Shown: positions 1 to 64,000 of the stretch, one piece after another
Numbering within the stretch: position 1 is the stretch's first letter
Layout: every line of letters begins with the position of its first letter
DNA from: Maribacter spongiicola
Lineage (GTDB): Bacteria; Bacteroidota; Bacteroidia; Flavobacteriales; Flavobacteriaceae
Assembly: GCF_004364165.1 (NCBI RefSeq)
Contig: NZ_SOAY01000011.1
Location: forward strand, 682,001-746,000
DNA length: 64,000 nucleotides
Direction of reading: 5' to 3'
Made by a program: the position numbers and the translations under genes
The notes under the pieces: generated by a model
Told to the model about the DNA's origin: nothing
The model's input: only the letters and a program-made list of their open reading frames with translations
Databases searched by the model: none

Positions 1-147
1 ACAAACTACATCGCTATCTGTGGTAAGTTTAGCGGTATCTGAATTTAATGCAGTCTCATAAAATGAGAAGGTATATTGATGAGCGTCGTTATACTTTTCA
101 AAGTATTCTTGGTCATAAGATTTTGTACTAAAAACAGCTATTTTCAT
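1..147 (-). CDS. 2-hydroxyacid dehydrogenase, D-lactate dehydrogenase type (3' end outside window)
   Basis: Only the first 49 codons are present; the gene runs off the left edge. The N-terminus (MKIAVFSTKSYDQEYF) is the opening strand and helix of D-lactate dehydrogenases of the LdhA group, which reduce pyruvate to D-lactate with NADH in the cytoplasm. The NAD-binding Rossmann motif and the catalytic Arg/Glu/His lie outside the window, so the assignment rests on this N-terminal signature alone. It lies on the same strand as, and 81 bp downstream of, the PAP2 gene, so co-transcription is possible but not shown. Confidence 0.75.
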   Translation of the reverse strand, partial: MKIAVFSTKSYDQEYFEKYNDAHQYTFSFYETALNSDTAKLTTDSDVVC

Positions 148-228
148 AAAAATTCAATCGGTAAATTATTAAGGAATTAAGTTAATTAATGGAACCTAAA
201 ATTTTATGACAATTATCAGGTTTGTAAT

Positions 229-1017
229 TTATGTTTTCGGGTCTCTTCTAAACAATTCAATCAAGTCAAATACTAGTACACAAAAAACAACCCAAATAAA
301 TCCGGCAATGAACCCGCCTGCGATATCCGAAGGAAAATGGACTCCTAAATATATTCTGCTAATGCCAATACTTAAAATAATTGTTATTAAAACGATAATC
401 AATACATATTTCATCACCTTCTGAATATTGAACTTGGTAACTAAAAAAATTAGAAATCCGTAGAAAGCCATTGCACTCATAGCATGTCCGCTAGGGTAAC
501 TTAATGTTTCTACAGAAACCAAGTGTTCTATGCCCGGTCTTGCACGATCAATAAAACGTTTTAACATCATATTAGAAACGGTAGCCAACGCCAAAACCAA
601 GGTCGCTTGAACAACATATTTCCAACGTTTAAAGACGATAAGAGAAACTAATAGAAAAATACTCAACACTATTAAATAACCATAGGTATCACCAATATTG
701 GTCATAAACTTAAAGTAAGATGTTAAGCTCGGTGAGCGATGAGAAATTACGTAATCCGTAATCGCAGTGTCGTAGTAAGCAAGCGTTTCTGTCTTCAAGG
801 TATCTGTTAATTCTATAAATAAATTTATGCCTACAACAACTATGATCAAAGCTACAATAACTGTAATTACATAAGGTAAGGTAGTATTGTACTGGTTTAA
901 TTTACTCGCTAAAAATTCACGTAGCGACTTTATAAATGTAAAAAGGGATTGTTTCATGAAACGCACTATTTGTTTAGCCGTAAACATAGCTTTTATTGGA
1001 TAAAAGTAGTGTTTCAA
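229..1017 (-). CDS. PAP2-superfamily membrane phosphatase
   Basis: A 262-residue polytopic membrane protein with all three PAP2 signature motifs: K153...R160-P161, P-S-G-H at 175-178, and S220-R221...H227 followed by D231. The family hydrolyses phosphate esters or pyrophosphates of lipids such as phosphatidate or undecaprenyl pyrophosphate through a phospho-histidine intermediate. About six hydrophobic segments are visible (near 50-70, 112-130, 135-150, 183-195, 203-220, 232-250). Met11 or Met21 are alternative starts, since the first 25 residues are not conserved-looking. Substrate cannot be told from sequence; undecaprenyl-PP recycling or lipid A modification are both possible. Confidence 0.85.
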   Translation of the reverse strand: MKHYFYPIKAMFTAKQIVRFMKQSLFTFIKSLREFLASKLNQYNTTLPYVITVIVALIIVVVGINLFIELTDTLKTETLAYYDTAITDYVISHRSPSLTSYFKFMTNIGDTYGYLIVLSIFLLVSLIVFKRWKYVVQATLVLALATVSNMMLKRFIDRARPGIEHLVSVETLSYPSGHAMSAMAFYGFLIFLVTKFNIQKVMKYVLIIVLITIILSIGISRIYLGVHFPSDIAGGFIAGFIWVVFCVLVFDLIELFRRDPKT

Positions 1018-1141
1018 ATAAATTGATAACTGACTCGATTGAGTTAATACCGATATTTTAAATCAGGTAACCTAGTTTTCAAATTTGGAGAGGTATACCT
1101 TGAACCCTTATCTTTATACGATAATAGAATTGTTAGAAATT

Positions 1142-1984
1142 ATGAAATCACCCAACTGGAAAACAGCTATAGAATTTGATGATATTACCTATAAAAAATG
1201 TGACGGCGTAGCGCGTATTGCATTTAACCGACCTAATGTGCGAAATGCTTTTAGACCACATACGACAAGCGAGCTTATAAAAGCTTTTTATGATGCTCAA
1301 GAAGATACCTCGATTGGAGTAGTTCTACTTTCTGCGGAAGGTCCTTCAACTAAAGACGGCATATGGTCTTTTTGTTCTGGTGGTGATCAAAAGGCTAGGG
1401 GAGAGAAAGGATATGTTGGTCAAGATGGTCAGCACCGTTTGAATATTTTAGAAGTTCAGCGGATGATTCGCTTTATGCCAAAAGTGGTTATATGTGTTGT
1501 ACCGGGATGGGCTGTTGGTGGCGGACATAGTTTGCACGTTGTTTGCGATATGACGTTAGCGAGTAAAGAACATGCTATTTTTAAACAAACCGATGCCGAT
1601 GTAACTAGTTTTGATGGTGGATACGGTTCTGCTTATTTAGCAAAAATGGTGGGACAGAAAAAAGCACGGGAAATATTCTTTTTAGGTAGAAACTATTCTG
1701 CACAAGATGCTTTTGATATGGGTATGGTAAATGCCGTAATACCTCATGATGAATTAGAAGATACTGCTTTTCAATGGGCACAAGAAGTTTTAGAAAAATC
1801 GCCTACATCAATAAAAATGCTAAAGTTCTCTATGAACCTAACCGACGACGGAATGGTGGGACAACAAGTATTCGCAGGTGAAGCAACAAGGTTAGCCTAC
1901 ATGACCGAAGAAGCTAAAGAAGGTAGAAATGCATTTCTAGAAAAGCGTAAACCAAATTTTGGTAAAGATAATTGGCTACCGTAA
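1142..1984 (+). CDS. menB: 1,4-dihydroxy-2-naphthoyl-CoA synthase
   Basis: A crotonase-fold enzyme that cyclises o-succinylbenzoyl-CoA to dihydroxynaphthoyl-CoA in menaquinone synthesis. The sequence carries the MenB hallmarks: the FCSGGDQKARG oxyanion-hole segment, GWAVGGGHSLHVVCD, and the SFDGGYGSAYLAKMVGQKKA block that separates MenB from other enoyl-CoA hydratases. The start at 1142 (MKSPNWKTA) gives 280 residues, the usual family length; an in-frame ATG at 1085 would add 19 residues that do not resemble the family. Other men genes are not in the window. A strong hairpin follows the stop. Menaquinone as the respiratory quinone fits Bacteroidota. Confidence 0.95.
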   Translation: MKSPNWKTAIEFDDITYKKCDGVARIAFNRPNVRNAFRPHTTSELIKAFYDAQEDTSIGVVLLSAEGPSTKDGIWSFCSGGDQKARGEKGYVGQDGQHRLNILEVQRMIRFMPKVVICVVPGWAVGGGHSLHVVCDMTLASKEHAIFKQTDADVTSFDGGYGSAYLAKMVGQKKAREIFFLGRNYSAQDAFDMGMVNAVIPHDELEDTAFQWAQEVLEKSPTSIKMLKFSMNLTDDGMVGQQVFAGEATRLAYMTEEAKEGRNAFLEKRKPNFGKDNWLP

Positions 1985-2024
1985 TAATGGCCGCTAGCTT
2001 TTAGATGTTGGCTATTGGCTACAT

Positions 2025-2066
2025 TAAAAAAAGTTCATTTTTCCTTTTGGAAAAATGAACTTTTTT
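2025..2066 (+). terminator. Rho-independent terminator after menB
   Basis: A long perfect stem (AAAAAAGTTCATTTTTCC with its complement, TTTT loop) ends in a run of T. It lies about 40 bp after the menB stop and the A-run on the other side could let it act in both directions. Confidence 0.85.
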
Positions 2067-2067
2067 A

Positions 2068-2151
2068 GGCTAAAGGCTAAAGGCTAAAGGCTAAAGGCTA
2101 AAGGCTAAAGGCTAAAGGCTAAAGGCGAATATTGGAAGGCGAATATTGGAA
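2068..2151. repeat. GGCTAAA heptamer x8 followed by a 14-bp repeat x2
   Basis: Eight perfect head-to-tail copies of GGCTAAA occupy 2068-2123, followed by two copies of GGCGAATATTGGAA (2124-2151). The array is non-coding and lies directly behind the menB terminator. Related fragments such as GGCTATTGGCTAC occur just upstream. Copy number in such perfect short arrays is usually unstable through polymerase slippage. Confidence 0.9.
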
Positions 2152-2262
2152 GGCGAAGCGTTTAAGTATCAATAAAACATTACTTAATACTTAGTACTTT
2201 TACTTCATACTTTTTTTCCTGAATACTAAAACTGCCAACTGAAAACTGAAATGGCTATAACT

Positions 2263-2298
2263 AAAAAGAGTCCGATCAGTGAAGATCAGACTCTTTTA
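2263..2298 (-). terminator. Terminator-like hairpin for the leftward beta-lactamase-like gene
   Basis: AAAAAGAGTC and GACTCTTTT flank an inner GATC/GATC pairing with a single mismatch. The A-run on the left becomes a T-run on the minus strand, placing it downstream of the gene ending at 2466. The distance of about 170 bp from that stop is long. Confidence 0.5.
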
Positions 2299-2465
2299 CG
2301 AGAACACTATATGAAAATGAAAATTTTTAATTCGTTTTTAATAACACTGTAAATGTATATATCATTTAGGGTTCTTTGAAACTATTGTTGCCATACAAGA
2401 GAATTTTGTTGTGAACTGCTTTAAAAATGTGGTATTGTATGCAAAAGGTTAAAATTTTGCCCCTT

Positions 2466-3800
2466 TTATCGAATAGATGCTATAATTTCTTTCAATAAGG
2501 TATTGAATTGTTCGTCGGTCTGCTCTTTTAATCCGGTTCTGACTACCACAAGATCTTTAGATGGTATTATAAAGATGCGTTGCCCTTGAAATCCGTTTAC
2601 CGAATATAGGTCACGAGGAATGTCTTCATATTTACCTTCGGCATTCAACCAAAAGTGTGCTCCGTAGGTTCCGTTAGAATTGATTGTAGGTTTTGCTACA
2701 TAGTCTGACCATGATTCTGAAAAAATGCGATTACCGTTCCAATCTCCCTTATTCAAGTATAGCAATCCGAATTTAGCCCAATCTCTCGTAGTAGCCCATC
2801 CGTAAGATGATAATATATAGTTCCCGCTTAAATCGGTCTCTAGAAGCATAGAGTTCATGCCAATTTTATCAATAAGTTCTTTATAAGGAAAATCTAAATA
2901 TTCTTGATGCGAATTAAACTGTTCTCGTAGAATACCTGAAAGTAAGTTGGTGGTACCAGAAGAATAGTTCCAAATTTCTGTAGGTTGTGCAACGACATTT
3001 TTATTTCGTTGTGACAATGTCATATCAGAGTCTAAGAACAACATTCGGGTAACATCAGATATTTTAAAATAGTTCTCATCCCATTCCAATCCGCTTTGCA
3101 TACGTAATAGGTGATTAAGGGTAATACTATTTTTGGGATTCTTCATTCGTATCTGATTAGAAAAAGGCTTGTATTCTATATCAATTTTATCTTGGTATTC
3201 TAAAATACCGTAAAGCGTAGCCAAGATACTTTTGGTCATTGACCACCCAAGAATTTTGGTATCCTTCGAAAATCCTCGAATATAACGTTCACCAATGATT
3301 TGGTTTTTATGAACTACTAAAAGAGATCTTGTTTTTTGCTCGGGATCTTGAAAAGCATTTTCGAATGCCACTTCTAGTTTATCATAAGCTACATTTTCTA
3401 AAACCGTATCGACAACTCCGTTATTTCCATAAGGGAAAGGCAGTGAATCTTGTACTTTAAATCTATTGGGAACAATATCGAAATTATGCTTAGAAAACTC
3501 TTTGTTGGTAAGTACAGCACCAAGTCCTTCTTTATAAACCGCTGTTCTAGGCATTAGTCCGTATACCTTGGCCGTGGCAGATGTATTCTCATTTGACACT
3601 TCTGTATCTGCCAATTTGATCAACGGCATATCATTATCGTTCAATGTTATATCATCTTGATCTCTATTTGCAATAAAGACACTGGAAGCCATGTTTTTAG
3701 AAGCATAGCCAGATATTAGATTTAGTTTAGGGTAGTTAAAATATGCCGCGGCAATGATACCTACTAAGACAATGCCTAAAAGCAGTTTTGTTTTATTCAT
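2466..3800 (-). CDS. Serine hydrolase of the class C beta-lactamase family
   Basis: A 444-residue protein with an N-terminal hydrophobic segment (residues 5-20) that should export or anchor it. The catalytic SxxK motif is S187-M-T-K190 inside GWSMTKS, and the second motif YxS is in WNYSSGTTN; a third motif near HFWLN may stand in for HxG/KTG. The family includes esterases, D-aminopeptidases and penicillin-binding-protein-like hydrolases, and most such flavobacterial proteins are not antibiotic beta-lactamases. It is 72 bp downstream of the DUF2452 gene on the same strand, so the two may share a transcript. Substrate is unknown. Confidence 0.85.
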   Translation of the reverse strand: MNKTKLLLGIVLVGIIAAAYFNYPKLNLISGYASKNMASSVFIANRDQDDITLNDNDMPLIKLADTEVSNENTSATAKVYGLMPRTAVYKEGLGAVLTNKEFSKHNFDIVPNRFKVQDSLPFPYGNNGVVDTVLENVAYDKLEVAFENAFQDPEQKTRSLLVVHKNQIIGERYIRGFSKDTKILGWSMTKSILATLYGILEYQDKIDIEYKPFSNQIRMKNPKNSITLNHLLRMQSGLEWDENYFKISDVTRMLFLDSDMTLSQRNKNVVAQPTEIWNYSSGTTNLLSGILREQFNSHQEYLDFPYKELIDKIGMNSMLLETDLSGNYILSSYGWATTRDWAKFGLLYLNKGDWNGNRIFSESWSDYVAKPTINSNGTYGAHFWLNAEGKYEDIPRDLYSVNGFQGQRIFIIPSKDLVVVRTGLKEQTDEQFNTLLKEIIASIR

Positions 3801-3872
3801 TCTTAATGTGTTCTTGATAAGATTAAAATGTGTTGATATCTTGGGTTAAGATAGACTACTTTTTTGCCGGAA

Positions 3873-4277
3873 TTATTTCACTTTCTCCCACGTTTTATCC
3901 GAGGTAAGCTTAAAGCTTCCAACATGATTAAAATTACATTCTTGAGGTAAAATCAATGATAGAAAGGTGCTTTCATCTTTAGCTTTATACAAGTGATATA
4001 CCTTACCTACAATGGGTTCAAAATTGAATTTTGCACTGTATACCAAATTATTGTATTCAAAATTTGCCATCAGTTTCTTGTAGGTTTCTTGAAGTGCTTC
4101 ATATTCTGCCTTAAACTGATTATTGGCACTAACAATATGTGTATTCTTCCAAGAAGTTACGTCTGGCGGAGTAATTTTTGGTGCTGATACTCCGGTTGCA
4201 AAAGGGGATAGTTTTCCGTGATACTCTTGGGTATCTTCATTGAAAACTACATTATCTGGTTTTTTTTCTTTTTTCAT
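3873..4277 (-). CDS. DUF2452 domain protein
   Basis: A 134-residue soluble protein without signal peptide or membrane segment. Its central block (HGKLSPFATGVSAPKI, and VGKVYHLYK further on) matches my memory of the DUF2452 family, common in Flavobacteriia and sometimes labelled GTP-binding, although no P-loop or other nucleotide-binding motif is visible here. Function is unknown. A perfect -7 element (TAAATTTG, minus strand 4292-4285) ends only 8 nt before the start codon, so the transcript should have almost no leader. Confidence 0.75.
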   Translation of the reverse strand: MKKEKKPDNVVFNEDTQEYHGKLSPFATGVSAPKITPPDVTSWKNTHIVSANNQFKAEYEALQETYKKLMANFEYNNLVYSAKFNFEPIVGKVYHLYKAKDESTFLSLILPQECNFNHVGSFKLTSDKTWEKVK

Positions 4278-4284
4278 AGCGATA

Positions 4285-4292
4285 CAAATTTA
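4285..4292 (-). promoter_or_regulatory. -7 promoter element of the DUF2452 gene
   Basis: TAAATTTG on the minus strand matches TAnnTTTG. Transcription would begin within a few bases of the ATG at 4277, predicting a leaderless or near-leaderless mRNA. Confidence 0.5.
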
Positions 4293-4384
4293 AAGAAAAG
4301 CCTGCATTTATCACTTGCAAGATTATAAGGGTATAAGTATCTTCCATTTTTCAATTCTGAATTCAAAGAAACAACCTAATTCTA

Positions 4385-5896
4385 ATGGCTTCTAAATCTG
4401 TCTTCTACTTCATTTTATTATGCGTCATTGTATCGTGTAACACAGAAAAACGTTCAAGAGAAGTAGTACTATATGAAACCTATTGTGCCAGCTGCCATAT
4501 AGCACCGAATATCAATGATTTACCAAAGGATATATGGCGAGATAATATACTACCTGATATGGGCGCTCGATTGGGAATTATTACACCCGAAAATCACCCA
4601 TACTATAAAAAATCTTTCGATGAACAAGTTGCAATTATAAAATCTGGAATATACCCGGGTAAACCATTAATTAACGAACAAGATTGGCAACTACTGGTGG
4701 ATTACATTATTAGTTTGGCGCCAGATAGTGTAGTCAACAATTCAATGAAAATTGAAAACGATAAGCTTTCGCAATTTAATACCAAACCGGTAACATTAGA
4801 TAGTATTAAGGGTAATCTGTATACCTTTTTAAAAATCGATACACTTCGTAATCAAGTGCTAACAGGCAATAGGAGAGGAGTTTTAAGTAGCTATAATCTA
4901 AATACGGGCGAAAATAGGTATTTGGGTAATACTGATATGGCTATTACAGATGCTCGACTAATCGGCGATAGTATTTTTGTTACTACTATGGGCGTAATGG
5001 ATCCTTTTGAAATACCTAGGGGGAAAACCATTCTCAAAAGTGGAAGTGCTACAGCTATTTTACAAGATTCGTTACATAGACCTGTACATACCTTGTATAT
5101 CGATTTAAATAAAAACGGAAACGAAGAAATTATTATAAGTGAATTCGGTAACCTTAAAGGTAAACTTACACTGCTTGAAAAAGACAAATACGGATTCTAT
5201 AAAAACACAACATTACTAAATGTACCTGGCACCATAAGAGTTATCGCCAAAGATATGAATGCAGATGGTCAAGAAGATTTAGTAGTCATGGCAGCGCAGG
5301 GCGATGAAGCGATGTACATATTATATCAAAAAGAAAATTTGACATTTGATACTGAAAAAGTGATTCGCTTTAGTCCCGTTTATGGCTCTAGTTGGTTTGA
5401 ACTGGTGGACTATAATGGTGATGGTTTCGACGATATTATAACGGTCAACGGTGATAATGCAGATAAATCTATATTTAATAAACCTTATCACGGTATGCGA
5501 ATTCATATCAATGACGGAAAAAACAATTTTACAGAAACTTTTTTCTATCCTTTAAACGGTGCTACTAGAGTTATTGCCAATGATTTTGATGAAGACGGCG
5601 ATATCGATATTGCGCTATTAGCGACTTTTCCTGATTATGAAAAACACCCAGATTATAATTTTGTTTATTTAAAAAACGAGGATAGTGATAATTATTCTTT
5701 TAGATCTGAGCATTTTGCAGATATTAATTTGGGTAGATGGTTTTTAATGGATGCCGCCGATATTGACGGTGATGGCGATAAAGATATGGTGCTTAGTGCT
5801 TTAAATTATTCTTTTACTAAGGTGCCTAAAGACATCAAAAAAGCTTGGGACGAAAGTTATACCGACCTTTTAATTTTAGAAAATAAACTACATTAG
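4385..5896 (+). CDS. Lipoprotein with one c-type heme site and FG-GAP/VCBS repeats
   Basis: A 503-residue SPII lipoprotein (lipobox ending at Cys18) with a single CASCH heme-binding motif at residues 34-38 in a short cytochrome-c-like region. The rest is a chain of FG-GAP/VCBS calcium-loop repeats, each with a DxNxDGxxD-type loop; at least five are visible (DLNKNGNEE, DMNADGQED, DYNGDGFDD, DFDEDGDID, DIDGDGDKD), suggesting a beta-propeller. It should sit in the periplasm or on the outer membrane. It is the first gene of an operon with three cell-wall-related genes (5-bp gap). An electron-transfer or heme-sensing role is inferred; the substrate is unknown. Confidence 0.8.
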   Translation: MASKSVFYFILLCVIVSCNTEKRSREVVLYETYCASCHIAPNINDLPKDIWRDNILPDMGARLGIITPENHPYYKKSFDEQVAIIKSGIYPGKPLINEQDWQLLVDYIISLAPDSVVNNSMKIENDKLSQFNTKPVTLDSIKGNLYTFLKIDTLRNQVLTGNRRGVLSSYNLNTGENRYLGNTDMAITDARLIGDSIFVTTMGVMDPFEIPRGKTILKSGSATAILQDSLHRPVHTLYIDLNKNGNEEIIISEFGNLKGKLTLLEKDKYGFYKNTTLLNVPGTIRVIAKDMNADGQEDLVVMAAQGDEAMYILYQKENLTFDTEKVIRFSPVYGSSWFELVDYNGDGFDDIITVNGDNADKSIFNKPYHGMRIHINDGKNNFTETFFYPLNGATRVIANDFDEDGDIDIALLATFPDYEKHPDYNFVYLKNEDSDNYSFRSEHFADINLGRWFLMDAADIDGDGDKDMVLSALNYSFTKVPKDIKKAWDESYTDLLILENKLH

Positions 5897-5901
5897 TAGT
5901 T

Positions 5902-6324
5902 ATGATAAAAAGGTTGTCCATTTTTTTTCTGCTACTCATAGCTTTTGGCTGTTCAGATAAATCTTTGGATAAAAAATATAATTGGATTCCAATACAAGTA
6001 ACTGCAACTGCATATAATTCGGTTCCCAACCAAACATCATACGAGCATCCTGCAATTACAGCATGGGGAGATTCTATTAAACCTGGTCAAAAATGGATTG
6101 CTGTTTCTAGAGATTTGTTAAAGAAAGGATTAAGCTATAACACCATGGTGAAGATAGATACCTTTGAAGGCGTTTATATAGTGAAAGATAAAATGCATTC
6201 GCGTTGGCGCAACCGCATAGATATTTATATGGGAGAGAATATTGACCAAGCGAAAGAATGGGGAAGAAAAAAAATTACCATCTCATATGCCGTTGAAATA
6301 GATAGTTTGCAAATTGCTGAATGA
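5902..6324 (+). CDS. 3D-domain lipoprotein (MltA-like double-psi barrel)
   Basis: A 140-residue lipoprotein (lipobox FGC, Cys17). The mature part matches the 3D domain: TATAYNS near the start, then three Asp residues in WGDSI, VKDKM and RIDIYMG in the expected order. 3D domains occur in lytic transglycosylase MltA and in Rpf/YocH-type muralytic enzymes, so peptidoglycan binding or cleavage is likely. The gene overlaps the amidase gene by 4 bp (ATGA), which indicates translational coupling and a joint role in the cell wall. Confidence 0.85.
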   Translation: MIKRLSIFFLLLIAFGCSDKSLDKKYNWIPIQVTATAYNSVPNQTSYEHPAITAWGDSIKPGQKWIAVSRDLLKKGLSYNTMVKIDTFEGVYIVKDKMHSRWRNRIDIYMGENIDQAKEWGRKKITISYAVEIDSLQIAE

Positions 6325-6986
6325 TGAAAAAACGTATACTTTATTTTACTCTGTATCTGGTCTTAGTATCGTGTTCTTCTACCAAAACAATTGTAGAACA
6401 ACCGATAACCTTTAATGAAGAACGCAAAATACTAACGTTGGAGTATCTTCAAAATAGATACGGATTAGATCAAGATTCCCCAAAAATTGAGCCTAAAATG
6501 ATTGTTTTACATTGGACGGTCATTCCAACTTTTCAAAAATCATTTGAAGCTTTTGACCCGGTTACGTTACCCAATTGGCGACCAGATATTAAAAATGTAA
6601 GTGGCTTAAATGTCTCTTCTCAATTTATGGTCGATAGAGATGGTACTATTTATCAATTATTACCAGAAACTACTATGGCACGCCATGTCATTGGTTTAAA
6701 TCATTGTGCAATCGGAGTGGAAAATGTTGGCGGTACCGAAGAATTGCCATTAACAAAAGCGCAATTGAAATCTAATATTTGGTTGGTGAAGTATTTGAAA
6801 GATGAGTATGATATTGACTACTTGATCGGACACTACGAATACACTCTTTTTGAAAATCACCCTTTATGGTTAGAGACCGATGAAGGCTATAGAACTGTAA
6901 AAACAGATCCGGGACCTGAATTTATGGAGAATGTGAGAAAGGCAGTGAAAAATTTAGATTTTAAAGAACTACCCAACAAACAATAA
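6321..6986 (+). CDS. N-acetylmuramoyl-L-alanine amidase lipoprotein (amidase_2)
   Basis: A 221-residue lipoprotein (lipobox VSC, Cys18) with a type 2 amidase fold. The zinc-site residues fit VLHWT (first His), ARHVIGLNHCAIGVENVGG (middle His and catalytic Glu region) and LIGHYEY...DPGPEF near the C-terminus (second His/Asp region). The family cleaves the bond between N-acetylmuramate and L-alanine in peptidoglycan. It is coupled to the upstream 3D-domain gene and followed 24 bp later by an M14 peptidase, so the three could act together on muropeptides in the periplasm. Confidence 0.9.
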   Translation: MMKKRILYFTLYLVLVSCSSTKTIVEQPITFNEERKILTLEYLQNRYGLDQDSPKIEPKMIVLHWTVIPTFQKSFEAFDPVTLPNWRPDIKNVSGLNVSSQFMVDRDGTIYQLLPETTMARHVIGLNHCAIGVENVGGTEELPLTKAQLKSNIWLVKYLKDEYDIDYLIGHYEYTLFENHPLWLETDEGYRTVKTDPGPEFMENVRKAVKNLDFKELPNKQ

Positions 6987-7010
6987 AAAACATCTAAAGA
7001 ACAACAGAAA

Positions 7011-8474
7011 ATGAAAAACATATTTCTATCCATATTAAGTTTATGCTCGCTCTCGGTTATTGGACAATCAGATAATATTACTACCCAATTATACGATACT
7101 TACGAAAACTATAAAGAAAGTTCTATTGGTAAACGACGTATTAAAAGATCCGATATTCAACCACTTATTGACAAACTTTCTGCTAACAACAAGTTTAAAG
7201 TACATACGGTTGGTAAATCTATTGGTGGCAAAGATTTAAGTCTTATTAGTATTGGAACAGGAGAAACCAATGTCTTCCTCTGGTCTCAAATGCATGGCGA
7301 TGAACCAACGGCTACACAAGCTATTTTTGATATTCTTAATTTCTTTGATAGTGAAGATTTTAAAGAGGAAAAAGAGGCAATATTAGCCAATTTAACGGTT
7401 CACTTTTTACCAATGTTGAATCCTGATGGTGCAGAACTTTATCAGCGTAGAAATCTGCTAGGTATAGATATTAATAGAGATGCATTGCGTTTACAGTCCC
7501 CAGAATCTCAAACTTTAAAAAGAGTACGTGATAGTCTTGATGCCGATTTCGGATTCAATCTTCATGATCAAAGCACCTATTATAATGCGGAACGTACCGA
7601 AAAGCCTGCTACGATATCTTATTTGGCTCCGGCTTATAATTATGAAAAGGAAATCAATGAAACCCGTGGTAACGCCATGAAAATTATCGTATTTATGAAT
7701 GATATTTTACAGAAATACGCACCAGGACAAGTTGGTAGATATAATGATGATTTTGAACCAAGAGCTTTTGGAGATAATATTCAAAAATGGGGGACAAGCA
7801 CTATTTTAATTGAATCTGGTGGTTACGCCGAGGATGTAGAAAAACAAGAAATTAGAAAATTAAATTATACTTCTATCTTATCTGCCATTTATACCATCGC
7901 TCAAAAATCATATGAAGCTATAGGAATTGAAGAATACGAGAAAATTCCGGAGAATGATAGGAAACTGTTCGATTTGAAAATTGTTAATGCTAATTATAAT
8001 CTTATGGGTAATACATATACTATAGATATCGGTGTGAATCAGATTGAGGTAGATTACCCAGATCACAACTCTTTTTGGTACAGTAGCCGTGTTTTAGATC
8101 AAGGAGATTTGTCTACTTATTACGGTTATGAGACATTAGACGCTACTGGTTATACTATTAAACAAGCAAAAGTTTACCCGAAGAATTTAACGAATTTTGA
8201 TGAAGTAAAAGCGTTGAATTTTAAAGATCTTCTAAAGAAAGGATTTGGGTATGTACGTGTATCGTCAATTCCTTTAAAAAATATCAATTCACCTTTTCCT
8301 GTTCATATATTAAGTACAAAATTTAAAATTCCTGAATTAAATTTAGCCCCAGGTATTAACCCTACTTTCTTCTTAGAAAAAGACGGTATTTCTGAGTATG
8401 CAGTAATTAACGGATTTTTGGTTGATTTAAAAAAGTCAGATATTCAAGTACCAAACGGAATGATCTTTAGATAA
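7011..8474 (+). CDS. Secreted M14-family zinc carboxypeptidase
   Basis: A 487-residue protein with a Sec signal peptide (cleavage near IGQS, residue 19). The zinc ligands are visible in MHGDEPT (HxxE) and FNLHDQ, the substrate-binding NPDG...RRNLLGIDINRD region is present, and the general-base Glu is in ILIESGGY. The M14 catalytic domain covers about residues 45-300; the last 180 residues look like beta-rich accessory domains. Because it closes an operon with a 3D-domain protein and an amidase, cleavage of peptidoglycan stem peptides is a reasonable inference, but a digestive role is also possible. Confidence 0.88.
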   Translation: MKNIFLSILSLCSLSVIGQSDNITTQLYDTYENYKESSIGKRRIKRSDIQPLIDKLSANNKFKVHTVGKSIGGKDLSLISIGTGETNVFLWSQMHGDEPTATQAIFDILNFFDSEDFKEEKEAILANLTVHFLPMLNPDGAELYQRRNLLGIDINRDALRLQSPESQTLKRVRDSLDADFGFNLHDQSTYYNAERTEKPATISYLAPAYNYEKEINETRGNAMKIIVFMNDILQKYAPGQVGRYNDDFEPRAFGDNIQKWGTSTILIESGGYAEDVEKQEIRKLNYTSILSAIYTIAQKSYEAIGIEEYEKIPENDRKLFDLKIVNANYNLMGNTYTIDIGVNQIEVDYPDHNSFWYSSRVLDQGDLSTYYGYETLDATGYTIKQAKVYPKNLTNFDEVKALNFKDLLKKGFGYVRVSSIPLKNINSPFPVHILSTKFKIPELNLAPGINPTFFLEKDGISEYAVINGFLVDLKKSDIQVPNGMIFR

Positions 8475-8494
8475 CAGGTTTAGATTTTAAGCAT

Positions 8495-8525
8495 AAAAAA
8501 AGGGAAGCAGTAGCTTCCCTTTTTC
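8495..8525. terminator. Bidirectional terminator between convergent genes
   Basis: AAAAAAGGGAAGC - AGTA - GCTTCCCTTTTT forms a strong stem with A- and T-runs on both sides, serving the M14 operon (+) and the OmpA gene (-). Confidence 0.9.
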
Positions 8526-8546
8526 AATAGTATTTAATCCTAATGA

Positions 8547-9377
8547 TTATAAGCTATCTTCTGCATCTAAAAGTGCAAAGAACTTATCTAAGTTAGGTAA
8601 AATGATGATTTTAGTTCTTCTATTCATCGCCATATTTTCTTTTGTATCGTTTTCTACCAAAGGCAAGTAGCTACTTCTTCCAGAAGCGATAAGTTGAGAA
8701 GGATCAACATCATATTCTTTCTGTAATTTACGAACGATTGAGGTTGCACGTTTTACACTTAAATCCCAGTTATCGGTTACCATTGGAGTGTTGATTGTTC
8801 TTGAATCAGTATGACCTTCAACCATAACTTCCATGCTTGGTTCTGACTTTATAACGTCTGCCAATTTTTTAAGAATTTTATCAGCTTTGTTACTTACATT
8901 ATAACTTGCGGTGTTGAATAATAACTCATCAGAGATGTTGATCATTACTACAGTCTTGTCAATGCTAACATCAATATCTTCTCCTTCTTCAGAAATTGAT
9001 TGTTTCAATTTATAAGAAACCGCCAAGTTCATAGAATCTTGTAATGTTTGTGCACCTGCTAATTTTGCCGGATCTACATTTTTCAATGTATTTCTCATTT
9101 TAGCTTTTGTATTATTGCTCATAACCGCTACATCATCAACACTTGTGAACTGGCTATCGTTCATTTCTTTTAATGAGTTGATTTTTGAATTATACTCTTC
9201 AACACGAGCTTCAATTCTTGTCATTTGACCTTGTAGCTCTTCTTTCTCAACCTGGGTCTTTTGTAATGCACTTTGTGTTTGAGATAAATTATCTTCTAAT
9301 GCAACATATTTCTTTTTAGAAACACATGAAGTTAAAAGTGCTACCGATAAAATAGTAACTAAGGATACTCTTTTCAT
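8547..9377 (-). CDS. OmpA-family lipoprotein
   Basis: A 276-residue lipoprotein (lipobox LTSC, Cys18). Residues about 25-75 form a coiled coil rich in Glu, Gln and Lys. The C-terminal OmpA domain (about 150-265) carries the peptidoglycan-binding signature around VEGHTDSR...NWDLSVKRA and ends with MNRRTKIIILP. Such proteins tether the outer membrane to the cell wall through diaminopimelate. The length and the coiled coil before the OmpA domain are common in Bacteroidota. It stands alone between two terminators. Confidence 0.92.
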   Translation of the reverse strand: MKRVSLVTILSVALLTSCVSKKKYVALEDNLSQTQSALQKTQVEKEELQGQMTRIEARVEEYNSKINSLKEMNDSQFTSVDDVAVMSNNTKAKMRNTLKNVDPAKLAGAQTLQDSMNLAVSYKLKQSISEEGEDIDVSIDKTVVMINISDELLFNTASYNVSNKADKILKKLADVIKSEPSMEVMVEGHTDSRTINTPMVTDNWDLSVKRATSIVRKLQKEYDVDPSQLIASGRSSYLPLVENDTKENMAMNRRTKIIILPNLDKFFALLDAEDSL

Positions 9378-9536
9378 TTTGTTCTCTTTTAATTAATATT
9401 AGTGTAATCGGTTTTATATACGGCACAAATCGATAAACGGATGTTTAAACCTTTACGCAAATACGTTTCACACTGAAACTACATAGTTCAACAAAATGAT
9501 TATCAATAGGTTGTTGTATTCACATTAGGGCAAAAA

Positions 9537-9563
9537 AAAAGAAGCATTTTCATGCTTCTTTCT
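9537..9563 (-). terminator. Terminator of the VWA lipoprotein gene
   Basis: GAAGCAT - tttc - ATGCTTC forms the stem; on the minus strand it is followed by nine T residues, 20 bp beyond the VWA gene stop. Confidence 0.85.
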
Positions 9564-9583
9564 ATATTTTCATCGGTAATTAC

Positions 9584-10675
9584 CTATTCGCAACCACCTG
9601 TAAATCCGTTTGCACTAAACTTGGTCTGTACTGCACCTTGTCTAGATCCTGTGTTGATTTCAATTGCTAAATTATTTTCGCCACTACCATCTCTTTTAGG
9701 GCTACAGTATTCGAATAAGTAAAAGCTGTTAGCTCTTTCAGAAACTTTTTCAGAGATATCTCTAAAAGTTCTTTCTAGTTCATCTTTATTCTGCGCGAAT
9801 ACACTTGCCGTTTTACCAATAGCAGATAATACTTCAGTATCTATTTCGGCACCTAAACCAATACTAAAGAATGATATGTTAGCGTTCGCCTCTTTTACTT
9901 TTTTCAAAGCAGCATCTTCTGTAAATCTAGAAGCTTGATCGGTACCATCGGTAAACAAAACTACAGATGCCGCACCAATTTTACCGCCAGCAGTAGATAC
10001 CTTAACTAAGTCTGAAGCGATGTCGGTAGATTTTATAACCGCACCATATAAATCGGTAGATGGGTCATTACTAATATCATTGGTAATACCATCAACAGCA
10101 TCTTTAAGTTCTGCTCTTGAGGATGTCAATGCATTTAATAAATGAAGCTCGTCTTCTCCATCAAACCAGTAAATAGCCATTTTTACAGACTCTTGTGGGG
10201 TAGATGGCATAACTGCATCAATAAAACTTGTTGATGCTAACTTCAACTCATCTAAACTACTGCTCAATACGCTATTACTTAAATCTAATACCAATAGAGT
10301 ATTGTTAGAAAATATCTGCGAGTTCGGGGAAATACGTGCCGATGATTCTGACGTAGATATGGTTTTAAAACAATCGTCGTTTCTGCCTTGCTCGTAAATG
10401 GTGAATTGATTTGCTGTTAAACCCGGAACCGGATTACCGCCTGTATCCGATACTCTAAAGAAGATAGATACTTTACCTGGTAGTGTGGTATATTGTTCTT
10501 GAATAGATAAAACTAACTCTCCATCTTCAAGTCCTAAACAATCATCAACTTCAGTTCCTTTTCCTAAGCCATCGCCTGTAATCAAATCCAAATTCACATC
10601 ATCATCTGCATTGCCACAAGAAAAAAGTAGTGTTAAGATAAATAACACACTAAAGGACTTCAAAAAATTTTTCAT
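9584..10675 (-). CDS. VWA-domain lipoprotein
   Basis: A 363-residue lipoprotein (lipobox LFSC, Cys20). A beta-rich N-terminal domain (about 55-115) is followed by a von Willebrand factor A domain (about 125-315) with an intact MIDAS motif DLSNS and the later VVLFTDGTDQ. Four Cys in the mature protein may form disulfides. VWA domains bind metal and protein partners, so a role in surface adhesion or assembly is likely. It is monocistronic, with its own terminator. Partner unknown. Confidence 0.87.
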   Translation of the reverse strand: MKNFLKSFSVLFILTLLFSCGNADDDVNLDLITGDGLGKGTEVDDCLGLEDGELVLSIQEQYTTLPGKVSIFFRVSDTGGNPVPGLTANQFTIYEQGRNDDCFKTISTSESSARISPNSQIFSNNTLLVLDLSNSVLSSSLDELKLASTSFIDAVMPSTPQESVKMAIYWFDGEDELHLLNALTSSRAELKDAVDGITNDISNDPSTDLYGAVIKSTDIASDLVKVSTAGGKIGAASVVLFTDGTDQASRFTEDAALKKVKEANANISFFSIGLGAEIDTEVLSAIGKTASVFAQNKDELERTFRDISEKVSERANSFYLFEYCSPKRDGSGENNLAIEINTGSRQGAVQTKFSANGFTGGCE

Positions 10676-10885
10676 ATTAATTAATTATAGGTTCAACTAG
10701 CAGAACGGACAAAGTTTATTTAAATTATGGGGATTAAAAAAATAAATGTTAAAGATTGTTAAAGCGGAAACTGATCCTTTACTTAACTTATCAATTGTCC
10801 TATATTTCCTTAGGTTCAAGACATATACACTTTAGAAATATTAGCCTTAATTTTACTAAATTAGAAGGTGTAAAAACTAGTATCA

Positions 10886-11896
10886 ATGACCCATGAATTT
10901 AAGAAAATTATAAAAGAATATATCATAGCTGCATCTGCAAATATAAAATGCGTTTTGGCAACTGTAGTCGATTTAGATGGGTCTTCGTATCGTAAGCCTG
11001 GTGTACGCATGCTTATTCGTGAAGATGATGTTATGATAGGTGCGGTCAGTGGTGGCTGTGTTGAGAAAGAAGTATTGTTTCAGGCACAATCTGTTTTTGA
11101 AAATCAAACCGCAAAATTAATGACCTATGATGGTCGATTTAGATTAGGCTGTGAAGGTATTTTATACATATTGTTAGAATCTTTTTCCCCAAACGAAGCG
11201 CTCATTGAAGATTTTAACTCCGTTATTAAAAATCGTCAATCTTTTGAGCTTCGTACCTCATATGAAAAGGAATATGGTATTTTGGACGGATATGGCAGCT
11301 TTATAAACCTTTCTTCCAAGTCCTACACTTTTAATAAAAATACCAAAGAACAGTCAAAGGCTTTAGTCTTTACTCAATTCATGGAACCGTGCCAACGCTT
11401 ATTATTAATAGGAGGAGAGCATGACGCTGTTCAATTGGCACATTTCGGATTAAGTATGGGTTGGGAAGTTAATGTTGCCGTAACTCCGAAAGAAAATAAA
11501 TCAATTTCAGATTTTCCTGGCATTGATGCTTTACTGGACTGTGAACCCGAAGATTTTCCGGTTGAAACAATAGACAAGAATACAGCCATTCTCTTAATGA
11601 CACATAGTTATGTTAAAGATTTAAAGTATTTAATGATGCTTAAAAATAGCAGTCCGACCTATTTGGGAGTATTAGGACCAATAAAACGCAGAGAAAAATT
11701 GTTGTCAGAATTGCTGGAGCATGATATGGATATTGATTTAGATTTTATAGAAGGTATTCACGGACCGGCAGGATTGAATATTGGTGCTGAAACTCCGCAA
11801 GAAATAGCAATATCAATTCTTGCAGAAATTTTAACCGTTATTCGTAAAACAAAACCGGTAATGTTGAAAGACAGATTGAAACCAATTCATAATTGA
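10886..11896 (+). CDS. XdhC/CoxI family molybdenum-cofactor insertion chaperone
   Basis: A 336-residue cytoplasmic protein. The N-terminal XdhC/CoxI domain is recognised by DLDGSSYRKPGVRMLI and GAVSGGCVEKEV, and the C-terminal XdhC Rossmann domain by RLLLIGGEHDAVQLA and GVLGPIKRREK. In known systems XdhC binds Mo cofactor, promotes its sulfuration and delivers it to xanthine dehydrogenase-type enzymes. The gene overlaps mocA by 4 bp. The molybdoenzyme itself is not in the window. It may lie elsewhere. Confidence 0.88.
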   Translation: MTHEFKKIIKEYIIAASANIKCVLATVVDLDGSSYRKPGVRMLIREDDVMIGAVSGGCVEKEVLFQAQSVFENQTAKLMTYDGRFRLGCEGILYILLESFSPNEALIEDFNSVIKNRQSFELRTSYEKEYGILDGYGSFINLSSKSYTFNKNTKEQSKALVFTQFMEPCQRLLLIGGEHDAVQLAHFGLSMGWEVNVAVTPKENKSISDFPGIDALLDCEPEDFPVETIDKNTAILLMTHSYVKDLKYLMMLKNSSPTYLGVLGPIKRREKLLSELLEHDMDIDLDFIEGIHGPAGLNIGAETPQEIAISILAEILTVIRKTKPVMLKDRLKPIHN

Positions 11897-12519
11897 AAAC
11901 AAATTTAGATATAGCAGTACTAATTATGGCAGCTGGCGCCTCTAGAAGAATGGATGGCATCAAGCAATTAATGCCTTGGAGAGATTCTAACTTCTTATTA
12001 GAAACCATTAAAACTGTTCAAAATACCAATGCAAAATCATTGCATGTTGTCTTAGGCTCAAACGCTGATTTTATTACTACTCAGTGTAGTTTAGAAGAAA
12101 AAAATATAGATATTATCGTTAATGCAAATTGGGAAAACGGTTTGGGTGATAGCATAGCACACGGAGTTAAAATTTTACTTCAGCAAAGACCTGCCTTAGA
12201 CGGAGTCTTAATTTGCCTTGCTGATCAGCCTTTATTGAGTTTTGAATATTTAAATTCCTTAATTGCAGAGTTCATAAAACATCCATCAAAAATTATAGCT
12301 ACAAACTATGGTAAAAAGGTAGGTGTACCTGCATTGTTTCCTAAATTGCTTTTTGAAGAGTTGTCTGTATTGAAAGGAGATTTCGGTGCTAAGGAAATTC
12401 TAAACAATAAAAGCAATGTAATTATCTCATTAGACGCGGCAGATCAAATTGCTGATGTAGACACAAGCCTAGAATACCAAAATCTTATAAATAGAACCAA
12501 TAACACGCTTAATTCGTAA
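11893..12519 (+). CDS. Molybdenum cofactor cytidylyltransferase-like nucleotidyltransferase
   Basis: A 208-residue MobA-like NTP transferase. The N-terminal nucleotide-binding motif LIMAAGASRRMDGIKQLMPW and the internal LADQPLL fit MocA, which joins CTP to molybdopterin-Mo for xanthine dehydrogenase-type enzymes. The start is a TTG inside a TTGA overlap with xdhC; the next ATG lies inside the nucleotide-binding motif and would destroy it, so TTG is preferred. Tight coupling to xdhC supports the Mo-cofactor role over generic sugar nucleotidyltransferase. Confidence 0.85.
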   Translation: MKTNLDIAVLIMAAGASRRMDGIKQLMPWRDSNFLLETIKTVQNTNAKSLHVVLGSNADFITTQCSLEEKNIDIIVNANWENGLGDSIAHGVKILLQQRPALDGVLICLADQPLLSFEYLNSLIAEFIKHPSKIIATNYGKKVGVPALFPKLLFEELSVLKGDFGAKEILNNKSNVIISLDAADQIADVDTSLEYQNLINRTNNTLNS

Positions 12520-12520
12520 T

Positions 12521-13612
12521 ATGATCAAATTAAAATATACATTCATTGTCCTTCTAACTACCTTACTATTCTCTCCATTACTAGCCCAAGAAATGGGTTT
12601 TGAAGAATATAATCCGACATCTACCTTGGTTGTGCCCGGTGGTGAAATCACAAAAGCAAAATTCCCTTTTATAGATGTACATAGCCATCAACGAGATATG
12701 TCAGTTAAGGCTTTAAATGGATTAATTTCTCATATGGATGCTATGAACGAAGCGATAATGGTGAACTTGAGCGGAAGGTCTGGTGAAAGTCTTAAAGAGA
12801 AAATTGATAATATTAATAAAAGCTATCCAAATAGATTTGTTGTCTTTGCCAATGTAGATTTTGAAGGAGCAAAAGATATGGAATGGGGAAAACAGGCTGC
12901 TGCCCAATTAGAACAAGACATAAAGAATGGAGCTAAAGGTTTAAAGATTTTTAAAAGCTTAGGATTACGAAATAAGGATGCAGCCGGTAATCGCTTGGCA
13001 ATAGATGATTCTCGTTTGGATCCTATTTGGGCTAAATGTGCTGAAATGGGTGTACCAGTATTAATACATGCTGCAGATCCAAAGTCCTTCTGGGATGATA
13101 TGGATTCAGATAACGAACGTTGGTTAGAATTAAAAACGCACCCTAGAAGAAAACGGTCAGCTACAGACCCTGCGCCATTCGAACAAATTATTCAAGAACA
13201 ACATAACGTGTTCAAAAAACATCCGAATACCAAATTTATAAATGCTCACATGGGTTGGCATGCGAATAACCTTGAAAAACTAGGTGAGTTATTAGATGAA
13301 ATGCCAAATATGAATGTGGGTATATCTGCTGTTATCGCAGAACTTGGTAGGCAACCGCAAAATGCTAGAGCCTTTTTTATTAAATATCAAGACAGGGTCT
13401 TATTCGGAAAAGATAGTTGGAAACCAGAAGAGTTTCCTACATATTTTAGGGTATTGGAAAGCAACGATGAATATTTTCCGTATTACAAGAAATATCATGC
13501 TTTTTGGTCAATGTATGGCTTGAACCTACCTGACGATGTGTTGAGAAAATTGTACTATAAAAATGCCCTAAACCTTATTCCTGGATTAGATACATCGTTA
13601 TTTGAAAAGTAG
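12521..13612 (+). CDS. Secreted amidohydrolase-family metal-dependent hydrolase
   Basis: A 363-residue protein with a Sec signal peptide (cleavage after LLAQ, residue 22). The metal-binding HxH is in FIDVHSHQRD, a conserved His follows in VLIHAADP, another in FINAHMGWH, and Asp in LFGKDSW, in the order expected for the amidohydrolase-2 TIM barrel. It begins 1 bp after mocA, so it is co-transcribed with a Mo-cofactor pair, although it is exported and probably needs no Mo. Substrate unknown; cyclic amides or carboxylated aromatics are typical of the superfamily. Confidence 0.85.
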   Translation: MIKLKYTFIVLLTTLLFSPLLAQEMGFEEYNPTSTLVVPGGEITKAKFPFIDVHSHQRDMSVKALNGLISHMDAMNEAIMVNLSGRSGESLKEKIDNINKSYPNRFVVFANVDFEGAKDMEWGKQAAAQLEQDIKNGAKGLKIFKSLGLRNKDAAGNRLAIDDSRLDPIWAKCAEMGVPVLIHAADPKSFWDDMDSDNERWLELKTHPRRKRSATDPAPFEQIIQEQHNVFKKHPNTKFINAHMGWHANNLEKLGELLDEMPNMNVGISAVIAELGRQPQNARAFFIKYQDRVLFGKDSWKPEEFPTYFRVLESNDEYFPYYKKYHAFWSMYGLNLPDDVLRKLYYKNALNLIPGLDTSLFEK

Positions 13613-13613
13613 A

Positions 13614-13796
13614 TTATACTTTTTTAAGTACTACCGTTTCTGCCTTAACAGGAATATCTTTTACATCTTGAAAAATGCCGCATGATACTTGCTTTTTAGC
13701 TAGTGCTGGGGTATTTTTTCTTTTTGTCAAAGCCTCAATTTCTGGATTTAAAAACTGCATATCAGAATATTTTTTTAATAAAACGCACATATTCAC
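13614..13796 (-). CDS. Small hypothetical protein (60 residues; 48 from Met13)
   Basis: The ORF fills most of the gap between the amidohydrolase and the sigma factor, with its stop 1 bp from the converging amidohydrolase stop. From Met13 (start codon ending at 13760) the product reads MQFLNPEIEALTKRKN and onward, a soluble Lys-rich protein with one Cys; codon use resembles its neighbours. I do not recognise a family. It might be real or a chance ORF; the lack of overlap with any other gene and the compact fit favour a real gene. Confidence 0.35.
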   Translation of the reverse strand: MNMCVLLKKYSDMQFLNPEIEALTKRKNTPALAKKQVSCGIFQDVKDIPVKAETVVLKKV

Positions 13797-13905
13797 CTCA
13801 TGTTGTATGAGTTAGGGTTATTTTACTCTAATTTAAAAAAGAATTTACATTGAAGTGTGACAAATTATATAAATCTCATACTAATGGGTAAATAGGTTTT
13901 TATAA

Positions 13906-14394
13906 ATGCAAAAAGAAGCAGTCTTTACTGATTTAATACGAGCGCATCAGGCGCTATTATATAAGGTGACTTCAATTTACACCGATAATAAAGAGGATCA
14001 AGAAGATTTGTTTCAAGAAATTGTCTACCAACTATGGAAGTATTTTGACTCGTTTCGTAACGATTCAAAAATAACAACTTGGATGTATCGTGTAGCGATG
14101 AATACAGCAATCACATTTATCAAGAAAAAAAAGAGAAGACCAGATTCCGTTCCCATTGCAGATATTTTTATCAAGCAATCAGATACTAATAATGATACTT
14201 ATGAAGAGCGATTGCGATTGCTATATCAGCATCTAAAACATCTAAATACCTTAGAAAAAGGACTCATTTTTCTTTTACTTGAGGGTAAAAGCTATAAAGA
14301 GATAGCACAAATTACAGGACTAAACGATAGTAATGTAGGCACTAGAATATCTCGAATTAAGAAAAAATTAAAAACTAACATGACAAAGCATTAA
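13906..14394 (+). CDS. ECF-type RNA polymerase sigma factor
   Basis: A 162-residue sigma-70 family protein with region 2 (about 10-75; DLFQEIVYQLWKYFDSF and WMYRVAMN) and region 4 (about 105-155; the helix-turn-helix around EGKSYKEIAQITGLN). There are no regions 1 or 3, which defines the ECF group. The downstream gene starts 2 bp after the stop and encodes a membrane protein that is probably its partner or anti-sigma. The stimulus and the regulon are not evident. Confidence 0.9.
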   Translation: MQKEAVFTDLIRAHQALLYKVTSIYTDNKEDQEDLFQEIVYQLWKYFDSFRNDSKITTWMYRVAMNTAITFIKKKKRRPDSVPIADIFIKQSDTNNDTYEERLRLLYQHLKHLNTLEKGLIFLLLEGKSYKEIAQITGLNDSNVGTRISRIKKKLKTNMTKH

Positions 14395-14396
14395 TC

Positions 14397-14996
14397 ATGG
14401 AACTAGAAGAACTACAGTCTGCATGGACACAAATGAGCGATGAACTCAATCATCAAAAAAAATTGACGAACCAAATAATATTAGATATGACAAAGCAGAA
14501 ATATCAAAATAAATTCTCAACCATTACCAAATACGAAACCTTAGGTGCCTTAGTTTGTTTTGCTATAGCATTATTTGTGCTGCTAAACTTTGGTAAATTA
14601 GATACCTGGTATTTACAGATTTGCGGAGTACTTACCCTTTCTTTTCTAATTGTGTTACCTGCAATGGTGCTTATAACTTTAAAAAGAATAAAAAATATAG
14701 ATATTTTAAAAGGGACTTATAAAGAAAATTTAAAGTTTTACTTGAAGACAAAGAATAGACTTTTAAGATTGCAACAAATTGGTATAGCAGTTGGTTTTAT
14801 TGGACTATTATTTATAGTTCCGGTAACATCTAAAATTATCTCGAACAAGAATGTATTTTTAACCAACTTAAAAACAGAACAATACGTAGTATTTGCTTTA
14901 ACATTAATAGTAATGGTGTTTTTCTGTAGATGGGCATATAAAGGATACCTTAAAGTAACACAATCTGCCCAAGAGTTGATACAAGAATTAGAGTAA
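14397..14996 (+). CDS. Four-helix membrane protein, probable anti-sigma/partner of the ECF sigma factor
   Basis: A 199-residue protein with a cytoplasmic N-terminal helix of about 45 residues (MELEELQSAWTQMSDEL) followed by four transmembrane segments near 47-65, 73-93, 125-143 and 160-178. The opening helix is typical of short proteins that follow ECF sigma genes in flavobacteria. It carries no recognised zinc anti-sigma motif. The 2-bp spacing and order are the main evidence for an anti-sigma role; this is inference. Confidence 0.65.
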   Translation: MELEELQSAWTQMSDELNHQKKLTNQIILDMTKQKYQNKFSTITKYETLGALVCFAIALFVLLNFGKLDTWYLQICGVLTLSFLIVLPAMVLITLKRIKNIDILKGTYKENLKFYLKTKNRLLRLQQIGIAVGFIGLLFIVPVTSKIISNKNVFLTNLKTEQYVVFALTLIVMVFFCRWAYKGYLKVTQSAQELIQELE

Positions 14997-15001
14997 ATTC
15001 T

Positions 15002-15631
15002 CTATTCAGTAAGTTTCTTTTGAACGTAATTTAAAATTAACATCCAATTCATTTTTAATAGGAGGGAAGCTGTCGGCACATTGTCATCGGCAATTGCTGA
15101 AATAATAGAATCATGTTGATTATCAGATTTATTGTAGAAAGAATCATCATTTGTAAAAGCACGTTCATAAAAAAAGATGCGTGTCTTTAAGTCATGAAGA
15201 ATTTTAAGCGCCAATTTGTTTTTATAACCTTGGGTCAATAATCTATGAAATTCTAAATCAGCCTGAATTCTATCGATAGCATTTGTTGCATTTTCAAAAA
15301 CCTCTTGTTGATTTTTTAAATTAACGATATCTTCTTGACTAAACTCCGTATTTTCAATAGCCATCACCTCTAAGTTCGCTACTAGTTCATACAATTCTTC
15401 TGCCTCTTCAACATCAAGTTCAGCTATTATGAATCCTCTATTGGGTATCGCCTTAATAATATGTGCTTGTTGCAACTGTGTTAACGCCTCTCGTATTGGA
15501 GTTACGCTAACATTCAAATGACGTGCAAGTGCAGCTAAGTTGATGGTTTTACCTGTTTTCAAATTTCCCGTAATCATCTCTGACAACAAGTAATCGCGCA
15601 CTTGATCTCTTAAATTTATTTTAACCAGCAT
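15002..15631 (-). CDS. GntR-family transcriptional regulator, FCD subfamily
   Basis: A 209-residue regulator. Residues 5-70 form the winged helix-turn-helix (NLAALARHLNVSVTPIREAL is the recognition region) and residues about 80-205 the all-helical FCD effector domain. FCD regulators usually respond to carboxylic acids or sugar acids. The start ATG lies only 5 nt after a perfect -7 element, and a 12-bp palindrome of the type bound by this subfamily lies in the promoter spacer, which suggests autoregulation. No metabolic operon adjoins it, so the effector is unknown. Confidence 0.9.
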   Translation of the reverse strand: MLVKINLRDQVRDYLLSEMITGNLKTGKTINLAALARHLNVSVTPIREALTQLQQAHIIKAIPNRGFIIAELDVEEAEELYELVANLEVMAIENTEFSQEDIVNLKNQQEVFENATNAIDRIQADLEFHRLLTQGYKNKLALKILHDLKTRIFFYERAFTNDDSFYNKSDNQHDSIISAIADDNVPTASLLLKMNWMLILNYVQKKLTE

Positions 15632-15635
15632 ACTT

Positions 15636-15643
15636 CAAATATA
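15636..15643 (-). promoter_or_regulatory. -7 element of gntR-type gene; near-leaderless start
   Basis: TATATTTG on the minus strand matches TAnnTTTG; a TTTG that could serve as -33 lies at 15669-15666, 22 nt upstream (slightly long). The start codon begins 5 nt after the element, so the mRNA would have practically no 5' leader. Confidence 0.6.
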
Positions 15644-15647
15644 ATAT

Positions 15648-15659
15648 ATCGTATACGAT
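15648..15659. promoter_or_regulatory. Perfect palindrome ATCGTATACGAT, likely GntR operator
   Basis: A 12-bp perfect palindrome lies between the -33 and -7 elements of the GntR gene. The core GTATAC with flanking pyrimidine/purine resembles operators of FCD-type GntR proteins (GT...AC symmetry). Binding here would block RNA polymerase. Confidence 0.6.
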
Positions 15660-15712
15660 TATAACCAAATTACAGCGTATTTAGTGCCTTAATTATCTAC
15701 AAAATATGCATG

Positions 15713-15745
15713 TAAAAAAGATATGAATGATGAATTCATATCTCT
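15713..15745 (-). terminator. Rho-independent terminator closing the micropeptide array
   Basis: AGATATGAAT and ATTCATATCT form a perfect 10-bp stem with a 5-nt loop. On the minus strand it is followed by six T. It lies 8 bp beyond the stop of the last small ORF and well before gntR, so the array is its own transcription unit. Confidence 0.85.
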
Positions 15746-15753
15746 TATACTAT

Positions 15754-15867
15754 TTAGTATGCTAAATGTCTTTCAATAGATAATAGCTTTCTCTGCTTGT
15801 CTTTTATAGCATTTAATAACTTATACTTGGCAGAAGTTATAGGTAATATTTTTTGAAAATTTTTCAT
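15754..15867 (-). CDS. 37-residue Lys-rich micropeptide (diverged fifth unit of the array)
   Basis: ATG to TAA encodes 37 residues beginning MKNFQKILPITSAKYKLL and ending SIERHLAY. It has the same length as the four identical upstream ORFs, and its start codon falls exactly 175 bp from the next start. M1, F4, P9, K22, R26 and R33 are shared with them; the rest has diverged. It is strongly basic, has no Cys and no signal peptide. It is the last ORF before the terminator. I recognise no family. It may be the ancestral copy or a partner of the repeated peptide. Confidence 0.6.
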   Translation of the reverse strand: MKNFQKILPITSAKYKLLNAIKDKQRKLLSIERHLAY

Positions 15868-15928
15868 GATGTTCGTTTTTAGGTTCGATGATTAGCCGAG
15901 TGATTGATGAATGTTTGTTGTAATAAAC

Positions 15929-16042
15929 TTAATGGGTATGATTTCTTGATGATGCCCATTGTACTCTTTTACTATTCTTAAAACTTGAAAAGAATGAATT
16001 TCTTCTTGTTTCTGTCGGTGTGTTTCTGATAAAAGTTCTCAT
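15929..16042 (-). CDS. 37-residue cationic micropeptide, array copy 1 (leftmost)
   Basis: Encodes MRTFIRNTPTETRRNSFFSS followed by FKNSKRVQWASSRNHTH (37 residues; six Arg, two Lys, one Glu, two His; no Cys). Relative to the other copies it has AAT instead of AAC for Asn23 and ACC for Thr36, both silent. The leader is A-rich (ends AAAAACGAACATC before ATG) with no Shine-Dalgarno site, as is normal for the group. There is no signal peptide or membrane segment. Function unknown; nucleic-acid binding, a peptide modulator or an antimicrobial peptide are possible. Confidence 0.75.
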   Translation of the reverse strand: MRTFIRNTPTETRRNSFFSSFKNSKRVQWASSRNHTH

Positions 16043-16103
16043 GATGTTTGTTTTTAGGTTCGGTGATTAGCCGAGTGATTGATGAATGTTTGTTGTAATT
16101 ATT

Positions 16104-16217
16104 TTAATGAGTATGATTTCTCGATGATGCCCATTGTACTCTTTTACTGTTCTTAAAACTTGAAAAGAATGAATTTCTTCTTGTTTCTGTCGGTGTGTTT
16201 CTGATAAAAGTTCTCAT
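16104..16217 (-). CDS. 37-residue cationic micropeptide, array copy 2
   Basis: The product is identical in all 37 residues to copies 1, 3 and 4. The only private change is TCG for Ser32 (TCA elsewhere), which is silent; Thr36 is ACT. It starts exactly 175 bp from each neighbour. The leader ends AAAAACAAACATT before ATG. Confidence 0.75.
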   Translation of the reverse strand: MRTFIRNTPTETRRNSFFSSFKNSKRVQWASSRNHTH

Positions 16218-16278
16218 AATGTTTGTTTTTAGGTTCGGTGATTAGCCGAGTGATTGATGAATAATTATTGTAACTATT

Positions 16279-16392
16279 TTAATGAGTATGATTTCTTGAT
16301 GATGCCCATTGTACTCTTTTACTGTTCTTAAAACTTGAAAAGAATGAATTTCTTCTTGTTTCTGTCGGTGTGTTTCTGATGAAAGTTCTCAT
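16279..16392 (-). CDS. 37-residue cationic micropeptide, array copy 3
   Basis: The product is identical to the other copies. Its private change is TTC for Phe4 (TTT elsewhere), again silent; Thr36 is ACT. Its downstream spacer is the most changed of the array, while the ORF stays intact. Confidence 0.75.
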   Translation of the reverse strand: MRTFIRNTPTETRRNSFFSSFKNSKRVQWASSRNHTH

Positions 16393-16453
16393 AATGTTTG
16401 TTTTTATTTTCGGTGATTAGCCGAGTGATTGATGAATGTTTGTTGTAATTAAT

Positions 16454-16567
16454 TTAATGCGTATGATTTCTTGATGATGCCCATTGTACTCTTTTACTGT
16501 TCTTAAAACTTGAAAAGAATGAATTTCTTCTTGTTTCTGTCGGTGTGTTTCTGATAAAAGTTCTCAT
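16454..16567 (-). CDS. 37-residue cationic micropeptide, array copy 4 (first in transcription order)
   Basis: The product is identical to the other copies, with the private silent codon ACG for Thr36. The ATG codon can be extended upstream in frame to a Met at 16651, but the extension is not shared with the other copies and is probably not translated. The leader keeps AAAAACAAACGTC before ATG although the rest of the upstream sequence is unrelated to the spacers. I saw no clear -33/-7 promoter upstream. Confidence 0.75.
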   Translation of the reverse strand: MRTFIRNTPTETRRNSFFSSFKNSKRVQWASSRNHTH

Positions 16568-16915
16568 GACGTTTGTTTTTAAATTGCTGATTAATAATTT
16601 TCTTATACTTACAAGACGAGGGTATTTGAAATTTGTTACAGTACTATGCATAAAAAGGTACTATTTTTAACAAAATTCATTCTACATAATACTCTAACTA
16701 TATGTTTTTTAGCTTATTAAGCACTATTAGAATTATTCCATTTTAACAATAATTCTACTAATAGAATAAAAATTAAAACGATTAGAGTATAAGAGGAGCG
16801 TGTAAATTCTAGAATTATGGTATGTAATAAGATATAAATCTGAGTTATAAATTATCTCTATTAAAAGATTAATAGAATGAGTCATTATAATGCTAAATAA
16901 TTGAAATACAAATCA

Positions 16916-16923
16916 TATCTTTG
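16916..16923 (+). promoter_or_regulatory. -7 element upstream of the cold-shock-domain gene
   Basis: TATCTTTG matches TAnnTTTG exactly; a TTG lies 12 nt upstream, closer than the usual 19, so the -33 is unclear. It predicts a 5' leader of roughly 145 nt before the ATG at 17076, long enough for temperature-dependent structure as in other cold-shock mRNAs. Confidence 0.45.
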
Positions 16924-17075
16924 TAGAACTTTAAAGGGATGCAGATGATTCTTGCAATGACCTTACAACAAATAGGATAATTAGTTTTACTCAAAAAACT
17001 TACCATTTGTTTTACATGTCACCACGTATTTCAATTCCTTTACTGCAAAATCTATTATTATCATTAAAATTACGA

Positions 17076-17534
17076 ATGGCAAAATCGCAACAAACATTTA
17101 ATAAAACTGAAAAAGAAAAAAAACGCTTAAAAAAGCGTGAAGAAAAGAAGAAAAAAATGCTTGCTCGTAAAGCAGCTGCAAAAGAAAGTGGTACTTCTGG
17201 TATTCCACTTGCTTATGTAGATTTCAACGGAAACTTGGTAGATACTCCGCCAGATCCGGCAATGAAAGTCGAAATTGAGGCAGAAGATATCGTTTTAGGT
17301 ATTCCAAAGAAAGAAGAAGGTGATGTGGAAGAATTCGATCCAGTAAGAAACGGTAAAGTTTCTTTCTTCGATACTACAAAAGGATTTGGTTTCATTATAG
17401 ACGCTGAGAACAACGAAAAGTACTTCGTTCACGTTAGTGGCCTTATCGATGAGATTATGGAAAACGATAAAGTATCTTACGAGTTAGAAAAAGGCATGAA
17501 AGGTATGAACGCCGTTCGTGTAAAGAAAATTTAG
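17076..17534 (+). CDS. Cold-shock-domain protein with Lys-rich N-terminal extension
   Basis: A 152-residue protein. Residues about 1-50 are highly basic (a run of KEKKRLKKREEKKKK type), residues 55-85 are acidic, and residues 86-152 form a cold-shock domain with RNP-1 TKGFGFI and RNP-2 KYFVHVS. The domain binds single-stranded RNA or DNA; the basic tail should add nonspecific RNA affinity. The start at 17076 (MAKSQQTF) is preferred over the upstream ATG at 17007, whose 23 extra residues are unlike the family. The stop lies 15 bp before the EamA gene. Confidence 0.9.
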   Translation: MAKSQQTFNKTEKEKKRLKKREEKKKKMLARKAAAKESGTSGIPLAYVDFNGNLVDTPPDPAMKVEIEAEDIVLGIPKKEEGDVEEFDPVRNGKVSFFDTTKGFGFIIDAENNEKYFVHVSGLIDEIMENDKVSYELEKGMKGMNAVRVKKI

Positions 17535-17549
17535 TTTTAAAGATTTTTA

Positions 17550-18497
17550 ATGGCGAAAATGCAACGTAACACCATTCTGGTAGTATTGTCATTTTTCGCC
17601 ATTTATTTCATATGGGGATCTACCTATTTATGGAATAAAATAGCAGTAACCGAATTGCCTGCCTTTATGTTGGCGGGCATTCGTTTTGTTATTGCTGGTA
17701 GTCTAATTTTTGTTATCTCAAAAGTATTAGGCTTTTCTCTGAAAATTACAAAGCTACAATTCAAGAATACCTTTCTTGCAGGCTTTCTATTTCTAACTTT
17801 TGGAAATGGAGTAGTAGTATGGGCTCTTAAGTTTGTAGATAGTGGCTTTGCGGCTCTAGAGGTATCTGCCCAGCCGCTAGTGGTTTTATTAATGATGCGT
17901 GTATTTCAAGGCAAAAAAATTCAACCAATGTCAATTGTAGGTGTAATTCTTGGTGTCGCAGGTATTAATCTTTTAGTGGGTCAGAAAGAAATAATTGCAC
18001 AAGACGGAGCGATTTTAGGAATGGTCCTAATTTTTCTTTGTATGCTGAGCTGGTCTTATGGCAGTTTGTTTGTCGGTAGTGCCGAGTTACCCAAAAATTT
18101 CTTTGTAAATACGGGATACCAAATGCTTACCAGTGGATTTTCACTTTTAATCATAAGCTTAGTTTTAGGTGAACAATGGTCTTCTCCGGTTACATGGAGC
18201 ACCCCTGTTCTTTGGTCTATGTCGTTGTTGATTATTTTTGGTAGCATCGTAACCTTTACCGCCTTCAATTACTTACTACGCATTGTATCGCCAGAAAAAG
18301 TAGCTACTTCTTCATATGTAAACCCGATTATTGCGATGATTCTGGGTTGGTATTTTTTAAATGAAGATATCACCATTCAATCAGCCATTGCATCTGTTGT
18401 GCTACTAACCGGTGTTTACTTTATTAATACCAAAAAGAGTTTGACTATTTTCTCTAGATTTTCAGGAAAACGGATTCCTAAAGCGCCGGCAGAGTAA
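17550..18497 (+). CDS. EamA-family (DMT) transporter
   Basis: A 315-residue inner-membrane protein with ten predicted transmembrane helices in two EamA repeats (about 10-140 and 155-290). The first repeat has the usual FFAIYFIWGSTYLWNKIA and AGIRFVIAG. The family exports amino acids, nucleotides or drugs; the substrate cannot be told. It starts 15 bp after the cold-shock-domain gene and may be co-transcribed. Its last 20 bp overlap the converging pseudouridine synthase gene. Confidence 0.9.
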   Translation: MAKMQRNTILVVLSFFAIYFIWGSTYLWNKIAVTELPAFMLAGIRFVIAGSLIFVISKVLGFSLKITKLQFKNTFLAGFLFLTFGNGVVVWALKFVDSGFAALEVSAQPLVVLLMMRVFQGKKIQPMSIVGVILGVAGINLLVGQKEIIAQDGAILGMVLIFLCMLSWSYGSLFVGSAELPKNFFVNTGYQMLTSGFSLLIISLVLGEQWSSPVTWSTPVLWSMSLLIIFGSIVTFTAFNYLLRIVSPEKVATSSYVNPIIAMILGWYFLNEDITIQSAIASVVLLTGVYFINTKKSLTIFSRFSGKRIPKAPAE

Positions 18498-19062
18498 TTT
18501 CAATAGGAGTTACACCTCTAGGATTCATTTTATCTAGGAGAATTGTACCGATGCGAACACGAATTAACCGAACGGTGGGGAACCCTACGTACGCTGTCAT
18601 TTTACGAACTTGTCTAAATTTACCTTCTTTAATAATTATGCGAACCCACGATGTGGGTCTATGCCTACCAATTCGCAATGCTAGATCAGCATCTGGCAGT
18701 GATGGAAAATGGTCTAAAATTGTTATTTCACAAGGCTTTGTTATGTATTTCTTGCCGAATATTCCAATGGGTACTCCATTAGTAATTTTTTTAATTGCAT
18801 CTGGAGTGATTAAGCCATCAAGTTGGGCTAAATATTCTTTTTCTATCCCTGAGCTATTTATGGTGTCGCTCAACTTTCCATCCGTAGTCATCAATAATAA
18901 ACCCTCAGATTTTTCATCTAATCTACCAATTGGCATTATTCCATCCGGAAAATTATAAAGCTCACTCAAAAATGTTTTTTTTCGAAGCTGTCGATCTTCT
19001 CCAGAGCTCATCTGACTCAACATTGCAAAGGGTTTGTAGATTTTAAAATGGCTGTGTTGCAT
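18478..19062 (-). CDS. RsuA/RluE-type rRNA pseudouridine synthase
   Basis: A 194-residue enzyme without the N-terminal S4 domain. The catalytic motif GRLDEKSEGLLLMTTDG contains the essential Asp, followed by EKEYLAQLDG and the C-terminal KEGKFRQVRKM. The lack of S4 and the length fit RluE, which converts U2457 of 23S rRNA in E. coli. The related RluF and RsuA carry extra domains. The 3' ends of this gene and the EamA gene overlap tail to tail. Confidence 0.88.
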   Translation of the reverse strand: MQHSHFKIYKPFAMLSQMSSGEDRQLRKKTFLSELYNFPDGIMPIGRLDEKSEGLLLMTTDGKLSDTINSSGIEKEYLAQLDGLITPDAIKKITNGVPIGIFGKKYITKPCEITILDHFPSLPDADLALRIGRHRPTSWVRIIIKEGKFRQVRKMTAYVGFPTVRLIRVRIGTILLDKMNPRGVTPIEITLPAL

Positions 19063-19154
19063 TAATTTTACCGTTTACGGTTTATTTTGATGACATATGG
19101 TCGCAAAAGATACCCTTTTTAACGCATGAATTAGTAATCTACTATAGAGAATGT

Positions 19155-19162
19155 TACCTTTG
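19155..19162 (+). promoter_or_regulatory. Promoter of the DEAH helicase gene
   Basis: TACCTTTG (-7) is preceded 20 nt upstream by TTAG, a near match to -33 TTTG. It predicts a leader of about 15 nt before the ATG at 19183, which supports that start. Confidence 0.6.
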
Positions 19163-19182
19163 TACCCTCCAGAGAAGATTTT

Positions 19183-20736
19183 ATGCAAGAGACAGTTTTT
19201 GAATTACAAGATAGAAAAACCGATAAGGAACTTTACAGCTATCAACAAGGAGCAATTCAACAAATTTTTGATAAGTTCGATTCAGAACGAGAAGACTATC
19301 ACCTACTATATCAACTACCGACCGGTGGTGGTAAAACAGTGATTTTTTCTGAAATGGTACGTCAGTATTTAAAAAACCACAACAAGAAAGTTTTGGTAAT
19401 GACACACCGTATAGAACTCTGTAACCAGACTTCTGAGATGCTAACAAGTTTTGGCGTTGTAAATAAAGTGGTCAATAGTAAAGCAAATCTTGATGACCAT
19501 GAACGCTATAGCTGCTATGTAGCCATGGTAGAAACCCTAAACAATAGGTTGAACGATGATCAATTAGATATTTCTGATGTTGGTCTTGTTATTATTGATG
19601 AAGCTCACTATAATTCTTTTACAAAACTATTCAAATTTTTTGAAAATTCTTTTGTTCTTGGTGTTACGGCAACCCCGTTAAGTTCGAACAAAGATTTGCC
19701 AATGAACAAAAACTATGATGAGCTTATACCAGGCGAAACCATAGAAAATTTAATAGCCAATGATTTCTTGGCAAGGGCAGAGGTATTTCAGTATGACATG
19801 GGACTTACATCTCTTGAAATTGGTTCTAATGGTGATTACACCGTAAAATCATCTGCTGATTTATATACGAGTCCGGCAATGCTGAACAAGCTTTTAGAAG
19901 CGTACACTAAGCATTCTAAGAATAAGAAGACATTGATTTTCAACAATGGTATCGAAACTTCTATTCAAGTTTACCATACTTTTCATGCTGCAGGTTTAAA
20001 TATTCGGCACCTTGATAATACCGCTACTAAAAAACAGCGTAAGCAAATACTAAAATGGTTTAAGGAAACACCTGATGCTATTCTAACATCGGTTAGTATT
20101 TTAACTACTGGTTTTGATGAACCTACTATTGATACTATTATTTTAAACAGAGCAACAAAATCACTAACACTTTACTACCAAATGATCGGTAGGGGTTCTA
20201 GGATTTTGAATAACAAATCGAAATTTACCGTTATAGATTTAGGTAACAACCTTTATCGTTTTGGACCATGGGGTGCAGATTTAGATTGGGGAGCTATATT
20301 CAAGTCTCCGAACTTCTACATGGACCGTATTAAAGATGATGAGGATATTGAGAGTGATTTCAAACTTGAGCTTTCTGATGAAGTTAAAGAAGAATTTAAA
20401 AACTCTAAAGAAACTTATTTCGATATTAAAGAAACCTACGAAACAGCAACGTTTGCAGGGGAATCTTCTAAAGTTGTTTTAGAACGCTCTATCGCTCACC
20501 ATGCATATATGTGTATCGAAAACAGCGAAGATGTTTATGATGCATTAGCTTTAGCTAAATTATTAAAAGAAGATATTGACAATCGTATTCATGTATACGG
20601 AAAATGTATTAGTAAGAGTACCTACAATTTCTTAAGCTGGTTAAAAGATGATTATCAAAAGAAATTAAACGCCTACTTGCGTGAGAATTTTGATACGGTT
20701 TTTGAAGAAATTCACGGGCATCCGCCAGAAGATTAA
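19183..20736 (+). CDS. SF2 DEAD/DEAH-box helicase
   Basis: A 517-residue helicase of the SSL2/UvrB-like branch. Motif I PTGGGKT is at 46-52, motif II DEAH at 139-142, motif III GVTATP near 165, and motif VI YYQMIGRGSR near 330. A C-terminal region of about 150 residues after the helicase core is rich in acidic residues and has no recognised domain. Proteins of this type act on DNA or RNA duplexes, but the role of this one is unknown. Its own promoter and a strong terminator make it a single-gene unit. Confidence 0.9.
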   Translation: MQETVFELQDRKTDKELYSYQQGAIQQIFDKFDSEREDYHLLYQLPTGGGKTVIFSEMVRQYLKNHNKKVLVMTHRIELCNQTSEMLTSFGVVNKVVNSKANLDDHERYSCYVAMVETLNNRLNDDQLDISDVGLVIIDEAHYNSFTKLFKFFENSFVLGVTATPLSSNKDLPMNKNYDELIPGETIENLIANDFLARAEVFQYDMGLTSLEIGSNGDYTVKSSADLYTSPAMLNKLLEAYTKHSKNKKTLIFNNGIETSIQVYHTFHAAGLNIRHLDNTATKKQRKQILKWFKETPDAILTSVSILTTGFDEPTIDTIILNRATKSLTLYYQMIGRGSRILNNKSKFTVIDLGNNLYRFGPWGADLDWGAIFKSPNFYMDRIKDDEDIESDFKLELSDEVKEEFKNSKETYFDIKETYETATFAGESSKVVLERSIAHHAYMCIENSEDVYDALALAKLLKEDIDNRIHVYGKCISKSTYNFLSWLKDDYQKKLNAYLRENFDTVFEEIHGHPPED

Positions 20737-20779
20737 TAAAAAAAAATAGTTTTCTATTTCCATAGATATTATAAAAACG

Positions 20780-20811
20780 AAAAGGGCTGTTCTTTAAGAA
20801 CAGCCCTTTTT
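20780..20811. terminator. Terminator after the helicase gene
   Basis: GGGCTGTTCT - TTA - AGAACAGCCC with A-run and T-run on either side; bidirectional, also serving the cupredoxin-like gene on the minus strand. Confidence 0.92.
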
Positions 20812-20830
20812 ATCTATAGCTAATTACTTC

Positions 20831-21217
20831 TTATTCAACAATAAGACTGTATTGCGGAGTTGGGTTTAAAGGACAGAAATATACATATTCACCTTTTTCC
20901 AGTTTCGTTTCTTTAGAATGACCTACAGTGTTATTTTTAACCGCGGCAGTTACATATGCAGTCTGAATGTGATTTTCTGGTTTAGAGGCATCTTTACCTT
21001 TTTTAACCAGTACCAAACCAACATCTTTACCTACATTGTTATTTGCAACATCGAAAACATAAGTTCCTTCGCTAACAGTAATTGATTTCTGTGTAAACTC
21101 GCCAGTTGTTTGCTCTAACGCAATCTTCTTAACTGGTTGCTTCATCATTTTATCTTGAGCGTTTGCGCTAAATGAGAATGCTAATACGATAACTAAAATT
21201 GATACTACTTTTTTCAT
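20831..21217 (-). CDS. Secreted cupredoxin-like protein
   Basis: A 128-residue protein with a clear signal peptide (cleavage after SANA, residue 20). The mature part is a beta sandwich with the C-terminal motif YFCPLNPTPQYSL, where Cys lies as in cupredoxins. The usual C-terminal His/Met ligand appears replaced (PTPQY), so copper binding is uncertain. Residues around KKGKDASKPENHI supply one His. The protein should be periplasmic. It is upstream of no partner; role unknown. Confidence 0.7.
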   Translation of the reverse strand: MKKVVSILVIVLAFSFSANAQDKMMKQPVKKIALEQTTGEFTQKSITVSEGTYVFDVANNNVGKDVGLVLVKKGKDASKPENHIQTAYVTAAVKNNTVGHSKETKLEKGEYVYFCPLNPTPQYSLIVE

Positions 21218-21280
21218 GTGTTTAAAATTTAAAGGCTTTTGCCAAATGGATAGATTACTATTAATTGTTTGTGAAATTAT

Positions 21281-21814
21281 TTATAATGATGGAGCTACAG
21301 GAAAATCTACTGGTACCCGTGTAGTGCTATGTATGTAGTTCGATATTGTTTTATCACCAACTAAGGAGAGGGTGTCTATTAAATTCGCTTTTGTATAGCC
21401 TGCTGCAAAATAGTTTTCTAAAACTTTTTCATCTGTACGCCCTCTATTTTCAGTAACATTTTTTGCTAACTGTGCCAATGCATCTAATTTGGTATTGAAG
21501 GAAGCTTTACCTGCTCTAAGTTCAAGAATTTGCTCGTCATTGAACCCGTTCATTTTACCAATTGCTGTATGTGCAGATAAACAGTAGATACAGTTGTTTA
21601 CTTGACTAACTGCTAGGTTTACTACCTCTTTTTCTTTAGCTGACAATGATGTTTTAGCATTGGCAAAATTTAAATAGTTTTCTAAGGCTGTATCACTATT
21701 TGCGTAGGTTGCATATAAGTTTGGCACAAAGCCTAAAGCTTTTTTTAGGTTATCGAAAATTGCTTGATTGTTTTCACTTACTTCTTCCCTTGTTGGTACA
21801 TTAAATGTGCTCAT
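21281..21814 (-). CDS. AhpD-like carboxymuconolactone decarboxylase family protein
   Basis: A 177-residue all-helical protein. The redox pair Cys75-xx-Cys78 with His82 (CIYCLSAH) is the AhpD signature, which points to alkylhydroperoxidase or thiol-disulfide activity rather than decarboxylase activity. The start at MSTFNVPTRE is preferred: a longer reading frame begins at 21871, but a perfect -7 element (TACCTTTG) overlaps that codon, leaving a 50-nt leader for the shorter form. It has its own promoter with a palindromic operator, and lies downstream of an AraC regulator. Confidence 0.88.
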   Translation of the reverse strand: MSTFNVPTREEVSENNQAIFDNLKKALGFVPNLYATYANSDTALENYLNFANAKTSLSAKEKEVVNLAVSQVNNCIYCLSAHTAIGKMNGFNDEQILELRAGKASFNTKLDALAQLAKNVTENRGRTDEKVLENYFAAGYTKANLIDTLSLVGDKTISNYIHSTTRVPVDFPVAPSL

Positions 21815-21868
21815 TATTTTATTTTTAAATGTTAATATGTATTTATTTGTTTTACTAATAATCTGATA

Positions 21869-21896
21869 CAAAGGTATATTTAGAATGATGTTCTAA
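21869..21896 (-). promoter_or_regulatory. Promoter and palindromic operator of the AhpD-like gene
   Basis: On the minus strand TACCTTTG (21876-21869) is a perfect -7 element. Directly upstream TTAGAA-TGATG-TTCTAA (21880-21896) is a perfect 6-bp inverted repeat with a 5-bp spacer, placed between the -7 and the expected -33. A repressor binding there would prevent transcription. Confidence 0.6.
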
Positions 21897-21934
21897 TCAT
21901 GTAGAGACTTCCTTTCTACATGTCAATTTTTCCT

Positions 21935-22111
21935 TTACATAAAAGAACTGAATGCTTTAGTTAATTTTGAAGAGCTATCAGAATCACAGTAGTAATCTGA
22001 CAAATGGTTATGATGACAATGTTTTTCTACATTGATAGCACTAGTAACCACCGCCTTTTTAGACGTAAATATTTCTATTAAATTGAAGATTGATTTGTGT
22101 TTTAAATTCAT
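21935..22111 (-). CDS. Small His/Cys-containing protein (58 residues)
   Basis: ATG to TAA encodes 58 residues: a Lys-rich N-terminal half, then a central cluster HCHHNHLSDYYC (four His and two Cys within 12 residues) and an acidic-Ser stretch. The cluster looks able to bind a metal ion. There is no signal peptide. It sits between the AraC regulator and the AhpD-like gene on the same strand with no overlap. I recognise no family. It may be a real small metal-binding protein; a chance ORF is less likely given the residue clustering. Confidence 0.5.
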   Translation of the reverse strand: MNLKHKSIFNLIEIFTSKKAVVTSAINVEKHCHHNHLSDYYCDSDSSSKLTKAFSSFM

Positions 22112-22201
22112 GTCTTTGTTGTTTTATTTCTATACTACAAAGATCTAGTTATTACGAATCTTAAAACGGGCAATATCACCCAAGGTGTTGTCGATATTTC
22201 C

Positions 22202-23044
22202 CTAAAATGACTTTTTGAGTTGTTTTTTAAAATCTGATGGAGATTGTTGTGTCTGGTTTTTAAAAAGACGACTTAGATGCGAGGCATCATCGAAACCAAT
22301 TTCATACGCTATTTCTTTTGCTGTCTTATCGGTATAGATAAGTAACCGCTTTGCCTCAAGAATTATTCTCTCATGAATTATTTGTAGGGGAGTGGTATTA
22401 AATTTAGAAAAGGTATTAGATAAGGTTTTAGGAGATTTAAATAATTTGTCCGCATAGAACGAAACTGAATGTTCTAACTTGTAATGCTCTTCGACCAATA
22501 AATTGAATCCTCTTAGTAAATCTACTTTTATATCGTTGGCAGTTTCACTGAACCCTTCCTTAGCTTTAAGTAATCTTGTGCTCATAATCATAAAGCGAGC
22601 CATGAGCATACGCAGCATTTCTGCTTGTATAGTGTCTTCGGTTTCTAACTCATCAACAAATACCTCGTGCAAGGTATCAAATTTTCGCTGTTCTTTTTCG
22701 CCTAAATCTATAACAGGTATGTGGGCATTACCGAAAAATAATAATCCGGCACAACTTACTTCTTGATCATGGTCTTTAATGCAATAGAACTCTCTGTTGA
22801 ATTGATAGACAATTAAATTTCTACCTTCAGTGTAATGCAAAAACTGAATAGGGGTCAATGCTAATAAGCTATGTTCAGATATCGTATAAGGAACACCATC
22901 TACTTCTATTGAAGCCTTTTGAGTAGTGGTTCTAATAAAAATATAAATACCGACTTGCTTTGGTTTTCTATAAGGTTCTAATAATAATTCATTACCAATT
23001 TTGAGTAATCCACCAGTACTAAAATCTTTAAAAACTTCTTGCAT
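22202..23044 (-). CDS. AraC-family transcriptional regulator
   Basis: A 280-residue regulator. The N-terminal 160 residues form a cupin-like sensing domain (TISEHSLLALTPIQFLHY), and residues about 175-278 form the two AraC helix-turn-helix motifs (SVSFYADKLFKSPKTLSNTF and TAKEIAYEIGFDDASHLSRLFK). It is separated from the upstream TonB receptor by a terminator, so it has its own promoter. The genes for the 58-residue protein and AhpD-like protein follow on the same strand and may be its targets. Confidence 0.92.
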   Translation of the reverse strand: MQEVFKDFSTGGLLKIGNELLLEPYRKPKQVGIYIFIRTTTQKASIEVDGVPYTISEHSLLALTPIQFLHYTEGRNLIVYQFNREFYCIKDHDQEVSCAGLLFFGNAHIPVIDLGEKEQRKFDTLHEVFVDELETEDTIQAEMLRMLMARFMIMSTRLLKAKEGFSETANDIKVDLLRGFNLLVEEHYKLEHSVSFYADKLFKSPKTLSNTFSKFNTTPLQIIHERIILEAKRLLIYTDKTAKEIAYEIGFDDASHLSRLFKNQTQQSPSDFKKQLKKSF

Positions 23045-23061
23045 GATGCCTTGGTCTAAAA

Positions 23062-23100
23062 AAAGGTTGATTCATTACAGACGTAATAAATCAACCTTTA
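23062..23100 (-). terminator. Terminator of the TonB-dependent receptor gene
   Basis: AAAGGTTGATT pairs with AATCAACCTTT around an inner ATTAC/GTAAT stem with one mismatch; on the minus strand seven T follow. It lies 24 bp after the receptor stop and before the AraC start. Confidence 0.8.
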
Positions 23101-23123
23101 TACTTTTTTAAGCAATAGTTTTC

Positions 23124-25376
23124 TTAAAACCGCACAGAAACCTTTCCCCTTAAATAAAACGGAGTACCGGGAGTAAAATGAATTTCTTCTACTGATGCAG
23201 TTTCATTGAATAATCTACTTTCTGTAGCAAATTGCGTTTCGTTCCATTCGGTGTCAAATAAATTCTCGACAATTACACCAACTGTCCAGTTTTTGATATG
23301 GTAGTTTAGATTTAAATCGGTTACGAAATAGCCCTCCGCAACAATACTATTATCTTCATTCGCAGCTCTATCACCTAAATACCTATAATTAAGGTTTCCA
23401 GAAAAATTACCGATATCGCTAAAAGATAATCCGCCAACAGCTGTAAAATCTGGTGCTAGCGGAATGTAATCTTCGCCATCTGCTTCTTCTGTACTTCTAG
23501 CATACGTATAGTTTACATCACTATATAAATATAACCAATCTAAAACTTGGTAACGACCACCAACTTCGACACCAACTCTTCTGGTTTTTCCACTTGGCTC
23601 AACAATACCAGCATCACCAACATATACAAATTCTTGATCTAAGAACAGTCCCCATAATGTTGCATTAAGTACTAGTTTATCTATTGGCTTAATGATAGTT
23701 CCGAAATCTACACCATATGCTTTTGGCAATACATCTCGACCTTCATTTGCTGTAACTACACGCGCATCGTTTGAGTGAAAACCTATCCCTGTCTTCAAGA
23801 ATAATTGCCAATTTCTATTTACAGCATATATAGTATTTAATTTAGGACTTACAACTGCTTTACTTTCGCTTTTGTTATCATACAACACGCTCATTTTATT
23901 CTCATATTCAAAATTGAAATAGTCTAAACGTACGGACGGATTAAAAGTCCAGTTCCCTGTTTTGTACTCTCCATTTACAAATCCATAGATATTTGTTTCA
24001 TCAAGATCACCAAATGCATATTGCTCTAGAGAGGTTTTTCTATTTAAGGTGTGCTCTAAAGTAACATCATCTACATTATCATTTCTAAACCCGATTCCTG
24101 TAGCATATTTGAATCTATTATCAGTACCTACCGCTATATCAATCTGTTCAAAAACAGTTTCAGCACCCATTATGGTTCTATCTTCATACTGTCGTATTTG
24201 GTCTCCATTAACAGGGTCATCTAAAAAGAAAGTGAAGTTTGAAAACAACTCAAAATCGTACTTGCTTACAAAAGCGCGTGTCTTTAAAAATTGATCTTCA
24301 CCTAAAAATTTAGTATGATTCAACATTAAGTTCGTTCTACTTGTTTGTCCGCCCTCGGTATCATCAATAGCTCCAAAACGACCTATTATATTTTGATCTA
24401 TTGCGCGTTGTGGCACCTGACCAGAGGCATCCCACTTACTTTGAAAATGCGAAGCGGTTAATGTCAATTCCTCTTTTCCTATATCCTTATAATTATAGCG
24501 ACCTAGAATATTTACACGGTTAAAATTCTGTGGAGAATCAAAAGGTCCGTCGGTTAAATAAATCTCTGAGGCTAAATACGCATCACTTTTACTACTTTCT
24601 AAAATATTGAAAAGCCCAACAAATCGATTGGTATTAAACTGACCAGACTCGTAAGAGACCATACTTTTATCAACGCTTTTCTTAAGGCTTAAATCGACAT
24701 ATCCTGCTGTGTTAAAATCTCCTTTATCAGCATAATAAGGTCCTTTTCCGAAGTTAATATTATCTATCGTTTCCGGTATAACAAAGTGTAAATCAGCATA
24801 CCCTTGCCCATGGGCATGAGACACCATGTTTACTGGCATACCATCCACACTAATTGCGACATCTGTACCGTGATCAACATCAAATCCTCTTAAAAAAATC
24901 TGTTCTGCTTTACCGCCACCAGCATGCTGACCAATTAATAGTCCGGGTACTTTACGTAGTATTTCCTGCGAGGATTTTACGGGATCGTTTTGTACATCTA
25001 TATTCACAAATCTTGTCATGGCATCTACCTTAGAAACAACTACTACTTGATCTAAATTGATACTTGATTCTTCTAACATTATATTTACCCCTTCATCAAA
25101 ATGGTTTTGATTTACAACTAATATAAACGTCTTATAACCCAAGTTAGAGAAATAAACGGAATCATTTACAGCTGTTGACGGGAGTGAAAATGCGCCTGAT
25201 AAATTAGTATGGCTATGTTGTCCTGATGTTTGATTAAATATACCGACATTCTCTAAAGCAATGCCTTCTTTATCGGTTACAATACCTTTTAGATTTTGTG
25301 CTTCTACAACATTTGATGCAATTAGTACAAACGTAAATACAAAAAGCTTTAATGCCCAATTATAGCTATAATTCAT
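23124..25376 (-). CDS. TonB-dependent outer-membrane receptor
   Basis: A 750-residue protein with a signal peptide (cleavage after VVEA, about residue 26), a carboxypeptidase-D-regulatory-like beta domain (about 28-105), a plug domain (about 115-225; ILRKVPGLLIGQHAGGG and VDGMPVN) and a 22-strand barrel ending in the typical terminal Phe. It imports a large or scarce ligand across the outer membrane using TonB energy. The His-containing stretch VSHAHGQGYADLHF in the plug is typical of a non-SusC subgroup. There is no SusD partner, so polysaccharide uptake is unlikely; a metal chelate or cofactor is more probable. Confidence 0.92.
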   Translation of the reverse strand: MNYSYNWALKLFVFTFVLIASNVVEAQNLKGIVTDKEGIALENVGIFNQTSGQHSHTNLSGAFSLPSTAVNDSVYFSNLGYKTFILVVNQNHFDEGVNIMLEESSINLDQVVVVSKVDAMTRFVNIDVQNDPVKSSQEILRKVPGLLIGQHAGGGKAEQIFLRGFDVDHGTDVAISVDGMPVNMVSHAHGQGYADLHFVIPETIDNINFGKGPYYADKGDFNTAGYVDLSLKKSVDKSMVSYESGQFNTNRFVGLFNILESSKSDAYLASEIYLTDGPFDSPQNFNRVNILGRYNYKDIGKEELTLTASHFQSKWDASGQVPQRAIDQNIIGRFGAIDDTEGGQTSRTNLMLNHTKFLGEDQFLKTRAFVSKYDFELFSNFTFFLDDPVNGDQIRQYEDRTIMGAETVFEQIDIAVGTDNRFKYATGIGFRNDNVDDVTLEHTLNRKTSLEQYAFGDLDETNIYGFVNGEYKTGNWTFNPSVRLDYFNFEYENKMSVLYDNKSESKAVVSPKLNTIYAVNRNWQLFLKTGIGFHSNDARVVTANEGRDVLPKAYGVDFGTIIKPIDKLVLNATLWGLFLDQEFVYVGDAGIVEPSGKTRRVGVEVGGRYQVLDWLYLYSDVNYTYARSTEEADGEDYIPLAPDFTAVGGLSFSDIGNFSGNLNYRYLGDRAANEDNSIVAEGYFVTDLNLNYHIKNWTVGVIVENLFDTEWNETQFATESRLFNETASVEEIHFTPGTPFYLRGKVSVRF

Positions 25377-25586
25377 AAAATAAAATTTAGATAAGGTTGT
25401 CTTTTACAGTACCTACGATAAAAAACAAGATTGGTTTTATATTTTTTAGAAAACGGCAAAACTAATTTATATAGCCATAGTTCAAAGTAATTTATGCTTT
25501 ATAGCAATCTTTTTTTGGTAAGAGTCAAAAAGCCCCATTTAATAGTGAGATCTTTGTGACATAAACAAAACATTTTACACGCACAT

Positions 25587-26687
25587 ATGAGCAATCAAGC
25601 ATTATTAACCCCGTTTCATAAAAATATCAACTTAAAAAATCGTGTCGCAATGGCACCTATGACTCGAAGCAGAGCTGCAAATGAAGGGAATGTACCTACC
25701 GAAGATTTACATGTACCTTATTACACTCAAAGAGCATCTGCAGGATTAATTATTACCGAAGGTTCGCAGGTTTCTAAAGATGCAGTAGGTTACATTAATA
25801 CTGCAGGTATATATTCTAAAGAACAGGTAGAAGGCTGGAAAAAAGTAACAAAATCCGTTCATTATAAAGGCGGAAAAATTTTTATTCAATTGTGGCATGT
25901 TGGACGTATGTCTCACCCAGATTTTCATAATGGGGAATTGCCATTAGCTCCTTCAGCTTTAAACCCGAATGCGAAATCATTCACACCAGAAGGGTTTAAA
26001 GATACAGTGACCCCTAAAGCAATGACTACAGCAGACATTAAACAAACGGTTGAAGATTTTAAAAATGCCGCTATCAATGCAGTTGAGGCAGGATTTGACG
26101 GAGTAGAAATTCATTCTTCCAACGGCTATTTATTTCACCAGTTTTTTAATGGTACTTCTAATAACAGAACAGATGAATATGGTGGGGATATGGAAAATAG
26201 AACTCGCTTCTTTTTCGAAGTTTTAGATGCTATGAAAGCCGTAATTCCACAAGAAAAAATAGGAGCTCGATTCAATCCGTCGTTGAACGGTATGTTCGGC
26301 ATCACTTTAGATGAAGAAACGATACCAACTTTCGAATATATTATTAAGAAACTCAATGATTACGACTTAGCTTACGTTCATTTATCTGAGCCATTTAATG
26401 ACGTTTCTAATGTACCATTTGCTGTTGAACATATAGCGAAGCATTTTAGACCTCTTTATAATGGAACTTTAATGATTAACGCTGGTTTTGATCAAGATTC
26501 TGGCAATAAAGTTATTGAAGAAGGCAACGCAGATTTAGTTGCATTTGGTAAGCCATTTATTTCTAATCCGGATTTGGTTGAGCGTTTTGGGCATAATTAC
26601 CCACTTGCAGAATGGGATGAAGATACTTTTTATACTCCAGGCAAAGAAGGTTATATAGATTATCCAGAATATGATGAAGCAAACTAG
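25587..26687 (+). CDS. Old-yellow-enzyme family alkene reductase (NemA-like)
   Basis: A 366-residue FMN-dependent TIM-barrel oxidoreductase. The start region LKNRVAMAPMTRSRA holds the conserved FMN-binding Thr/Arg, GKIFIQLWHVGRMSH the Gln/His region, and the substrate-binding His/Asn pair is in EIHSSNGYLFHQFF. The family reduces activated C=C bonds of enones, maleimides or nitro compounds with NAD(P)H. It is probably a detoxification enzyme. A strong terminator follows; it is a single-gene unit divergent from the TonB receptor gene. Confidence 0.92.
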   Translation: MSNQALLTPFHKNINLKNRVAMAPMTRSRAANEGNVPTEDLHVPYYTQRASAGLIITEGSQVSKDAVGYINTAGIYSKEQVEGWKKVTKSVHYKGGKIFIQLWHVGRMSHPDFHNGELPLAPSALNPNAKSFTPEGFKDTVTPKAMTTADIKQTVEDFKNAAINAVEAGFDGVEIHSSNGYLFHQFFNGTSNNRTDEYGGDMENRTRFFFEVLDAMKAVIPQEKIGARFNPSLNGMFGITLDEETIPTFEYIIKKLNDYDLAYVHLSEPFNDVSNVPFAVEHIAKHFRPLYNGTLMINAGFDQDSGNKVIEEGNADLVAFGKPFISNPDLVERFGHNYPLAEWDEDTFYTPGKEGYIDYPEYDEAN

Positions 26688-26709
26688 GACTTAAAAAATA
26701 AAAGATAAA

Positions 26710-26735
26710 TAAAAAGCAGCCAAAGGCTGCTTTTT
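26710..26735. terminator. Terminator after the old-yellow-enzyme gene
   Basis: AAAAAGCAGCC - AAA - GGCTGCTTTTT, a bidirectional hairpin that also ends the small gene on the minus strand at 26745. Confidence 0.92.
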
Positions 26736-26744
26736 ATATTATTA

Positions 26745-27026
26745 CTATCTAATAGTATCGGTGTCTTGCTCTAAATTTTCATTTTCGCCTCCACCTTGAC
26801 TATATAGTTGATTCTCCTCATCTTTTAGGTTCATTTTATTTTTTGGTAAATTTCGACCAGGCACATCTAAATCTTTACCTGCAAAATCTACATCATTCTC
26901 TCTTTCATTTAACTGATCATCATCTCCACCATCTGTTCGTGTATTTTTTGTCTTTTCTCCTAATGCAGATAAATCTTGTTCTGTAATATCAGAATTATAT
27001 TCCGCTTTTTTATTTTCACTTTCCAT
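26745..27026 (-). CDS. Acidic, disordered hypothetical protein (93 residues)
   Basis: A soluble, highly polar protein with almost no hydrophobic residues and many Asp, Glu, Asn and Gly; it should be intrinsically disordered. Repeated short motifs such as DLDVPGRNLP and LKDEENQLYSQGG are of the kind seen in small flavobacterial stress-associated hypothetical proteins. I do not recognise a function. It has no overlap with other genes and is followed by the shared terminator, which supports a real gene. Confidence 0.65.
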   Translation of the reverse strand: MESENKKAEYNSDITEQDLSALGEKTKNTRTDGGDDDQLNERENDVDFAGKDLDVPGRNLPKNKMNLKDEENQLYSQGGGENENLEQDTDTIR

Positions 27027-27228
27027 AAAATTTTTTTAAAGTATTAAAGGCATAAGGTATAGGTACTACATCTTTTTCATTATCGCTTTCCAATAATATT
27101 CATGCTCTTTTAAAATAATATGAATAGTACATGTGGGTTTATTTACATAAAAGTAATCGTGCTAAGAAAAAATGGTAAAGCATCAATGTTGATTGCGGTA
27201 TTTCACCATCTTGCAATAAAAATAAGAC

Positions 27229-27852
27229 ATGGAAAATATATTAGTAGCCGGAGCCAACGGTACAACCGGAAAAAAAATAGTAAACCTTTTAAAGAACTCT
27301 CAATATTTTCAACCTATAGCAATGGTTCGGAAAGAAAAGCAAAAAGAACAGTTTGAAAAAGAAAGCATAAAAACAGTGCTTGGTGATTTAGAAAAGGATT
27401 TATCGCATACTGTAGAAAATATAGATAAGGTAATTTTTGCTGCTGGTTCTGGTGGTAAAAAAGTGGTCGAAGTAGATCAAGAGGGAGCTAAAAATCTAAT
27501 TAATGCTTCCAAAAAAGCAAATATCAAAAAGTTTGTAATGCTTAGTTCAATGGGTGCAGATAACCCGGAAGAAGCAAGTGACCTTAAAGATTATTTAAAA
27601 GCAAAACATAATGCTGACGAATATTTAAAATCAGCTAATTTAAAATATGCTATTGTTAGACCTGGCTCATTAACAAATGAGGTAGGCACTGGTAAAATTG
27701 AACTTCAATCTAAATTGAACAAAAAGGGTTCTATCACTAGAGATGACGTAGCGCAGACTTTGGTAAGGTCTTTACACGATGATGCCGCCATCAATTCAAC
27801 TTTTGAAATTATACAAGGTGATACTTTAATTGGTAAAGCAATGGATGCTTAA
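27229..27852 (+). CDS. NAD(P)-binding atypical SDR (NmrA/UOS-like)
   Basis: A 207-residue Rossmann protein. The dinucleotide-binding GANGTTGKKI is at residues 8-17, then VVIFAAGSGG-like VIFAAGSGG and VMLSSMGADNPE. The C-terminal substrate lobe is short. It lacks the classical YxxxK catalytic pair in the standard place, as in other atypical SDRs of this type (related to the protein annotated as an NAD-dependent epimerase in many bacteria). The substrate is unknown; a redox sensor role is possible. A terminator follows. Confidence 0.82.
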   Translation: MENILVAGANGTTGKKIVNLLKNSQYFQPIAMVRKEKQKEQFEKESIKTVLGDLEKDLSHTVENIDKVIFAAGSGGKKVVEVDQEGAKNLINASKKANIKKFVMLSSMGADNPEEASDLKDYLKAKHNADEYLKSANLKYAIVRPGSLTNEVGTGKIELQSKLNKKGSITRDDVAQTLVRSLHDDAAINSTFEIIQGDTLIGKAMDA

Positions 27853-27874
27853 TAGCACAGCTGTAAAATTAATT

Positions 27875-27901
27875 AAGACCCATTATTGGGTCTTTTTTTT
27901 T
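27875..27901 (+). terminator. Terminator after the atypical SDR gene
   Basis: AAGACCC - loop - GGGTCTT followed by nine T, typical of a Rho-independent terminator. Confidence 0.9.
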
Positions 27902-27990
27902 GAATTAATATTTCCTTTTTTTGGAACAATAAGATGTTTCTGTTATTAGGCAAAAGAATGAAACTCGCCTTAATTTAGATTAAAAAAATT

Positions 27991-28491
27991 ATGGCTACTA
28001 AACATCTATTTAATAAGAGCGCACAAGATAAAATCAAAGAATTAGCTGAAGCAATAGATTTTACAATGCTCGCGACCAATTTATCTAAAAGACCAATTCA
28101 TGCAATACCTATGAGTACAAAAAAGGTTGATGAAAACGGAAATATTTGGTTTTTAAGTAATAAGCACAGCACACATAATGCAAATATTCATATAGATGAA
28201 GAAATTCACTTATTCTATGCTAAGGCAATGAGTATGGAATTTATGAATGTTTATGGCACTGCCGAAATTCTAGAGGATAGAAGTATCATATCAAAATTTT
28301 ACCAAAAAAGTGATGACAACTGGTTCAATGGTGAAAACGACCCTAATATTACAGCTATAAAAGTGACACCAAAAGATGCACATTATTGGGATACTAAGAA
28401 TAATATGCTAATTAGTCTTTTTAAAATGGGAATTGGCGCATTTACAGGTGAAAAACCAGATCTAGGCGAAGAGGGTAAATTAACCATATAA
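27991..28491 (+). CDS. Pyridoxamine-5-phosphate-oxidase-like flavin-binding stress protein
   Basis: A 166-residue split-barrel protein of the general stress protein 26 type: FTMLATNLSKRPIHAIPMSTKKV starts the barrel and IWFLSNKHSTHNANI holds the conserved flavin-phosphate-binding region. Related proteins bind FMN or FAD. Catalytic activity is uncertain for most of them. It lies in its own unit after a terminator. A function in oxidative or general stress is inferred from the family. Confidence 0.82.
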   Translation: MATKHLFNKSAQDKIKELAEAIDFTMLATNLSKRPIHAIPMSTKKVDENGNIWFLSNKHSTHNANIHIDEEIHLFYAKAMSMEFMNVYGTAEILEDRSIISKFYQKSDDNWFNGENDPNITAIKVTPKDAHYWDTKNNMLISLFKMGIGAFTGEKPDLGEEGKLTI

Positions 28492-28594
28492 ATATTCGAT
28501 TAATAGGTGCTTTTACAATTACGTACATCTATATTTTAATACGTTAGAAACTAAAGCTTGTTGCGTATCTTCGTAATAAACTAAATAACTAATT

Positions 28595-29785
28595 ATGAAA
28601 ATTTCATTTTTAAAGATAACTATGGCGCTCGCCGTAGTAATATCTCTAAATTCTTGTAAAGAGGAAAAAAAAGAAAATAAAGATAGTGCGGTTAAAGAGA
28701 TAGAACTTGACAGTACCGATTTGGCATTGTTAGATTTAAACTTACCTGAAGGATTTAAAATTGAAGTTTATGCTAGGGGAGTAGATGGTGCTCGTTCTAT
28801 GGCTATGGGTGATAACGGGACGCTATTTGTTGGTACACGCACAGAAAATAACGTGTATGCGATACAAGATACTGATGGAGATTTTAAAGCTGATAACATT
28901 ATTGTTTTAGATACGATGGAAGTTCCTAATGGTATCGCCATGAGAAACGGAGATTTGTATGTTGCTCAAGTGGGTAGCTTATGGAAATATCTGAATATTG
29001 AAGAGCAGATTGGTGGCGAATTAGAAAAAGAATTGATTTATGATGATTTTCCGACGGAATTTCACCATGGATGGAAATATATAGCCTTCGGGCCAGATGA
29101 CAAGCTTTATGTTCCTGTTGGGGCACCTTGTAACATTTGTAATAAGACGGATGAAGATGAACGCTTTGCAACTATCTCAAGAATGGATCCTGACGGTAGT
29201 AATCGTGAAATTTATGCTAGAGGAGTTAGAAACTCTGTCGGATTCACTTGGCATCCTGATACGAAACAGATGTGGTTTACAGATAATGGTCGCGACATGT
29301 TAGGTGACGATATTCCGCCTTGCGAACTAAATACAGTTACCGAAGCCGGTCAGCATTTCGGTTATCCTTTTTGCCATGGTGGTATTGTTAAAGATCCAGA
29401 ATTTGGAGATTTACACCCTTGTTCAGATTTTGTAGATCCTGCTTTGCAGTTAGACGCTCACGTTGCCCCACTTGGTATTAAGTTTTATACTGGCGCTATG
29501 TTCCCTGCAGAATATACGGGTAAAGCTTTCATTGCAGAACACGGTTCTTGGAACAGAAGTAAGAAAGTGGGTTATAGAATAATGATGGTTGATATCCAAG
29601 ATGGTGAAGCAATTAGTACTGAACCTTTTATAGATGGTTGGTTAGACGAAGTAGCTCAAAAAGCAACAGGAAGACCTGTAGATATATTAATGCTAAAAGA
29701 TGGATCAATGTTGATTTCAGATGATTTTGGCGACGCCATATATCGAGTTTCTTACAGCGAAACTGCTGTGGCTAGTAACCAGTAG
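28595..29785 (+). CDS. PQQ-dependent sugar dehydrogenase (sorbosone/GSDH family) lipoprotein
   Basis: A 396-residue lipoprotein (lipobox NSC, Cys21). The mature part is a six-bladed beta-propeller with the PQQ-binding arrangement: NGIAMRNGDLYVA, FHHGWKYIAFGPDDKLYVP with His-His, and DMLGDDIPPCELN, and LKDGSMLISDDFGDAIYRV at the C-terminus. The family oxidises aldoses or sorbosone using PQQ. Four Cys (around PCNICNK and FCHGG...HPC) could form disulfides. Membrane-anchored periplasmic location is likely. A terminator follows it. Confidence 0.87.
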   Translation: MKISFLKITMALAVVISLNSCKEEKKENKDSAVKEIELDSTDLALLDLNLPEGFKIEVYARGVDGARSMAMGDNGTLFVGTRTENNVYAIQDTDGDFKADNIIVLDTMEVPNGIAMRNGDLYVAQVGSLWKYLNIEEQIGGELEKELIYDDFPTEFHHGWKYIAFGPDDKLYVPVGAPCNICNKTDEDERFATISRMDPDGSNREIYARGVRNSVGFTWHPDTKQMWFTDNGRDMLGDDIPPCELNTVTEAGQHFGYPFCHGGIVKDPEFGDLHPCSDFVDPALQLDAHVAPLGIKFYTGAMFPAEYTGKAFIAEHGSWNRSKKVGYRIMMVDIQDGEAISTEPFIDGWLDEVAQKATGRPVDILMLKDGSMLISDDFGDAIYRVSYSETAVASNQ

Positions 29786-29805
29786 ATTTACAAACGCAAT
29801 AGAAT

Positions 29806-29833
29806 AAAAAGCAGCCTTTAAGGCTGCTTTTTT
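29806..29833 (+). terminator. Terminator after the PQQ dehydrogenase gene
   Basis: AAAAAGCAGCCTT - AAGGCTGCTTTTTT hairpin with a T-run, about 20 bp past the stop. Confidence 0.92.
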
Positions 29834-29906
29834 GTTTATAATATGTTCAATTTCTTTATGCAAACCTTATATTTATAATCCGTATTTATTTAATTGCTAT
29901 ATCATC

Positions 29907-30806
29907 ATGAACGACTCAAATTCTCGCAGAACATTTTTAAAACAAACCGGTGTGCTTTCGGTAAGTTCTGTACTTCCATTATCTGTATTACCGATGGATT
30001 ATAAATATAAAATGGGTTTGCAATTGTTCACCATTCGCGATGCAATGGCGAAGGATCCAATCGGGAGTATTAAATATGCACGTGAAATAGGGTATGTTGA
30101 CGGGGAAATTTATGGATATGATGGTGAGAACGACACCTATTACGGTATAAACTCTAAGGAATTTAAAAAACAGATCGATGATTTAGATTTTACTATTTCT
30201 AGCGGACACTACGATTTTTCTAGTCACTTTAATGAGCCTATAGAAAAGCTCGAACGTTATGTAGACCAATGCATAAAAGGTGCTATCACCCTAAATAGCG
30301 CATACATTACATGGCCATGGTTGGCACCAGAATATCGTACAATTGAAAGTTTTAAAATATTAAAGGATAAATTAAATGTAATAGGGGAACAAGTAACCAA
30401 TGCAGGTTTGCAATTCGCATATCACAATCACGATTTTGAATTTACAGACCATAATGGTGAGCAAGGCTATGATATTATTTTATCTGGCACAGATGCAAAT
30501 TTGGTAAAACTACAGATGGATATGTACTGGGTTGAGCATTCTGCAAATAAGAGTCCGGCTGAATTAATTGCCGAAAATCCTGGTCGCTATGTTATGTGGC
30601 ATATTAAAGATATGGACAAAGTAACTCGCGATTATTCTGAAATGGGTAATGGATCTATTGATTACAAAAGTATGTTATCATCTATTAAAAAAGATGATTT
30701 ACAATATTACTATATAGAGCAAGGTGGTAATTTTGCAGAAAACGCTATGCAGAGTATTTCTGATAGCGCTACCTACTTCAAAAAACATCTTCAACGTTAT
30801 TTATAA
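29907..30806 (+). CDS. Sugar phosphate isomerase/epimerase family TIM-barrel, Tat-exported
   Basis: A 299-residue protein starting MNDSNSRRTFLKQTGV, a twin-arginine signal with the RRTFLK motif; an upstream ATG at 29832 would hide it and is rejected. The mature part is an AP-endonuclease-2-like TIM barrel (YAREIGYVDGEIYG, FAYHNHDFEF with metal-binding His/Glu-type residues, KLQMDMYWVEHS, MWHIKDMD, IEQGG). Proteins of this type are often near sugar or inositol pathways. Tat export implies a folded metal-containing protein in the periplasm. The next gene begins 5 bp later. Confidence 0.85.
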   Translation: MNDSNSRRTFLKQTGVLSVSSVLPLSVLPMDYKYKMGLQLFTIRDAMAKDPIGSIKYAREIGYVDGEIYGYDGENDTYYGINSKEFKKQIDDLDFTISSGHYDFSSHFNEPIEKLERYVDQCIKGAITLNSAYITWPWLAPEYRTIESFKILKDKLNVIGEQVTNAGLQFAYHNHDFEFTDHNGEQGYDIILSGTDANLVKLQMDMYWVEHSANKSPAELIAENPGRYVMWHIKDMDKVTRDYSEMGNGSIDYKSMLSSIKKDDLQYYYIEQGGNFAENAMQSISDSATYFKKHLQRYL

Positions 30807-30811
30807 GTTTT

Positions 30812-31651
30812 ATGAGTTATCCTGATAAAGTATATCTAAACGGAAGTATTGTAAATTCTGGAGATGCTAAAATATCTGTTTTCGATCGCGGATTTATTTT
30901 CGGTGATGGATTATATGAAGTGATGGTTCAGATAAACGGTAGGTTCTTTTATGAAAAAGAACACCTAGCCCGCTTACAATCGGGACTCCAAAAAATTAAT
31001 ATTGAGTTTTGTGTTAGCTCACTTAAAAATGAAATTATTGGTTTATTAAAAGCAGCAGCGCTATCAGATAAAGATTGCTTGCTGTACATTCAAATTACTA
31101 GGGGTGTAGCACCAAGACAACATTCATTTCCTGCACATATAAAACCAACGGTTATGATGTATGCGGTACCAAAAGTGTTACCCGAAATAAATACTATAAA
31201 TGCCCATGTAATTACTAGAAATGATTTTAGATGGTCTCGCTGCGATATTAAAATGACCTCACTTTTAGGTAATGTAATGTTGAATGAAGAAGCCATGCAA
31301 TATGAATGTTTTGAGACAATTCTACATAGAAATGGCGTTTTCACAGAGGCATCTCACAGCAATCTGTTTTTTGTAAAAAATGGGGTAGTATACACACATC
31401 CGGCAGATGAGTATATTCTTAATGGTATTACTAGAATTGTAGTAATCGAGCTTTGTCACTCTTTAGGTATAGAAATTAAAGAAATACCTCTTGCAACAGA
31501 AGAAATCAACACAATTGATGAGGCGTTCTTGACAGGTACGAGTACACAGATTGCTGCGATTCAAAAAATTGATAATCATTTACTATTTAAAGGAAATGAA
31601 AAAGGCCCCGTAACGCAAAGATTACAAGAGGCCTTTTTAAAACTTAAATAA
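30812..31651 (+). CDS. PLP-dependent class IV aminotransferase (D-amino acid / branched-chain type)
   Basis: A 279-residue enzyme. The class IV fold is recognised by DRGFIFGDGLYEVM, the catalytic Lys in DIKMTSLLGNVMLNEEA, and EASHSNLFFV and EAFLTGTSTQI at the C-terminus. It most resembles D-amino acid transaminases and 4-amino-4-deoxychorismate lyases in length. The substrate cannot be fixed. It is 5 bp from the TIM-barrel gene, so they share a transcript; the product is cytoplasmic, in contrast to its exported neighbour. Confidence 0.88.
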   Translation: MSYPDKVYLNGSIVNSGDAKISVFDRGFIFGDGLYEVMVQINGRFFYEKEHLARLQSGLQKINIEFCVSSLKNEIIGLLKAAALSDKDCLLYIQITRGVAPRQHSFPAHIKPTVMMYAVPKVLPEINTINAHVITRNDFRWSRCDIKMTSLLGNVMLNEEAMQYECFETILHRNGVFTEASHSNLFFVKNGVVYTHPADEYILNGITRIVVIELCHSLGIEIKEIPLATEEINTIDEAFLTGTSTQIAAIQKIDNHLLFKGNEKGPVTQRLQEAFLKLK

Positions 31652-31655
31652 GATT

Positions 31656-32498
31656 CTAGTCTACTTTAAAATAGGTGAAGAATTCATCTGCATCTTTAAT
31701 TTCCATTAGATCTAAAATATAGCATACTTCACTTAAATCAGAAAAATCAAGTCCGCCTTCAGCAACACTTTCATTTAAATATCTGCCATCTTTTCCGTTA
31801 TACTTGTTTCCTAAACGAATAGCGGTATTCCAAACTTTGGTTAAATGTTCATCGTTTAACTTTGATTCCCAATCTACCTTACCATCAGACTTTAATCCTG
31901 GCGTACCATTACCCACTTCATTACCATCTGCAATTTTATGGTAATCTGTAACCGTTTTTGTATACATAAGTTTAACAGGTTTAGTAACCGACTCGTTCCA
32001 ATCGCTATGCTGAACCACATTAACACTTTCTCTTGTTTTAATCGAAATATCCTTTCTTGACAACTCCTTAACCCATTCTGACGTGAAATCTGATTGTCCC
32101 GCTTCTGCCACCCAAATAGAACCACCATTTTCAATGATTTTTAATGCCTTAGTTACCACTTTATCTACCGAAGCTTTCCATTCTTTATCTGCATCTAACC
32201 AATTTTTACCGAAGACCATTGGCATTAATTCGTTTGGTGGCACATATAAACCTTCTTGAATGCCATAAGTACCTGCAACAGCAAGATAATTTAGGTTCTT
32301 ATAATCTGGGTGATTTAGTAGCGTAGCGAAACCAGCTGCGGTATGTAAATCGTCAATATCAGTTTTGCAGTCTAATTGCACTAGCAATAAGTCTTTTTCC
32401 ATATCGAATGCTGCTTTTTGGGCATTTACTCCAATACTGAAGAGTAGGGCACATGCTAAGCCTGATATTATTTTATGTACACTGATTACTTTTTTCAT
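31656..32498 (-). CDS. Secreted nucleoside-hydrolase-like protein
   Basis: A 280-residue protein with a Sec signal peptide (cleavage after VNAQ, residue 27). The segment LDCKTDIDDLHTAAGFATLL resembles the DxDxxxDD calcium-binding N-terminus of nucleoside hydrolases, although the first Asp is displaced. Later GGSIWVAEAGQSDFT fits the fold. A complete catalytic set is not obvious, so it may be a distant or inactive relative. It converges on the aminotransferase gene with a 4-bp gap. Confidence 0.6.
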   Translation of the reverse strand: MKKVISVHKIISGLACALLFSIGVNAQKAAFDMEKDLLLVQLDCKTDIDDLHTAAGFATLLNHPDYKNLNYLAVAGTYGIQEGLYVPPNELMPMVFGKNWLDADKEWKASVDKVVTKALKIIENGGSIWVAEAGQSDFTSEWVKELSRKDISIKTRESVNVVQHSDWNESVTKPVKLMYTKTVTDYHKIADGNEVGNGTPGLKSDGKVDWESKLNDEHLTKVWNTAIRLGNKYNGKDGRYLNESVAEGGLDFSDLSEVCYILDLMEIKDADEFFTYFKVD

Positions 32499-32819
32499 TT
32501 TAAAAAATTTGAGTTGATTGACATGTTTTTTCTACTAAAGTATCAATTATTAACTTTATTATCATAGAATATATAGCCACGCTAACCAGGCAAATTTTGA
32601 TTTTAATAGAAACCCATTCACATTAAAAGGTGAAAATGTGACGCTATGAGGTTATTAGCTGCTTAAAAAAAGTGAGAATTAACTTAATTATACTCAAAAC
32701 AAGCAAAAACTCTTAAAATATTCACAAAATATTGATTTAAAATAAGTTTAAACCCTGTTTGTCAACTATTGGCGTCATCTTTGCAGCTTAATAAGTATTA
32801 TAAATTAAATTACATTACA
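32499..32819. other. Divergent intergenic region upstream of the cold shock gene
   Basis: A 321-bp AT-rich gap between divergent genes with no ORF that I believe. A -7-like CATCTTTG at 32776-32783 (one mismatch to TAnnTTTG) is the likely promoter of the cold shock gene, giving a leader of about 30 nt. I see nothing else structured here. Confidence 0.6.
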
Positions 32820-33011
32820 ATGAGTAAAGGAACAGTAAAATTTTTCAATGACACAAAAGGATTCGGTTTTATCACTGAAGAGGGAGTTGAAAAAGACCAC
32901 TTTGTACACATTTCAGGTTTAATCGACGAAATTCGTGAAGGCGATGAAGTTGAATTCGAACTTAAAGAAGGTAACAAAGGATTAAACGCAGTGAACGTTA
33001 AAGTTATCTAA
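32820..33011 (+). CDS. Cold shock protein
   Basis: A 63-residue single cold-shock domain: RNP-1 TKGFGFI and RNP-2 HFVHIS are intact, followed by the typical basic-hydrophobic ending. The start at 32820 (MSKGTVKF) is certain; an upstream ATG adds unrelated residues. CspA-type proteins act as RNA chaperones. The C-terminus resembles that of the CSD domain of the larger protein at 17.1 kb (VSGLIDEI and KGMNAV against ISGLIDEI and KGLNAV), suggesting a shared origin. Confidence 0.96.
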   Translation: MSKGTVKFFNDTKGFGFITEEGVEKDHFVHISGLIDEIREGDEVEFELKEGNKGLNAVNVKVI

Positions 33012-33035
33012 GACATATATACTTTCAAGTTTAAG

Positions 33036-33067
33036 AAAAAGCTCTTCAGAAATGAAGAGCTTTTTTA
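33036..33067. terminator. Bidirectional terminator between the cold shock gene and the XRE gene
   Basis: AAAAAGCTCTTC - AGAAAT - GAAGAGCTTTTTT, with A- and T-runs on both flanks. Confidence 0.9.
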
Positions 33068-33068
33068 T

Positions 33069-33824
33069 TTATCGCTCATTTTTAAGTCTATCGAAATCTT
33101 TTTCTAATTGAAATAGTTTTTCTTCTAAATTAAAGTTGGTCTCTGGTAATCTGTGATAGAACACATACCTAACGCGCCACATCTCTTTTATTTCTTTAGA
33201 TTGCAATTCCACATCATCTACATTTTTGTGCTCGGCACGTAAAACATAACTATCATTGGTTATAAATAATCTTCTTAGAATGATGTTTTTATCTGTAATT
33301 ACAAAAACAAGTGTTCCATTATTTAATTTTGAGTAAACCGATGGTGGAATCAATTCGCCAATCGCTATATCTTTTGGAAACATCCCCAATTCGTTCTTGC
33401 TCATTTCTAAATTCTGTACGGTGTAAGCCCGAAATTTCTTATCAGGATTTATCGGTAGTGACAAAAATGGTAAGTCTTGAATGTAAGAATCCTTATTATA
33501 ATACTTAATATAATCGTTCTGATTTAAGGTCGTAATACAAGGTACTTTTATAAAAAATTCTTGCTCACCCAAATCTTGCTCGACAGTTAAATTTCCTTTA
33601 AATTTTAATAAATTATTTACCGTTAATTCTGTTGTTAATAGGTCATCTATAGGAATGCTAAAATAATTAGCAATTTTTATTATTGTTTCTAATTTAGGCT
33701 CACTTCTTCCTTCTTCATAAGCACCTAAAGTACCTCTCTTAAGCTCAAAGAGCTCTGCAAACGCCTGCTGACTAAGACCTTTTAAACTTCTTATCTTCCT
33801 AATGTTTTTTCCGAAGTATGACAT
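33069..33824 (-). CDS. XRE-family regulator with LexA-like C-terminal domain
   Basis: A 251-residue protein. Residues 5-60 form a Cro/CI-type helix-turn-helix (LSQQAFAELFELKRGTLGAYEEG). Residues about 90-225 look like the S24/LexA fold (PEEYIK-like region, TLVFVITDKNIILRRLF, then a basic strand), without an obvious Ser-Lys catalytic dyad, so self-cleavage is doubtful. The last 25 residues form an amphipathic coil. It is divergent from the YbjN-PspA-flotillin operon, with palindromic half-sites between, and is the likely regulator. Confidence 0.82.
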   Translation of the reverse strand: MSYFGKNIRKIRSLKGLSQQAFAELFELKRGTLGAYEEGRSEPKLETIIKIANYFSIPIDDLLTTELTVNNLLKFKGNLTVEQDLGEQEFFIKVPCITTLNQNDYIKYYNKDSYIQDLPFLSLPINPDKKFRAYTVQNLEMSKNELGMFPKDIAIGELIPPSVYSKLNNGTLVFVITDKNIILRRLFITNDSYVLRAEHKNVDDVELQSKEIKEMWRVRYVFYHRLPETNFNLEEKLFQLEKDFDRLKNER

Positions 33825-33828
33825 TTTT

Positions 33829-33847
33829 TTGCTAATTTAATTTGCAA
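33829..33847. promoter_or_regulatory. 19-bp near-palindrome TTGCTAATTTAATTTGCAA, likely XRE operator
   Basis: Only one mismatched pair breaks the symmetry. It begins 5 bp from the XRE start codon and its right half contains the -33 TTTG of the rightward promoter, so binding would affect both genes. Confidence 0.6.
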
Positions 33848-33871
33848 TTGATAAAAATATAATTATATTTG
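33841..33871 (+). promoter_or_regulatory. Promoter of the PspA/flotillin operon
   Basis: A textbook Bacteroidota promoter: TTTG at 33841-33844, a 19-nt spacer, then TATATTTG at 33864-33871. It is the best full match in the window. Confidence 0.75.
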
Positions 33872-33882
33872 TCTAACAAAAT

Positions 33883-33906
33883 TAGCAATAATTATTCAAA
33901 TTGCTA
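33883..33906. promoter_or_regulatory. Second inverted repeat, TAGCAAT-N10-ATTGCTA
   Basis: A perfect 7-bp inverted repeat with the same TTGCTA/TAGCAA half-sites as the site at 33829, placed just after the -7 of the operon promoter. Confidence 0.55.
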
Positions 33907-33954
33907 TTATTTTGAGCCAGTATTTTTTATTAACCGAATTTAAAACACAATATT

Positions 33955-34002
33955 ATGTTCATCGTAATTGTTTACATTTTAGCGTTCCTAATCTCATTTT
34001 AA
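33955..34002 (+). CDS. Possible 15-residue hydrophobic micropeptide
   Basis: ATG to TAA encodes MFIVIVYILAFLISF, an entirely hydrophobic helix. It lies in the leader of the PspA operon between the promoter and the YbjN-like gene. It may be translated and inserted in the membrane, or act as a leader peptide. It is short enough to occur by chance. Confidence 0.25.
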   Translation: MFIVIVYILAFLISF

Positions 34003-34066
34003 AAAATCACTCCAATAATATGTTGTATTATTGAATTTAAGAAACCACCTACATAAACCAACACAT

Positions 34067-34462
34067 ATGAAAAACCATTTTAATATAACCAGAGATTATC
34101 TTCTTGAATTAAACTTTAATATCGTTAAGGAAAATAGAGCAGACGGAATTTTAGTGGTGGCCAAAGAAGATTCCGGAATTAAAAATCTCATTTTAGGGGT
34201 TTCGCCACCGATATTGATAATGGAACAATTTATATTCTCTGTCCATAATCAATCTGAAAAAATCTTCAGAAACTTACTCCAGAAGAATCGAGATATTATA
34301 CATGGAGCATTTGTTTTAGACGAGACCGCAACCCGTGTCATTTTTAGAGATACATTACAAATCGAGAATATGGATTTAAACGAATTTGAGGCCAGCCTTA
34401 ATTCTTTAAGCTTATTAATGAGTGAATACTCAGATCAAATAATTGAATTTTCTAAATATTAA
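34067..34462 (+). CDS. YbjN/CesT-Tir-chaperone-like domain protein
   Basis: A 131-residue soluble alpha/beta protein. The segment VVAKEDSGIKNLILGVSPPILIMEQFIFSV and a conserved hydrophobic C-terminal helix resemble the YbjN/type III secretion chaperone fold. Such domains often precede PspA genes. The start at 34067 (MKNHFNITRD) is preferred to the upstream ATG at 34031. It is the first full gene of the XRE-regulated operon, 12 bp before pspA, and might bind an operon partner. Confidence 0.65.
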   Translation: MKNHFNITRDYLLELNFNIVKENRADGILVVAKEDSGIKNLILGVSPPILIMEQFIFSVHNQSEKIFRNLLQKNRDIIHGAFVLDETATRVIFRDTLQIENMDLNEFEASLNSLSLLMSEYSDQIIEFSKY

Positions 34463-34474
34463 AAATAAAAAATC

Positions 34475-35188
34475 ATGAATATATTTAAAAGACTATTTAA
34501 AATAGGAGAGGCTGAAACCAATTCAGCGATTGACAAAATGGAAGACCCTATAAAAATGACTGAACAGGGCATTAGGGACATGAAATTAGACCTAGAAAAA
34601 AGTTTAGAGGCACTTGCACAAGTAAAAGCACTTGCCATTCGTTCTAAGAACGATCAAGACGTATATAAGAACAAAGCAAAAGAGTATCAAGACAAAGCCA
34701 TTATCATTCTAAAAAAAGCGAACAGCGGTGAAATGGATGCTGCCGAAGCAGACAGACTTGCAAAAGAAGCTTTGATGCAAAAAGAAACTAATGAAAAGCA
34801 ATTAGAAGCTACCCAAACAGAAACCGAAAAATTTGAAGCTAATGTTAGTCAGATGCAAGGCAATGTCGAAGCTTTAAAAGCCAACATCGGTAATTGGGAA
34901 AATGAGCTTAAAACGCTTAAAGCGCGTGTTAAGGTAAGTAACGCAACCAAAAATTTAAACAAGCAAATGGCTGAATTAGATAGTACTGGTACAGTGTCAA
35001 TGCTTGAAAGAATGAAAGAGAAAATTGCACAAGAAGAAGCTTTGGCCGAGGCATATGGCGATATAGCAAAATCAAGTAAATCAATAGATGATGAACTTGA
35101 CAAAGCTGCTGATACCACTGATGCCGTGGCAGATGATGAGCTTCAAAAGTTAAAAGAACAGTTAGGGTTTAATAAAACCAAAAAATAA
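34475..35188 (+). CDS. PspA/IM30 family membrane-stress protein
   Basis: A 237-residue, almost fully helical coiled-coil protein: the N-terminal amphipathic helix (MNIFKRLFKIGEAETNSAID) and MEDPIKMTEQGIRDMK are the family signature. PspA/Vipp1 proteins assemble into ESCRT-III-like rings on damaged membranes. The second gene of the operon, followed 5 bp later by the OB-fold membrane protein. It has no recognisable PspF or PspBC partners here; membrane-repair function is inferred from the family. Confidence 0.92.
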   Translation: MNIFKRLFKIGEAETNSAIDKMEDPIKMTEQGIRDMKLDLEKSLEALAQVKALAIRSKNDQDVYKNKAKEYQDKAIIILKKANSGEMDAAEADRLAKEALMQKETNEKQLEATQTETEKFEANVSQMQGNVEALKANIGNWENELKTLKARVKVSNATKNLNKQMAELDSTGTVSMLERMKEKIAQEEALAEAYGDIAKSSKSIDDELDKAADTTDAVADDELQKLKEQLGFNKTKK

Positions 35189-35193
35189 AAAAT

Positions 35194-35904
35194 TTGAATC
35201 AACTAATAGACATATTATTTTCTGAGGTAAATATCACGCTAACATTATTGCTGATAGTTCTTATGGTATACTGGATTATTACCATGATAGGCGGTCTTGA
35301 TTTCGATATAGACGTTGATGTCGATATTGATGTAGATGCAGATATAGACCTAGACTCTGGAATAGAAGGTGGTAATCTTGATTTTGAAGATATCTCCAAT
35401 ACCGAAGTCAATCAAGATGATGTATTGGGCAAAAGGCGAAGACCACTTAAATGGTGGCAAATTTTCCTTATCTATTTCAACTTCGTGGGTCTGCCTTTCA
35501 TGTTCACGTTCACGTGCTGGATATTTGTTTGGTGGTTGATAACGACGATCTTAACTACTTTGACGTTTACCTATGATAATTTTATTGGCTTCATTATAAT
35601 GATAGCAGCTCTTTTTCCGGCTTTGTTCGTCAATAAATTGTTTACCACTCCGTTTAAGGGCTTTTTTAAGCAATTGAACAAAGATGGTGATGCACCAGTA
35701 GATTTTTTAGGTCGAGAAGCAATTTTATTATCTAACATCAGTGAAGACAAAATGGGTAATGCAGAAGTGAAAGCAGAAGGTAACAGTCATTCAATTTACG
35801 TTAAGTCTTTAGACAAAAAGCCATTAACATATGGTAGTACGGTTTTAATCATTAAAAGATCTGCGGATCATACATACTTTTTAGTTCAATCATATAATCA
35901 ATAA
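35194..35904 (+). CDS. YqiJ/NfeD-like membrane protein with OB-fold and acidic stretch
   Basis: A 236-residue protein with a TTG start. A membrane helix (15-33) is followed by an unusual stretch with Asp at every second residue from 36 to 54, then two or three further membrane segments (about 88-140) and a C-terminal OB-fold (about 160-236). NfeD/YqiJ proteins pair with flotillins; in E. coli yqiJ sits beside yqiK. The gene here also precedes a flotillin by 7 bp. The TTG start is chosen because no ATG precedes the first helix in frame. Confidence 0.8.
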   Translation: MNQLIDILFSEVNITLTLLLIVLMVYWIITMIGGLDFDIDVDVDIDVDADIDLDSGIEGGNLDFEDISNTEVNQDDVLGKRRRPLKWWQIFLIYFNFVGLPFMFTFTCWIFVWWLITTILTTLTFTYDNFIGFIIMIAALFPALFVNKLFTTPFKGFFKQLNKDGDAPVDFLGREAILLSNISEDKMGNAEVKAEGNSHSIYVKSLDKKPLTYGSTVLIIKRSADHTYFLVQSYNQ

Positions 35905-35911
35905 ATCATTT

Positions 35912-37978
35912 ATGGAATCCATCTTTTCAATTATCGGTATAGGTCTAGGGATTATCCTCTTCCTTATCATCGTTTATTTTGCAATTATTGCAATGTTCTA
36001 CAAAAAAGTTCATCAAGGTCAAGCCTTGGTAAGAACCGGATTTGGAGGAACTAAAGTAGCAACCGACAAAGGTCTTTACGTTGTACCAGTATTTCATAGG
36101 GTCGAAATAATGGATATTTCTGTGAAGAAAATTCAAATCGAAAGACTCGCAACGGAAGGACTTATTTGTAAGGATAACATGCGTGCCGATATAAAAGTGG
36201 CATTCTTTGTTAGAGTAAACAATGAAGTTGATTTTATTAAAAAAGTAGCACAAACTATTGGTGTTCAACGAGCATCTCGTCAAGAAACATTAGAAGAACT
36301 TTTTGAAGCTAAATTTTCTGAGGCTTTAAAAACAGTTGGTAAAAAGTTTGATTTCATTCAATTATACGAGGCTCGTAGAGAGTTTAGAGATGAAATTGTA
36401 GATATCATCGGTACAGACCTTAATGGGTATACTTTAGAAGATTGTGCTATTGATTATCTAGAACAAACCGCTGTTGCGCACTTAAAAGCTGATAATATTC
36501 TTGATGCAGAAGGTATCAAAAAAATCAACGATTTAACTGCCGCTCAAAATGTGCAGTCAAACCTTATCAAGCGCGATGAGGAAAAAACCATTCGTAAGCA
36601 AGATGTTGAAGCACGTGAAGCTATTCTAGAACTTGATAAGCAATTAGCTGAAAAAGAAGAACAGCAAAAAAGAGAGATTGCGAATATAAAATCTCGTGAA
36701 GAATCTGAAACTTTAAAAGTAGCTGAAGAAGAATTGTTAAAGTCAGAAACTGCACGTATTGCAACTCGCGAAAAAGTGAAAGTTGCCGAAGAAAACATGG
36801 AGCGTCAAATTATTGTTGCTTTAAAGAATAAACAACGTACCGATGCTGTTGAAACGGAAAGAGTTGAAAAAGACAGACTTTTAGAGGCTACAGAAAGAGA
36901 AAGAGTAGTTACTCTTGCACAGATTGAAAAGGAGAAGGTAGTTGAAGTTGAGAAGAAGAACATTCAAGATGTTATTCGCGATCGTGTTACTCTAGAAAAA
37001 GGGGTAGTGGAAGAGCAAGAAAACATGAAAGACATTCAAGCTTTTAAAACTGCCGATAGAGATAAGCAAGTAAAAATTACTATTGCAGAAGCGAATGCGC
37101 AAGAAGACCTAATTAAAACGATTAAGGCCGCAGAAGCTCAAAAAGAAGCTGCTAAGCAAAAAGCTGAAGAGATTAATATAGAAGCTTTAGCACATAAAGA
37201 AGCTAGTGAAAAAGAAGCCGAGGCTCGTAAGATCTTAGCGGAAGCTCAAGCAAAAGAAGAAGCAACTGTGGGTATGTCTGAAGCGCAAGTGATGCATGCT
37301 AAAGCTGATGCCTACGAACGTGAAGGAATTGTACAAGCAATTATCATCGAGAAAAAAGCAAAAGCTGAGGCTGTAGGTATTGAAGCTAAGGCAGAAGCGA
37401 AACGCAAAGACGGATTGGCAGAAGCTGCTGTTATTAAAGAAAAAGCTTTAGCAGATGCCGCTGGTATAGAAGAGAAAGCTAATGCGATGAAGAAATTAGA
37501 TGGCGTTGGTAAAGAGCACGAAGAATTTAAATTACGTTTAGATAAAGAACTACAAGTAGATCTTGCCCATATCAATATTCAGAAAGATATAGCAGATGCT
37601 CAGGCACAAGTTATTGGTGATGCATTAAAAGCTGCTAAAATTGATATTGTTGGTGGTGAAACAATGTTCTTTGATCAAATTATCGGACAAATTACCAGAG
37701 CTAAAGGCTATGATAGATTGGTAGCAAACAGCACGAACATACAAGATGTAAAAGATGCTATTTTAGGTAGTGATGATGTTAAAGGCAACTTATTGGAGAA
37801 GGTAAAAGAATTCGCTGATAAATACGGAATTTCATCTGAAGATCTTAAAAATGTAACTATTGCCAATTTACTGATGGACTTAAAAGCAAAGTCCAACGAT
37901 AATGAAGAGCAAACACTTTTTAGCAACCTATTTAATCTTGCAAAAGGATTAGGTATGGGCGATAAAAAGCTGAAGTAA
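35912..37978 (+). CDS. Flotillin family (YqiK-like) SPFH protein
   Basis: A 688-residue protein with an N-terminal membrane helix (6-28), an SPFH domain (about 35-210; KIQIERLATEGLICKDNMRAD) and a long coiled coil (about 215-560) rich in Ala, Glu and Lys, then a short globular tail. Flotillins form large cages that organise membrane microdomains. The length and the coiled coil fit YqiK. The AAA+ gene follows 158 bp later; a perfect 9-bp inverted repeat lies in the gap. Confidence 0.92.
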   Translation: MESIFSIIGIGLGIILFLIIVYFAIIAMFYKKVHQGQALVRTGFGGTKVATDKGLYVVPVFHRVEIMDISVKKIQIERLATEGLICKDNMRADIKVAFFVRVNNEVDFIKKVAQTIGVQRASRQETLEELFEAKFSEALKTVGKKFDFIQLYEARREFRDEIVDIIGTDLNGYTLEDCAIDYLEQTAVAHLKADNILDAEGIKKINDLTAAQNVQSNLIKRDEEKTIRKQDVEAREAILELDKQLAEKEEQQKREIANIKSREESETLKVAEEELLKSETARIATREKVKVAEENMERQIIVALKNKQRTDAVETERVEKDRLLEATERERVVTLAQIEKEKVVEVEKKNIQDVIRDRVTLEKGVVEEQENMKDIQAFKTADRDKQVKITIAEANAQEDLIKTIKAAEAQKEAAKQKAEEINIEALAHKEASEKEAEARKILAEAQAKEEATVGMSEAQVMHAKADAYEREGIVQAIIIEKKAKAEAVGIEAKAEAKRKDGLAEAAVIKEKALADAAGIEEKANAMKKLDGVGKEHEEFKLRLDKELQVDLAHINIQKDIADAQAQVIGDALKAAKIDIVGGETMFFDQIIGQITRAKGYDRLVANSTNIQDVKDAILGSDDVKGNLLEKVKEFADKYGISSEDLKNVTIANLLMDLKAKSNDNEEQTLFSNLFNLAKGLGMGDKKLK

Positions 37979-37996
37979 ACTACACCTGAGGTAAGT

Positions 37997-38037
37997 CCAC
38001 AAAATATTCTTGAGTGAATAACTGTGAAATTTTGTGG
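37997..38037. other. Inverted repeat in the flotillin/AAA gap
   Basis: CCACAAAAT (37997-38005) and ATTTTGTGG (38029-38037) form a perfect 9-bp inverted repeat with a 23-nt loop. There is no T-run, so it is not a normal terminator; it could be an mRNA-processing site or an attenuator between the flotillin and the AAA+ gene. Confidence 0.4.
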
Positions 38038-38136
38038 CAAACCTTGAAGTGTTAACATCCCTATTATCGATTAAGAGCTTTGAAATGAGTGATTTAAAGT
38101 AAATTATTAATGTAATATTAAAGTCTAGTTACTTTT

Positions 38137-41100
38137 ATGGCAGAAGAATCCCGAACAGACAAAACGGAAGAACATATTTTAGATGGTGGTACTTATGATG
38201 TAATTAAGAATCGTCTGCAGAAGCAGAAAGAATTATTACAGAGTAAGCTCATCGAACTAAATAATGATAGAAAAACCGTATTCGGCTCATTAGAAACAAA
38301 ACTTATTGCAAATGCCAGAATCAATACAGAAAACAACTGTATTGCACGCGACATTGTTTCTTTTGGTGATACTTGTTTGTTCGGGTACAATGTTCATTTC
38401 GGACTCAGAACCGAGATTACTATTAAAGACGTTTTTAGTAGTTTCACTTTTACAGACAACAGTTTTAAAGCTGCTAGTCTTGATTTTTTAGAAGATGAAA
38501 CTTTCAAAACAGATTTTACCAACTTATATAAATACTATAGAAATACGATATTTTCCAATTTTGCCATCATCGGAAATTATCTTCTTATGGTTTTTCAGTT
38601 AAGCGAAAGTCCAACTGATATTAAGACCTTTAAATGGTTATTGGTCGATAATGCTTTAAAATATATTGATAACCGTAGTGAACAAGAATACCGATTTCCG
38701 GTTCAACAAGAATTTAAATGGCAAGAAGCTACACGAGATATGCAACGTTATGGTGTTCATCCTCATGTATCTATCAAAGACCGTGTTTTTGTAGAAACTA
38801 TTGGTGGTGATCTTACCATAAAAATTGAAGATAATACTGCTGAAGGCAAAGGTATTTTAGATGAACCTGTAGAGTACGCTGATCAAACTCTTGATGATGG
38901 TCAGTATCGTTTTGGAGATTTGGGTAATCTCTTAATATTAGAAATAAAACCGTTTCAAGAATCGCCTCGCTACTTTGTATTTAATGACAAAATGAAGGAG
39001 GTTCAGAAAATTGAATCCGTTAAAAATGCCTGTATTTTATTGCCAGATGACCAGGGAATTATTTTCCCAACGGGCTATTATTTACAAACAGGGGAGTATC
39101 ACATTTTTGATAATTCCATTCCCAATGTAAAATTTCAGGAACGTATTGTTTCCCCGAACGGAGAAGATTTTTTATATGTTTTTTATTCTGCTGCCGAAGG
39201 GCTTTATAACCTTATGTCTTATAACATCATAAGTCAGGTTATTAAAACTCCTATCATTTGCAACGGATTTACCATTTTAAAAAATGGTGAGCTTTGTTAC
39301 TTTAAAACAGAACAAGAGCAAACCAAACATCATGTCGTTCAAATTTGGCAAACTCCTTATTTAAAAGGAGATTACGTGCCTTCTCAACATGAAGATACAC
39401 TGCTATATAAAATCGGGAATAAAGATATTGTAAAAGCTATGGCAGAAGTCAATAGCTTAATTACATTGTTAAATAAAAACGATAATTACGCCGGATTATA
39501 TAGTGATATTGCAAAGTTCTCGAAAGATATACTAGATGCGTATTATTGGCTGCCTGAGCCAGATACACATCAATTAAACGAGCCTATTGAAGAAATCAAT
39601 AAAGCATCTAACGCTGCTATTGATGAGTTTGAAAAGGTAGTACAACTTCGTAAAAACGCTCAAAATCAGTCTAAATTAATACAGAAAAACTCAGAAGAGT
39701 TATTTAGTAAAATTAAAAGTACCTCATTTAAAAGTATAGATGAGTTTGTCGCATTACTTACAAGATTGCGATTTTTAAGAGGCGAAGCTATTTCACTAAA
39801 AGAAGTGAGGTATATTGATGTAGAGTATTTAGAGGCACTCGAGATACAAATAGCAGAACAGACGAAGAAAATATCTGAACGTTGTGTTCAATTTCTTTTG
39901 AATCCGAATGCGCTACAACCGTATCACAATGCTTTAAACGAAAAGAAGGAGTTTATTGCCAAGGTTGAAAAAGTAATTGAAGCCAAAGAGAAAGAAGAAG
40001 AAATTAATAAAATCAGTGCCGATCTTGAAATGTTGATCGATATTGTTTCTAATTTAGACATTGAAGACACTGCGCATTCCACCAAAATAATCGATGATAT
40101 TTCATTGATTTTCTCTACTATAAATGAGCTAAAAGCTGCTTTAAAAAACAAGAGAAATTCTCTTGGTATATCTGAAGCCAAGGCAGAGTTTGCCGCTCAG
40201 TTAAAATTGATTGATCAAAGTATCATCAATTATTTAGATATGGCATCTACACCAGAAAAGTGTGATGAATATCAAACAAAAACATCTATTCAATTAGAAG
40301 AGCTTGAGGGTAAATTCACCGATTTTGAAGAGTTTATTGAAACTATCATTGAAAAGAGAGAAGAGGTATATGCTGCTTTTGATGCTAGAAAAAATTCTTT
40401 AATTGAAAAGCGGAATAAAAAATCTAGTGCATTAGCAAATGCATCTGGCAGAATACTAAAAGGTGTTCAGAAAAAGGCACAGAGTTTTAATTCTGCTGTT
40501 GAAATCAATGGTTATTTCGCTTCAGATTTAATGATCAATAAGCTTCGCGATATTATTGCTCAATTGCAAGAGCTTGATGATAGCGGTAAAGCAGAAGAGA
40601 TTGAAACCCAGTTAAAGACTGCTAGAGAAGATGCCCTTAGAAAGCTAAAAGACAAACTAGATCTTTATGAAGACGGTGACAGTGTAATTCGATTAGGAAA
40701 ACACAAATTCGGAGTTAATAAGCAACAGTTAGACTTAACTATTGTTTTTCATAATAATGTACTTAACTATCATTTGACAGGTACCGATTTTTACAAGGAG
40801 CTGAACAATGAAGCGTTCGTTAAAAATCGCCATCTGTGGGATCAAGAATACGTTTCGGAAACCGATGACATATATCGTGCTGCATATTTAGCATATAAAA
40901 TATTTACAAATTTCACTGAAGATGATTTGCTTCCGCTAAGTGAAGAAGAGCTTTTGAAAGTTGTTCAAGAACAAAGTAAAAATGATTATTCTGAAGGTTA
41001 TATCAAAGGTGTTCATGATGTAGATGCATCAAGAATATTAAGGCTTTTAGTACATAAACACCATGAACTAGACTTGCTGACATACCGACCAGAAATTCGT

Positions 41101-43026
41101 GGTTATGCCCAATTTTTCTGGAATGATTTAGATAAGGATGTAAAAGATGAATTGGACCAAGGTTTAAAAGCCGCTGGTGAGGTTCTACAATACTTCCCAG
41201 AATCTAAAGAGTATACTTCCATCATAGAAGAATTACAAAAGAAAATAGAAGTTTTTGCAGAAGAAACAAAGTTGTTCGATGCGCTTTTAAGCACAGATAT
41301 TGCCGAATATTTATTTGAAGAGTTAAAATCAGATTCTGAATTTGTTTATAGTGGCTTTGCTATTCAATTAAAAGATGAGTTTTTAAAATTGCTTAAATCT
41401 CAACAGGCAGATTTAAAGTTTAAGAAAAGTGTTGAAGAAGCTCCTAAACTTGCTTCTAAAATTCGTTTGGTAAAACAATGGGTTGGTGCATTTTTAAAAT
41501 CTAAAAAATATATTGAAAACACAATTGACAGTAACAGATATGTAAATGAAATTGTTGGTGCAATTTTATTTAGAGATGAATCTGCATCTAAAATTAAAGC
41601 GGTTTCGCCAAATGAAGTTTTAAAGGACTTAAGAGGGTCCCATGCTACTATTGTTGAAGGAATCTATTCGTTTAATTATCATGATTTTATAGCTAGGTTG
41701 AATTTATTTCTGTCAGATGAAGTTCCTGCTTTTCTAAAATTTAAAAAGACAAAGCTTGAAATCACCGAGAAATTAAAGACCGATTTAAAGTTAGAAGAGT
41801 TTAAGCCAAGAGTGCTTACCTCTTTCGTACGTAATAAATTGATTGATGAAGTTTATCTTCCAATTTTCGGGAATAATTTAGCCAAACAGTTGGGTACAGT
41901 AGGTGCAAACAAACGTACCGATAGAATGGGTATGCTGCTGTTGATATCTCCACCGGGTTACGGTAAAACTACCTTGATGGAATATATAGCTAATAGACTT
42001 GGTTTAATTTTCGTTAAGATTAACGGACCAGCAATTGGTCATGAAGTAACTAATGTTGATCCTGCTTCTGCAAAGAATAGTGCTGCTCGAGAAGAACTTA
42101 AAAAGCTGAATCTTGCTTTTGAAATGGGAAACAACGTAATGCTTTATATTGATGATATTCAACATTGTAATCCGGAGTTTCTACAGAAATTCATTTCCCT
42201 ATCAGATGGTACTCGTAAAATAGAAGGTGTTTATGAAGGTCAGCCAAAAACCTACGATTTACGCGGTAAAAAATTCTGCGTTATTATGGCGGGTAACCCG
42301 TATACGGAAAGCGGAGAGAAATTTCAGATTCCAGATATGTTAGCCAACCGTGCCGATATTTACAATCTTGGTGATATTATAGGTGAGACTGAACATTTGT
42401 TCAGATTAAGTCTTATTGAAAATTCACTTACAGCAAATCCTATTTTACAAGAATTGGCTAGTAAAGAATTTGAAGATGTGTATACTTTGGTAGAACAAAT
42501 TGAGTCTAAATCTGATGAAGGTCAACTTATAGGAAACCATTCTAGTCAAGAAGTGGAAGAATATAAAAAGGTATTGGAGAAGGTATTACGGGTTAGGGAT
42601 GTATTGTTAAAAGTAAATGCTACATACATTAAAAGTGCTGCCATGCAAGATGAATACCGTACGGAGCCTTCTTTCAAACTTCAAGGTTCTTATAGAGATA
42701 TGAATAAATTGGTAGCTCAGATAGTTCCTATAATGAATGAAAAAGAACTAAACACCATGTTACGTTCACATTACGAGAACGAAGCACAAACTTTAACCGG
42801 CTCTGCCGAAGCTAATTTACTAAAGTACAATGAGTTAATAGGTAATCTTTCAACAGAAGAAAATACACGTTGGAGTGCTATTAAAGAACAATTTATAAAA
42901 AATAATAAGCTAAAAGGATTTGGTAATGCTAATGAAATGGCACAAGTGCTTTCTCAAATGATGGAATTTTCTGAAAATTTAGCAGGTATTAAATCTGTTC
43001 TTGAAAAAGGTCTCAATAACGAGTAG
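38137..43026 (+). CDS. Giant AAA+ ATPase with coiled coil (DNA-repair-ATPase/DUF3686 type)
   Basis: A 1629-residue soluble protein. Residues 1-430 are a beta-rich N-terminal region, about 430-850 helical and coiled-coil, and the C-terminal third holds an AAA+ core: Walker A PPGYGKT (G1274-T1278), Walker B LYIDD (1336-1340), and sensor-1 Asn in MAGNP (N1387). It resembles proteins labelled DNA repair ATPase in databases, although nothing here shows a DNA function. Linkage to PspA and flotillin suggests a membrane-remodelling AAA protein. The role is inferred. Confidence 0.85.
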   Translation: MAEESRTDKTEEHILDGGTYDVIKNRLQKQKELLQSKLIELNNDRKTVFGSLETKLIANARINTENNCIARDIVSFGDTCLFGYNVHFGLRTEITIKDVFSSFTFTDNSFKAASLDFLEDETFKTDFTNLYKYYRNTIFSNFAIIGNYLLMVFQLSESPTDIKTFKWLLVDNALKYIDNRSEQEYRFPVQQEFKWQEATRDMQRYGVHPHVSIKDRVFVETIGGDLTIKIEDNTAEGKGILDEPVEYADQTLDDGQYRFGDLGNLLILEIKPFQESPRYFVFNDKMKEVQKIESVKNACILLPDDQGIIFPTGYYLQTGEYHIFDNSIPNVKFQERIVSPNGEDFLYVFYSAAEGLYNLMSYNIISQVIKTPIICNGFTILKNGELCYFKTEQEQTKHHVVQIWQTPYLKGDYVPSQHEDTLLYKIGNKDIVKAMAEVNSLITLLNKNDNYAGLYSDIAKFSKDILDAYYWLPEPDTHQLNEPIEEINKASNAAIDEFEKVVQLRKNAQNQSKLIQKNSEELFSKIKSTSFKSIDEFVALLTRLRFLRGEAISLKEVRYIDVEYLEALEIQIAEQTKKISERCVQFLLNPNALQPYHNALNEKKEFIAKVEKVIEAKEKEEEINKISADLEMLIDIVSNLDIEDTAHSTKIIDDISLIFSTINELKAALKNKRNSLGISEAKAEFAAQLKLIDQSIINYLDMASTPEKCDEYQTKTSIQLEELEGKFTDFEEFIETIIEKREEVYAAFDARKNSLIEKRNKKSSALANASGRILKGVQKKAQSFNSAVEINGYFASDLMINKLRDIIAQLQELDDSGKAEEIETQLKTAREDALRKLKDKLDLYEDGDSVIRLGKHKFGVNKQQLDLTIVFHNNVLNYHLTGTDFYKELNNEAFVKNRHLWDQEYVSETDDIYRAAYLAYKIFTNFTEDDLLPLSEEELLKVVQEQSKNDYSEGYIKGVHDVDASRILRLLVHKHHELDLLTYRPEIRGYAQFFWNDLDKDVKDELDQGLKAAGEVLQYFPESKEYTSIIEELQKKIEVFAEETKLFDALLSTDIAEYLFEELKSDSEFVYSGFAIQLKDEFLKLLKSQQADLKFKKSVEEAPKLASKIRLVKQWVGAFLKSKKYIENTIDSNRYVNEIVGAILFRDESASKIKAVSPNEVLKDLRGSHATIVEGIYSFNYHDFIARLNLFLSDEVPAFLKFKKTKLEITEKLKTDLKLEEFKPRVLTSFVRNKLIDEVYLPIFGNNLAKQLGTVGANKRTDRMGMLLLISPPGYGKTTLMEYIANRLGLIFVKINGPAIGHEVTNVDPASAKNSAAREELKKLNLAFEMGNNVMLYIDDIQHCNPEFLQKFISLSDGTRKIEGVYEGQPKTYDLRGKKFCVIMAGNPYTESGEKFQIPDMLANRADIYNLGDIIGETEHLFRLSLIENSLTANPILQELASKEFEDVYTLVEQIESKSDEGQLIGNHSSQEVEEYKKVLEKVLRVRDVLLKVNATYIKSAAMQDEYRTEPSFKLQGSYRDMNKLVAQIVPIMNEKELNTMLRSHYENEAQTLTGSAEANLLKYNELIGNLSTEENTRWSAIKEQFIKNNKLKGFGNANEMAQVLSQMMEFSENLAGIKSVLEKGLNNE

Positions 43027-43093
43027 CTATCAACAAGCGGTTATTTTTTTCTTTTATTACTGAATTTCAAGCTTTCACGTCAAAATAAAGATG

Positions 43094-43101
43094 TAGTTTT
43101 G
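43094..43101 (+). promoter_or_regulatory. -7 element of the DnaJ-KTSC gene
   Basis: TAGTTTTG matches TAnnTTTG and lies 22 nt before the start at 43123. No clear -33 is seen. It suggests a secondary unit beginning within the module. Confidence 0.5.
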
Positions 43102-43122
43102 CACCCGCAAAAAAGCTGTATT

Positions 43123-43569
43123 ATGAAGCGCATTAATGAATACAAGAAACTCTTCGGGGTTGAAAAAGAGATTGAACTTAAAGCACTTAAGTCCACGTAT
43201 AGAGGTTTAGTAAAAGAATGGCACCCAGACAAGTTTCAAGAAGGTGATGAAAAAAGAGAAGAAGCTGAAGTTCAAAGTCGTCGTATTATTGACGGATACC
43301 ACTTCCTAGTAAGTATCGCTCCTGAAACTAAAGAGGCTAACAAAGAGATGTACAACGAATCTATTAACTCTGGTGTTGCCGATTTTCAGCATAATGGTTT
43401 GGTATTAGAAGTTACTTTTGTTGATGGTGCTACGTATGAGTATTTCGGCGTAACAAAGCCTATTTTTCAGAAAATGATCAATTCTAACAAATTGAACAGA
43501 TTTGCGAAAAGAAGTATTTTTCCAAATTATTTGTACAGAAAATCGAAACGTGACCTTCAAGAGGCATAA
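43123..43569 (+). CDS. J-domain protein with C-terminal KTSC domain
   Basis: A 148-residue protein: an N-terminal J-domain (1-68) with HPD at 34-36 and a C-terminal KTSC domain (about 85-140; VTFVDGATYEYFGVTKPIF). J-domains recruit DnaK-type Hsp70 chaperones; the KTSC domain is RNA-binding-like, found in lysyl-tRNA synthetase relatives. The start at 43123 (MKRINEYKKL) follows a -7 element; the extra ATG at 43099 would lie inside the promoter. The DEAD-box gene follows 31 bp later. Confidence 0.88.
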   Translation: MKRINEYKKLFGVEKEIELKALKSTYRGLVKEWHPDKFQEGDEKREEAEVQSRRIIDGYHFLVSIAPETKEANKEMYNESINSGVADFQHNGLVLEVTFVDGATYEYFGVTKPIFQKMINSNKLNRFAKRSIFPNYLYRKSKRDLQEA

Positions 43570-43600
43570 TCATATATAAATTAATGGTTATTAAAGACGC

Positions 43601-44902
43601 ATGAAAAATCAAGAAGAGATTTTATCAAAATTGAATATTGATGCGTTAAATCCGATGCAAGAGAGCGCGTTAGATGCTATCTCGTCATCAAATAATACCA
43701 TATTACTTTCCCCGACCGGTACAGGAAAAACATTAGCTTTTCTTTTACCGGTTTTAGATTTTTTAGACCATGACAATCCTGAAGTTCAGGTATTGATTCT
43801 AGTTCCTTCTCGCGAATTGGCTATTCAGATAGAACAAGTTATTCGGAATATGGGTACTGGTTTTAAGGTAAATGCCATTTATGGTGGTAGGGCGATGTCT
43901 AAAGACAAGATAGAACTCAAACATACACCTGCGATTTTAATTGGTACTCCTGGTAGAATTCTAGACCATTTTATGGCAGACCGTTTTACTAAGGACCATA
44001 TTAAAACATTGGTTCTTGACGAATTCGATAAGTCTTTAGAAGTCGGCTTTGAAGAGGAGATGAGTGAAATTCTAGCGGAATTACCAAATCTTAAAAAACG
44101 TATTCTAACTTCTGCGACTGAAGGTGTTAAGATTCCGAAGTTCGTGGGTATGGAAAATCCGAAGCGTGTCAACTTTTTAAATAAAGTTACGCCGTCACAA
44201 CTTACGATTAGCACTGTTATTTCTGAAGATAAAGACAAGTTGAAATCACTTGTACAATTATTGAAATATATAGGTGAAGAACCTGGTATTATCTTTTGTA
44301 ATTTTAAGGATAGTATTGATAGTGTTAGTGATTATTTAAGTCAGAAACGCATTCAGCACGAGTGCTTTTCTGGTGGTATGGAACAGAAAGACCGAGAGCG
44401 TGCTTTAATCAAATTTAGAAATGGTAGTAGTCGTATTTTAGTTGCTACAGATTTAGCTGCTAGGGGAATTGATATTCCCGAATTAAATTTCATCATTCAT
44501 TACGAATTACCACACCGTACTGAAGAGTTTACCCATCGTAATGGTAGAACCGCTCGTGTAAATGAAGCAGGAACAGCCTATGTTTTACAGTGGGATCAAG
44601 AATCTTTACCTCCTTTTATAAAGAAGTCTAAACCTATAAACATCGGTAAAACAAATACCTTAGGAGATCCTCTTTGGGAAACCTTATTTATTTCTGGCGG
44701 AAGAAAAGATAAGATATCTAAAGGTGATATTGCGGGACTTTTCTTTAAGCAAGGCGGATTAATAAAAGAACAGTTAGGTGCTATTGAACTAAAGCAAGAT
44801 TGTGCTTTTGTATCAGTGCCTAAAAGTAAATCAGACAAGCTTGTAAGCGAATTAAACAACTCCCGATTAAAAAAGAAAAAAGTGCGTATTACCGTACTTT
44901 AA
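43601..44902 (+). CDS. DEAD-box RNA helicase with DEFD motif
   Basis: A 433-residue helicase. The Q motif (NPMQ, Q20), motif I PTGTGKT (38-44), motif Ib TPGR, motif III SAT (171-173) and motif VI HRNGRTAR are normal, but motif II reads D140-E-F-D143 instead of DEAD. The Phe replaces Ala next to the catalytic Glu; the change leaves the two metal/ATP-binding acidic residues. A basic C-terminal tail (about 370-433) may bind RNA. It shares the unit with the DnaJ-KTSC gene. Confidence 0.88.
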   Translation: MKNQEEILSKLNIDALNPMQESALDAISSSNNTILLSPTGTGKTLAFLLPVLDFLDHDNPEVQVLILVPSRELAIQIEQVIRNMGTGFKVNAIYGGRAMSKDKIELKHTPAILIGTPGRILDHFMADRFTKDHIKTLVLDEFDKSLEVGFEEEMSEILAELPNLKKRILTSATEGVKIPKFVGMENPKRVNFLNKVTPSQLTISTVISEDKDKLKSLVQLLKYIGEEPGIIFCNFKDSIDSVSDYLSQKRIQHECFSGGMEQKDRERALIKFRNGSSRILVATDLAARGIDIPELNFIIHYELPHRTEEFTHRNGRTARVNEAGTAYVLQWDQESLPPFIKKSKPINIGKTNTLGDPLWETLFISGGRKDKISKGDIAGLFFKQGGLIKEQLGAIELKQDCAFVSVPKSKSDKLVSELNNSRLKKKKVRITVL

Positions 44903-44912
44903 TCATAGTTAG

Positions 44913-44920
44913 TATTTTTG
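44913..44920 (+). promoter_or_regulatory. -7 element upstream of the zinc-ribbon SDR gene
   Basis: TATTTTTG matches TAnnTTTG, 17 nt before the ATG at 44937. No clear -33 is seen. Confidence 0.45.
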
Positions 44921-44936
44921 CCCTTTTTAAGGTAGT

Positions 44937-46490
44937 ATGATGAAGGATAAACAACAAGAGAACGAAACTGAAATCGATTTAACCGAGATTGAAAGTTGTA
45001 TTGAAATTTTAAATCGTTTGGTAACCGATACCAATCAAATATTTGAAATTCCTGAAGATAGAAGAATTGCCTTAATTAAAGTTGCTGGTCAGTTATCTCG
45101 CCCAAACAAGCAAGAGTTTGCTAAACGGGTTAAAGATGCCAAACGTAACGAAAAAAGAAAGCAAGCTGTTCGCGATAAGCATGCTCGTAAAGAAACTGGA
45201 ATTCGTAGTGCTCGTGAAGCTCATGTATTTGTTGCTCCAAAATTACTACCTGCAGCTGAGCTGGCAAGTAAAGATTTACCAGAACTAACAACTCCTCGTA
45301 ATTGCTACGTTTGTAAAGCGGAATTTACCAAGCTTCATCACTTCTACGATACTATGTGTACCGACTGTGGTGATTTCAATTATGCGAAAAGATTTCAAAA
45401 TGCCAATGTAAAAGGTCAAGTTGCGGTGATTACCGGATCTCGTTTGAAAATTGGTTATCATATAACGCTAATGTTGCTGCGTGGTGGAGCAACGGTGATT
45501 GCAACCACACGTTTTCCTGTAGATTCTGCACTTCGCTTTTCTAAAGAAGAAGATTTTATGGAGTGGGGGCACCGACTTAAAATTCACGGTTTAGATTTAA
45601 GACATATACCTAGTGTTGAGATTTTTTGCAATTTTATTGAGCAGCAATACGATAAATTAGATATTCTTATTAATAATGCTGCACAAACTGTTCGAAGGCC
45701 TGCAGGTTTCTACCATCACTTAATGGAGAATGAAGAGCGCGAGTTTTCTTCATTGCCGAAATTTGCTCAAATGGTTTTAAGTGATCATGAAAGTTGTTTA
45801 GATCAATTAAAATCGTTCAGTAGCAAAGCTTCTCCGAATCAAAATATGCCAGTTACTTGGCACGGTCCAGAACCTGGTATTGGTTTACGAGCTTCTGCAA
45901 AGCTATCTCAAATACCTTATAGTTTTGATAATGCTTTGGTTGCGCAAGAAGTTTTTCCTACGGGAGAATTAGATGCCGATTTACAACAGGTAGATTTACG
46001 TAAAACCAATAGCTGGCGCTTAAAGCTAGGTGAGATAGAAACTACTGAAATGATTGAAGTTCAGTTGGTAAATTCTGTTGCTCCCTTTGTACTTTGTAAT
46101 CGTTTGGCTGAGTTGATGAAGAAAGAGAATACAGGTCAAAAGCATATTATTAACGTTACCGCGATGGAAGGCAAATTCCACCGTTTCTTCAAAGAATCGC
46201 GTCATCCACATACCAATATGGCGAAAGCTGCTTTGAATATGTTGACACATACGGCTGCAGGAGAATTGGCGAAAGACGGAATTTTCATGAATGCTGTCGA
46301 TACAGGTTGGGTAACAGATGAAGACCCTGCAGAATTGGCAAAAAAGAAACAAGAAGTTCACGATTTTCAGCCTCCTTTAGATATTGTTGATGGTGCTGCT
46401 AGGGTAATGGATCCGTTATTTGACGGTATTAATACTGGAAAACATTGGTCTGGTAAATTTTTAAAGGATTACTTCCCAATTGATTGGTAA
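44937..46490 (+). CDS. Zinc-ribbon-containing SDR-fold protein with altered active site
   Basis: A 517-residue protein of unusual build. Residues 1-120 form a helical basic region, followed by two CxxC pairs (C123/C126 and C141/C144) that should bind zinc, and an SDR Rossmann domain (160-510). The dinucleotide motif T166-G-S-R-L-K-I-G has Lys in place of the middle Gly. NNAAQ (246-250) is intact, but the catalytic Tyr of YxxxK is Thr426 (T-N-M-A-K430). A pseudo-enzyme or a very different dehydrogenase is likely. A Met at 44940 is an equal start. Confidence 0.82.
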
Positions 46491-46527
46491 AAAAATACTT
46501 TCATTTTTGTGAAAAACGCGTCTTTAA

Positions 46528-47463
46528 ATGAGTAAAAGAAATAATAGCTACCTTTATATAGTCATTTTTTTATGTTCCATTATGGGTAACAGTCAAGACA
46601 ACTTGAATAAAATCAAGAATGAAATACTAGCCTCAGATTTTAATATTCCTTATAGCTGTAAAATAGAAATTTGCGAATTAATTCAGCCAACTGTAGGTGT
46701 TAAAACAATAGCCAAAGATGATAAGGAAATTAATATAGGCTTATCAAAGATTGGAGGTAAACCCGATTTACCGAGTAACTTTGATTGGCCCAAAATGGAC
46801 AATGAGTTCCTTACTTTTTGTGCTCAATATAACCTAGAGGAAATCAATATCTATGATGTTTCTAACGGATTACCGCCTAGCGGAATAATTTATGTTTTTA
46901 TCTATATTGACAAAGAATGGTTAGGCTTCTTAAATAAGAAAAATTCATATAAAGTTATTTTTCAAGAAAACTCAGATAATTTAATTAGAACAGAATTTCC
47001 TATTAGTTACTTCAGTGAAGGAATTTTTGAACCTTATAAGATTGAATATTTTGAATCTTATACCATGCCTGATGATGAGAGCATTATCTTGAAAAATTTT
47101 CAAGACAGTTATGAAGATTTTCATAATTTCTATCATTCAACTTATGAATATATAGAACATTTAACTGAGTTAGATGTAGATGATTTTAATCAAGTTTTAG
47201 GGTATGACCGCTCTATTCAATCAACTGTGATGTTTGATTTTGCCGAAAGGGAATTAGAAATTTCTTCGCTAAGTGAATGGAAATTAAAACAAACTGAAAT
47301 TTTGGAATTATCGAAAAAATATAAATTACTTCTTCAACTTGAAACAGACGGCAACAGCTTAGATAGGTTTGGAGGCAGTTCAACTATATATTTTGGAATT
47401 GAGCCTGAAGATTTAAAAAAGAAGAATTTCGATAACGTTATTATGGCTTTTCAGGGTACTTGA
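46528..47463 (+). CDS. DUF1963 (YwqG-like) protein with signal peptide
   Basis: A 311-residue protein with a short signal sequence (residues 7-22, cleavage near GNSQ). The mature part matches DUF1963: GGKPDLPSNFDWP, then FCAQYNLEEI, and the closing FGGSSTIYFGIEPEDL. YwqG-type proteins are common, often in secretion or toxin loci, and of unknown function. The exported form seen here is less common than the cytoplasmic one. No operon partner is evident. Confidence 0.8.
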   Translation: MSKRNNSYLYIVIFLCSIMGNSQDNLNKIKNEILASDFNIPYSCKIEICELIQPTVGVKTIAKDDKEINIGLSKIGGKPDLPSNFDWPKMDNEFLTFCAQYNLEEINIYDVSNGLPPSGIIYVFIYIDKEWLGFLNKKNSYKVIFQENSDNLIRTEFPISYFSEGIFEPYKIEYFESYTMPDDESIILKNFQDSYEDFHNFYHSTYEYIEHLTELDVDDFNQVLGYDRSIQSTVMFDFAERELEISSLSEWKLKQTEILELSKKYKLLLQLETDGNSLDRFGGSSTIYFGIEPEDLKKKNFDNVIMAFQGT

Positions 47464-47490
47464 TATCAATATTTAAATAATATTGCTTTA

Positions 47491-47498
47491 TAACTTTG
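47491..47498 (+). promoter_or_regulatory. -7 element upstream of the MORN/DUF2490 operon
   Basis: TAACTTTG matches TAnnTTTG; it would give a leader of about 170 nt before the ATG at 47676 (or about 115 nt for an ATG at 47619). Confidence 0.4.
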
Positions 47499-47675
47499 AT
47501 ACCAATTAATAACTTAAGTCTTTTATCAAATGCATTTTCTTAATATTATTGAAACTTACGTAATTTTTACAGCTTTTATTACTTCATTCTCAATTGTTTA
47601 GAAACCTTTAATAAATAGTTGAAATTTCTACGTTTCATATTTACTAGTCTGAATCTATTTTCGTTTTTTTGCGGG

Positions 47676-49634
47676 ATGATTAGGCTAACTATCAAAGTAT
47701 TACTACAATTTCTTGCATTTATAGTTGTCGGAATTTCTATTCCGATGAATGCTCAAGAAACACAAACGTACAACGGACCTCTACAAATAGGTAAGTATAA
47801 CGGCAAGGCAACATATTCATATAAACTGATTGACAACGACACTGTACTTCATGGCGATTTTACGGTACTGCGTTCAAATCTTCAAGAACTTTTAGAGAAG
47901 CAAGATTATTCCTTTCAATTTAAAGGTGCTTTCGTTGACGGTACCGCAAATGGACCTTGGAAATTTCAATTCGGAGAATTCAATTCTAAAAGTCAGTCAG
48001 AGGTCATAGATTACCAATACCGTGTTCTAGTTAGCGGAATTCAGAAATCTGCCGCTGGAAAAATCCAAATGGGTAAACCCAATGGTAAATGGACCATTTT
48101 AGAAGAACAAATTGAAAATTCTGAAATATCTAGCACCCTATTTAAAAGTGTAATAACTTTTGATAACGGCGTGCCACAACAGAACTTTAGTATTAATAAT
48201 GAAAACTATACGCTGGTTGGCAGGTTTTTACGAGATGGCTTAGCTCATGACGAATGGTCGTTGTTTCCTGCTAACGGAATGGACCAATCTGAAAGCTGGT
48301 ATTTTAAAGATGGTATTCTTCAATCTATTAGAGTTGATGATGATAATGACCATAAAACTATAAAAGCATACCAAGCATATAATGGTGAAACTAAGGTGAT
48401 CAATCTTGATGCTGGATATATTAAAGCTTTAGAAATTCAATTTTCTCAAGTAGATGTTGATATACTTCACCATAACAGTTTGCCTGAACTTCTAAAACAA
48501 AATGCTGCACGTTACCAAGAAGTAGACGGCATTCTATCTGAACTGGGTAAGTCAGAATTTCTTCCAGAATTTAAAGTTAAGGTACCTTATTACCCCTTAG
48601 ATTCTTTAGAAGTTCGAAAGGTTGATAGCATCGTATCCTATTATAAAAAAGCAAATGAATTAAGTGAATCTATACTACACAATTCGCAATTGAATATTCT
48701 AAGATTATCTGATACCAATACAGCATATCAATATAATACAGTGCTTCAGTTAAAGGAAAATTATCTTAAACCGATTCAAGAAATAGTAAGTTATGATTCT
48801 TTGGGTATCCTAGAATATACATCGCAAGAGCAACTGGTCAATCACGTTTTTGCAAATGGAATGCCAAAATCTGAAATGGATATAGAGATGCAAGTTGATA
48901 GTGTTTCTTCATCCAAATCATATACTATTCCAACAACTTCCTTAACTAAGTCTTCAAATTCAAATATCGAAAATATTGAAGCTGTTGCTAAAATGGGTTA
49001 TGACGGTATTCTAGCAATTGCCAATGAAGTAAAAGAAACGCTGGCTCAAGAAAAACGACAGAATGAGTTGGCGAGTTTAGAAGAGGAAATCATATTGCAA
49101 AACGATTCACTTGTCTCTTTTATTGAAGCCACAAAAGATAGTATTCCATTAAAATATGCCAATTCCTTACAACAAATTAAATCATTTGCAAACACAACGC
49201 TAAACGATTACTCAAAAGTGAAATCTGCTCAAAACAGATTAACTGCAGCTAGAAGCACCGTTAAATGTCTTGAAAATTTAAACGATTTATCAAGTACAGT
49301 TTCACAAATGCCGGCATACCAAACCACTATAGAAGAAAGTTATACTGACAGAATTTGGAATCCGTTTATGGCAACATTGATGGATGAGGATATTAAAAAG
49401 AGAATAACAGCAGCCTATTCTAAAATTTTAGAACCTTACTTCATAACAGAAATCGAAAAACACTTATCGTGTGAAACCATTAAAGATCTAAACAACACTA
49501 TTACCGCTACGTATATAAAGGTGCTAGAACTAAAAGATCAAGACACCAAAAAACTGGAACGGAAGCTTAAGAAAGAAAAAGACCCCATTGCCATATTAGA
49601 ATTGTTGAATGTACAAAACACTACAAAGGAATAG
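47676..49634 (+). CDS. Exported coiled-coil protein with MORN-like N-terminal repeats
   Basis: A 652-residue protein with a signal peptide (start MIRLTIKVLLQF, cleavage after MNAQ, about residue 24). The alternative ATG at 47619 adds 19 hydrophobic residues in front. Residues about 27-200 contain degenerate MORN-like units (GKYNGKATYSY, GTANGPWKFQF, GKPNGKWTIL); the remaining two thirds are helical and Glu/Lys-rich. It is first in an operon with DUF2490 and another MORN protein. I recognise no enzyme; a structural envelope role is inferred. Confidence 0.65.
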   Translation: MIRLTIKVLLQFLAFIVVGISIPMNAQETQTYNGPLQIGKYNGKATYSYKLIDNDTVLHGDFTVLRSNLQELLEKQDYSFQFKGAFVDGTANGPWKFQFGEFNSKSQSEVIDYQYRVLVSGIQKSAAGKIQMGKPNGKWTILEEQIENSEISSTLFKSVITFDNGVPQQNFSINNENYTLVGRFLRDGLAHDEWSLFPANGMDQSESWYFKDGILQSIRVDDDNDHKTIKAYQAYNGETKVINLDAGYIKALEIQFSQVDVDILHHNSLPELLKQNAARYQEVDGILSELGKSEFLPEFKVKVPYYPLDSLEVRKVDSIVSYYKKANELSESILHNSQLNILRLSDTNTAYQYNTVLQLKENYLKPIQEIVSYDSLGILEYTSQEQLVNHVFANGMPKSEMDIEMQVDSVSSSKSYTIPTTSLTKSSNSNIENIEAVAKMGYDGILAIANEVKETLAQEKRQNELASLEEEIILQNDSLVSFIEATKDSIPLKYANSLQQIKSFANTTLNDYSKVKSAQNRLTAARSTVKCLENLNDLSSTVSQMPAYQTTIEESYTDRIWNPFMATLMDEDIKKRITAAYSKILEPYFITEIEKHLSCETIKDLNNTITATYIKVLELKDQDTKKLERKLKKEKDPIAILELLNVQNTTKE

Positions 49635-49637
49635 CCT

Positions 49638-50471
49638 ATGAAAACGTTTCGTACATATATAACTAATTTAGTGTTCTTTGTCTTGTTTGCAGTTGTTTTT
49701 CAAGGATTAGCACAAGAAAAAGAACCAGTAGAATTACCAGAATATTCGAAATATAAAGATTTAGGTACCAAAACCTGGATCAATACTTACGGGAATATTA
49801 GAATAGGCAAACGCTTATTTTGGGATGCACAAACACACCTTAGATTAGAGGAAACAGAGGCTACTCCGTTTTTTGGGCAAGTAGCACAAGTATATAACAG
49901 ACATGCTATTGGGTATATACACTCCAAGTATTTTAATGTAAGATTAGGCGGAGTGTTACGTTTAAACTTCAATACAGACGAAGCTTCTACAGATCGTAAT
50001 TTAGTACCTGAATGGCGTATTTGGCACCAGTATCAATTTGCACAGTCATTGGCAAGTATGATGATTTATCACCGTATTCGTATTGAACATCGTTGGACAC
50101 AAAGTTTTGTGGAGAATAGTGAATATATATTTAGAAACCGATGGAGGTATATGTTCAGAATGAAAATTCCTTTGAACGATCACAAGTTAAAACCTAAGAC
50201 ATTGTACATTGCACCAGAGGCTGAATTAATCATGCAAAGTGGTAAAGCCGTTGTCGCTAGCCCTATGGAAGATTTACGATTAACAACAACCTTAGGTTAT
50301 ATTCTTACACCAAGATTAACTGTTGCAGCAGGCGCCATGTATTCTCAGGGTCAAGATTTAAAAAATGGCGGTTATTACAAGCAAAGTTGGGCAATGCGTT
50401 TTCACGTATATTACTCACCAGATTTTAGAAAGGTAAAAAACAAACTTCCAGAAATTCATTTAACGGACTAG
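49638..50471 (+). CDS. DUF2490 outer-membrane beta-barrel-like protein
   Basis: A 277-residue protein with a signal peptide (cleavage after GLAQ, residue 25). The rest consists of amphipathic strands with many Tyr, Trp and Arg, as in DUF2490, a family of predicted outer-membrane barrels of unknown function. It starts 3 bp after the upstream gene and lies 21 bp before the next, so the three form one operon. Confidence 0.82.
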   Translation: MKTFRTYITNLVFFVLFAVVFQGLAQEKEPVELPEYSKYKDLGTKTWINTYGNIRIGKRLFWDAQTHLRLEETEATPFFGQVAQVYNRHAIGYIHSKYFNVRLGGVLRLNFNTDEASTDRNLVPEWRIWHQYQFAQSLASMMIYHRIRIEHRWTQSFVENSEYIFRNRWRYMFRMKIPLNDHKLKPKTLYIAPEAELIMQSGKAVVASPMEDLRLTTTLGYILTPRLTVAAGAMYSQGQDLKNGGYYKQSWAMRFHVYYSPDFRKVKNKLPEIHLTD

Positions 50472-50492
50472 AGGTTTTTCAATTAGAAAAGG

Positions 50493-51329
50493 ATGAAGAA
50501 AAAGGATATAACATTGTATGGTCTGTTAGCCATCATATCTATATTAGCTGTTTATTTTGGTATTAAATCGAATACATTACAAAATGAAATAGGGGAGAGC
50601 AGCAAGGCAAAAAAAGAGTTAGATGTTCTAGTAACCGGTAATAAAAAATTGGTAGCCATCGATTCTGTTTTGATGCGAGGCGATTATAATAGAGCGATTG
50701 AATCTTACAATACTACTTTACAGAATCATGAGGAATTGAATACAGTAATTCCATTACGTATTGCGCTAGCTCAAAAGCTTATGCAGAAGGATTTAAAAAG
50801 TAATTCTGAAAAATTAAATGAAGAAGTTTCTATCGATTCTATTGCGAATGCCCCAGTTAGTCAAAGTCAAATTAGAAGTATTGATTCTCTAAATTTTGCA
50901 TTAGAGAAAGCACGTGTGCAATTAAGTAATATGCGTAAGCAACTTAATAACAAATCGTTCGGTGAATATCTTAGTTTTACTAGTAAAAAAGGAACTGCTT
51001 TGCACTATGTTGGTCAAGTTAAAAACAACAAAGCCAATGGTATTGGTATTGCCGTACTTGAAACGGGCAGTAGATACGAAGGCGAATGGAAAGATAATCT
51101 GCGCGAAGGCAATGGTACTTTTTATTGGGCCGATGGTCAATATTATATAGGCAGCTATAAAAATGACATGCGAAATGGAGAAGGAACTTATTTTTGGCCT
51201 AACGGTGAAAAATATAAAGGGCAGTGGAAAGATGACAAGCGCAATGGCAAAGGTATTTTTCATAAGAAAGAGGGCTCTGTTATAAGTGGCATTTGGGAAA
51301 ATGACAAACTTAAAGAAGCGGATAAGTAA
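50493..51329 (+). CDS. Membrane-anchored MORN-repeat protein
   Basis: A 278-residue protein with an N-terminal membrane helix (7-23), a helical coiled region (30-150) and at least three clear MORN repeats near the C-terminus (SRYEGEWKDNLREGNGTF, YYIGSYKNDMRNGEGTYF, EKYKGQWKDDKRNGKGIF). MORN repeats bind lipids or proteins and form curved beta-sheets. It closes the operon with the MORN-like and DUF2490 genes. The topology places the repeats outside the cytoplasm. Confidence 0.82.
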   Translation: MKKKDITLYGLLAIISILAVYFGIKSNTLQNEIGESSKAKKELDVLVTGNKKLVAIDSVLMRGDYNRAIESYNTTLQNHEELNTVIPLRIALAQKLMQKDLKSNSEKLNEEVSIDSIANAPVSQSQIRSIDSLNFALEKARVQLSNMRKQLNNKSFGEYLSFTSKKGTALHYVGQVKNNKANGIGIAVLETGSRYEGEWKDNLREGNGTFYWADGQYYIGSYKNDMRNGEGTYFWPNGEKYKGQWKDDKRNGKGIFHKKEGSVISGIWENDKLKEADK

Positions 51330-51498
51330 CCAACACCATTCTACAGCACTATTTTACATAAATTTCCGCGATGAGATTACGTCAAATCTCAATATGAAAT
51401 TCTCAAATTAAGAAAATCGTAAAAATCATCTTGAACGTATGTTTTACGTAATCGTTTAAGTAACTTTAGGTCTTAACCAAACTATTACTCAAACCTAA

Positions 51499-54489
51499 AT
51501 GAAATCGTTCTTTCGTTACCTCGCCGTTGCATCGTTTGTATGCATTTCTTCTTCTCTTTTTTCACAAGATTTTTCAGCATTCGAGTATCGGACTATTGGA
51601 CCATCGCGAGGTGGTCGTGTTACTACGGTAACAGGTACGCCTGTTTTACCTGGTACTTTTTACTTGGGCGCCTCTGGTGCCGGAGTATGGAAAACTGATG
51701 ATTACGGAACATCATGGAATAATATTTCTGACGGATTTTTTGATACGCCGTCTATTGGTGCAATTGAAGTAGCTCTTAATGACCCTAATATTGTTTATGT
51801 GGGAACTGGTTCTGATGGATTACGCAGTAATATCATCAGCGGGAAAGGGGTTTATAAATCTATAGATGCTGGAAAAACTTGGGACCATATCGGACTTGCG
51901 AAAGCCGGACAGATCGGTGCCGTAGAAATCGATCCTACCAATAGTAATATCGTTTGGGTAGCTGCAATTGGTGATGCATTCAAAGCAAATGAAGAACGTG
52001 GTATCTATAAAACTATTGATGGTGGCGTTTCTTGGGAAAAGATGTTGCATATTTCTAACACGACCGGATTCGCAGATTTAGAATTATTACCAGGTAACCC
52101 AAATGTGGTTTATGCAGCCGCATGGAAAGCCCAGCGTACACCTTGGACCATAATTTCTGGTGGAGAAAATAGTGAGGGCGGAATCTATAAATCTGTCAAC
52201 GGAGGTAAAGATTGGACAAAATTAGAAACTGGTTTACCTAAAGGATTAATCGGAAAAATAGATTTAGCAGTGTCTGCGGTAGATTCAAGTATTCTGTATG
52301 CCGTTATTGAAGCTCCTGGTGATGAAGGTGGCGTTTATAAATCAGAAGATCAAGGAAAGACCTTTGTGCAAACATCTAGTAACGAAGGCTTGGTAAACAG
52401 ACCGTTTTACTACACTAATATAGAATTGGACCCTACCAATCCTGATATTGTGTATTCTAATGCTAATCCGTTATTGAAATCTATTGATGGGGGTAAAAAC
52501 TGGGCGATGATGTCAGTACCTCATGGTGATAATCATGATATATGGTTAAATCCAAATAATCCTGAGTTATTGATTCAATGTAATGATGGTGGTGCCAATG
52601 TTTCGCATAATGGTGGTAAAACATGGTCTTCACAATTCAATCAGCCTACGGCAGAAATATATCAAGTTGCAGTAGATGACCAATATCCCTATTGGATTTA
52701 TGGTGCTCAGCAAGATAATACTACGATTGCCATACCAAGTTCAGCTCCAAGCGGAACTTCTGCACAAGGCACACAAGTTATGATAGAAGTGGGCGGTTGC
52801 GAAACCGGTCCGTCAATACCAAAACCGGGCAATCATAATATCGTTTATAATAACTGTAAAGGTCGTTTTAGTGTTTATAACAAGATTACAGGCGTAGGCA
52901 GGGAATATTCTATTGGAGCTTCTAATATTTACGGACATAACCCTAAAGATTTAAAATATCGCTTTCAGCGTGTAGCTCCCATTCATGTTTCTCCCCACGA
53001 TCCAGATGTTGTATATATGGGCTCGCAGTTTGTACATAAAACGAGGAATGACGGAGTAATATGGGAAACAATTTCTCCAGATTTAACCGCTTTTGAAGCT
53101 GATAAGCAAGTGAATTCCGGTAGCCCGATTACTAGAGATATTACGGGTGAAGAATATTACAGTACGATTTATTCCATCCGTGAGTCAAAAATTCAGAAAG
53201 ATCTTATTTGGACAGGTTCCAATGACGGTGTGGTTTCGTTAACGCAAGATGGCGGTCAAACTTGGACAACTGTTACACCAAAGAAAATGCTGAAAGGTGC
53301 TAGAATAGAATCAATTGAGCCATCACAATTTGATGCTGCCAAAGCCTATATTTCTGTGGATAGACATTTATTAGGAGATGCTACTCCGTATTTCTATAAA
53401 ACTGAAGATTATGGTAAAACATGGGAGTTATTGACTAACGGAATTCCGTCTGACTATACCAGTAAAGTATTACGTGAAGACCCAGAAACAGCGGGACTTC
53501 TATATGCCGGTACAGAATACGGAATGTTTGTTTCTTTTAATGATGGACAAAAATGGGAGGCATTTCAACAGAACCTACCTGTTACCCCAATTACAGATAT
53601 TGCTATCAACAGAGGTGATCTGGTTTTAAGCACTATGGGACGCGGATTTTGGGTATTGGATAATATTACTTCATTAAGAAATCCGGCAATCGCAACTTTA
53701 AAAGACACTCCTATTTTGTTTCAACCAGATAATACTATTAGATATCGTTCGCCACGAGGTTCTGGCGATTTTCCAAATTATCCTTCAACCGGAGTATTAA
53801 TAGATTACTATCTACCAAAAGAAGGTAAGAATGAAGTTCGGTTAGAAATTTTAGATGCTAACAAAAAATCAATAGCCACTATAGTTAGTGATTCAACCAA
53901 AGTGAAATCTACTAAAGAAGAAGTGGATAATATGAGTCTTAGCATGTCTTTCAGCTACTTTGATACAAAACTAGAAACTAAAAAAGGTATCAATAGATTT
54001 CAATGGAATATGCTTCAAAAAGGAGCGTGGAGCGATAAAGAATCTAGAAGTTATAAAAACGGACCAATGGTACCACCGGGAACCTATATCGCTAAACTAA
54101 CCGTAGGTAAGGAAACGTTTGAGCAGCCATTTGAAATTTTGGTCGACCCTAGACTAGCAGAAGAAGGGATTGATGAAAAGATTATTGCTGACCACCTAGC
54201 TTTTGAAAACAAAGTATTGGATTTACTGACCGAAGCCAGAAAATTTCAATCGGAATTAGAAGCAGAAATCAAGAAAAGTACGGGAGATAAAAAACAATCT
54301 TTAGAGACCGTTTTAAAAGCTATAAAGAATGAAGAAGGTGCTTATCCGCAACAAATGCTAGTACCACAAATAGCCTATCTATCTTACATTGTTGGTGGTG
54401 CCGATAAAATACCTGGCAACGAAGAAGTAGAGCGTTTAAAAGACCTACAGCAGCAATTGACGACATTAAAATCCCAAGCTGCATTGTAG
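51499..54489 (+). CDS. Exported VPS10/sortilin-type Asp-box propeller protein
   Basis: A 996-residue secreted protein (signal peptide cleaved after SLFSQ, residue 23). The first 720 residues form beta-propellers with at least nine Asp boxes of S-x-D-x-G-x-T-W type (for example TDDYGTSWNN, SIDAGKTWDH, TIDGGVSWEK, TQDGGQTWTT, TEDYGKTWEL). A C-terminal region of about 270 residues includes an Ig-like or DUF domain. Such proteins are often annotated as glycosyl hydrolases or sortilin-like, but no catalytic residues are clear. Single-gene unit. Confidence 0.85.
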   Translation: MKSFFRYLAVASFVCISSSLFSQDFSAFEYRTIGPSRGGRVTTVTGTPVLPGTFYLGASGAGVWKTDDYGTSWNNISDGFFDTPSIGAIEVALNDPNIVYVGTGSDGLRSNIISGKGVYKSIDAGKTWDHIGLAKAGQIGAVEIDPTNSNIVWVAAIGDAFKANEERGIYKTIDGGVSWEKMLHISNTTGFADLELLPGNPNVVYAAAWKAQRTPWTIISGGENSEGGIYKSVNGGKDWTKLETGLPKGLIGKIDLAVSAVDSSILYAVIEAPGDEGGVYKSEDQGKTFVQTSSNEGLVNRPFYYTNIELDPTNPDIVYSNANPLLKSIDGGKNWAMMSVPHGDNHDIWLNPNNPELLIQCNDGGANVSHNGGKTWSSQFNQPTAEIYQVAVDDQYPYWIYGAQQDNTTIAIPSSAPSGTSAQGTQVMIEVGGCETGPSIPKPGNHNIVYNNCKGRFSVYNKITGVGREYSIGASNIYGHNPKDLKYRFQRVAPIHVSPHDPDVVYMGSQFVHKTRNDGVIWETISPDLTAFEADKQVNSGSPITRDITGEEYYSTIYSIRESKIQKDLIWTGSNDGVVSLTQDGGQTWTTVTPKKMLKGARIESIEPSQFDAAKAYISVDRHLLGDATPYFYKTEDYGKTWELLTNGIPSDYTSKVLREDPETAGLLYAGTEYGMFVSFNDGQKWEAFQQNLPVTPITDIAINRGDLVLSTMGRGFWVLDNITSLRNPAIATLKDTPILFQPDNTIRYRSPRGSGDFPNYPSTGVLIDYYLPKEGKNEVRLEILDANKKSIATIVSDSTKVKSTKEEVDNMSLSMSFSYFDTKLETKKGINRFQWNMLQKGAWSDKESRSYKNGPMVPPGTYIAKLTVGKETFEQPFEILVDPRLAEEGIDEKIIADHLAFENKVLDLLTEARKFQSELEAEIKKSTGDKKQSLETVLKAIKNEEGAYPQQMLVPQIAYLSYIVGGADKIPGNEEVERLKDLQQQLTTLKSQAAL

Positions 54490-54623
54490 CTTTTAAATTT
54501 TCACATTATAACCGCTTCGTTGAACTATTAGATTTTTGACAAAATTCTTTGAGATAATTATTTAATGAATGTCATTAATACTATCTGTACATCTGTTTTA
54601 AGTTTACTTAAAACTAAAATGTA

Positions 54624-55130
54624 ATGAGCAGAGGGTTTGTTAAAGAAGAAGATCAGGAAGAAATACCGATGGTGCCACCAAGGGCAGATTTACCCAATGG
54701 AGCAGTTAATTATGTTACTCAAATAGGGTATAATAATTTATTGGAAGAAAGAAATGATTTATCGCTTGAAAAAGAATCTTTACAACACGACAACGAAAAA
54801 GAAAGACGTATTGCTAGTAATTTAATCAATGCTAAATTACAATTACTGAATGAGCGTATTGCAAATGCAAAAATTGTAGCATTAAATGAACAACCTCAGA
54901 ATGAGGTTCGTTTTGGTGCAACGGTAACAGTAATAATTGATAATGCTGAAACATCACAACAATTTCAAATCGTTGGTGTTGATGAAGCAAACATAGCAAA
55001 AGGTAAAATATCGTTTCTATCACCGATTGCTCGAGTTTTAATATCTAAACATGTTGGTGATATTGCAACATTACAATTAGGTAATTTAAATCGTGAATTC
55101 AAAATTTTGAATATATCGTATACTAATTAG
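54624..55130 (+). CDS. GreA/GreB-family transcription elongation factor-like protein
   Basis: A 168-residue protein. The N-terminal region includes a coiled coil (residues 40-85) and the C-terminal region is a GreA/B FKBP-like domain (about 95-165; VRFGATVTVIIDN, FQIVGVDEANIAKGKISFLSPIARVLISK). Gre factors rescue backtracked RNA polymerase. The two acidic tip residues expected in the coiled-coil turn are not clear, so it may bind polymerase without cleavage stimulation. It is a non-canonical GreB-type homologue. Confidence 0.82.
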   Translation: MSRGFVKEEDQEEIPMVPPRADLPNGAVNYVTQIGYNNLLEERNDLSLEKESLQHDNEKERRIASNLINAKLQLLNERIANAKIVALNEQPQNEVRFGATVTVIIDNAETSQQFQIVGVDEANIAKGKISFLSPIARVLISKHVGDIATLQLGNLNREFKILNISYTN

Positions 55131-55293
55131 CTATCCATTTTAAATGCGCATATTAATTATGTTTTAATTCTTACGTCAGAAAAATAATTTTCTACCCATT
55201 TATTTCCGATAAAGCCCATTTTATATTTTTCACAGCTAATTGGTCGTTTTTAATACCAATAATTTTATTGGAACAATTGAAACATCCTACACA

Positions 55294-57420
55294 ATGAAAA
55301 ATGATAAATCAGCAAAAATTAAGGATTTAGAGAAATTCCAAAAAGACATGAACGGCAAAGCTTTGACTACAAACCAAGGCTTAAAAGTAAATGATACCAA
55401 TAACAGTTTAAAATCTGGCGAGCGTGGGTCTACATTATTAGAAGACTTTCTGTTACGCGAAAAAATTACAAATTTTGACCATGAACGAATTCCAGAGCGA
55501 ATTGTACATGCGCGTGGTAGTGCCGCACATGGATATTTTGAGCTTTACGAAAGTATAGAAGAGTACAGTAAAGCAGGTATTTTTACAGATACAAAACGTA
55601 AAACTCCCGTATTTGTCCGCTTTTCTACCGTTGCCGGTTCTAAAGGCTCACCTGATCTTGCCAGAGATGTTAGAGGATTTGCCGTAAAATTCTATACACA
55701 AGAAGGTACCTGGGATTTGGTAGGTAATAACATGCCTATTTTCTTTATACAGGATGCCATGAAGTTTCCAGATTTAATTCATTCCGTAAAACCGGAACCT
55801 AATAAAGAAATTCCACAAGCGGCATCTGCTCATGATACTTTTTATGATTTTGTTTCATTAACGACAGAAACTTTACACAATCATATTTGGGCAATGAGCG
55901 ATAGGGCAATTCCTAGAAGTTTTAGAATGATGGAAGGTTTTGGGATTCATACTTTTAGATTGATCAATGATAAGGGAGAAGCACATTTTGTAAAATTTCA
56001 TTGGAAACCAACTTTAGGCGTACACTCCGTTACTTGGGAAGAAGCCGTAAAGATTAATGGCGCAGATGCAGATTTTCACCGTAGAGATTTATGGGATGCT
56101 ATTGAAGCGGGACAGTATCCAGAGTGGGAACTAGGGGTACAAATTGTTCCTGAAGCCGATGAACATAAATATGATTTCGATTTATTAGATCCAACGAAGT
56201 TGGTTCCAGAAGAAATGGTTCCGGTTAAAATCATTGGTAAAATGACTTTAAACAAAAATCCTGAGAACTTCTTTGCAGAAACAGAACAAGTAGCTTTTTT
56301 ACCAGGACATATTGTGCCTGGTATCGATTTTACAAATGATCCATTATTACAAGGTAGATTGTTCTCTTACAGAGATACTCAGTTATCTCGTTTAGGGAGC
56401 CCTAATTTTCATCAAATTCCGATAAATCGTCCGGTTGTAGATACACATAACAATCAACGTGATGCTCACATGCAAATGGATATTCCAAAAGGGCAAACAG
56501 CTTATTTCCCAAATAGTTTAAGCGGCGGCTGTCCTCATTTATCCAAAATGGCAGAGGGTGCATTTCATTCTTATGAAGAACGAATAGATGCTAAAAAAAT
56601 AAGAACCCGTAGCGAAAGTTTTAGTGATCATTTCTCTCAACCTGCATTATTTTATAGAAGTCTTGCCGATTGGGAAAAAGAACATGTTGCAGCGGCTTAC
56701 ACTTTTGAATTAGGAAAATGTAACCATGACCATATTAAACAACGTATGCTTTGGTTGATTTCTCAGATTGACGATGAGTTGGCTAAAACCGTTGCAGACG
56801 GATTGGGAATGGAAATTCCTAATGATATTGAACAGCCAATTAATCAAGCAATTGGTGCAGATGCCGATGTTAAAAAACATCAGCCCAGTAAAAAGAAAAT
56901 CTATTTAGAAAAGTCAGAAGCGTTGAGCATGGCAAATACAAAGTTTGATAGCGTTGCAACAAGACAAATAGCTGTTCTTGCTGCAGATGGTTTTAGTTTG
57001 AAAAATTACAAGCCTATAAAAGAGGCCTTGGAAAAAGAAGGTGCTATAATGAAAATAGTTGCTCCTCATGGTGGTACTATTAAATGTGATCAAGGTGTTG
57101 CACATAAAGTTGATGCGGCTATTGCCACTACAGAAAGTGTTCTATTCGATGCTATTTATATTCCAGGTGGTGAAAAATCTGTAAAGGCACTAATGGAAAA
57201 TGGAAAATATATAAAATTCATAAACGAAACTTTCAAGTATTGTAAAGCTATTGCTGTAGATAATGAAGGGGAAAAAGTATTAGACCAATCTTTTGTTTCG
57301 AATTTTAAAGAAGATGATAAAGCCATTCATATTAACGACTCGGCATCGAATTTTATTAAAAGTATAGCAAAACACAGAAATTGGGATCGAAGAGAACATT
57401 CAGACAAAGTACCAGTATAA
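55294..57420 (+). CDS. katE: Large-subunit (clade 2) catalase with C-terminal DJ-1/GATase domain
   Basis: A 708-residue catalase. The distal His72 is in VHARGSAAH, Asn145 in VGNNMPIFF, and the proximal heme ligand Tyr359 in RLFSYRDTQLSRLG. A C-terminal glutamine-amidotransferase-like domain (about 555-690; QIAVLAADGFSLKN, IYIPGGEKSV) marks the HPII/KatE type. It removes H2O2. The start at 55294 is preferred; the upstream in-frame TTG at 55240 is not family-like. It is monocistronic. Confidence 0.95.
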   Translation: MKNDKSAKIKDLEKFQKDMNGKALTTNQGLKVNDTNNSLKSGERGSTLLEDFLLREKITNFDHERIPERIVHARGSAAHGYFELYESIEEYSKAGIFTDTKRKTPVFVRFSTVAGSKGSPDLARDVRGFAVKFYTQEGTWDLVGNNMPIFFIQDAMKFPDLIHSVKPEPNKEIPQAASAHDTFYDFVSLTTETLHNHIWAMSDRAIPRSFRMMEGFGIHTFRLINDKGEAHFVKFHWKPTLGVHSVTWEEAVKINGADADFHRRDLWDAIEAGQYPEWELGVQIVPEADEHKYDFDLLDPTKLVPEEMVPVKIIGKMTLNKNPENFFAETEQVAFLPGHIVPGIDFTNDPLLQGRLFSYRDTQLSRLGSPNFHQIPINRPVVDTHNNQRDAHMQMDIPKGQTAYFPNSLSGGCPHLSKMAEGAFHSYEERIDAKKIRTRSESFSDHFSQPALFYRSLADWEKEHVAAAYTFELGKCNHDHIKQRMLWLISQIDDELAKTVADGLGMEIPNDIEQPINQAIGADADVKKHQPSKKKIYLEKSEALSMANTKFDSVATRQIAVLAADGFSLKNYKPIKEALEKEGAIMKIVAPHGGTIKCDQGVAHKVDAAIATTESVLFDAIYIPGGEKSVKALMENGKYIKFINETFKYCKAIAVDNEGEKVLDQSFVSNFKEDDKAIHINDSASNFIKSIAKHRNWDRREHSDKVPV

Positions 57421-57557
57421 TTAAGATATTGCTCACGTTTATAAATCCATTGAAGGCTATATACTTCAATGCATTCTTTTAAATATTTGGGCATATCTCA
57501 AAGATATACTTGTTGTAGACAAGTTCATTTTTAATCATTAAATAAACATCAAAAATT

Positions 57558-58196
57558 ATGAAAAATAGAAATATCAAACATTTAGTACTTATCGCCTTTG
57601 CTGCACTAGCTTTAGGTTCATGTAAAGATCAAGCAAAAATGGATGCTGATAAAAAAGCTATGGAAGAAAAAGTAGCCATGGAAGAAGCTAACGTTAAGGC
57701 TGAAGAAATGAAAGTGAAAGAGGAAGCCAAGCAAAAAGAAATGATGGCAACCAGTATTTCTGCAATAGCAAGTAACAATCCAGAACTGTCTACATTGGTT
57801 TCTGCAATTAAGGCTGCCAATTTAGATAAAATGCTCTCTGAACCTGGTAGTTACACGGTATTTGCTCCATCGAACAATGCTTTCGAAAAGCTACCTAAAA
57901 AAATGTCTATTGCTGAACTGGGTAAACCAGAGAACAAAGAGCTATTGACTCAAATATTACAATATCATGTAGTATCTGGAGTAATTACCAGCGATAAATT
58001 GGTAGAAGCTATTAAAGGGGCTAACGGCAAATATACCTTTACAACCGTTGGCGGTAAAGATATAACAGCTAGTCTTACAGGAGATAAAATTACTTTGAAG
58101 GATGAGAAGGGAAATAAAACAGAAGTTGTTTTAGGCAACGTAAAAGCATCAAACGGAGTAGTACACGTTATTAACGATGTGCTTTTAACGAAGTAA
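57558..58196 (+). CDS. Fasciclin-domain lipoprotein
   Basis: A 212-residue lipoprotein (lipobox GSC, Cys22) with a charged Lys/Glu/Met-rich linker (25-65) and one fasciclin/FAS1 domain (about 70-211): YTVFAPSNNAFEKLP is the H1 motif and GVVHVINDVLL the H2 motif. FAS1 domains mediate adhesion or protein contact outside the cell. Its terminator is shared with the converging DUF4494 gene. Confidence 0.93.
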   Translation: MKNRNIKHLVLIAFAALALGSCKDQAKMDADKKAMEEKVAMEEANVKAEEMKVKEEAKQKEMMATSISAIASNNPELSTLVSAIKAANLDKMLSEPGSYTVFAPSNNAFEKLPKKMSIAELGKPENKELLTQILQYHVVSGVITSDKLVEAIKGANGKYTFTTVGGKDITASLTGDKITLKDEKGNKTEVVLGNVKASNGVVHVINDVLLTK

Positions 58197-58215
58197 ATAA
58201 AGAAAAAGCTTTGAA

Positions 58216-58247
58216 AAGAAAAGAGGACCAATATGGTCCTCTTTTTT
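58216..58247. terminator. Bidirectional terminator between fasciclin and DUF4494 genes
   Basis: AAAAGAGGACCA - ATA - TGGTCCTCTTTTTT, a strong stem with both A- and T-runs. Confidence 0.92.
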
Positions 58248-58264
58248 ATATTTTAAAATAGCAA

Positions 58265-58822
58265 CTATTCTTCGCTGCTCATGACATCACTTAGCTCCAG
58301 CTCTTCATCCATAGTATTATCAACCGGTACGGAATCTTTTAATATGTTGAATTTTTCAACTCGTTCCATATCATCTTCTTCACCAGAGAAATAAGGGAAT
58401 ACATCCATAATTGGAGATTCTGATATAGAAGGTACAGAGTATTCTCCCATGGTATCTTTCATCACACTAATGGTATTGTCATAAGCTTCTTTAACGTCAT
58501 TTGCCTGTATCAATAAATACATATTGGTTTTACGTTCTTTACCACTTTCTTCATCAAAAGCAATTAAAGATACTTTTGATTTAAACCAACGATCTGAATT
58601 TTCGAACGGATGAATTTCGGCAAAATTAGCCACCTTTATGTTCGTGATTTTAATTTCTTCGGTGTCACTTAAGTAAGCGGACATTTCTTCAGTAATTCTA
58701 CTTTCTGCTTCTGTATAAGATATGGCATCGACCAAAAAAGGCTCTGTCTTTACCTTTAACATTCCTGAAGCTTCATCTAATTTTCTATATTTTATTTTAC
58801 ACTCGTACCAAGTTGCACTCAT
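58265..58822 (-). CDS. DUF4494 protein
   Basis: A 185-residue soluble protein. WYECKIKYRKLDE at the N-terminus and KRKT-like KERKTNMYLLIQANDVKEA further on match DUF4494, a family confined to Bacteroidota. The C-terminal 40 residues are very acidic (EEDDMERV...MDEELELSD). Its function is unknown. It lies between the terminator and an independent two-component operon. Confidence 0.82.
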   Translation of the reverse strand: MSATWYECKIKYRKLDEASGMLKVKTEPFLVDAISYTEAESRITEEMSAYLSDTEEIKITNIKVANFAEIHPFENSDRWFKSKVSLIAFDEESGKERKTNMYLLIQANDVKEAYDNTISVMKDTMGEYSVPSISESPIMDVFPYFSGEEDDMERVEKFNILKDSVPVDNTMDEELELSDVMSSEE

Positions 58823-58989
58823 ATTTTCCAGTTTTTTTGGGGTGCTAAATATACTTCTTAGTCATAGTTTGAAACACCAAAAAATGTAATAGATATTCAC
58901 AATCTCAATTATAAAATTGTAGGTACCTAAAAATTAGATACTTATATAAAACTGAATATTGTAATTGTTTTTTGAAGAACTACATGTGC

Positions 58990-59664
58990 CTAAAACAATT
59001 CATCTTTAACCTTGTCATAATAAGAATCACTTACAGGTATAATAACATCAGAAAGTATTAAATCTCTACCCTTTAGTCCCGTTACGCTACTTTTATTGAT
59101 GATATATGATCGATGAACCCTCATAAACATAGCACTCGGTAATTCTTGCTCTAGAGCCTTTAAACGTTGATTGCTTATGATTTTCTTATCAGCCATATAA
59201 AAGGTTACATACTCACTATCGCTGACGATGTACTGAATATCTTCATACTTTACCTTGTGCAAATCATAGCCCGATTTAATCGTAAATGCATCTGACTTTT
59301 CTACTATTTTATTGGTTTTCACCTTAGTTACCGCAGTAACAAAACGTTCGAAAGTTATGGGTTTTAAAAGGTAGTCCACGGCATTTAATTCATAGCCTTC
59401 TAATGCATATTGAGAGTATGCCGTGGTGAAAATTATCTTGGTATTGGAGTCGACCATTTTAGCAAAATCGGTTCCTTTTATCTCGGGCATTTGAATATCT
59501 AAAAACAAAAGATCAACTTGATGTTCTTTCATTAATTGTAATGCCTCTAACGGATTTTCAGCTTCGCCAACCAAATTTAAAAACCCTAATTTTTCAATAT
59601 AAGTTTTCAGTAGCGCCCTAGCCAATTCTTCATCATCTACAACAATACAATTGATATTAGCCAT
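58990..59664 (-). CDS. LytTR-family response regulator
   Basis: A 224-residue regulator: receiver domain (1-120) with acidic pocket D10/D11, phosphoacceptor D56 in LLFLDIQMP and Lys in VDYLLKP; LytTR DNA-binding domain (about 125-222; DIQYIVSDSEYVTFYM, FMRVHRSYIIN). It overlaps the histidine kinase gene by 8 bp. LytTR proteins bind 9-bp direct repeats at 21-bp period; two matching repeat pairs exist nearby, upstream of the EF-hand and YHYH-like genes. Confidence 0.94.
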   Translation of the reverse strand: MANINCIVVDDEELARALLKTYIEKLGFLNLVGEAENPLEALQLMKEHQVDLLFLDIQMPEIKGTDFAKMVDSNTKIIFTTAYSQYALEGYELNAVDYLLKPITFERFVTAVTKVKTNKIVEKSDAFTIKSGYDLHKVKYEDIQYIVSDSEYVTFYMADKKIISNQRLKALEQELPSAMFMRVHRSYIINKSSVTGLKGRDLILSDVIIPVSDSYYDKVKDELF

Positions 59665-60733
59665 TTAGTTCAAGTTTTAAATTTACCTTAAAAGCTTGCG
59701 AGGTTTCATTTATGGTCAATTGATGGCGATTAGGATATAATATCGCCAAACGCTTTTTTACATTCTCTATACCAATACCACCTACGTCGTCTTTTATTAC
59801 TTTAAATTCTGGTTTACTATTCTCTAATTCAAAATCGATACTATTTTCGGTTGCATTAATTTTCAGATTGATAAAGGTGCCCGTTACTTTTTCAATATTA
59901 CTGTGCTTTAAAGCATTTTCCAAAAAAGGAATCAATAACATAGGTACTATTTGAACATTTTGATTCTCAATTGAAAATGATGTCGTTATTGGGTATGTTT
60001 TACTACTCTTTAGTGAAAAAAGTTTTATGTAGTTCTCGATATAATCTATCTCTTTATAAAGAGGTACAATTTCTTGCTCGCACTCATATAACACATACCT
60101 GAGCATATCAGATAAATAACTAATGCTTTTTTGTGTTCGCCCTGAATCAATTGCAGAAAGGGCATAAATGTTATTCAGTGCATTAAATAGAAAATGAGGG
60201 TTAATCTGTGATTTCAACAGTTTTAACTCGGTCTGCAGTGCTTCATTTTTGTTGATGATTATTTCTTCTTCTTTACGTTTGGCAAATAAAAATATCTCTA
60301 CCAATGTTGCAATTACATACGCTATTGCAATTAGTAATAAATTGATAAAAAAACGCGAAGGCGGTCTAGGATTTCCTAACAATGACTGACCATCTTCAAA
60401 TCTAGGTCGAGGTCCCGGTCTAGCTCCAGGACCTGGCAACCTTCCCATTTCGCCCTCGATACCTGCCATAGAATCAGGTAATAATCTTGTTAAAATTAAG
60501 GTGATTACAAGAATTGTTACTATAGAGACTAAAGTAAATGCAACATACTTTTTTTTCAATAAAAGCTGTGGTATCGTATAGTATATTAGTATGGCAATGA
60601 CCAATATTTGAAAGATTAACGCCATCCCATTCTCACCTGCAAACTGTAAATCACTACCACTAAATATCCATGCAGTTGCCCAGATAAGAAGCCATAAAGC
60701 TGCGTGAAATATAAAATTCTTATGTCTATTCAT
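59657..60733 (-). CDS. LytS-type sensor histidine kinase
   Basis: A 358-residue membrane kinase with four transmembrane helices (about 8-25, 36-55, 63-85, 125-145), a His-kinase domain (LytS type) with the phospho-His in INPHFLFNALNNIYALS near residue 180, and a C-terminal HATPase (PMLLIPFLENALKH and GIGIENVKKRL). The linker between helices 3 and 4 is rich in Gly, Pro and Arg (GRLPGPGARPGPRPR). The input is not evident; there is no large extracellular domain. Coupled to the response regulator. Confidence 0.93.
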   Translation of the reverse strand: MNRHKNFIFHAALWLLIWATAWIFSGSDLQFAGENGMALIFQILVIAILIYYTIPQLLLKKKYVAFTLVSIVTILVITLILTRLLPDSMAGIEGEMGRLPGPGARPGPRPRFEDGQSLLGNPRPPSRFFINLLLIAIAYVIATLVEIFLFAKRKEEEIIINKNEALQTELKLLKSQINPHFLFNALNNIYALSAIDSGRTQKSISYLSDMLRYVLYECEQEIVPLYKEIDYIENYIKLFSLKSSKTYPITTSFSIENQNVQIVPMLLIPFLENALKHSNIEKVTGTFINLKINATENSIDFELENSKPEFKVIKDDVGGIGIENVKKRLAILYPNRHQLTINETSQAFKVNLKLELNG

Positions 60734-60818
60734 GACGCAAATAAAAGCATTAATATTTCAACCAACTACCGAAAACAAGGCGGTAAATAGGTCATAATAA
60801 AGTGCTGGTTGTTTGTTT

Positions 60819-60855
60819 ACGGCCATTCACTTAAAAGTAAACGGCAATCACTTAA
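60819..60855. promoter_or_regulatory. Direct repeat pair upstream of EF-hand/CotH genes, likely LytTR site
   Basis: ACGGCCATTCACTTAA and ACGGCAATCACTTAA lie with their CACTTAA cores 21 bp apart (60828 and 60849). The second core lies 36 bp (T to first base) before the -7-like element at 60884. Confidence 0.65.
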
Positions 60856-60883
60856 TACGCTCATCTTGTATTGAAGATTCGTA

Positions 60884-60891
60884 CATCTTTG
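60884..60891 (+). promoter_or_regulatory. -7-like element of the EF-hand/CotH operon
   Basis: CATCTTTG differs from TAnnTTTG only at the first base. It predicts a leader of about 27 nt before the ATG at 60924. Confidence 0.5.
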
Positions 60892-60923
60892 CTAGCGAAT
60901 TATTAATCATTAAAAATAAACAT

Positions 60924-61205
60924 ATGAAACGTAATACATTAAAAACAGGATTATTATTTGCGATGTTAGTTGCTTTTGGAACGGTAACCGTAAGTGCACA
61001 ATCTAAAGGAGAAAGAAAAGAACCACCAACTATTACAGAGCTTTTAAAAGAACTGGATAAAGACGAAGACGGTCAGCTTTCAAAAGATGAAGTAAAAGGT
61101 CCTTTAAAAAATGATTTCGATAAAATTGATACTGATGAAGATGGATTTCTTACTAAAGAAGAATTAGAAAAGGCACCTAAACCAAAGGGAAGACCTAGAA
61201 ACTAA
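60924..61205 (+). CDS. Exported EF-hand protein
   Basis: A 93-residue protein with a signal peptide (cleavage after VSAQ, residue 26) and two EF-hand loops: DKDEDGQLSKDE and DTDEDGFLTKEE, both with correct calcium ligands. The C-terminus is Lys/Pro-rich (KAPKPKGRPRN). The start at 60924 (MKRNTLKTG) is preferred; the reading frame upstream overlaps the promoter. Calcium binding in the periplasm is likely. It precedes CotH by about 40 bp and should be co-transcribed. Confidence 0.88.
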   Translation: MKRNTLKTGLLFAMLVAFGTVTVSAQSKGERKEPPTITELLKELDKDEDGQLSKDEVKGPLKNDFDKIDTDEDGFLTKEELEKAPKPKGRPRN

Positions 61206-61247
61206 TTCAAATTAATCCTTAAAATTTAACACATGTGTTATAAAGAT

Positions 61248-62711
61248 ATGAAGTCTGTTTTTCCGATTGAAAAGCTATTATTTTTCTTATTTATTTCTGT
61301 TTTGATTGCCTGTAGCGATGATGACACTGTAACTAGTTCTAACGAGGATGAAGAAGAAATAGTTGAAGAGGAAGAAGTTAGCACTACTGTTGACGATACC
61401 GATTTTGAAGCTACAGATTGGACCACGGCAACTCATAGTAAAGATGCCGATCCAGATTTTGAAGAGGTATTTGAAGATAATGCCGTTAAACGCCTTGATA
61501 TTGTTATTACAGAAGACCGTTGGAATAGTATGCTTGATAACATGACAGAACTTTATGGTTCTTTTGGTGCTTCTAGTCAAGGCGGACCTGGAGGTGGTGG
61601 CGGACCGGTTGGCGCTACAACAACCGATGAAGATCCGATTTTTGTTCCGGCAGAAGTATTCTATGAAGATAAAGAGTGGTATAGGGTAGGGGTTCGTTTT
61701 AAAGGTAATTCTAGCTTACAGTCTACTTGGCAATCTGGTAATTTGAAACTTTCACTTAAACTAGATTTTGATGAATTTGAAGATGATTATCCTCAAATTG
61801 ATAATCAAAGGTTTTATGGCTTTAAAAAATTAAGCCTTAAAAATAATTACGATGATAAATCTATGCTTCGCGAAAAAGTGGCTGCAGATGTATTTCGTAG
61901 CGCTGGTTTAGCAGTTTCTAACACAGCATTTTACACGTTGTATGTTGATCATGGCGATGGACCTATTTATTTCGGACTGTACACACTCGTTGAAGAAGTT
62001 GACGATACTGTTATTGATGAACAATTTTCTGATGATGACGGCAACCTTTATAAGCCAGATGGTGATGCTGCAACCTTTGCTTCAGGTACATATGATGAAG
62101 ATGAGTATGTTAAAAAGACTAATGAAGATGATGCCGATTTTTCTGATGTAGAAAGCCTATTGAATATTTTACATGATGCATCAAGAACAACAGATGCAGC
62201 AACTTGGAGGTCAAATTTAGATGCTGTACTCGACACAGATGTATATTTAAAGTATTTGGCTACCAATACAATCATTCAAAATTGGGATACCTATGGTAGA
62301 ATGTCTCACAACTACTATCTATATGACAATCCGGATACAGGTAAATTAACGTGGATACCTTGGGACAATAACGAAGCTTTACAAGCTGGGAAACAACAAG
62401 GTGCTGCAGCGCTAGATTTTTCAAATATAACTGCATCTCAATGGCCACTAATATCATATTTGTATAGTGACGAGGTTTATCAAACCAAGTACGATGCATA
62501 TGTTCAAGAAGTTATTGAAGGCGCGTTTAATGAAGCTACAATTCAAGCTTTATATTCTAACTATTCGACACTGGTTGAACCTTATGCAACTTCTGAAAAC
62601 GCAGGTTATACATTTTTAAATTCTAGTGCAGATTTTCAAAATGCAATAAATGAACTTAATACACATGCTACTAGTAGAACAGCAGCAGTTAACAGTTATT
62701 TAAATAGATAA
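61248..62711 (+). CDS. CotH-family lipoprotein (atypical kinase-like)
   Basis: A 487-residue lipoprotein (lipobox IAC, Cys22; start MKSVFPIEK, alternative ATG at 61233). After an acidic linker (25-60) and a Gly-rich patch (GGPGGGGGP), the CotH domain follows with VRFKGNSSLQ, FGLYTLVEEVD, LYKPDGD and LTWIPWDNNEAL. CotH proteins in spores phosphorylate coat proteins; bacterial outer-membrane CotH proteins occur beside VTC or calcium-binding proteins. The adjacent EF-hand gene suggests a calcium-dependent role. Confidence 0.9.
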   Translation: MKSVFPIEKLLFFLFISVLIACSDDDTVTSSNEDEEEIVEEEEVSTTVDDTDFEATDWTTATHSKDADPDFEEVFEDNAVKRLDIVITEDRWNSMLDNMTELYGSFGASSQGGPGGGGGPVGATTTDEDPIFVPAEVFYEDKEWYRVGVRFKGNSSLQSTWQSGNLKLSLKLDFDEFEDDYPQIDNQRFYGFKKLSLKNNYDDKSMLREKVAADVFRSAGLAVSNTAFYTLYVDHGDGPIYFGLYTLVEEVDDTVIDEQFSDDDGNLYKPDGDAATFASGTYDEDEYVKKTNEDDADFSDVESLLNILHDASRTTDAATWRSNLDAVLDTDVYLKYLATNTIIQNWDTYGRMSHNYYLYDNPDTGKLTWIPWDNNEALQAGKQQGAAALDFSNITASQWPLISYLYSDEVYQTKYDAYVQEVIEGAFNEATIQALYSNYSTLVEPYATSENAGYTFLNSSADFQNAINELNTHATSRTAAVNSYLNR

Positions 62712-62729
62712 TTTTTGTTGAAGTTAGCC

Positions 62730-62764
62730 CAAAGCTTCATGAGAAATCATGAAGCTTTTTTTTA
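62730..62764 (+). terminator. Terminator after CotH
   Basis: AAAGCTTCATGA - GAAA - TCATGAAGCTTT followed by eight T, 20 bp after the stop. Confidence 0.92.
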
Positions 62765-62803
62765 CAAATGAAGTCTATAAGACTTGTATTAAGATAACTG
62801 GTA

Positions 62804-63556
62804 ATGGTATTATTCAGAAAAGTTAGAAATGAACTTATACGGTTAGAGAAGTTTAAAACTTATTTCATTTATGCACTTGGCGAAATAGTACTCATAGTAC
62901 TAGGTCTTTTAATTGCTTGGAAAATTAATGACCTAAATGAAATTAGAAAAAACCGAATCGTAGAGGTAAAAATTTATAAAAGCTTAAGTCAAGAGCTAGA
63001 CACGAATTTAATAGTTCTCGATAGTGCAATTGTAAGTTATACAAAGAGCATTCAAATGCAACATAATACTATAAATTATTTAGGCGATCAACCCCATGAA
63101 TTAACCCAAGAAGCGAAGTCATTGATTGTCAATTTAAACTATGATAAAACCATTATAAGAAATGAAGCTATTAATTCAATAAATGTCACTAGTAAGTTTG
63201 AGTTTATTGAAAGTGAAACCCTTAAAGAGTTGATTGCCGCTTACCCTAATGACCTGGATAGCTTCAATAATCAACAAATTAAAATTGAGGCTGTTATTTC
63301 AGACCGGTTAAAGCCCCAAATAGAAAAATACATCTCTCTGATGGAGATCTTACCAACAAACACCTACAGCTATCAGCGTGTAAAAAACTACGGTATACAA
63401 TCGAACTATCCAGATTTATTGGTGAGTAGAGAGTACCAAAACGGAGTAATAGATAGACTCTTACAGACTAAAAGTCAATTGGAAATAGCAAAAAACCTAA
63501 GAAGTAAAACTAAAACTATTGCCACGAAACTAAATCAAGAATTACACAGACCATAA
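62804..63556 (+). CDS. DUF6090-type membrane protein
   Basis: A 250-residue protein with a short basic cytoplasmic N-terminus and one transmembrane segment (24-45; YFIYALGEIVLIVLGLLIAW), followed by a helical extracytoplasmic region. The KFKTYFIYALGEIVLIVLGL signature is that of the DUF6090 family, very common in Flavobacteriia in many copies per genome and without known function. It follows the CotH terminator, so is separately transcribed. Confidence 0.85.
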   Translation: MVLFRKVRNELIRLEKFKTYFIYALGEIVLIVLGLLIAWKINDLNEIRKNRIVEVKIYKSLSQELDTNLIVLDSAIVSYTKSIQMQHNTINYLGDQPHELTQEAKSLIVNLNYDKTIIRNEAINSINVTSKFEFIESETLKELIAAYPNDLDSFNNQQIKIEAVISDRLKPQIEKYISLMEILPTNTYSYQRVKNYGIQSNYPDLLVSREYQNGVIDRLLQTKSQLEIAKNLRSKTKTIATKLNQELHRP

Positions 63557-63660
63557 ATGCGTAGAATAAATTGAAAACCTAATTGTGCTTTTAGCTAAAA
63601 AACTGATTGAATTAAAACAAAAGTCGTTAACGGTAAATCATTAATCTGAAAGTTACTGGG

Positions 63661-63691
63661 TATTCGCTGAAAACTATGTCCTATTCACTGA
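63661..63691. promoter_or_regulatory. Direct repeat pair upstream of the YHYH-like gene, likely LytTR site
   Basis: TATTCGCTGA (63661) and TATTCACTGA (63682) lie 21 bp apart. The second core T at 63685 is 36 bp before TAGTATTG at 63721, the same distance as in the EF-hand promoter. Confidence 0.65.
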
Positions 63692-63720
63692 TTTGCACAT
63701 TTTGGTGTGCGTTAAGTGCT

Positions 63721-63728
63721 TAGTATTG
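63721..63728 (+). promoter_or_regulatory. -7-like element of the YHYH-like gene
   Basis: TAGTATTG matches TAnnTTTG at seven of the eight defined-or-free positions (A for the first T of TTTG). Confidence 0.45.
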
Positions 63729-63767
63729 TATTGATTATAAATAGAAACTTAGCTCAAATTAAATATT

Positions 63768-64000
63768 ATGAAAAAAAATAATTTAAAAAATGTACTCTCA
63801 TTTCCCTTTGTTTTGGCATTGGCATTGATATCTGTAATCGCTTGTAGTAGTGACAGCGTAGATGATACTATTATCAGTGACGAATCTACTATAGAAGATG
63901 AAGAAGTAGTTACCGAATTACATGCTGCATATGCTGCATTTAATTCAGATGCCGTAACCGTTTATTTAGACGGCTCTGAAGTAGTTATCGAAACAACAGG
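63768..64000 (+). CDS. Lipoprotein, probably YHYH-domain (3' end outside window)
   Basis: The first 77 codons are present. A signal peptide ends in a lipobox (IAC, Cys26), followed by an acidic Ser/Asp/Glu linker (27-48) and the start of a domain reading AYAAFNSDAVTVYLDGSEVV. I recall this opening (VTVYLDG...VIETTG) from YHYH proteins, but the YHYH motif lies outside the window. The promoter contains the same direct repeats as the EF-hand/CotH operon, so it should share LytTR control. Confidence 0.6.
   Translation, partial: MKKNNLKNVLSFPFVLALALISVIACSSDSVDDTIISDESTIEDEEVVTELHAAYAAFNSDAVTVYLDGSEVVIETT

Follow-up and report, generated by a model that had tools for sequence, protein, structure and literature searches.

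Tandem genes for 37-residue cationic microproteins behind a predicted ECF-type composite promoter in Maribacter and other Flavobacteriaceae

An operon that carries several very short and similar cistrons is known from Staphylococcus aureus, the phenol-soluble modulin alpha operon, and small basic ribosome-associated proteins are known in Sra/bS22 and bTHX, which, to our knowledge, do not occur as tandem arrays. Here, we describe an array of 37-codon genes on a 64,000-nucleotide stretch of Maribacter spongiicola DNA (the whole of which we call the window) that can be set beside each of these systems. The array peptides are like Sra/bS22 and bTHX in size and charge, but they have no Pfam, NCBIfam, or PDB-sequence match. 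Compared by description only, they also differ from the phenol-soluble modulin alpha peptides, which are amphipathic and secreted, in being hydrophilic and without an export segment. For the promoter, a counterpart is found in F. psychrophilum, where, in the sections of the source consulted, a -10 region with a CGT box is attributed to ECF sigma factors and where the SM6 promoters, whose targets include an ECF/anti-sigma pair, are strongly induced under low-nutrient conditions (PMC9723704). The likeness is one of the -10 box; the array promoter has two further elements beyond an SM6-type promoter, and those sections describe no peptide array (PMC9723704). Rhodanese and ABC-transporter genes are among the SM6 targets and, by eye, among the genes at sites of the promoter pattern described below, and the SM6 list also holds an unexplained putative small RNA, Rfp11 (PMC9723704).

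The array consists of four exact 175-bp units on the minus strand, with start codons at 16567, 16392, 16217, and 16042, and Tandem Repeats Finder, run on the window, returned it as 15856-16581 with 4.1 copies and 94% matches. Each unit holds a 37-codon ORF (copy 1, 16454-16567, MRTFIRNTPTETRRNSFFSSFKNSKRVQWASSRNHTH; copy 2, 16279-16392; copy 3, 16104-16217; copy 4, 15929-16042), and all four translate to one identical 37-aa peptide. A sequence-only reading of this DNA had described the period, the strand, and the single product correctly, and its claim that the copies differ only by silent changes held as well: ORF positions 12, 69, 96, and 108 vary (codons 4, 23, 32, and 36), all of them third positions. 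With 22 synonymous sites among 111, the chance of four silent changes out of four is ~0.0015 when transition bias is ignored. The 61-bp spacers (spacer 1 at 16393-16453, with an A-rich translation start region; spacers 2 to 4 at 16218-16278, 16043-16103, and 15868-15928) are, as had been stated, more variable, with changes at 12 of 61 positions versus 4 of 114 ORF positions (Fisher P = 0.0007), and the copies stand in the rotating frames that had been noted because 175 is not a multiple of 3. Elsewhere in the window, a perfect 7-bp tandem repeat, AGGCTAA, runs for 8.6 copies at 2067-2126.

While the four copies of that reading stood, it had overlooked a fifth copy at the end of the series, as well as the promoter and the existence of a larger family. 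The terminal member (15754-15867, minus strand, MKNFQKILPITSAKYKLLNAIKDKQRKLLSIERHLAY) is a divergent 37-codon ORF with the spacing and leader of copies 1 to 4, and it has counterparts after the last copy in four other loci (L088, L089, L090, and L094). Among these five terminal members, 9 of 10 pairs gave a usable dS, and dN was below dS in all nine, with values of 0.070 versus 0.101 in the closest pair. The series is closed by a terminator-like hairpin followed by a T-run on the minus strand (15714-15746, AAGAGATATGAATTCATCATTCATATCTTTTTT): The predicted fold of positions 15700-15756 has an energy of -15.2 kcal/mol (z = -4.85), a stability that was reached by none of 200 shuffles. A consensus terminator scan, which requires at least three G-C pairs, did not report this hairpin.

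The homologue search that had been proposed with the first reading returned relatives in 35 of 36 Maribacter genomes and in 30 of 249 Flavobacteriaceae genomes (single-sequence searches), the one exception in the genus being a genome that is 68% complete. We collected 199 members at 78 loci, namely, 76 of 80 loci from named records, a second array of the same genome, and the window; L096, L104, L106, and L109 were left out of the locus counts for want of a complete family ORF. Exactly 37 codons are present in 172 of the 199 members, and two or more copies at 61 of the 78 loci, with a copy number that varies and that is uncertain in some cases since a few arrays are cut off by the end of a contig or contain N (e.g., L019, L010, and L026). 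Named records place relatives in Maribacter, Saonia, Eudoraea, Muriicola, Robiginitalea, Ulvibacterium, Lutibacter, and others. In an alignment of 64 chosen members, M1, R26, W29, and R33 are invariant and T10, F18, S19, S24, and K25 nearly so. We reject chance or an assembly artefact as the origin of the array, as arrays turn up again in 35 of the 36 genomes of the genus and at 78 loci that include named and metagenome-assembled (MAG) assemblies.

Beyond the family, a profile of the 37-aa class matched 6 of 296 genomes in an order-level sample, five of them Flavobacteriaceae and the sixth, from a different family, with a weak match of 20 residues (E = 5.7e-4). In a phylum-level sample, it matched 4 of 395 genomes, all Flavobacteriaceae; the often sampled genus g127 contributed no genome to the matches. 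A phage or plasmid origin was likewise rejected, there being no phage, viral-contig, or above-chance plasmid relative: Phages gave no match for the 37-aa or 28-aa peptides (the latter class is introduced below), plasmids gave none for the 28-aa peptide and one chance-level Streptomyces match for the 37-aa peptide (E = 5), and none of 21 pattern matches of the 37-aa class in viral contigs was confirmed. Nor did the neighboring genes (cold-shock protein, GntR/FCD regulator, and EF-G-like protein) provide a general rule across the 78 loci that would tie the peptides to them functionally. Some of these neighbors are shared by many loci, but as collinear blocks of the kind that synteny would produce, and there are arrays with other surroundings. 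The second array of the M. spongiicola genome (L007, 5529-5910; C1:1124594-1124906) has two divergent members and no ECF-type promoter within 450 bp; 27 bases after it lies a gene for a secreted-looking protein with, by eye, ankyrin-like repeats. At four further loci (L139, L141, L146, and L155), a single 37-aa-type gene without an ECF-type promoter stands upstream of genes that cluster with a LytS-like histidine kinase, with a small secreted-looking protein in between in L141, L146, and L155; regulation at these four loci may differ from that at the others.

The family made it possible to weigh the earlier claim that the peptide is translated and under purifying selection. Comparison supports this claim through pN/pS, the scarcity of stops, and the start context, while the silent-only differences within the array, on which the claim had drawn, are in part the mark of recent duplication or homogenization. 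In Maribacter, the nearest relative of a copy lies in the same array for 24 of 47 copies (4 more tied), and the arrays are thus partly homogenized or freshly duplicated; in Eudoraea, where arrays hold three distinct members in a fixed order, this is the case for only 2 of 24 copies. The proposed dN/dS comparison, run as pN/pS over 172 distinct ORFs of the family, gave 0.108 and 0.123 for the two bins of most similar sequences (29 and 48 pairs, respectively); in the bins of greater distance, where saturation increases, the values were 0.33-0.48. Stops within homologues, which the first reading had named as evidence that would count against translation, occurred in only 3 of 129 genus matches of a six-frame search that reads through stops, and none was seen inside the family-level matches listed for the 249 genomes. 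Frame +0 is open in all 172 ORFs, by construction because the sequences were gathered as ORFs; of the remaining frames, the two forward ones are open in 1 and 4 ORFs and the three minus ones in 28, 37, and 4.

Start sites are conserved in the same way. Of 198 family ORFs, 95-97% have A at each of positions -13, -12, and -11, and 98% have a purine at -3; measurements in F. johnsoniae show that A at -3 promotes initiation (PMC6847099). Codon choice added a weak signal: The one copy tested resembled the ribosomal-protein region (plus-strand ORFs of <300 aa there) more closely than background recoding did (P = 0.03), the terminal ORF was not significant in the same test (P = 0.10), and the signal of single copies 1 to 4 was weak (83rd to 90th percentile of background pieces). 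Coding, purifying selection, and separate start sites are thereby supported at the level of sequence comparison.

These data also bear on the reading that the array is a functional small RNA of several units in which the ORFs are incidental. The units are short and conserved, and a small spacer hairpin (TCGGctaatcACCGA) was more stable than shuffles in two of three spacers folded, both of which would suit an RNA. Change is nevertheless concentrated at third codon positions (diversity of 0.16, 0.12, and 0.34 at positions 1, 2, and 3 in 57 close members), and the fixed 37-codon length, the rarity of stops, and the conserved start context all speak against incidental ORFs. An Rfam search of 14500-17600 gave four matches, all to eukaryotic families and far below gathering scores (E = 0.7-3.1). 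We therefore regard this reading as extremely improbable.

Aligning the upstream regions of 14 Maribacter loci and 10 Eudoraea-type and related loci exposed a conserved block, which in the window reads, on the minus strand, as an upstream element A (16663-16673, TTGTTAAAAAT), the counterpart of TGTTAAA direct repeats in relatives; an element B, TAGTAC-N11-TAGTAC (16641-16663), which abuts the -35; an ECF-type -35, TGTAACA (16634-16640); and, 15 bases after it, an ECF-type -10, CGTCT (16614-16618). The -35 and -10 together (TGTAACA-N15-CGTCT, equivalent to TGTAAC-N16-CGTC) occupy 16614-16640, ~47 bases before the first start codon, and we infer a transcription start near 16607. Copy 1 can also be read as an extended 65-aa ORF from an ATG at 16651; because this ATG lies upstream of that transcription start, the array probably makes the 37-aa form.

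At 62 of the 78 loci, the 450 bp that precede the first ORF contain the core pattern, TGTAACA-N12..18-CGTC, whereas a search of all 2,142,352 strand-bases of these loci yields it just 63 times. Among the 16 loci that lack the strict pattern, four have near variants by eye (one changed base in L135; TGTTAC in L125, L142, and L147), two have too short an upstream region to judge (L089 and L097), and ten look different by eye (L007, L107, L127, L139, L141, L143, L146, L149, L151, and L155). Element B, in the general form TAC-N12/13-GTAC abutting the -35, is present in all 63 array promoters of the 37-aa class that we collected and in 24 of 27 of the 28-aa class. GTTAA occurs within 52 nt upstream of the -35 in 56 of 63 and 27 of 27 of these promoters, respectively, and in 9 of 25 non-array sites, while a direct TGTTAAA pair ~11 bases apart is found in 24 of 27 28-aa arrays and only 12 of 63 37-aa arrays. 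The TGTTAAA repeats suggest an OmpR-type activator, as judged from the form of such sites, and we also considered the possibility that they form a Pho box. In the parts consulted, a paper on Flavobacterium phosphate starvation does not use the term Pho box (PMC8115612), and a Zobellia expression paper holds nothing relevant to these repeats (PMC5613140).

GTAC-N9..15-AGTACTGTNAC occurs once in the M. spongiicola genome, and the composite GTAC-N10..13-RGTACTGTAAC gave 54 matches (46 of the N12 form) in 44 of 249 family genomes versus 9 for the reversed control. In the phylum sample, its 5 matches in 4 of 390 genomes equaled the reversed control (5); four of them are array-like and one is chance-like.

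We then come to the sigma factor. In the M. spongiicola genome, TGTAACA-N12..17-CGTCT has five sites, all N15, versus three for the reversed control. One precedes the array, at the same fixed spacing; another precedes an ECF sigma gene (L170/L173), followed by a 145-aa gene without family assignment and a DUF4252 gene; the others precede a DUF4870 gene and a 111-aa secreted-looking protein, with one site having no assigned gene. In L175 (4347-5384, C1), two adjacent genes encode small secreted-looking proteins of 111 aa, the second with an ECF-type promoter. The ECF sigma factor passes NCBIfam NF058625 (GFO_1088-family) with 241.5 bits versus a cut-off of 130, a family that models the sigma factor, not the peptides. 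In the genomes of seven relatives, the N15 pattern gave 28 sites versus 1 for the control; arrays stand at such sites in six of the seven (7 sites), a 111-aa type protein in three, and a similar ECF gene, by eye, in four, all of the 37-aa class. The sigma gene was not among the exact-pattern sites in any of the three 28-aa-class genomes tested (G203, G205, and G095; the G205 array promoter reads CGTCA at its -10), and hence the sigma assignment is supported for 37-aa-class genomes only. A different ECF sigma gene (13906-14394) and a gene for a 199-aa partner adjoin the array within the window (13906-14996), as they do in many Maribacter loci. Regulation by this adjoining ECF gene is disfavored, as it is an array neighbor mainly in Maribacter and scores 70.6 bits with NF058625, below the cut-off of 130.

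The promoter class common to the array and the sigma gene, in this genome and in four of seven relatives, would also suit peptides that act as feedback regulators of the sigma system, binding the ECF sigma factor, its anti-sigma factor, or core polymerase rather than the ribosome; small, basic peptides that a low-confidence structure model predicts to be mostly unstructured might do so. Element B, however, is found in eight genomes at 8 of 8 array sites but at none of the 25 other sites of this ECF type, and the arrays are therefore not simply co-regulated with the sigma gene. Moreover, a long distance separates the sigma gene (C2:1008753) and the array (C2:698614) in this genome, and the upstream region looks different at the ten loci named above. 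We consider feedback on the sigma system unlikely.

A second class of peptides came into view through the same promoter. In nine loci from genomes without a 37-aa match (L177, L179, L180, L184, L187, L194, L197, L203, and L204), the composite promoter precedes 28-aa ORFs such as MRTLDSNQLTERVSTSKAYAWNNKRRYR. Exceptions are L188, where the 33-aa product of the ORF that follows is, by eye, related to the 37-aa type, and L200, from a genome with a 37-aa match (G060), where nothing small follows; in L190 (G255:C191), it precedes a 162-aa secreted-looking protein, and micro-ORFs are absent. A profile search across the family Flavobacteriaceae found the 28-aa class in 93 of 249 genomes, and 80 of these remain with a cut of E = 1e-5. 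One or the other class occurs in 119 of 249 genomes at E = 0.01, with both in 4; the stricter cut for the 28-aa class lowers the total to 108 of 249. Among 30 loci chosen for the best 28-aa matches, the promoter pattern is present in 27, two or three copies in 16, and a following ORF of 43-45 codons in 25; where the pattern is missing (L253, L256, and L263), the promoter differs from it, by eye, in one base. The 28-aa tandem class thus shares the composite promoter. In sequence, the match between the two classes is short and weak (14 aligned C-terminal residues, probability 15%, E = 0.0018), and we link them because promoter and layout are shared. Between promoter and array, 17 of 21 37-aa loci with a leader of at least 100 bases have an ORF with a GW motif, mostly GxGW (L118, L120-L123, L129, L131, L133, L134, L138, L140, L145, L148, L152, L156, L158, and L164); one such leader member (METLYPHQ...) has a net charge of 0.

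The statement of the first reading that it knew of no described family for the peptide was borne out in Pfam, NCBIfam, PHROGs, Rfam, and the literature searched. When 37-aa and 28-aa peptides were submitted to Pfam, NCBIfam, and PHROGs, no match appeared up to E = 1; Pfam and NCBIfam also gave none for the terminal ORF of the window or the GxGW leader ORF, and PDB sequence searches gave chance-level matches only; one 44-aa terminal ORF had as its sole match a PHROG of unknown function (E = 0.041). No description of the peptides or arrays came up in searches of open-access papers, and the array family is apparently undescribed in the sources searched. The window peptide carries a SKRVxWxxxR motif and a net charge of +7 (range of +4 to +9 and median of +7 across the 199 members), and it has no hydrophobic 11-residue window, the highest Kyte-Doolittle mean being -0.51. 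Its structure model is poor (mean pLDDT 66.9, pTM 0.32), with short helices only.

These properties count against two further readings. Tandem copies occur in some precursor arrays, and a cationic, short, multicopy peptide of variable copy number might be an exported antimicrobial, a signaling peptide, or a RiPP precursor. But the window peptide has no hydrophobic segment for export, conservation runs through the middle and the C-terminal half with no obvious split into leader and core, no modification or export enzyme was recognized in the 21 neighbor clusters viewed by eye after clustering the 78 loci, and the promoter is ECF-type, all of which makes this reading improbable. Near-identical micro-ORFs in tandem are also what a type I toxin array, with each toxin held by an antisense RNA, would look like. 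The Ldr and Ibs families of type I toxins are hydrophobic membrane peptides with an antisense RNA, whereas the window peptide is hydrophilic and strongly charged; a sigma-70 consensus scan, which does not model Bacteroidetes promoters, found no plus-strand site in the array, and carriage by 35 of 36 genus genomes resembles that of a core function. We judge a toxin array to be very improbable.

The account that we consider reasonably probable is that the array is a stress-regulon operon of soluble, cationic microproteins, controlled by an ECF sigma factor together with a second regulator, whose peptide tunes an RNA or RNA-protein machine. The operon, found so far in Flavobacteriaceae, would be polycistronic and switched on by an ECF sigma factor, most likely the GFO_1088-family factor whose own gene shares the promoter class, acting jointly with a second regulator that would read the TGTTAAA and GTAC elements. 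A single mRNA of ~0.9 kb would be transcribed from the array, each cistron would be translated separately from its own A-rich start region, and each mRNA would yield several molecules of the 37-aa peptide plus the terminal variant. The peptide would fold on its partner and most likely bind a structured RNA or an RNA-protein machine (ribosome or RNA polymerase), which it would tune under stress. An RNA-rich partner would fit the fixed length, the Arg/Lys conservation, and the invariant Trp; that it is of ribosome or polymerase type is our guess. Within this account, the conserved composite promoter, the start context, and the -35/-10 class shared with the sigma gene are supported by sequence comparison, while we infer which sigma factor acts, that a second regulator takes part, that a higher dose is of benefit, and what the stress and the target are.

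More tentatively, it is possible that Flavobacteriaceae share a microprotein response in which the composite promoter drives 28- or 37-aa arrays, with a terminal peptide and, in some lineages, a GW leader, and which acts under stress on central machinery, for example the ribosome or RNA polymerase, with copy number setting the dose. If true, this would be a previously unseen kind of bacterial stress effector, missed by genome annotation because of its small size. Close to half of the sampled genomes of Flavobacteriaceae, which are of great ecological importance in soils and in the sea, would then carry an operon whose products are missing from the family libraries searched. If the reading is right, the conserved promoter would be a ready reporter for an ECF pathway in flavobacteria, and the array would be a simple system in which to ask why four identical tiny genes are kept in one operon.
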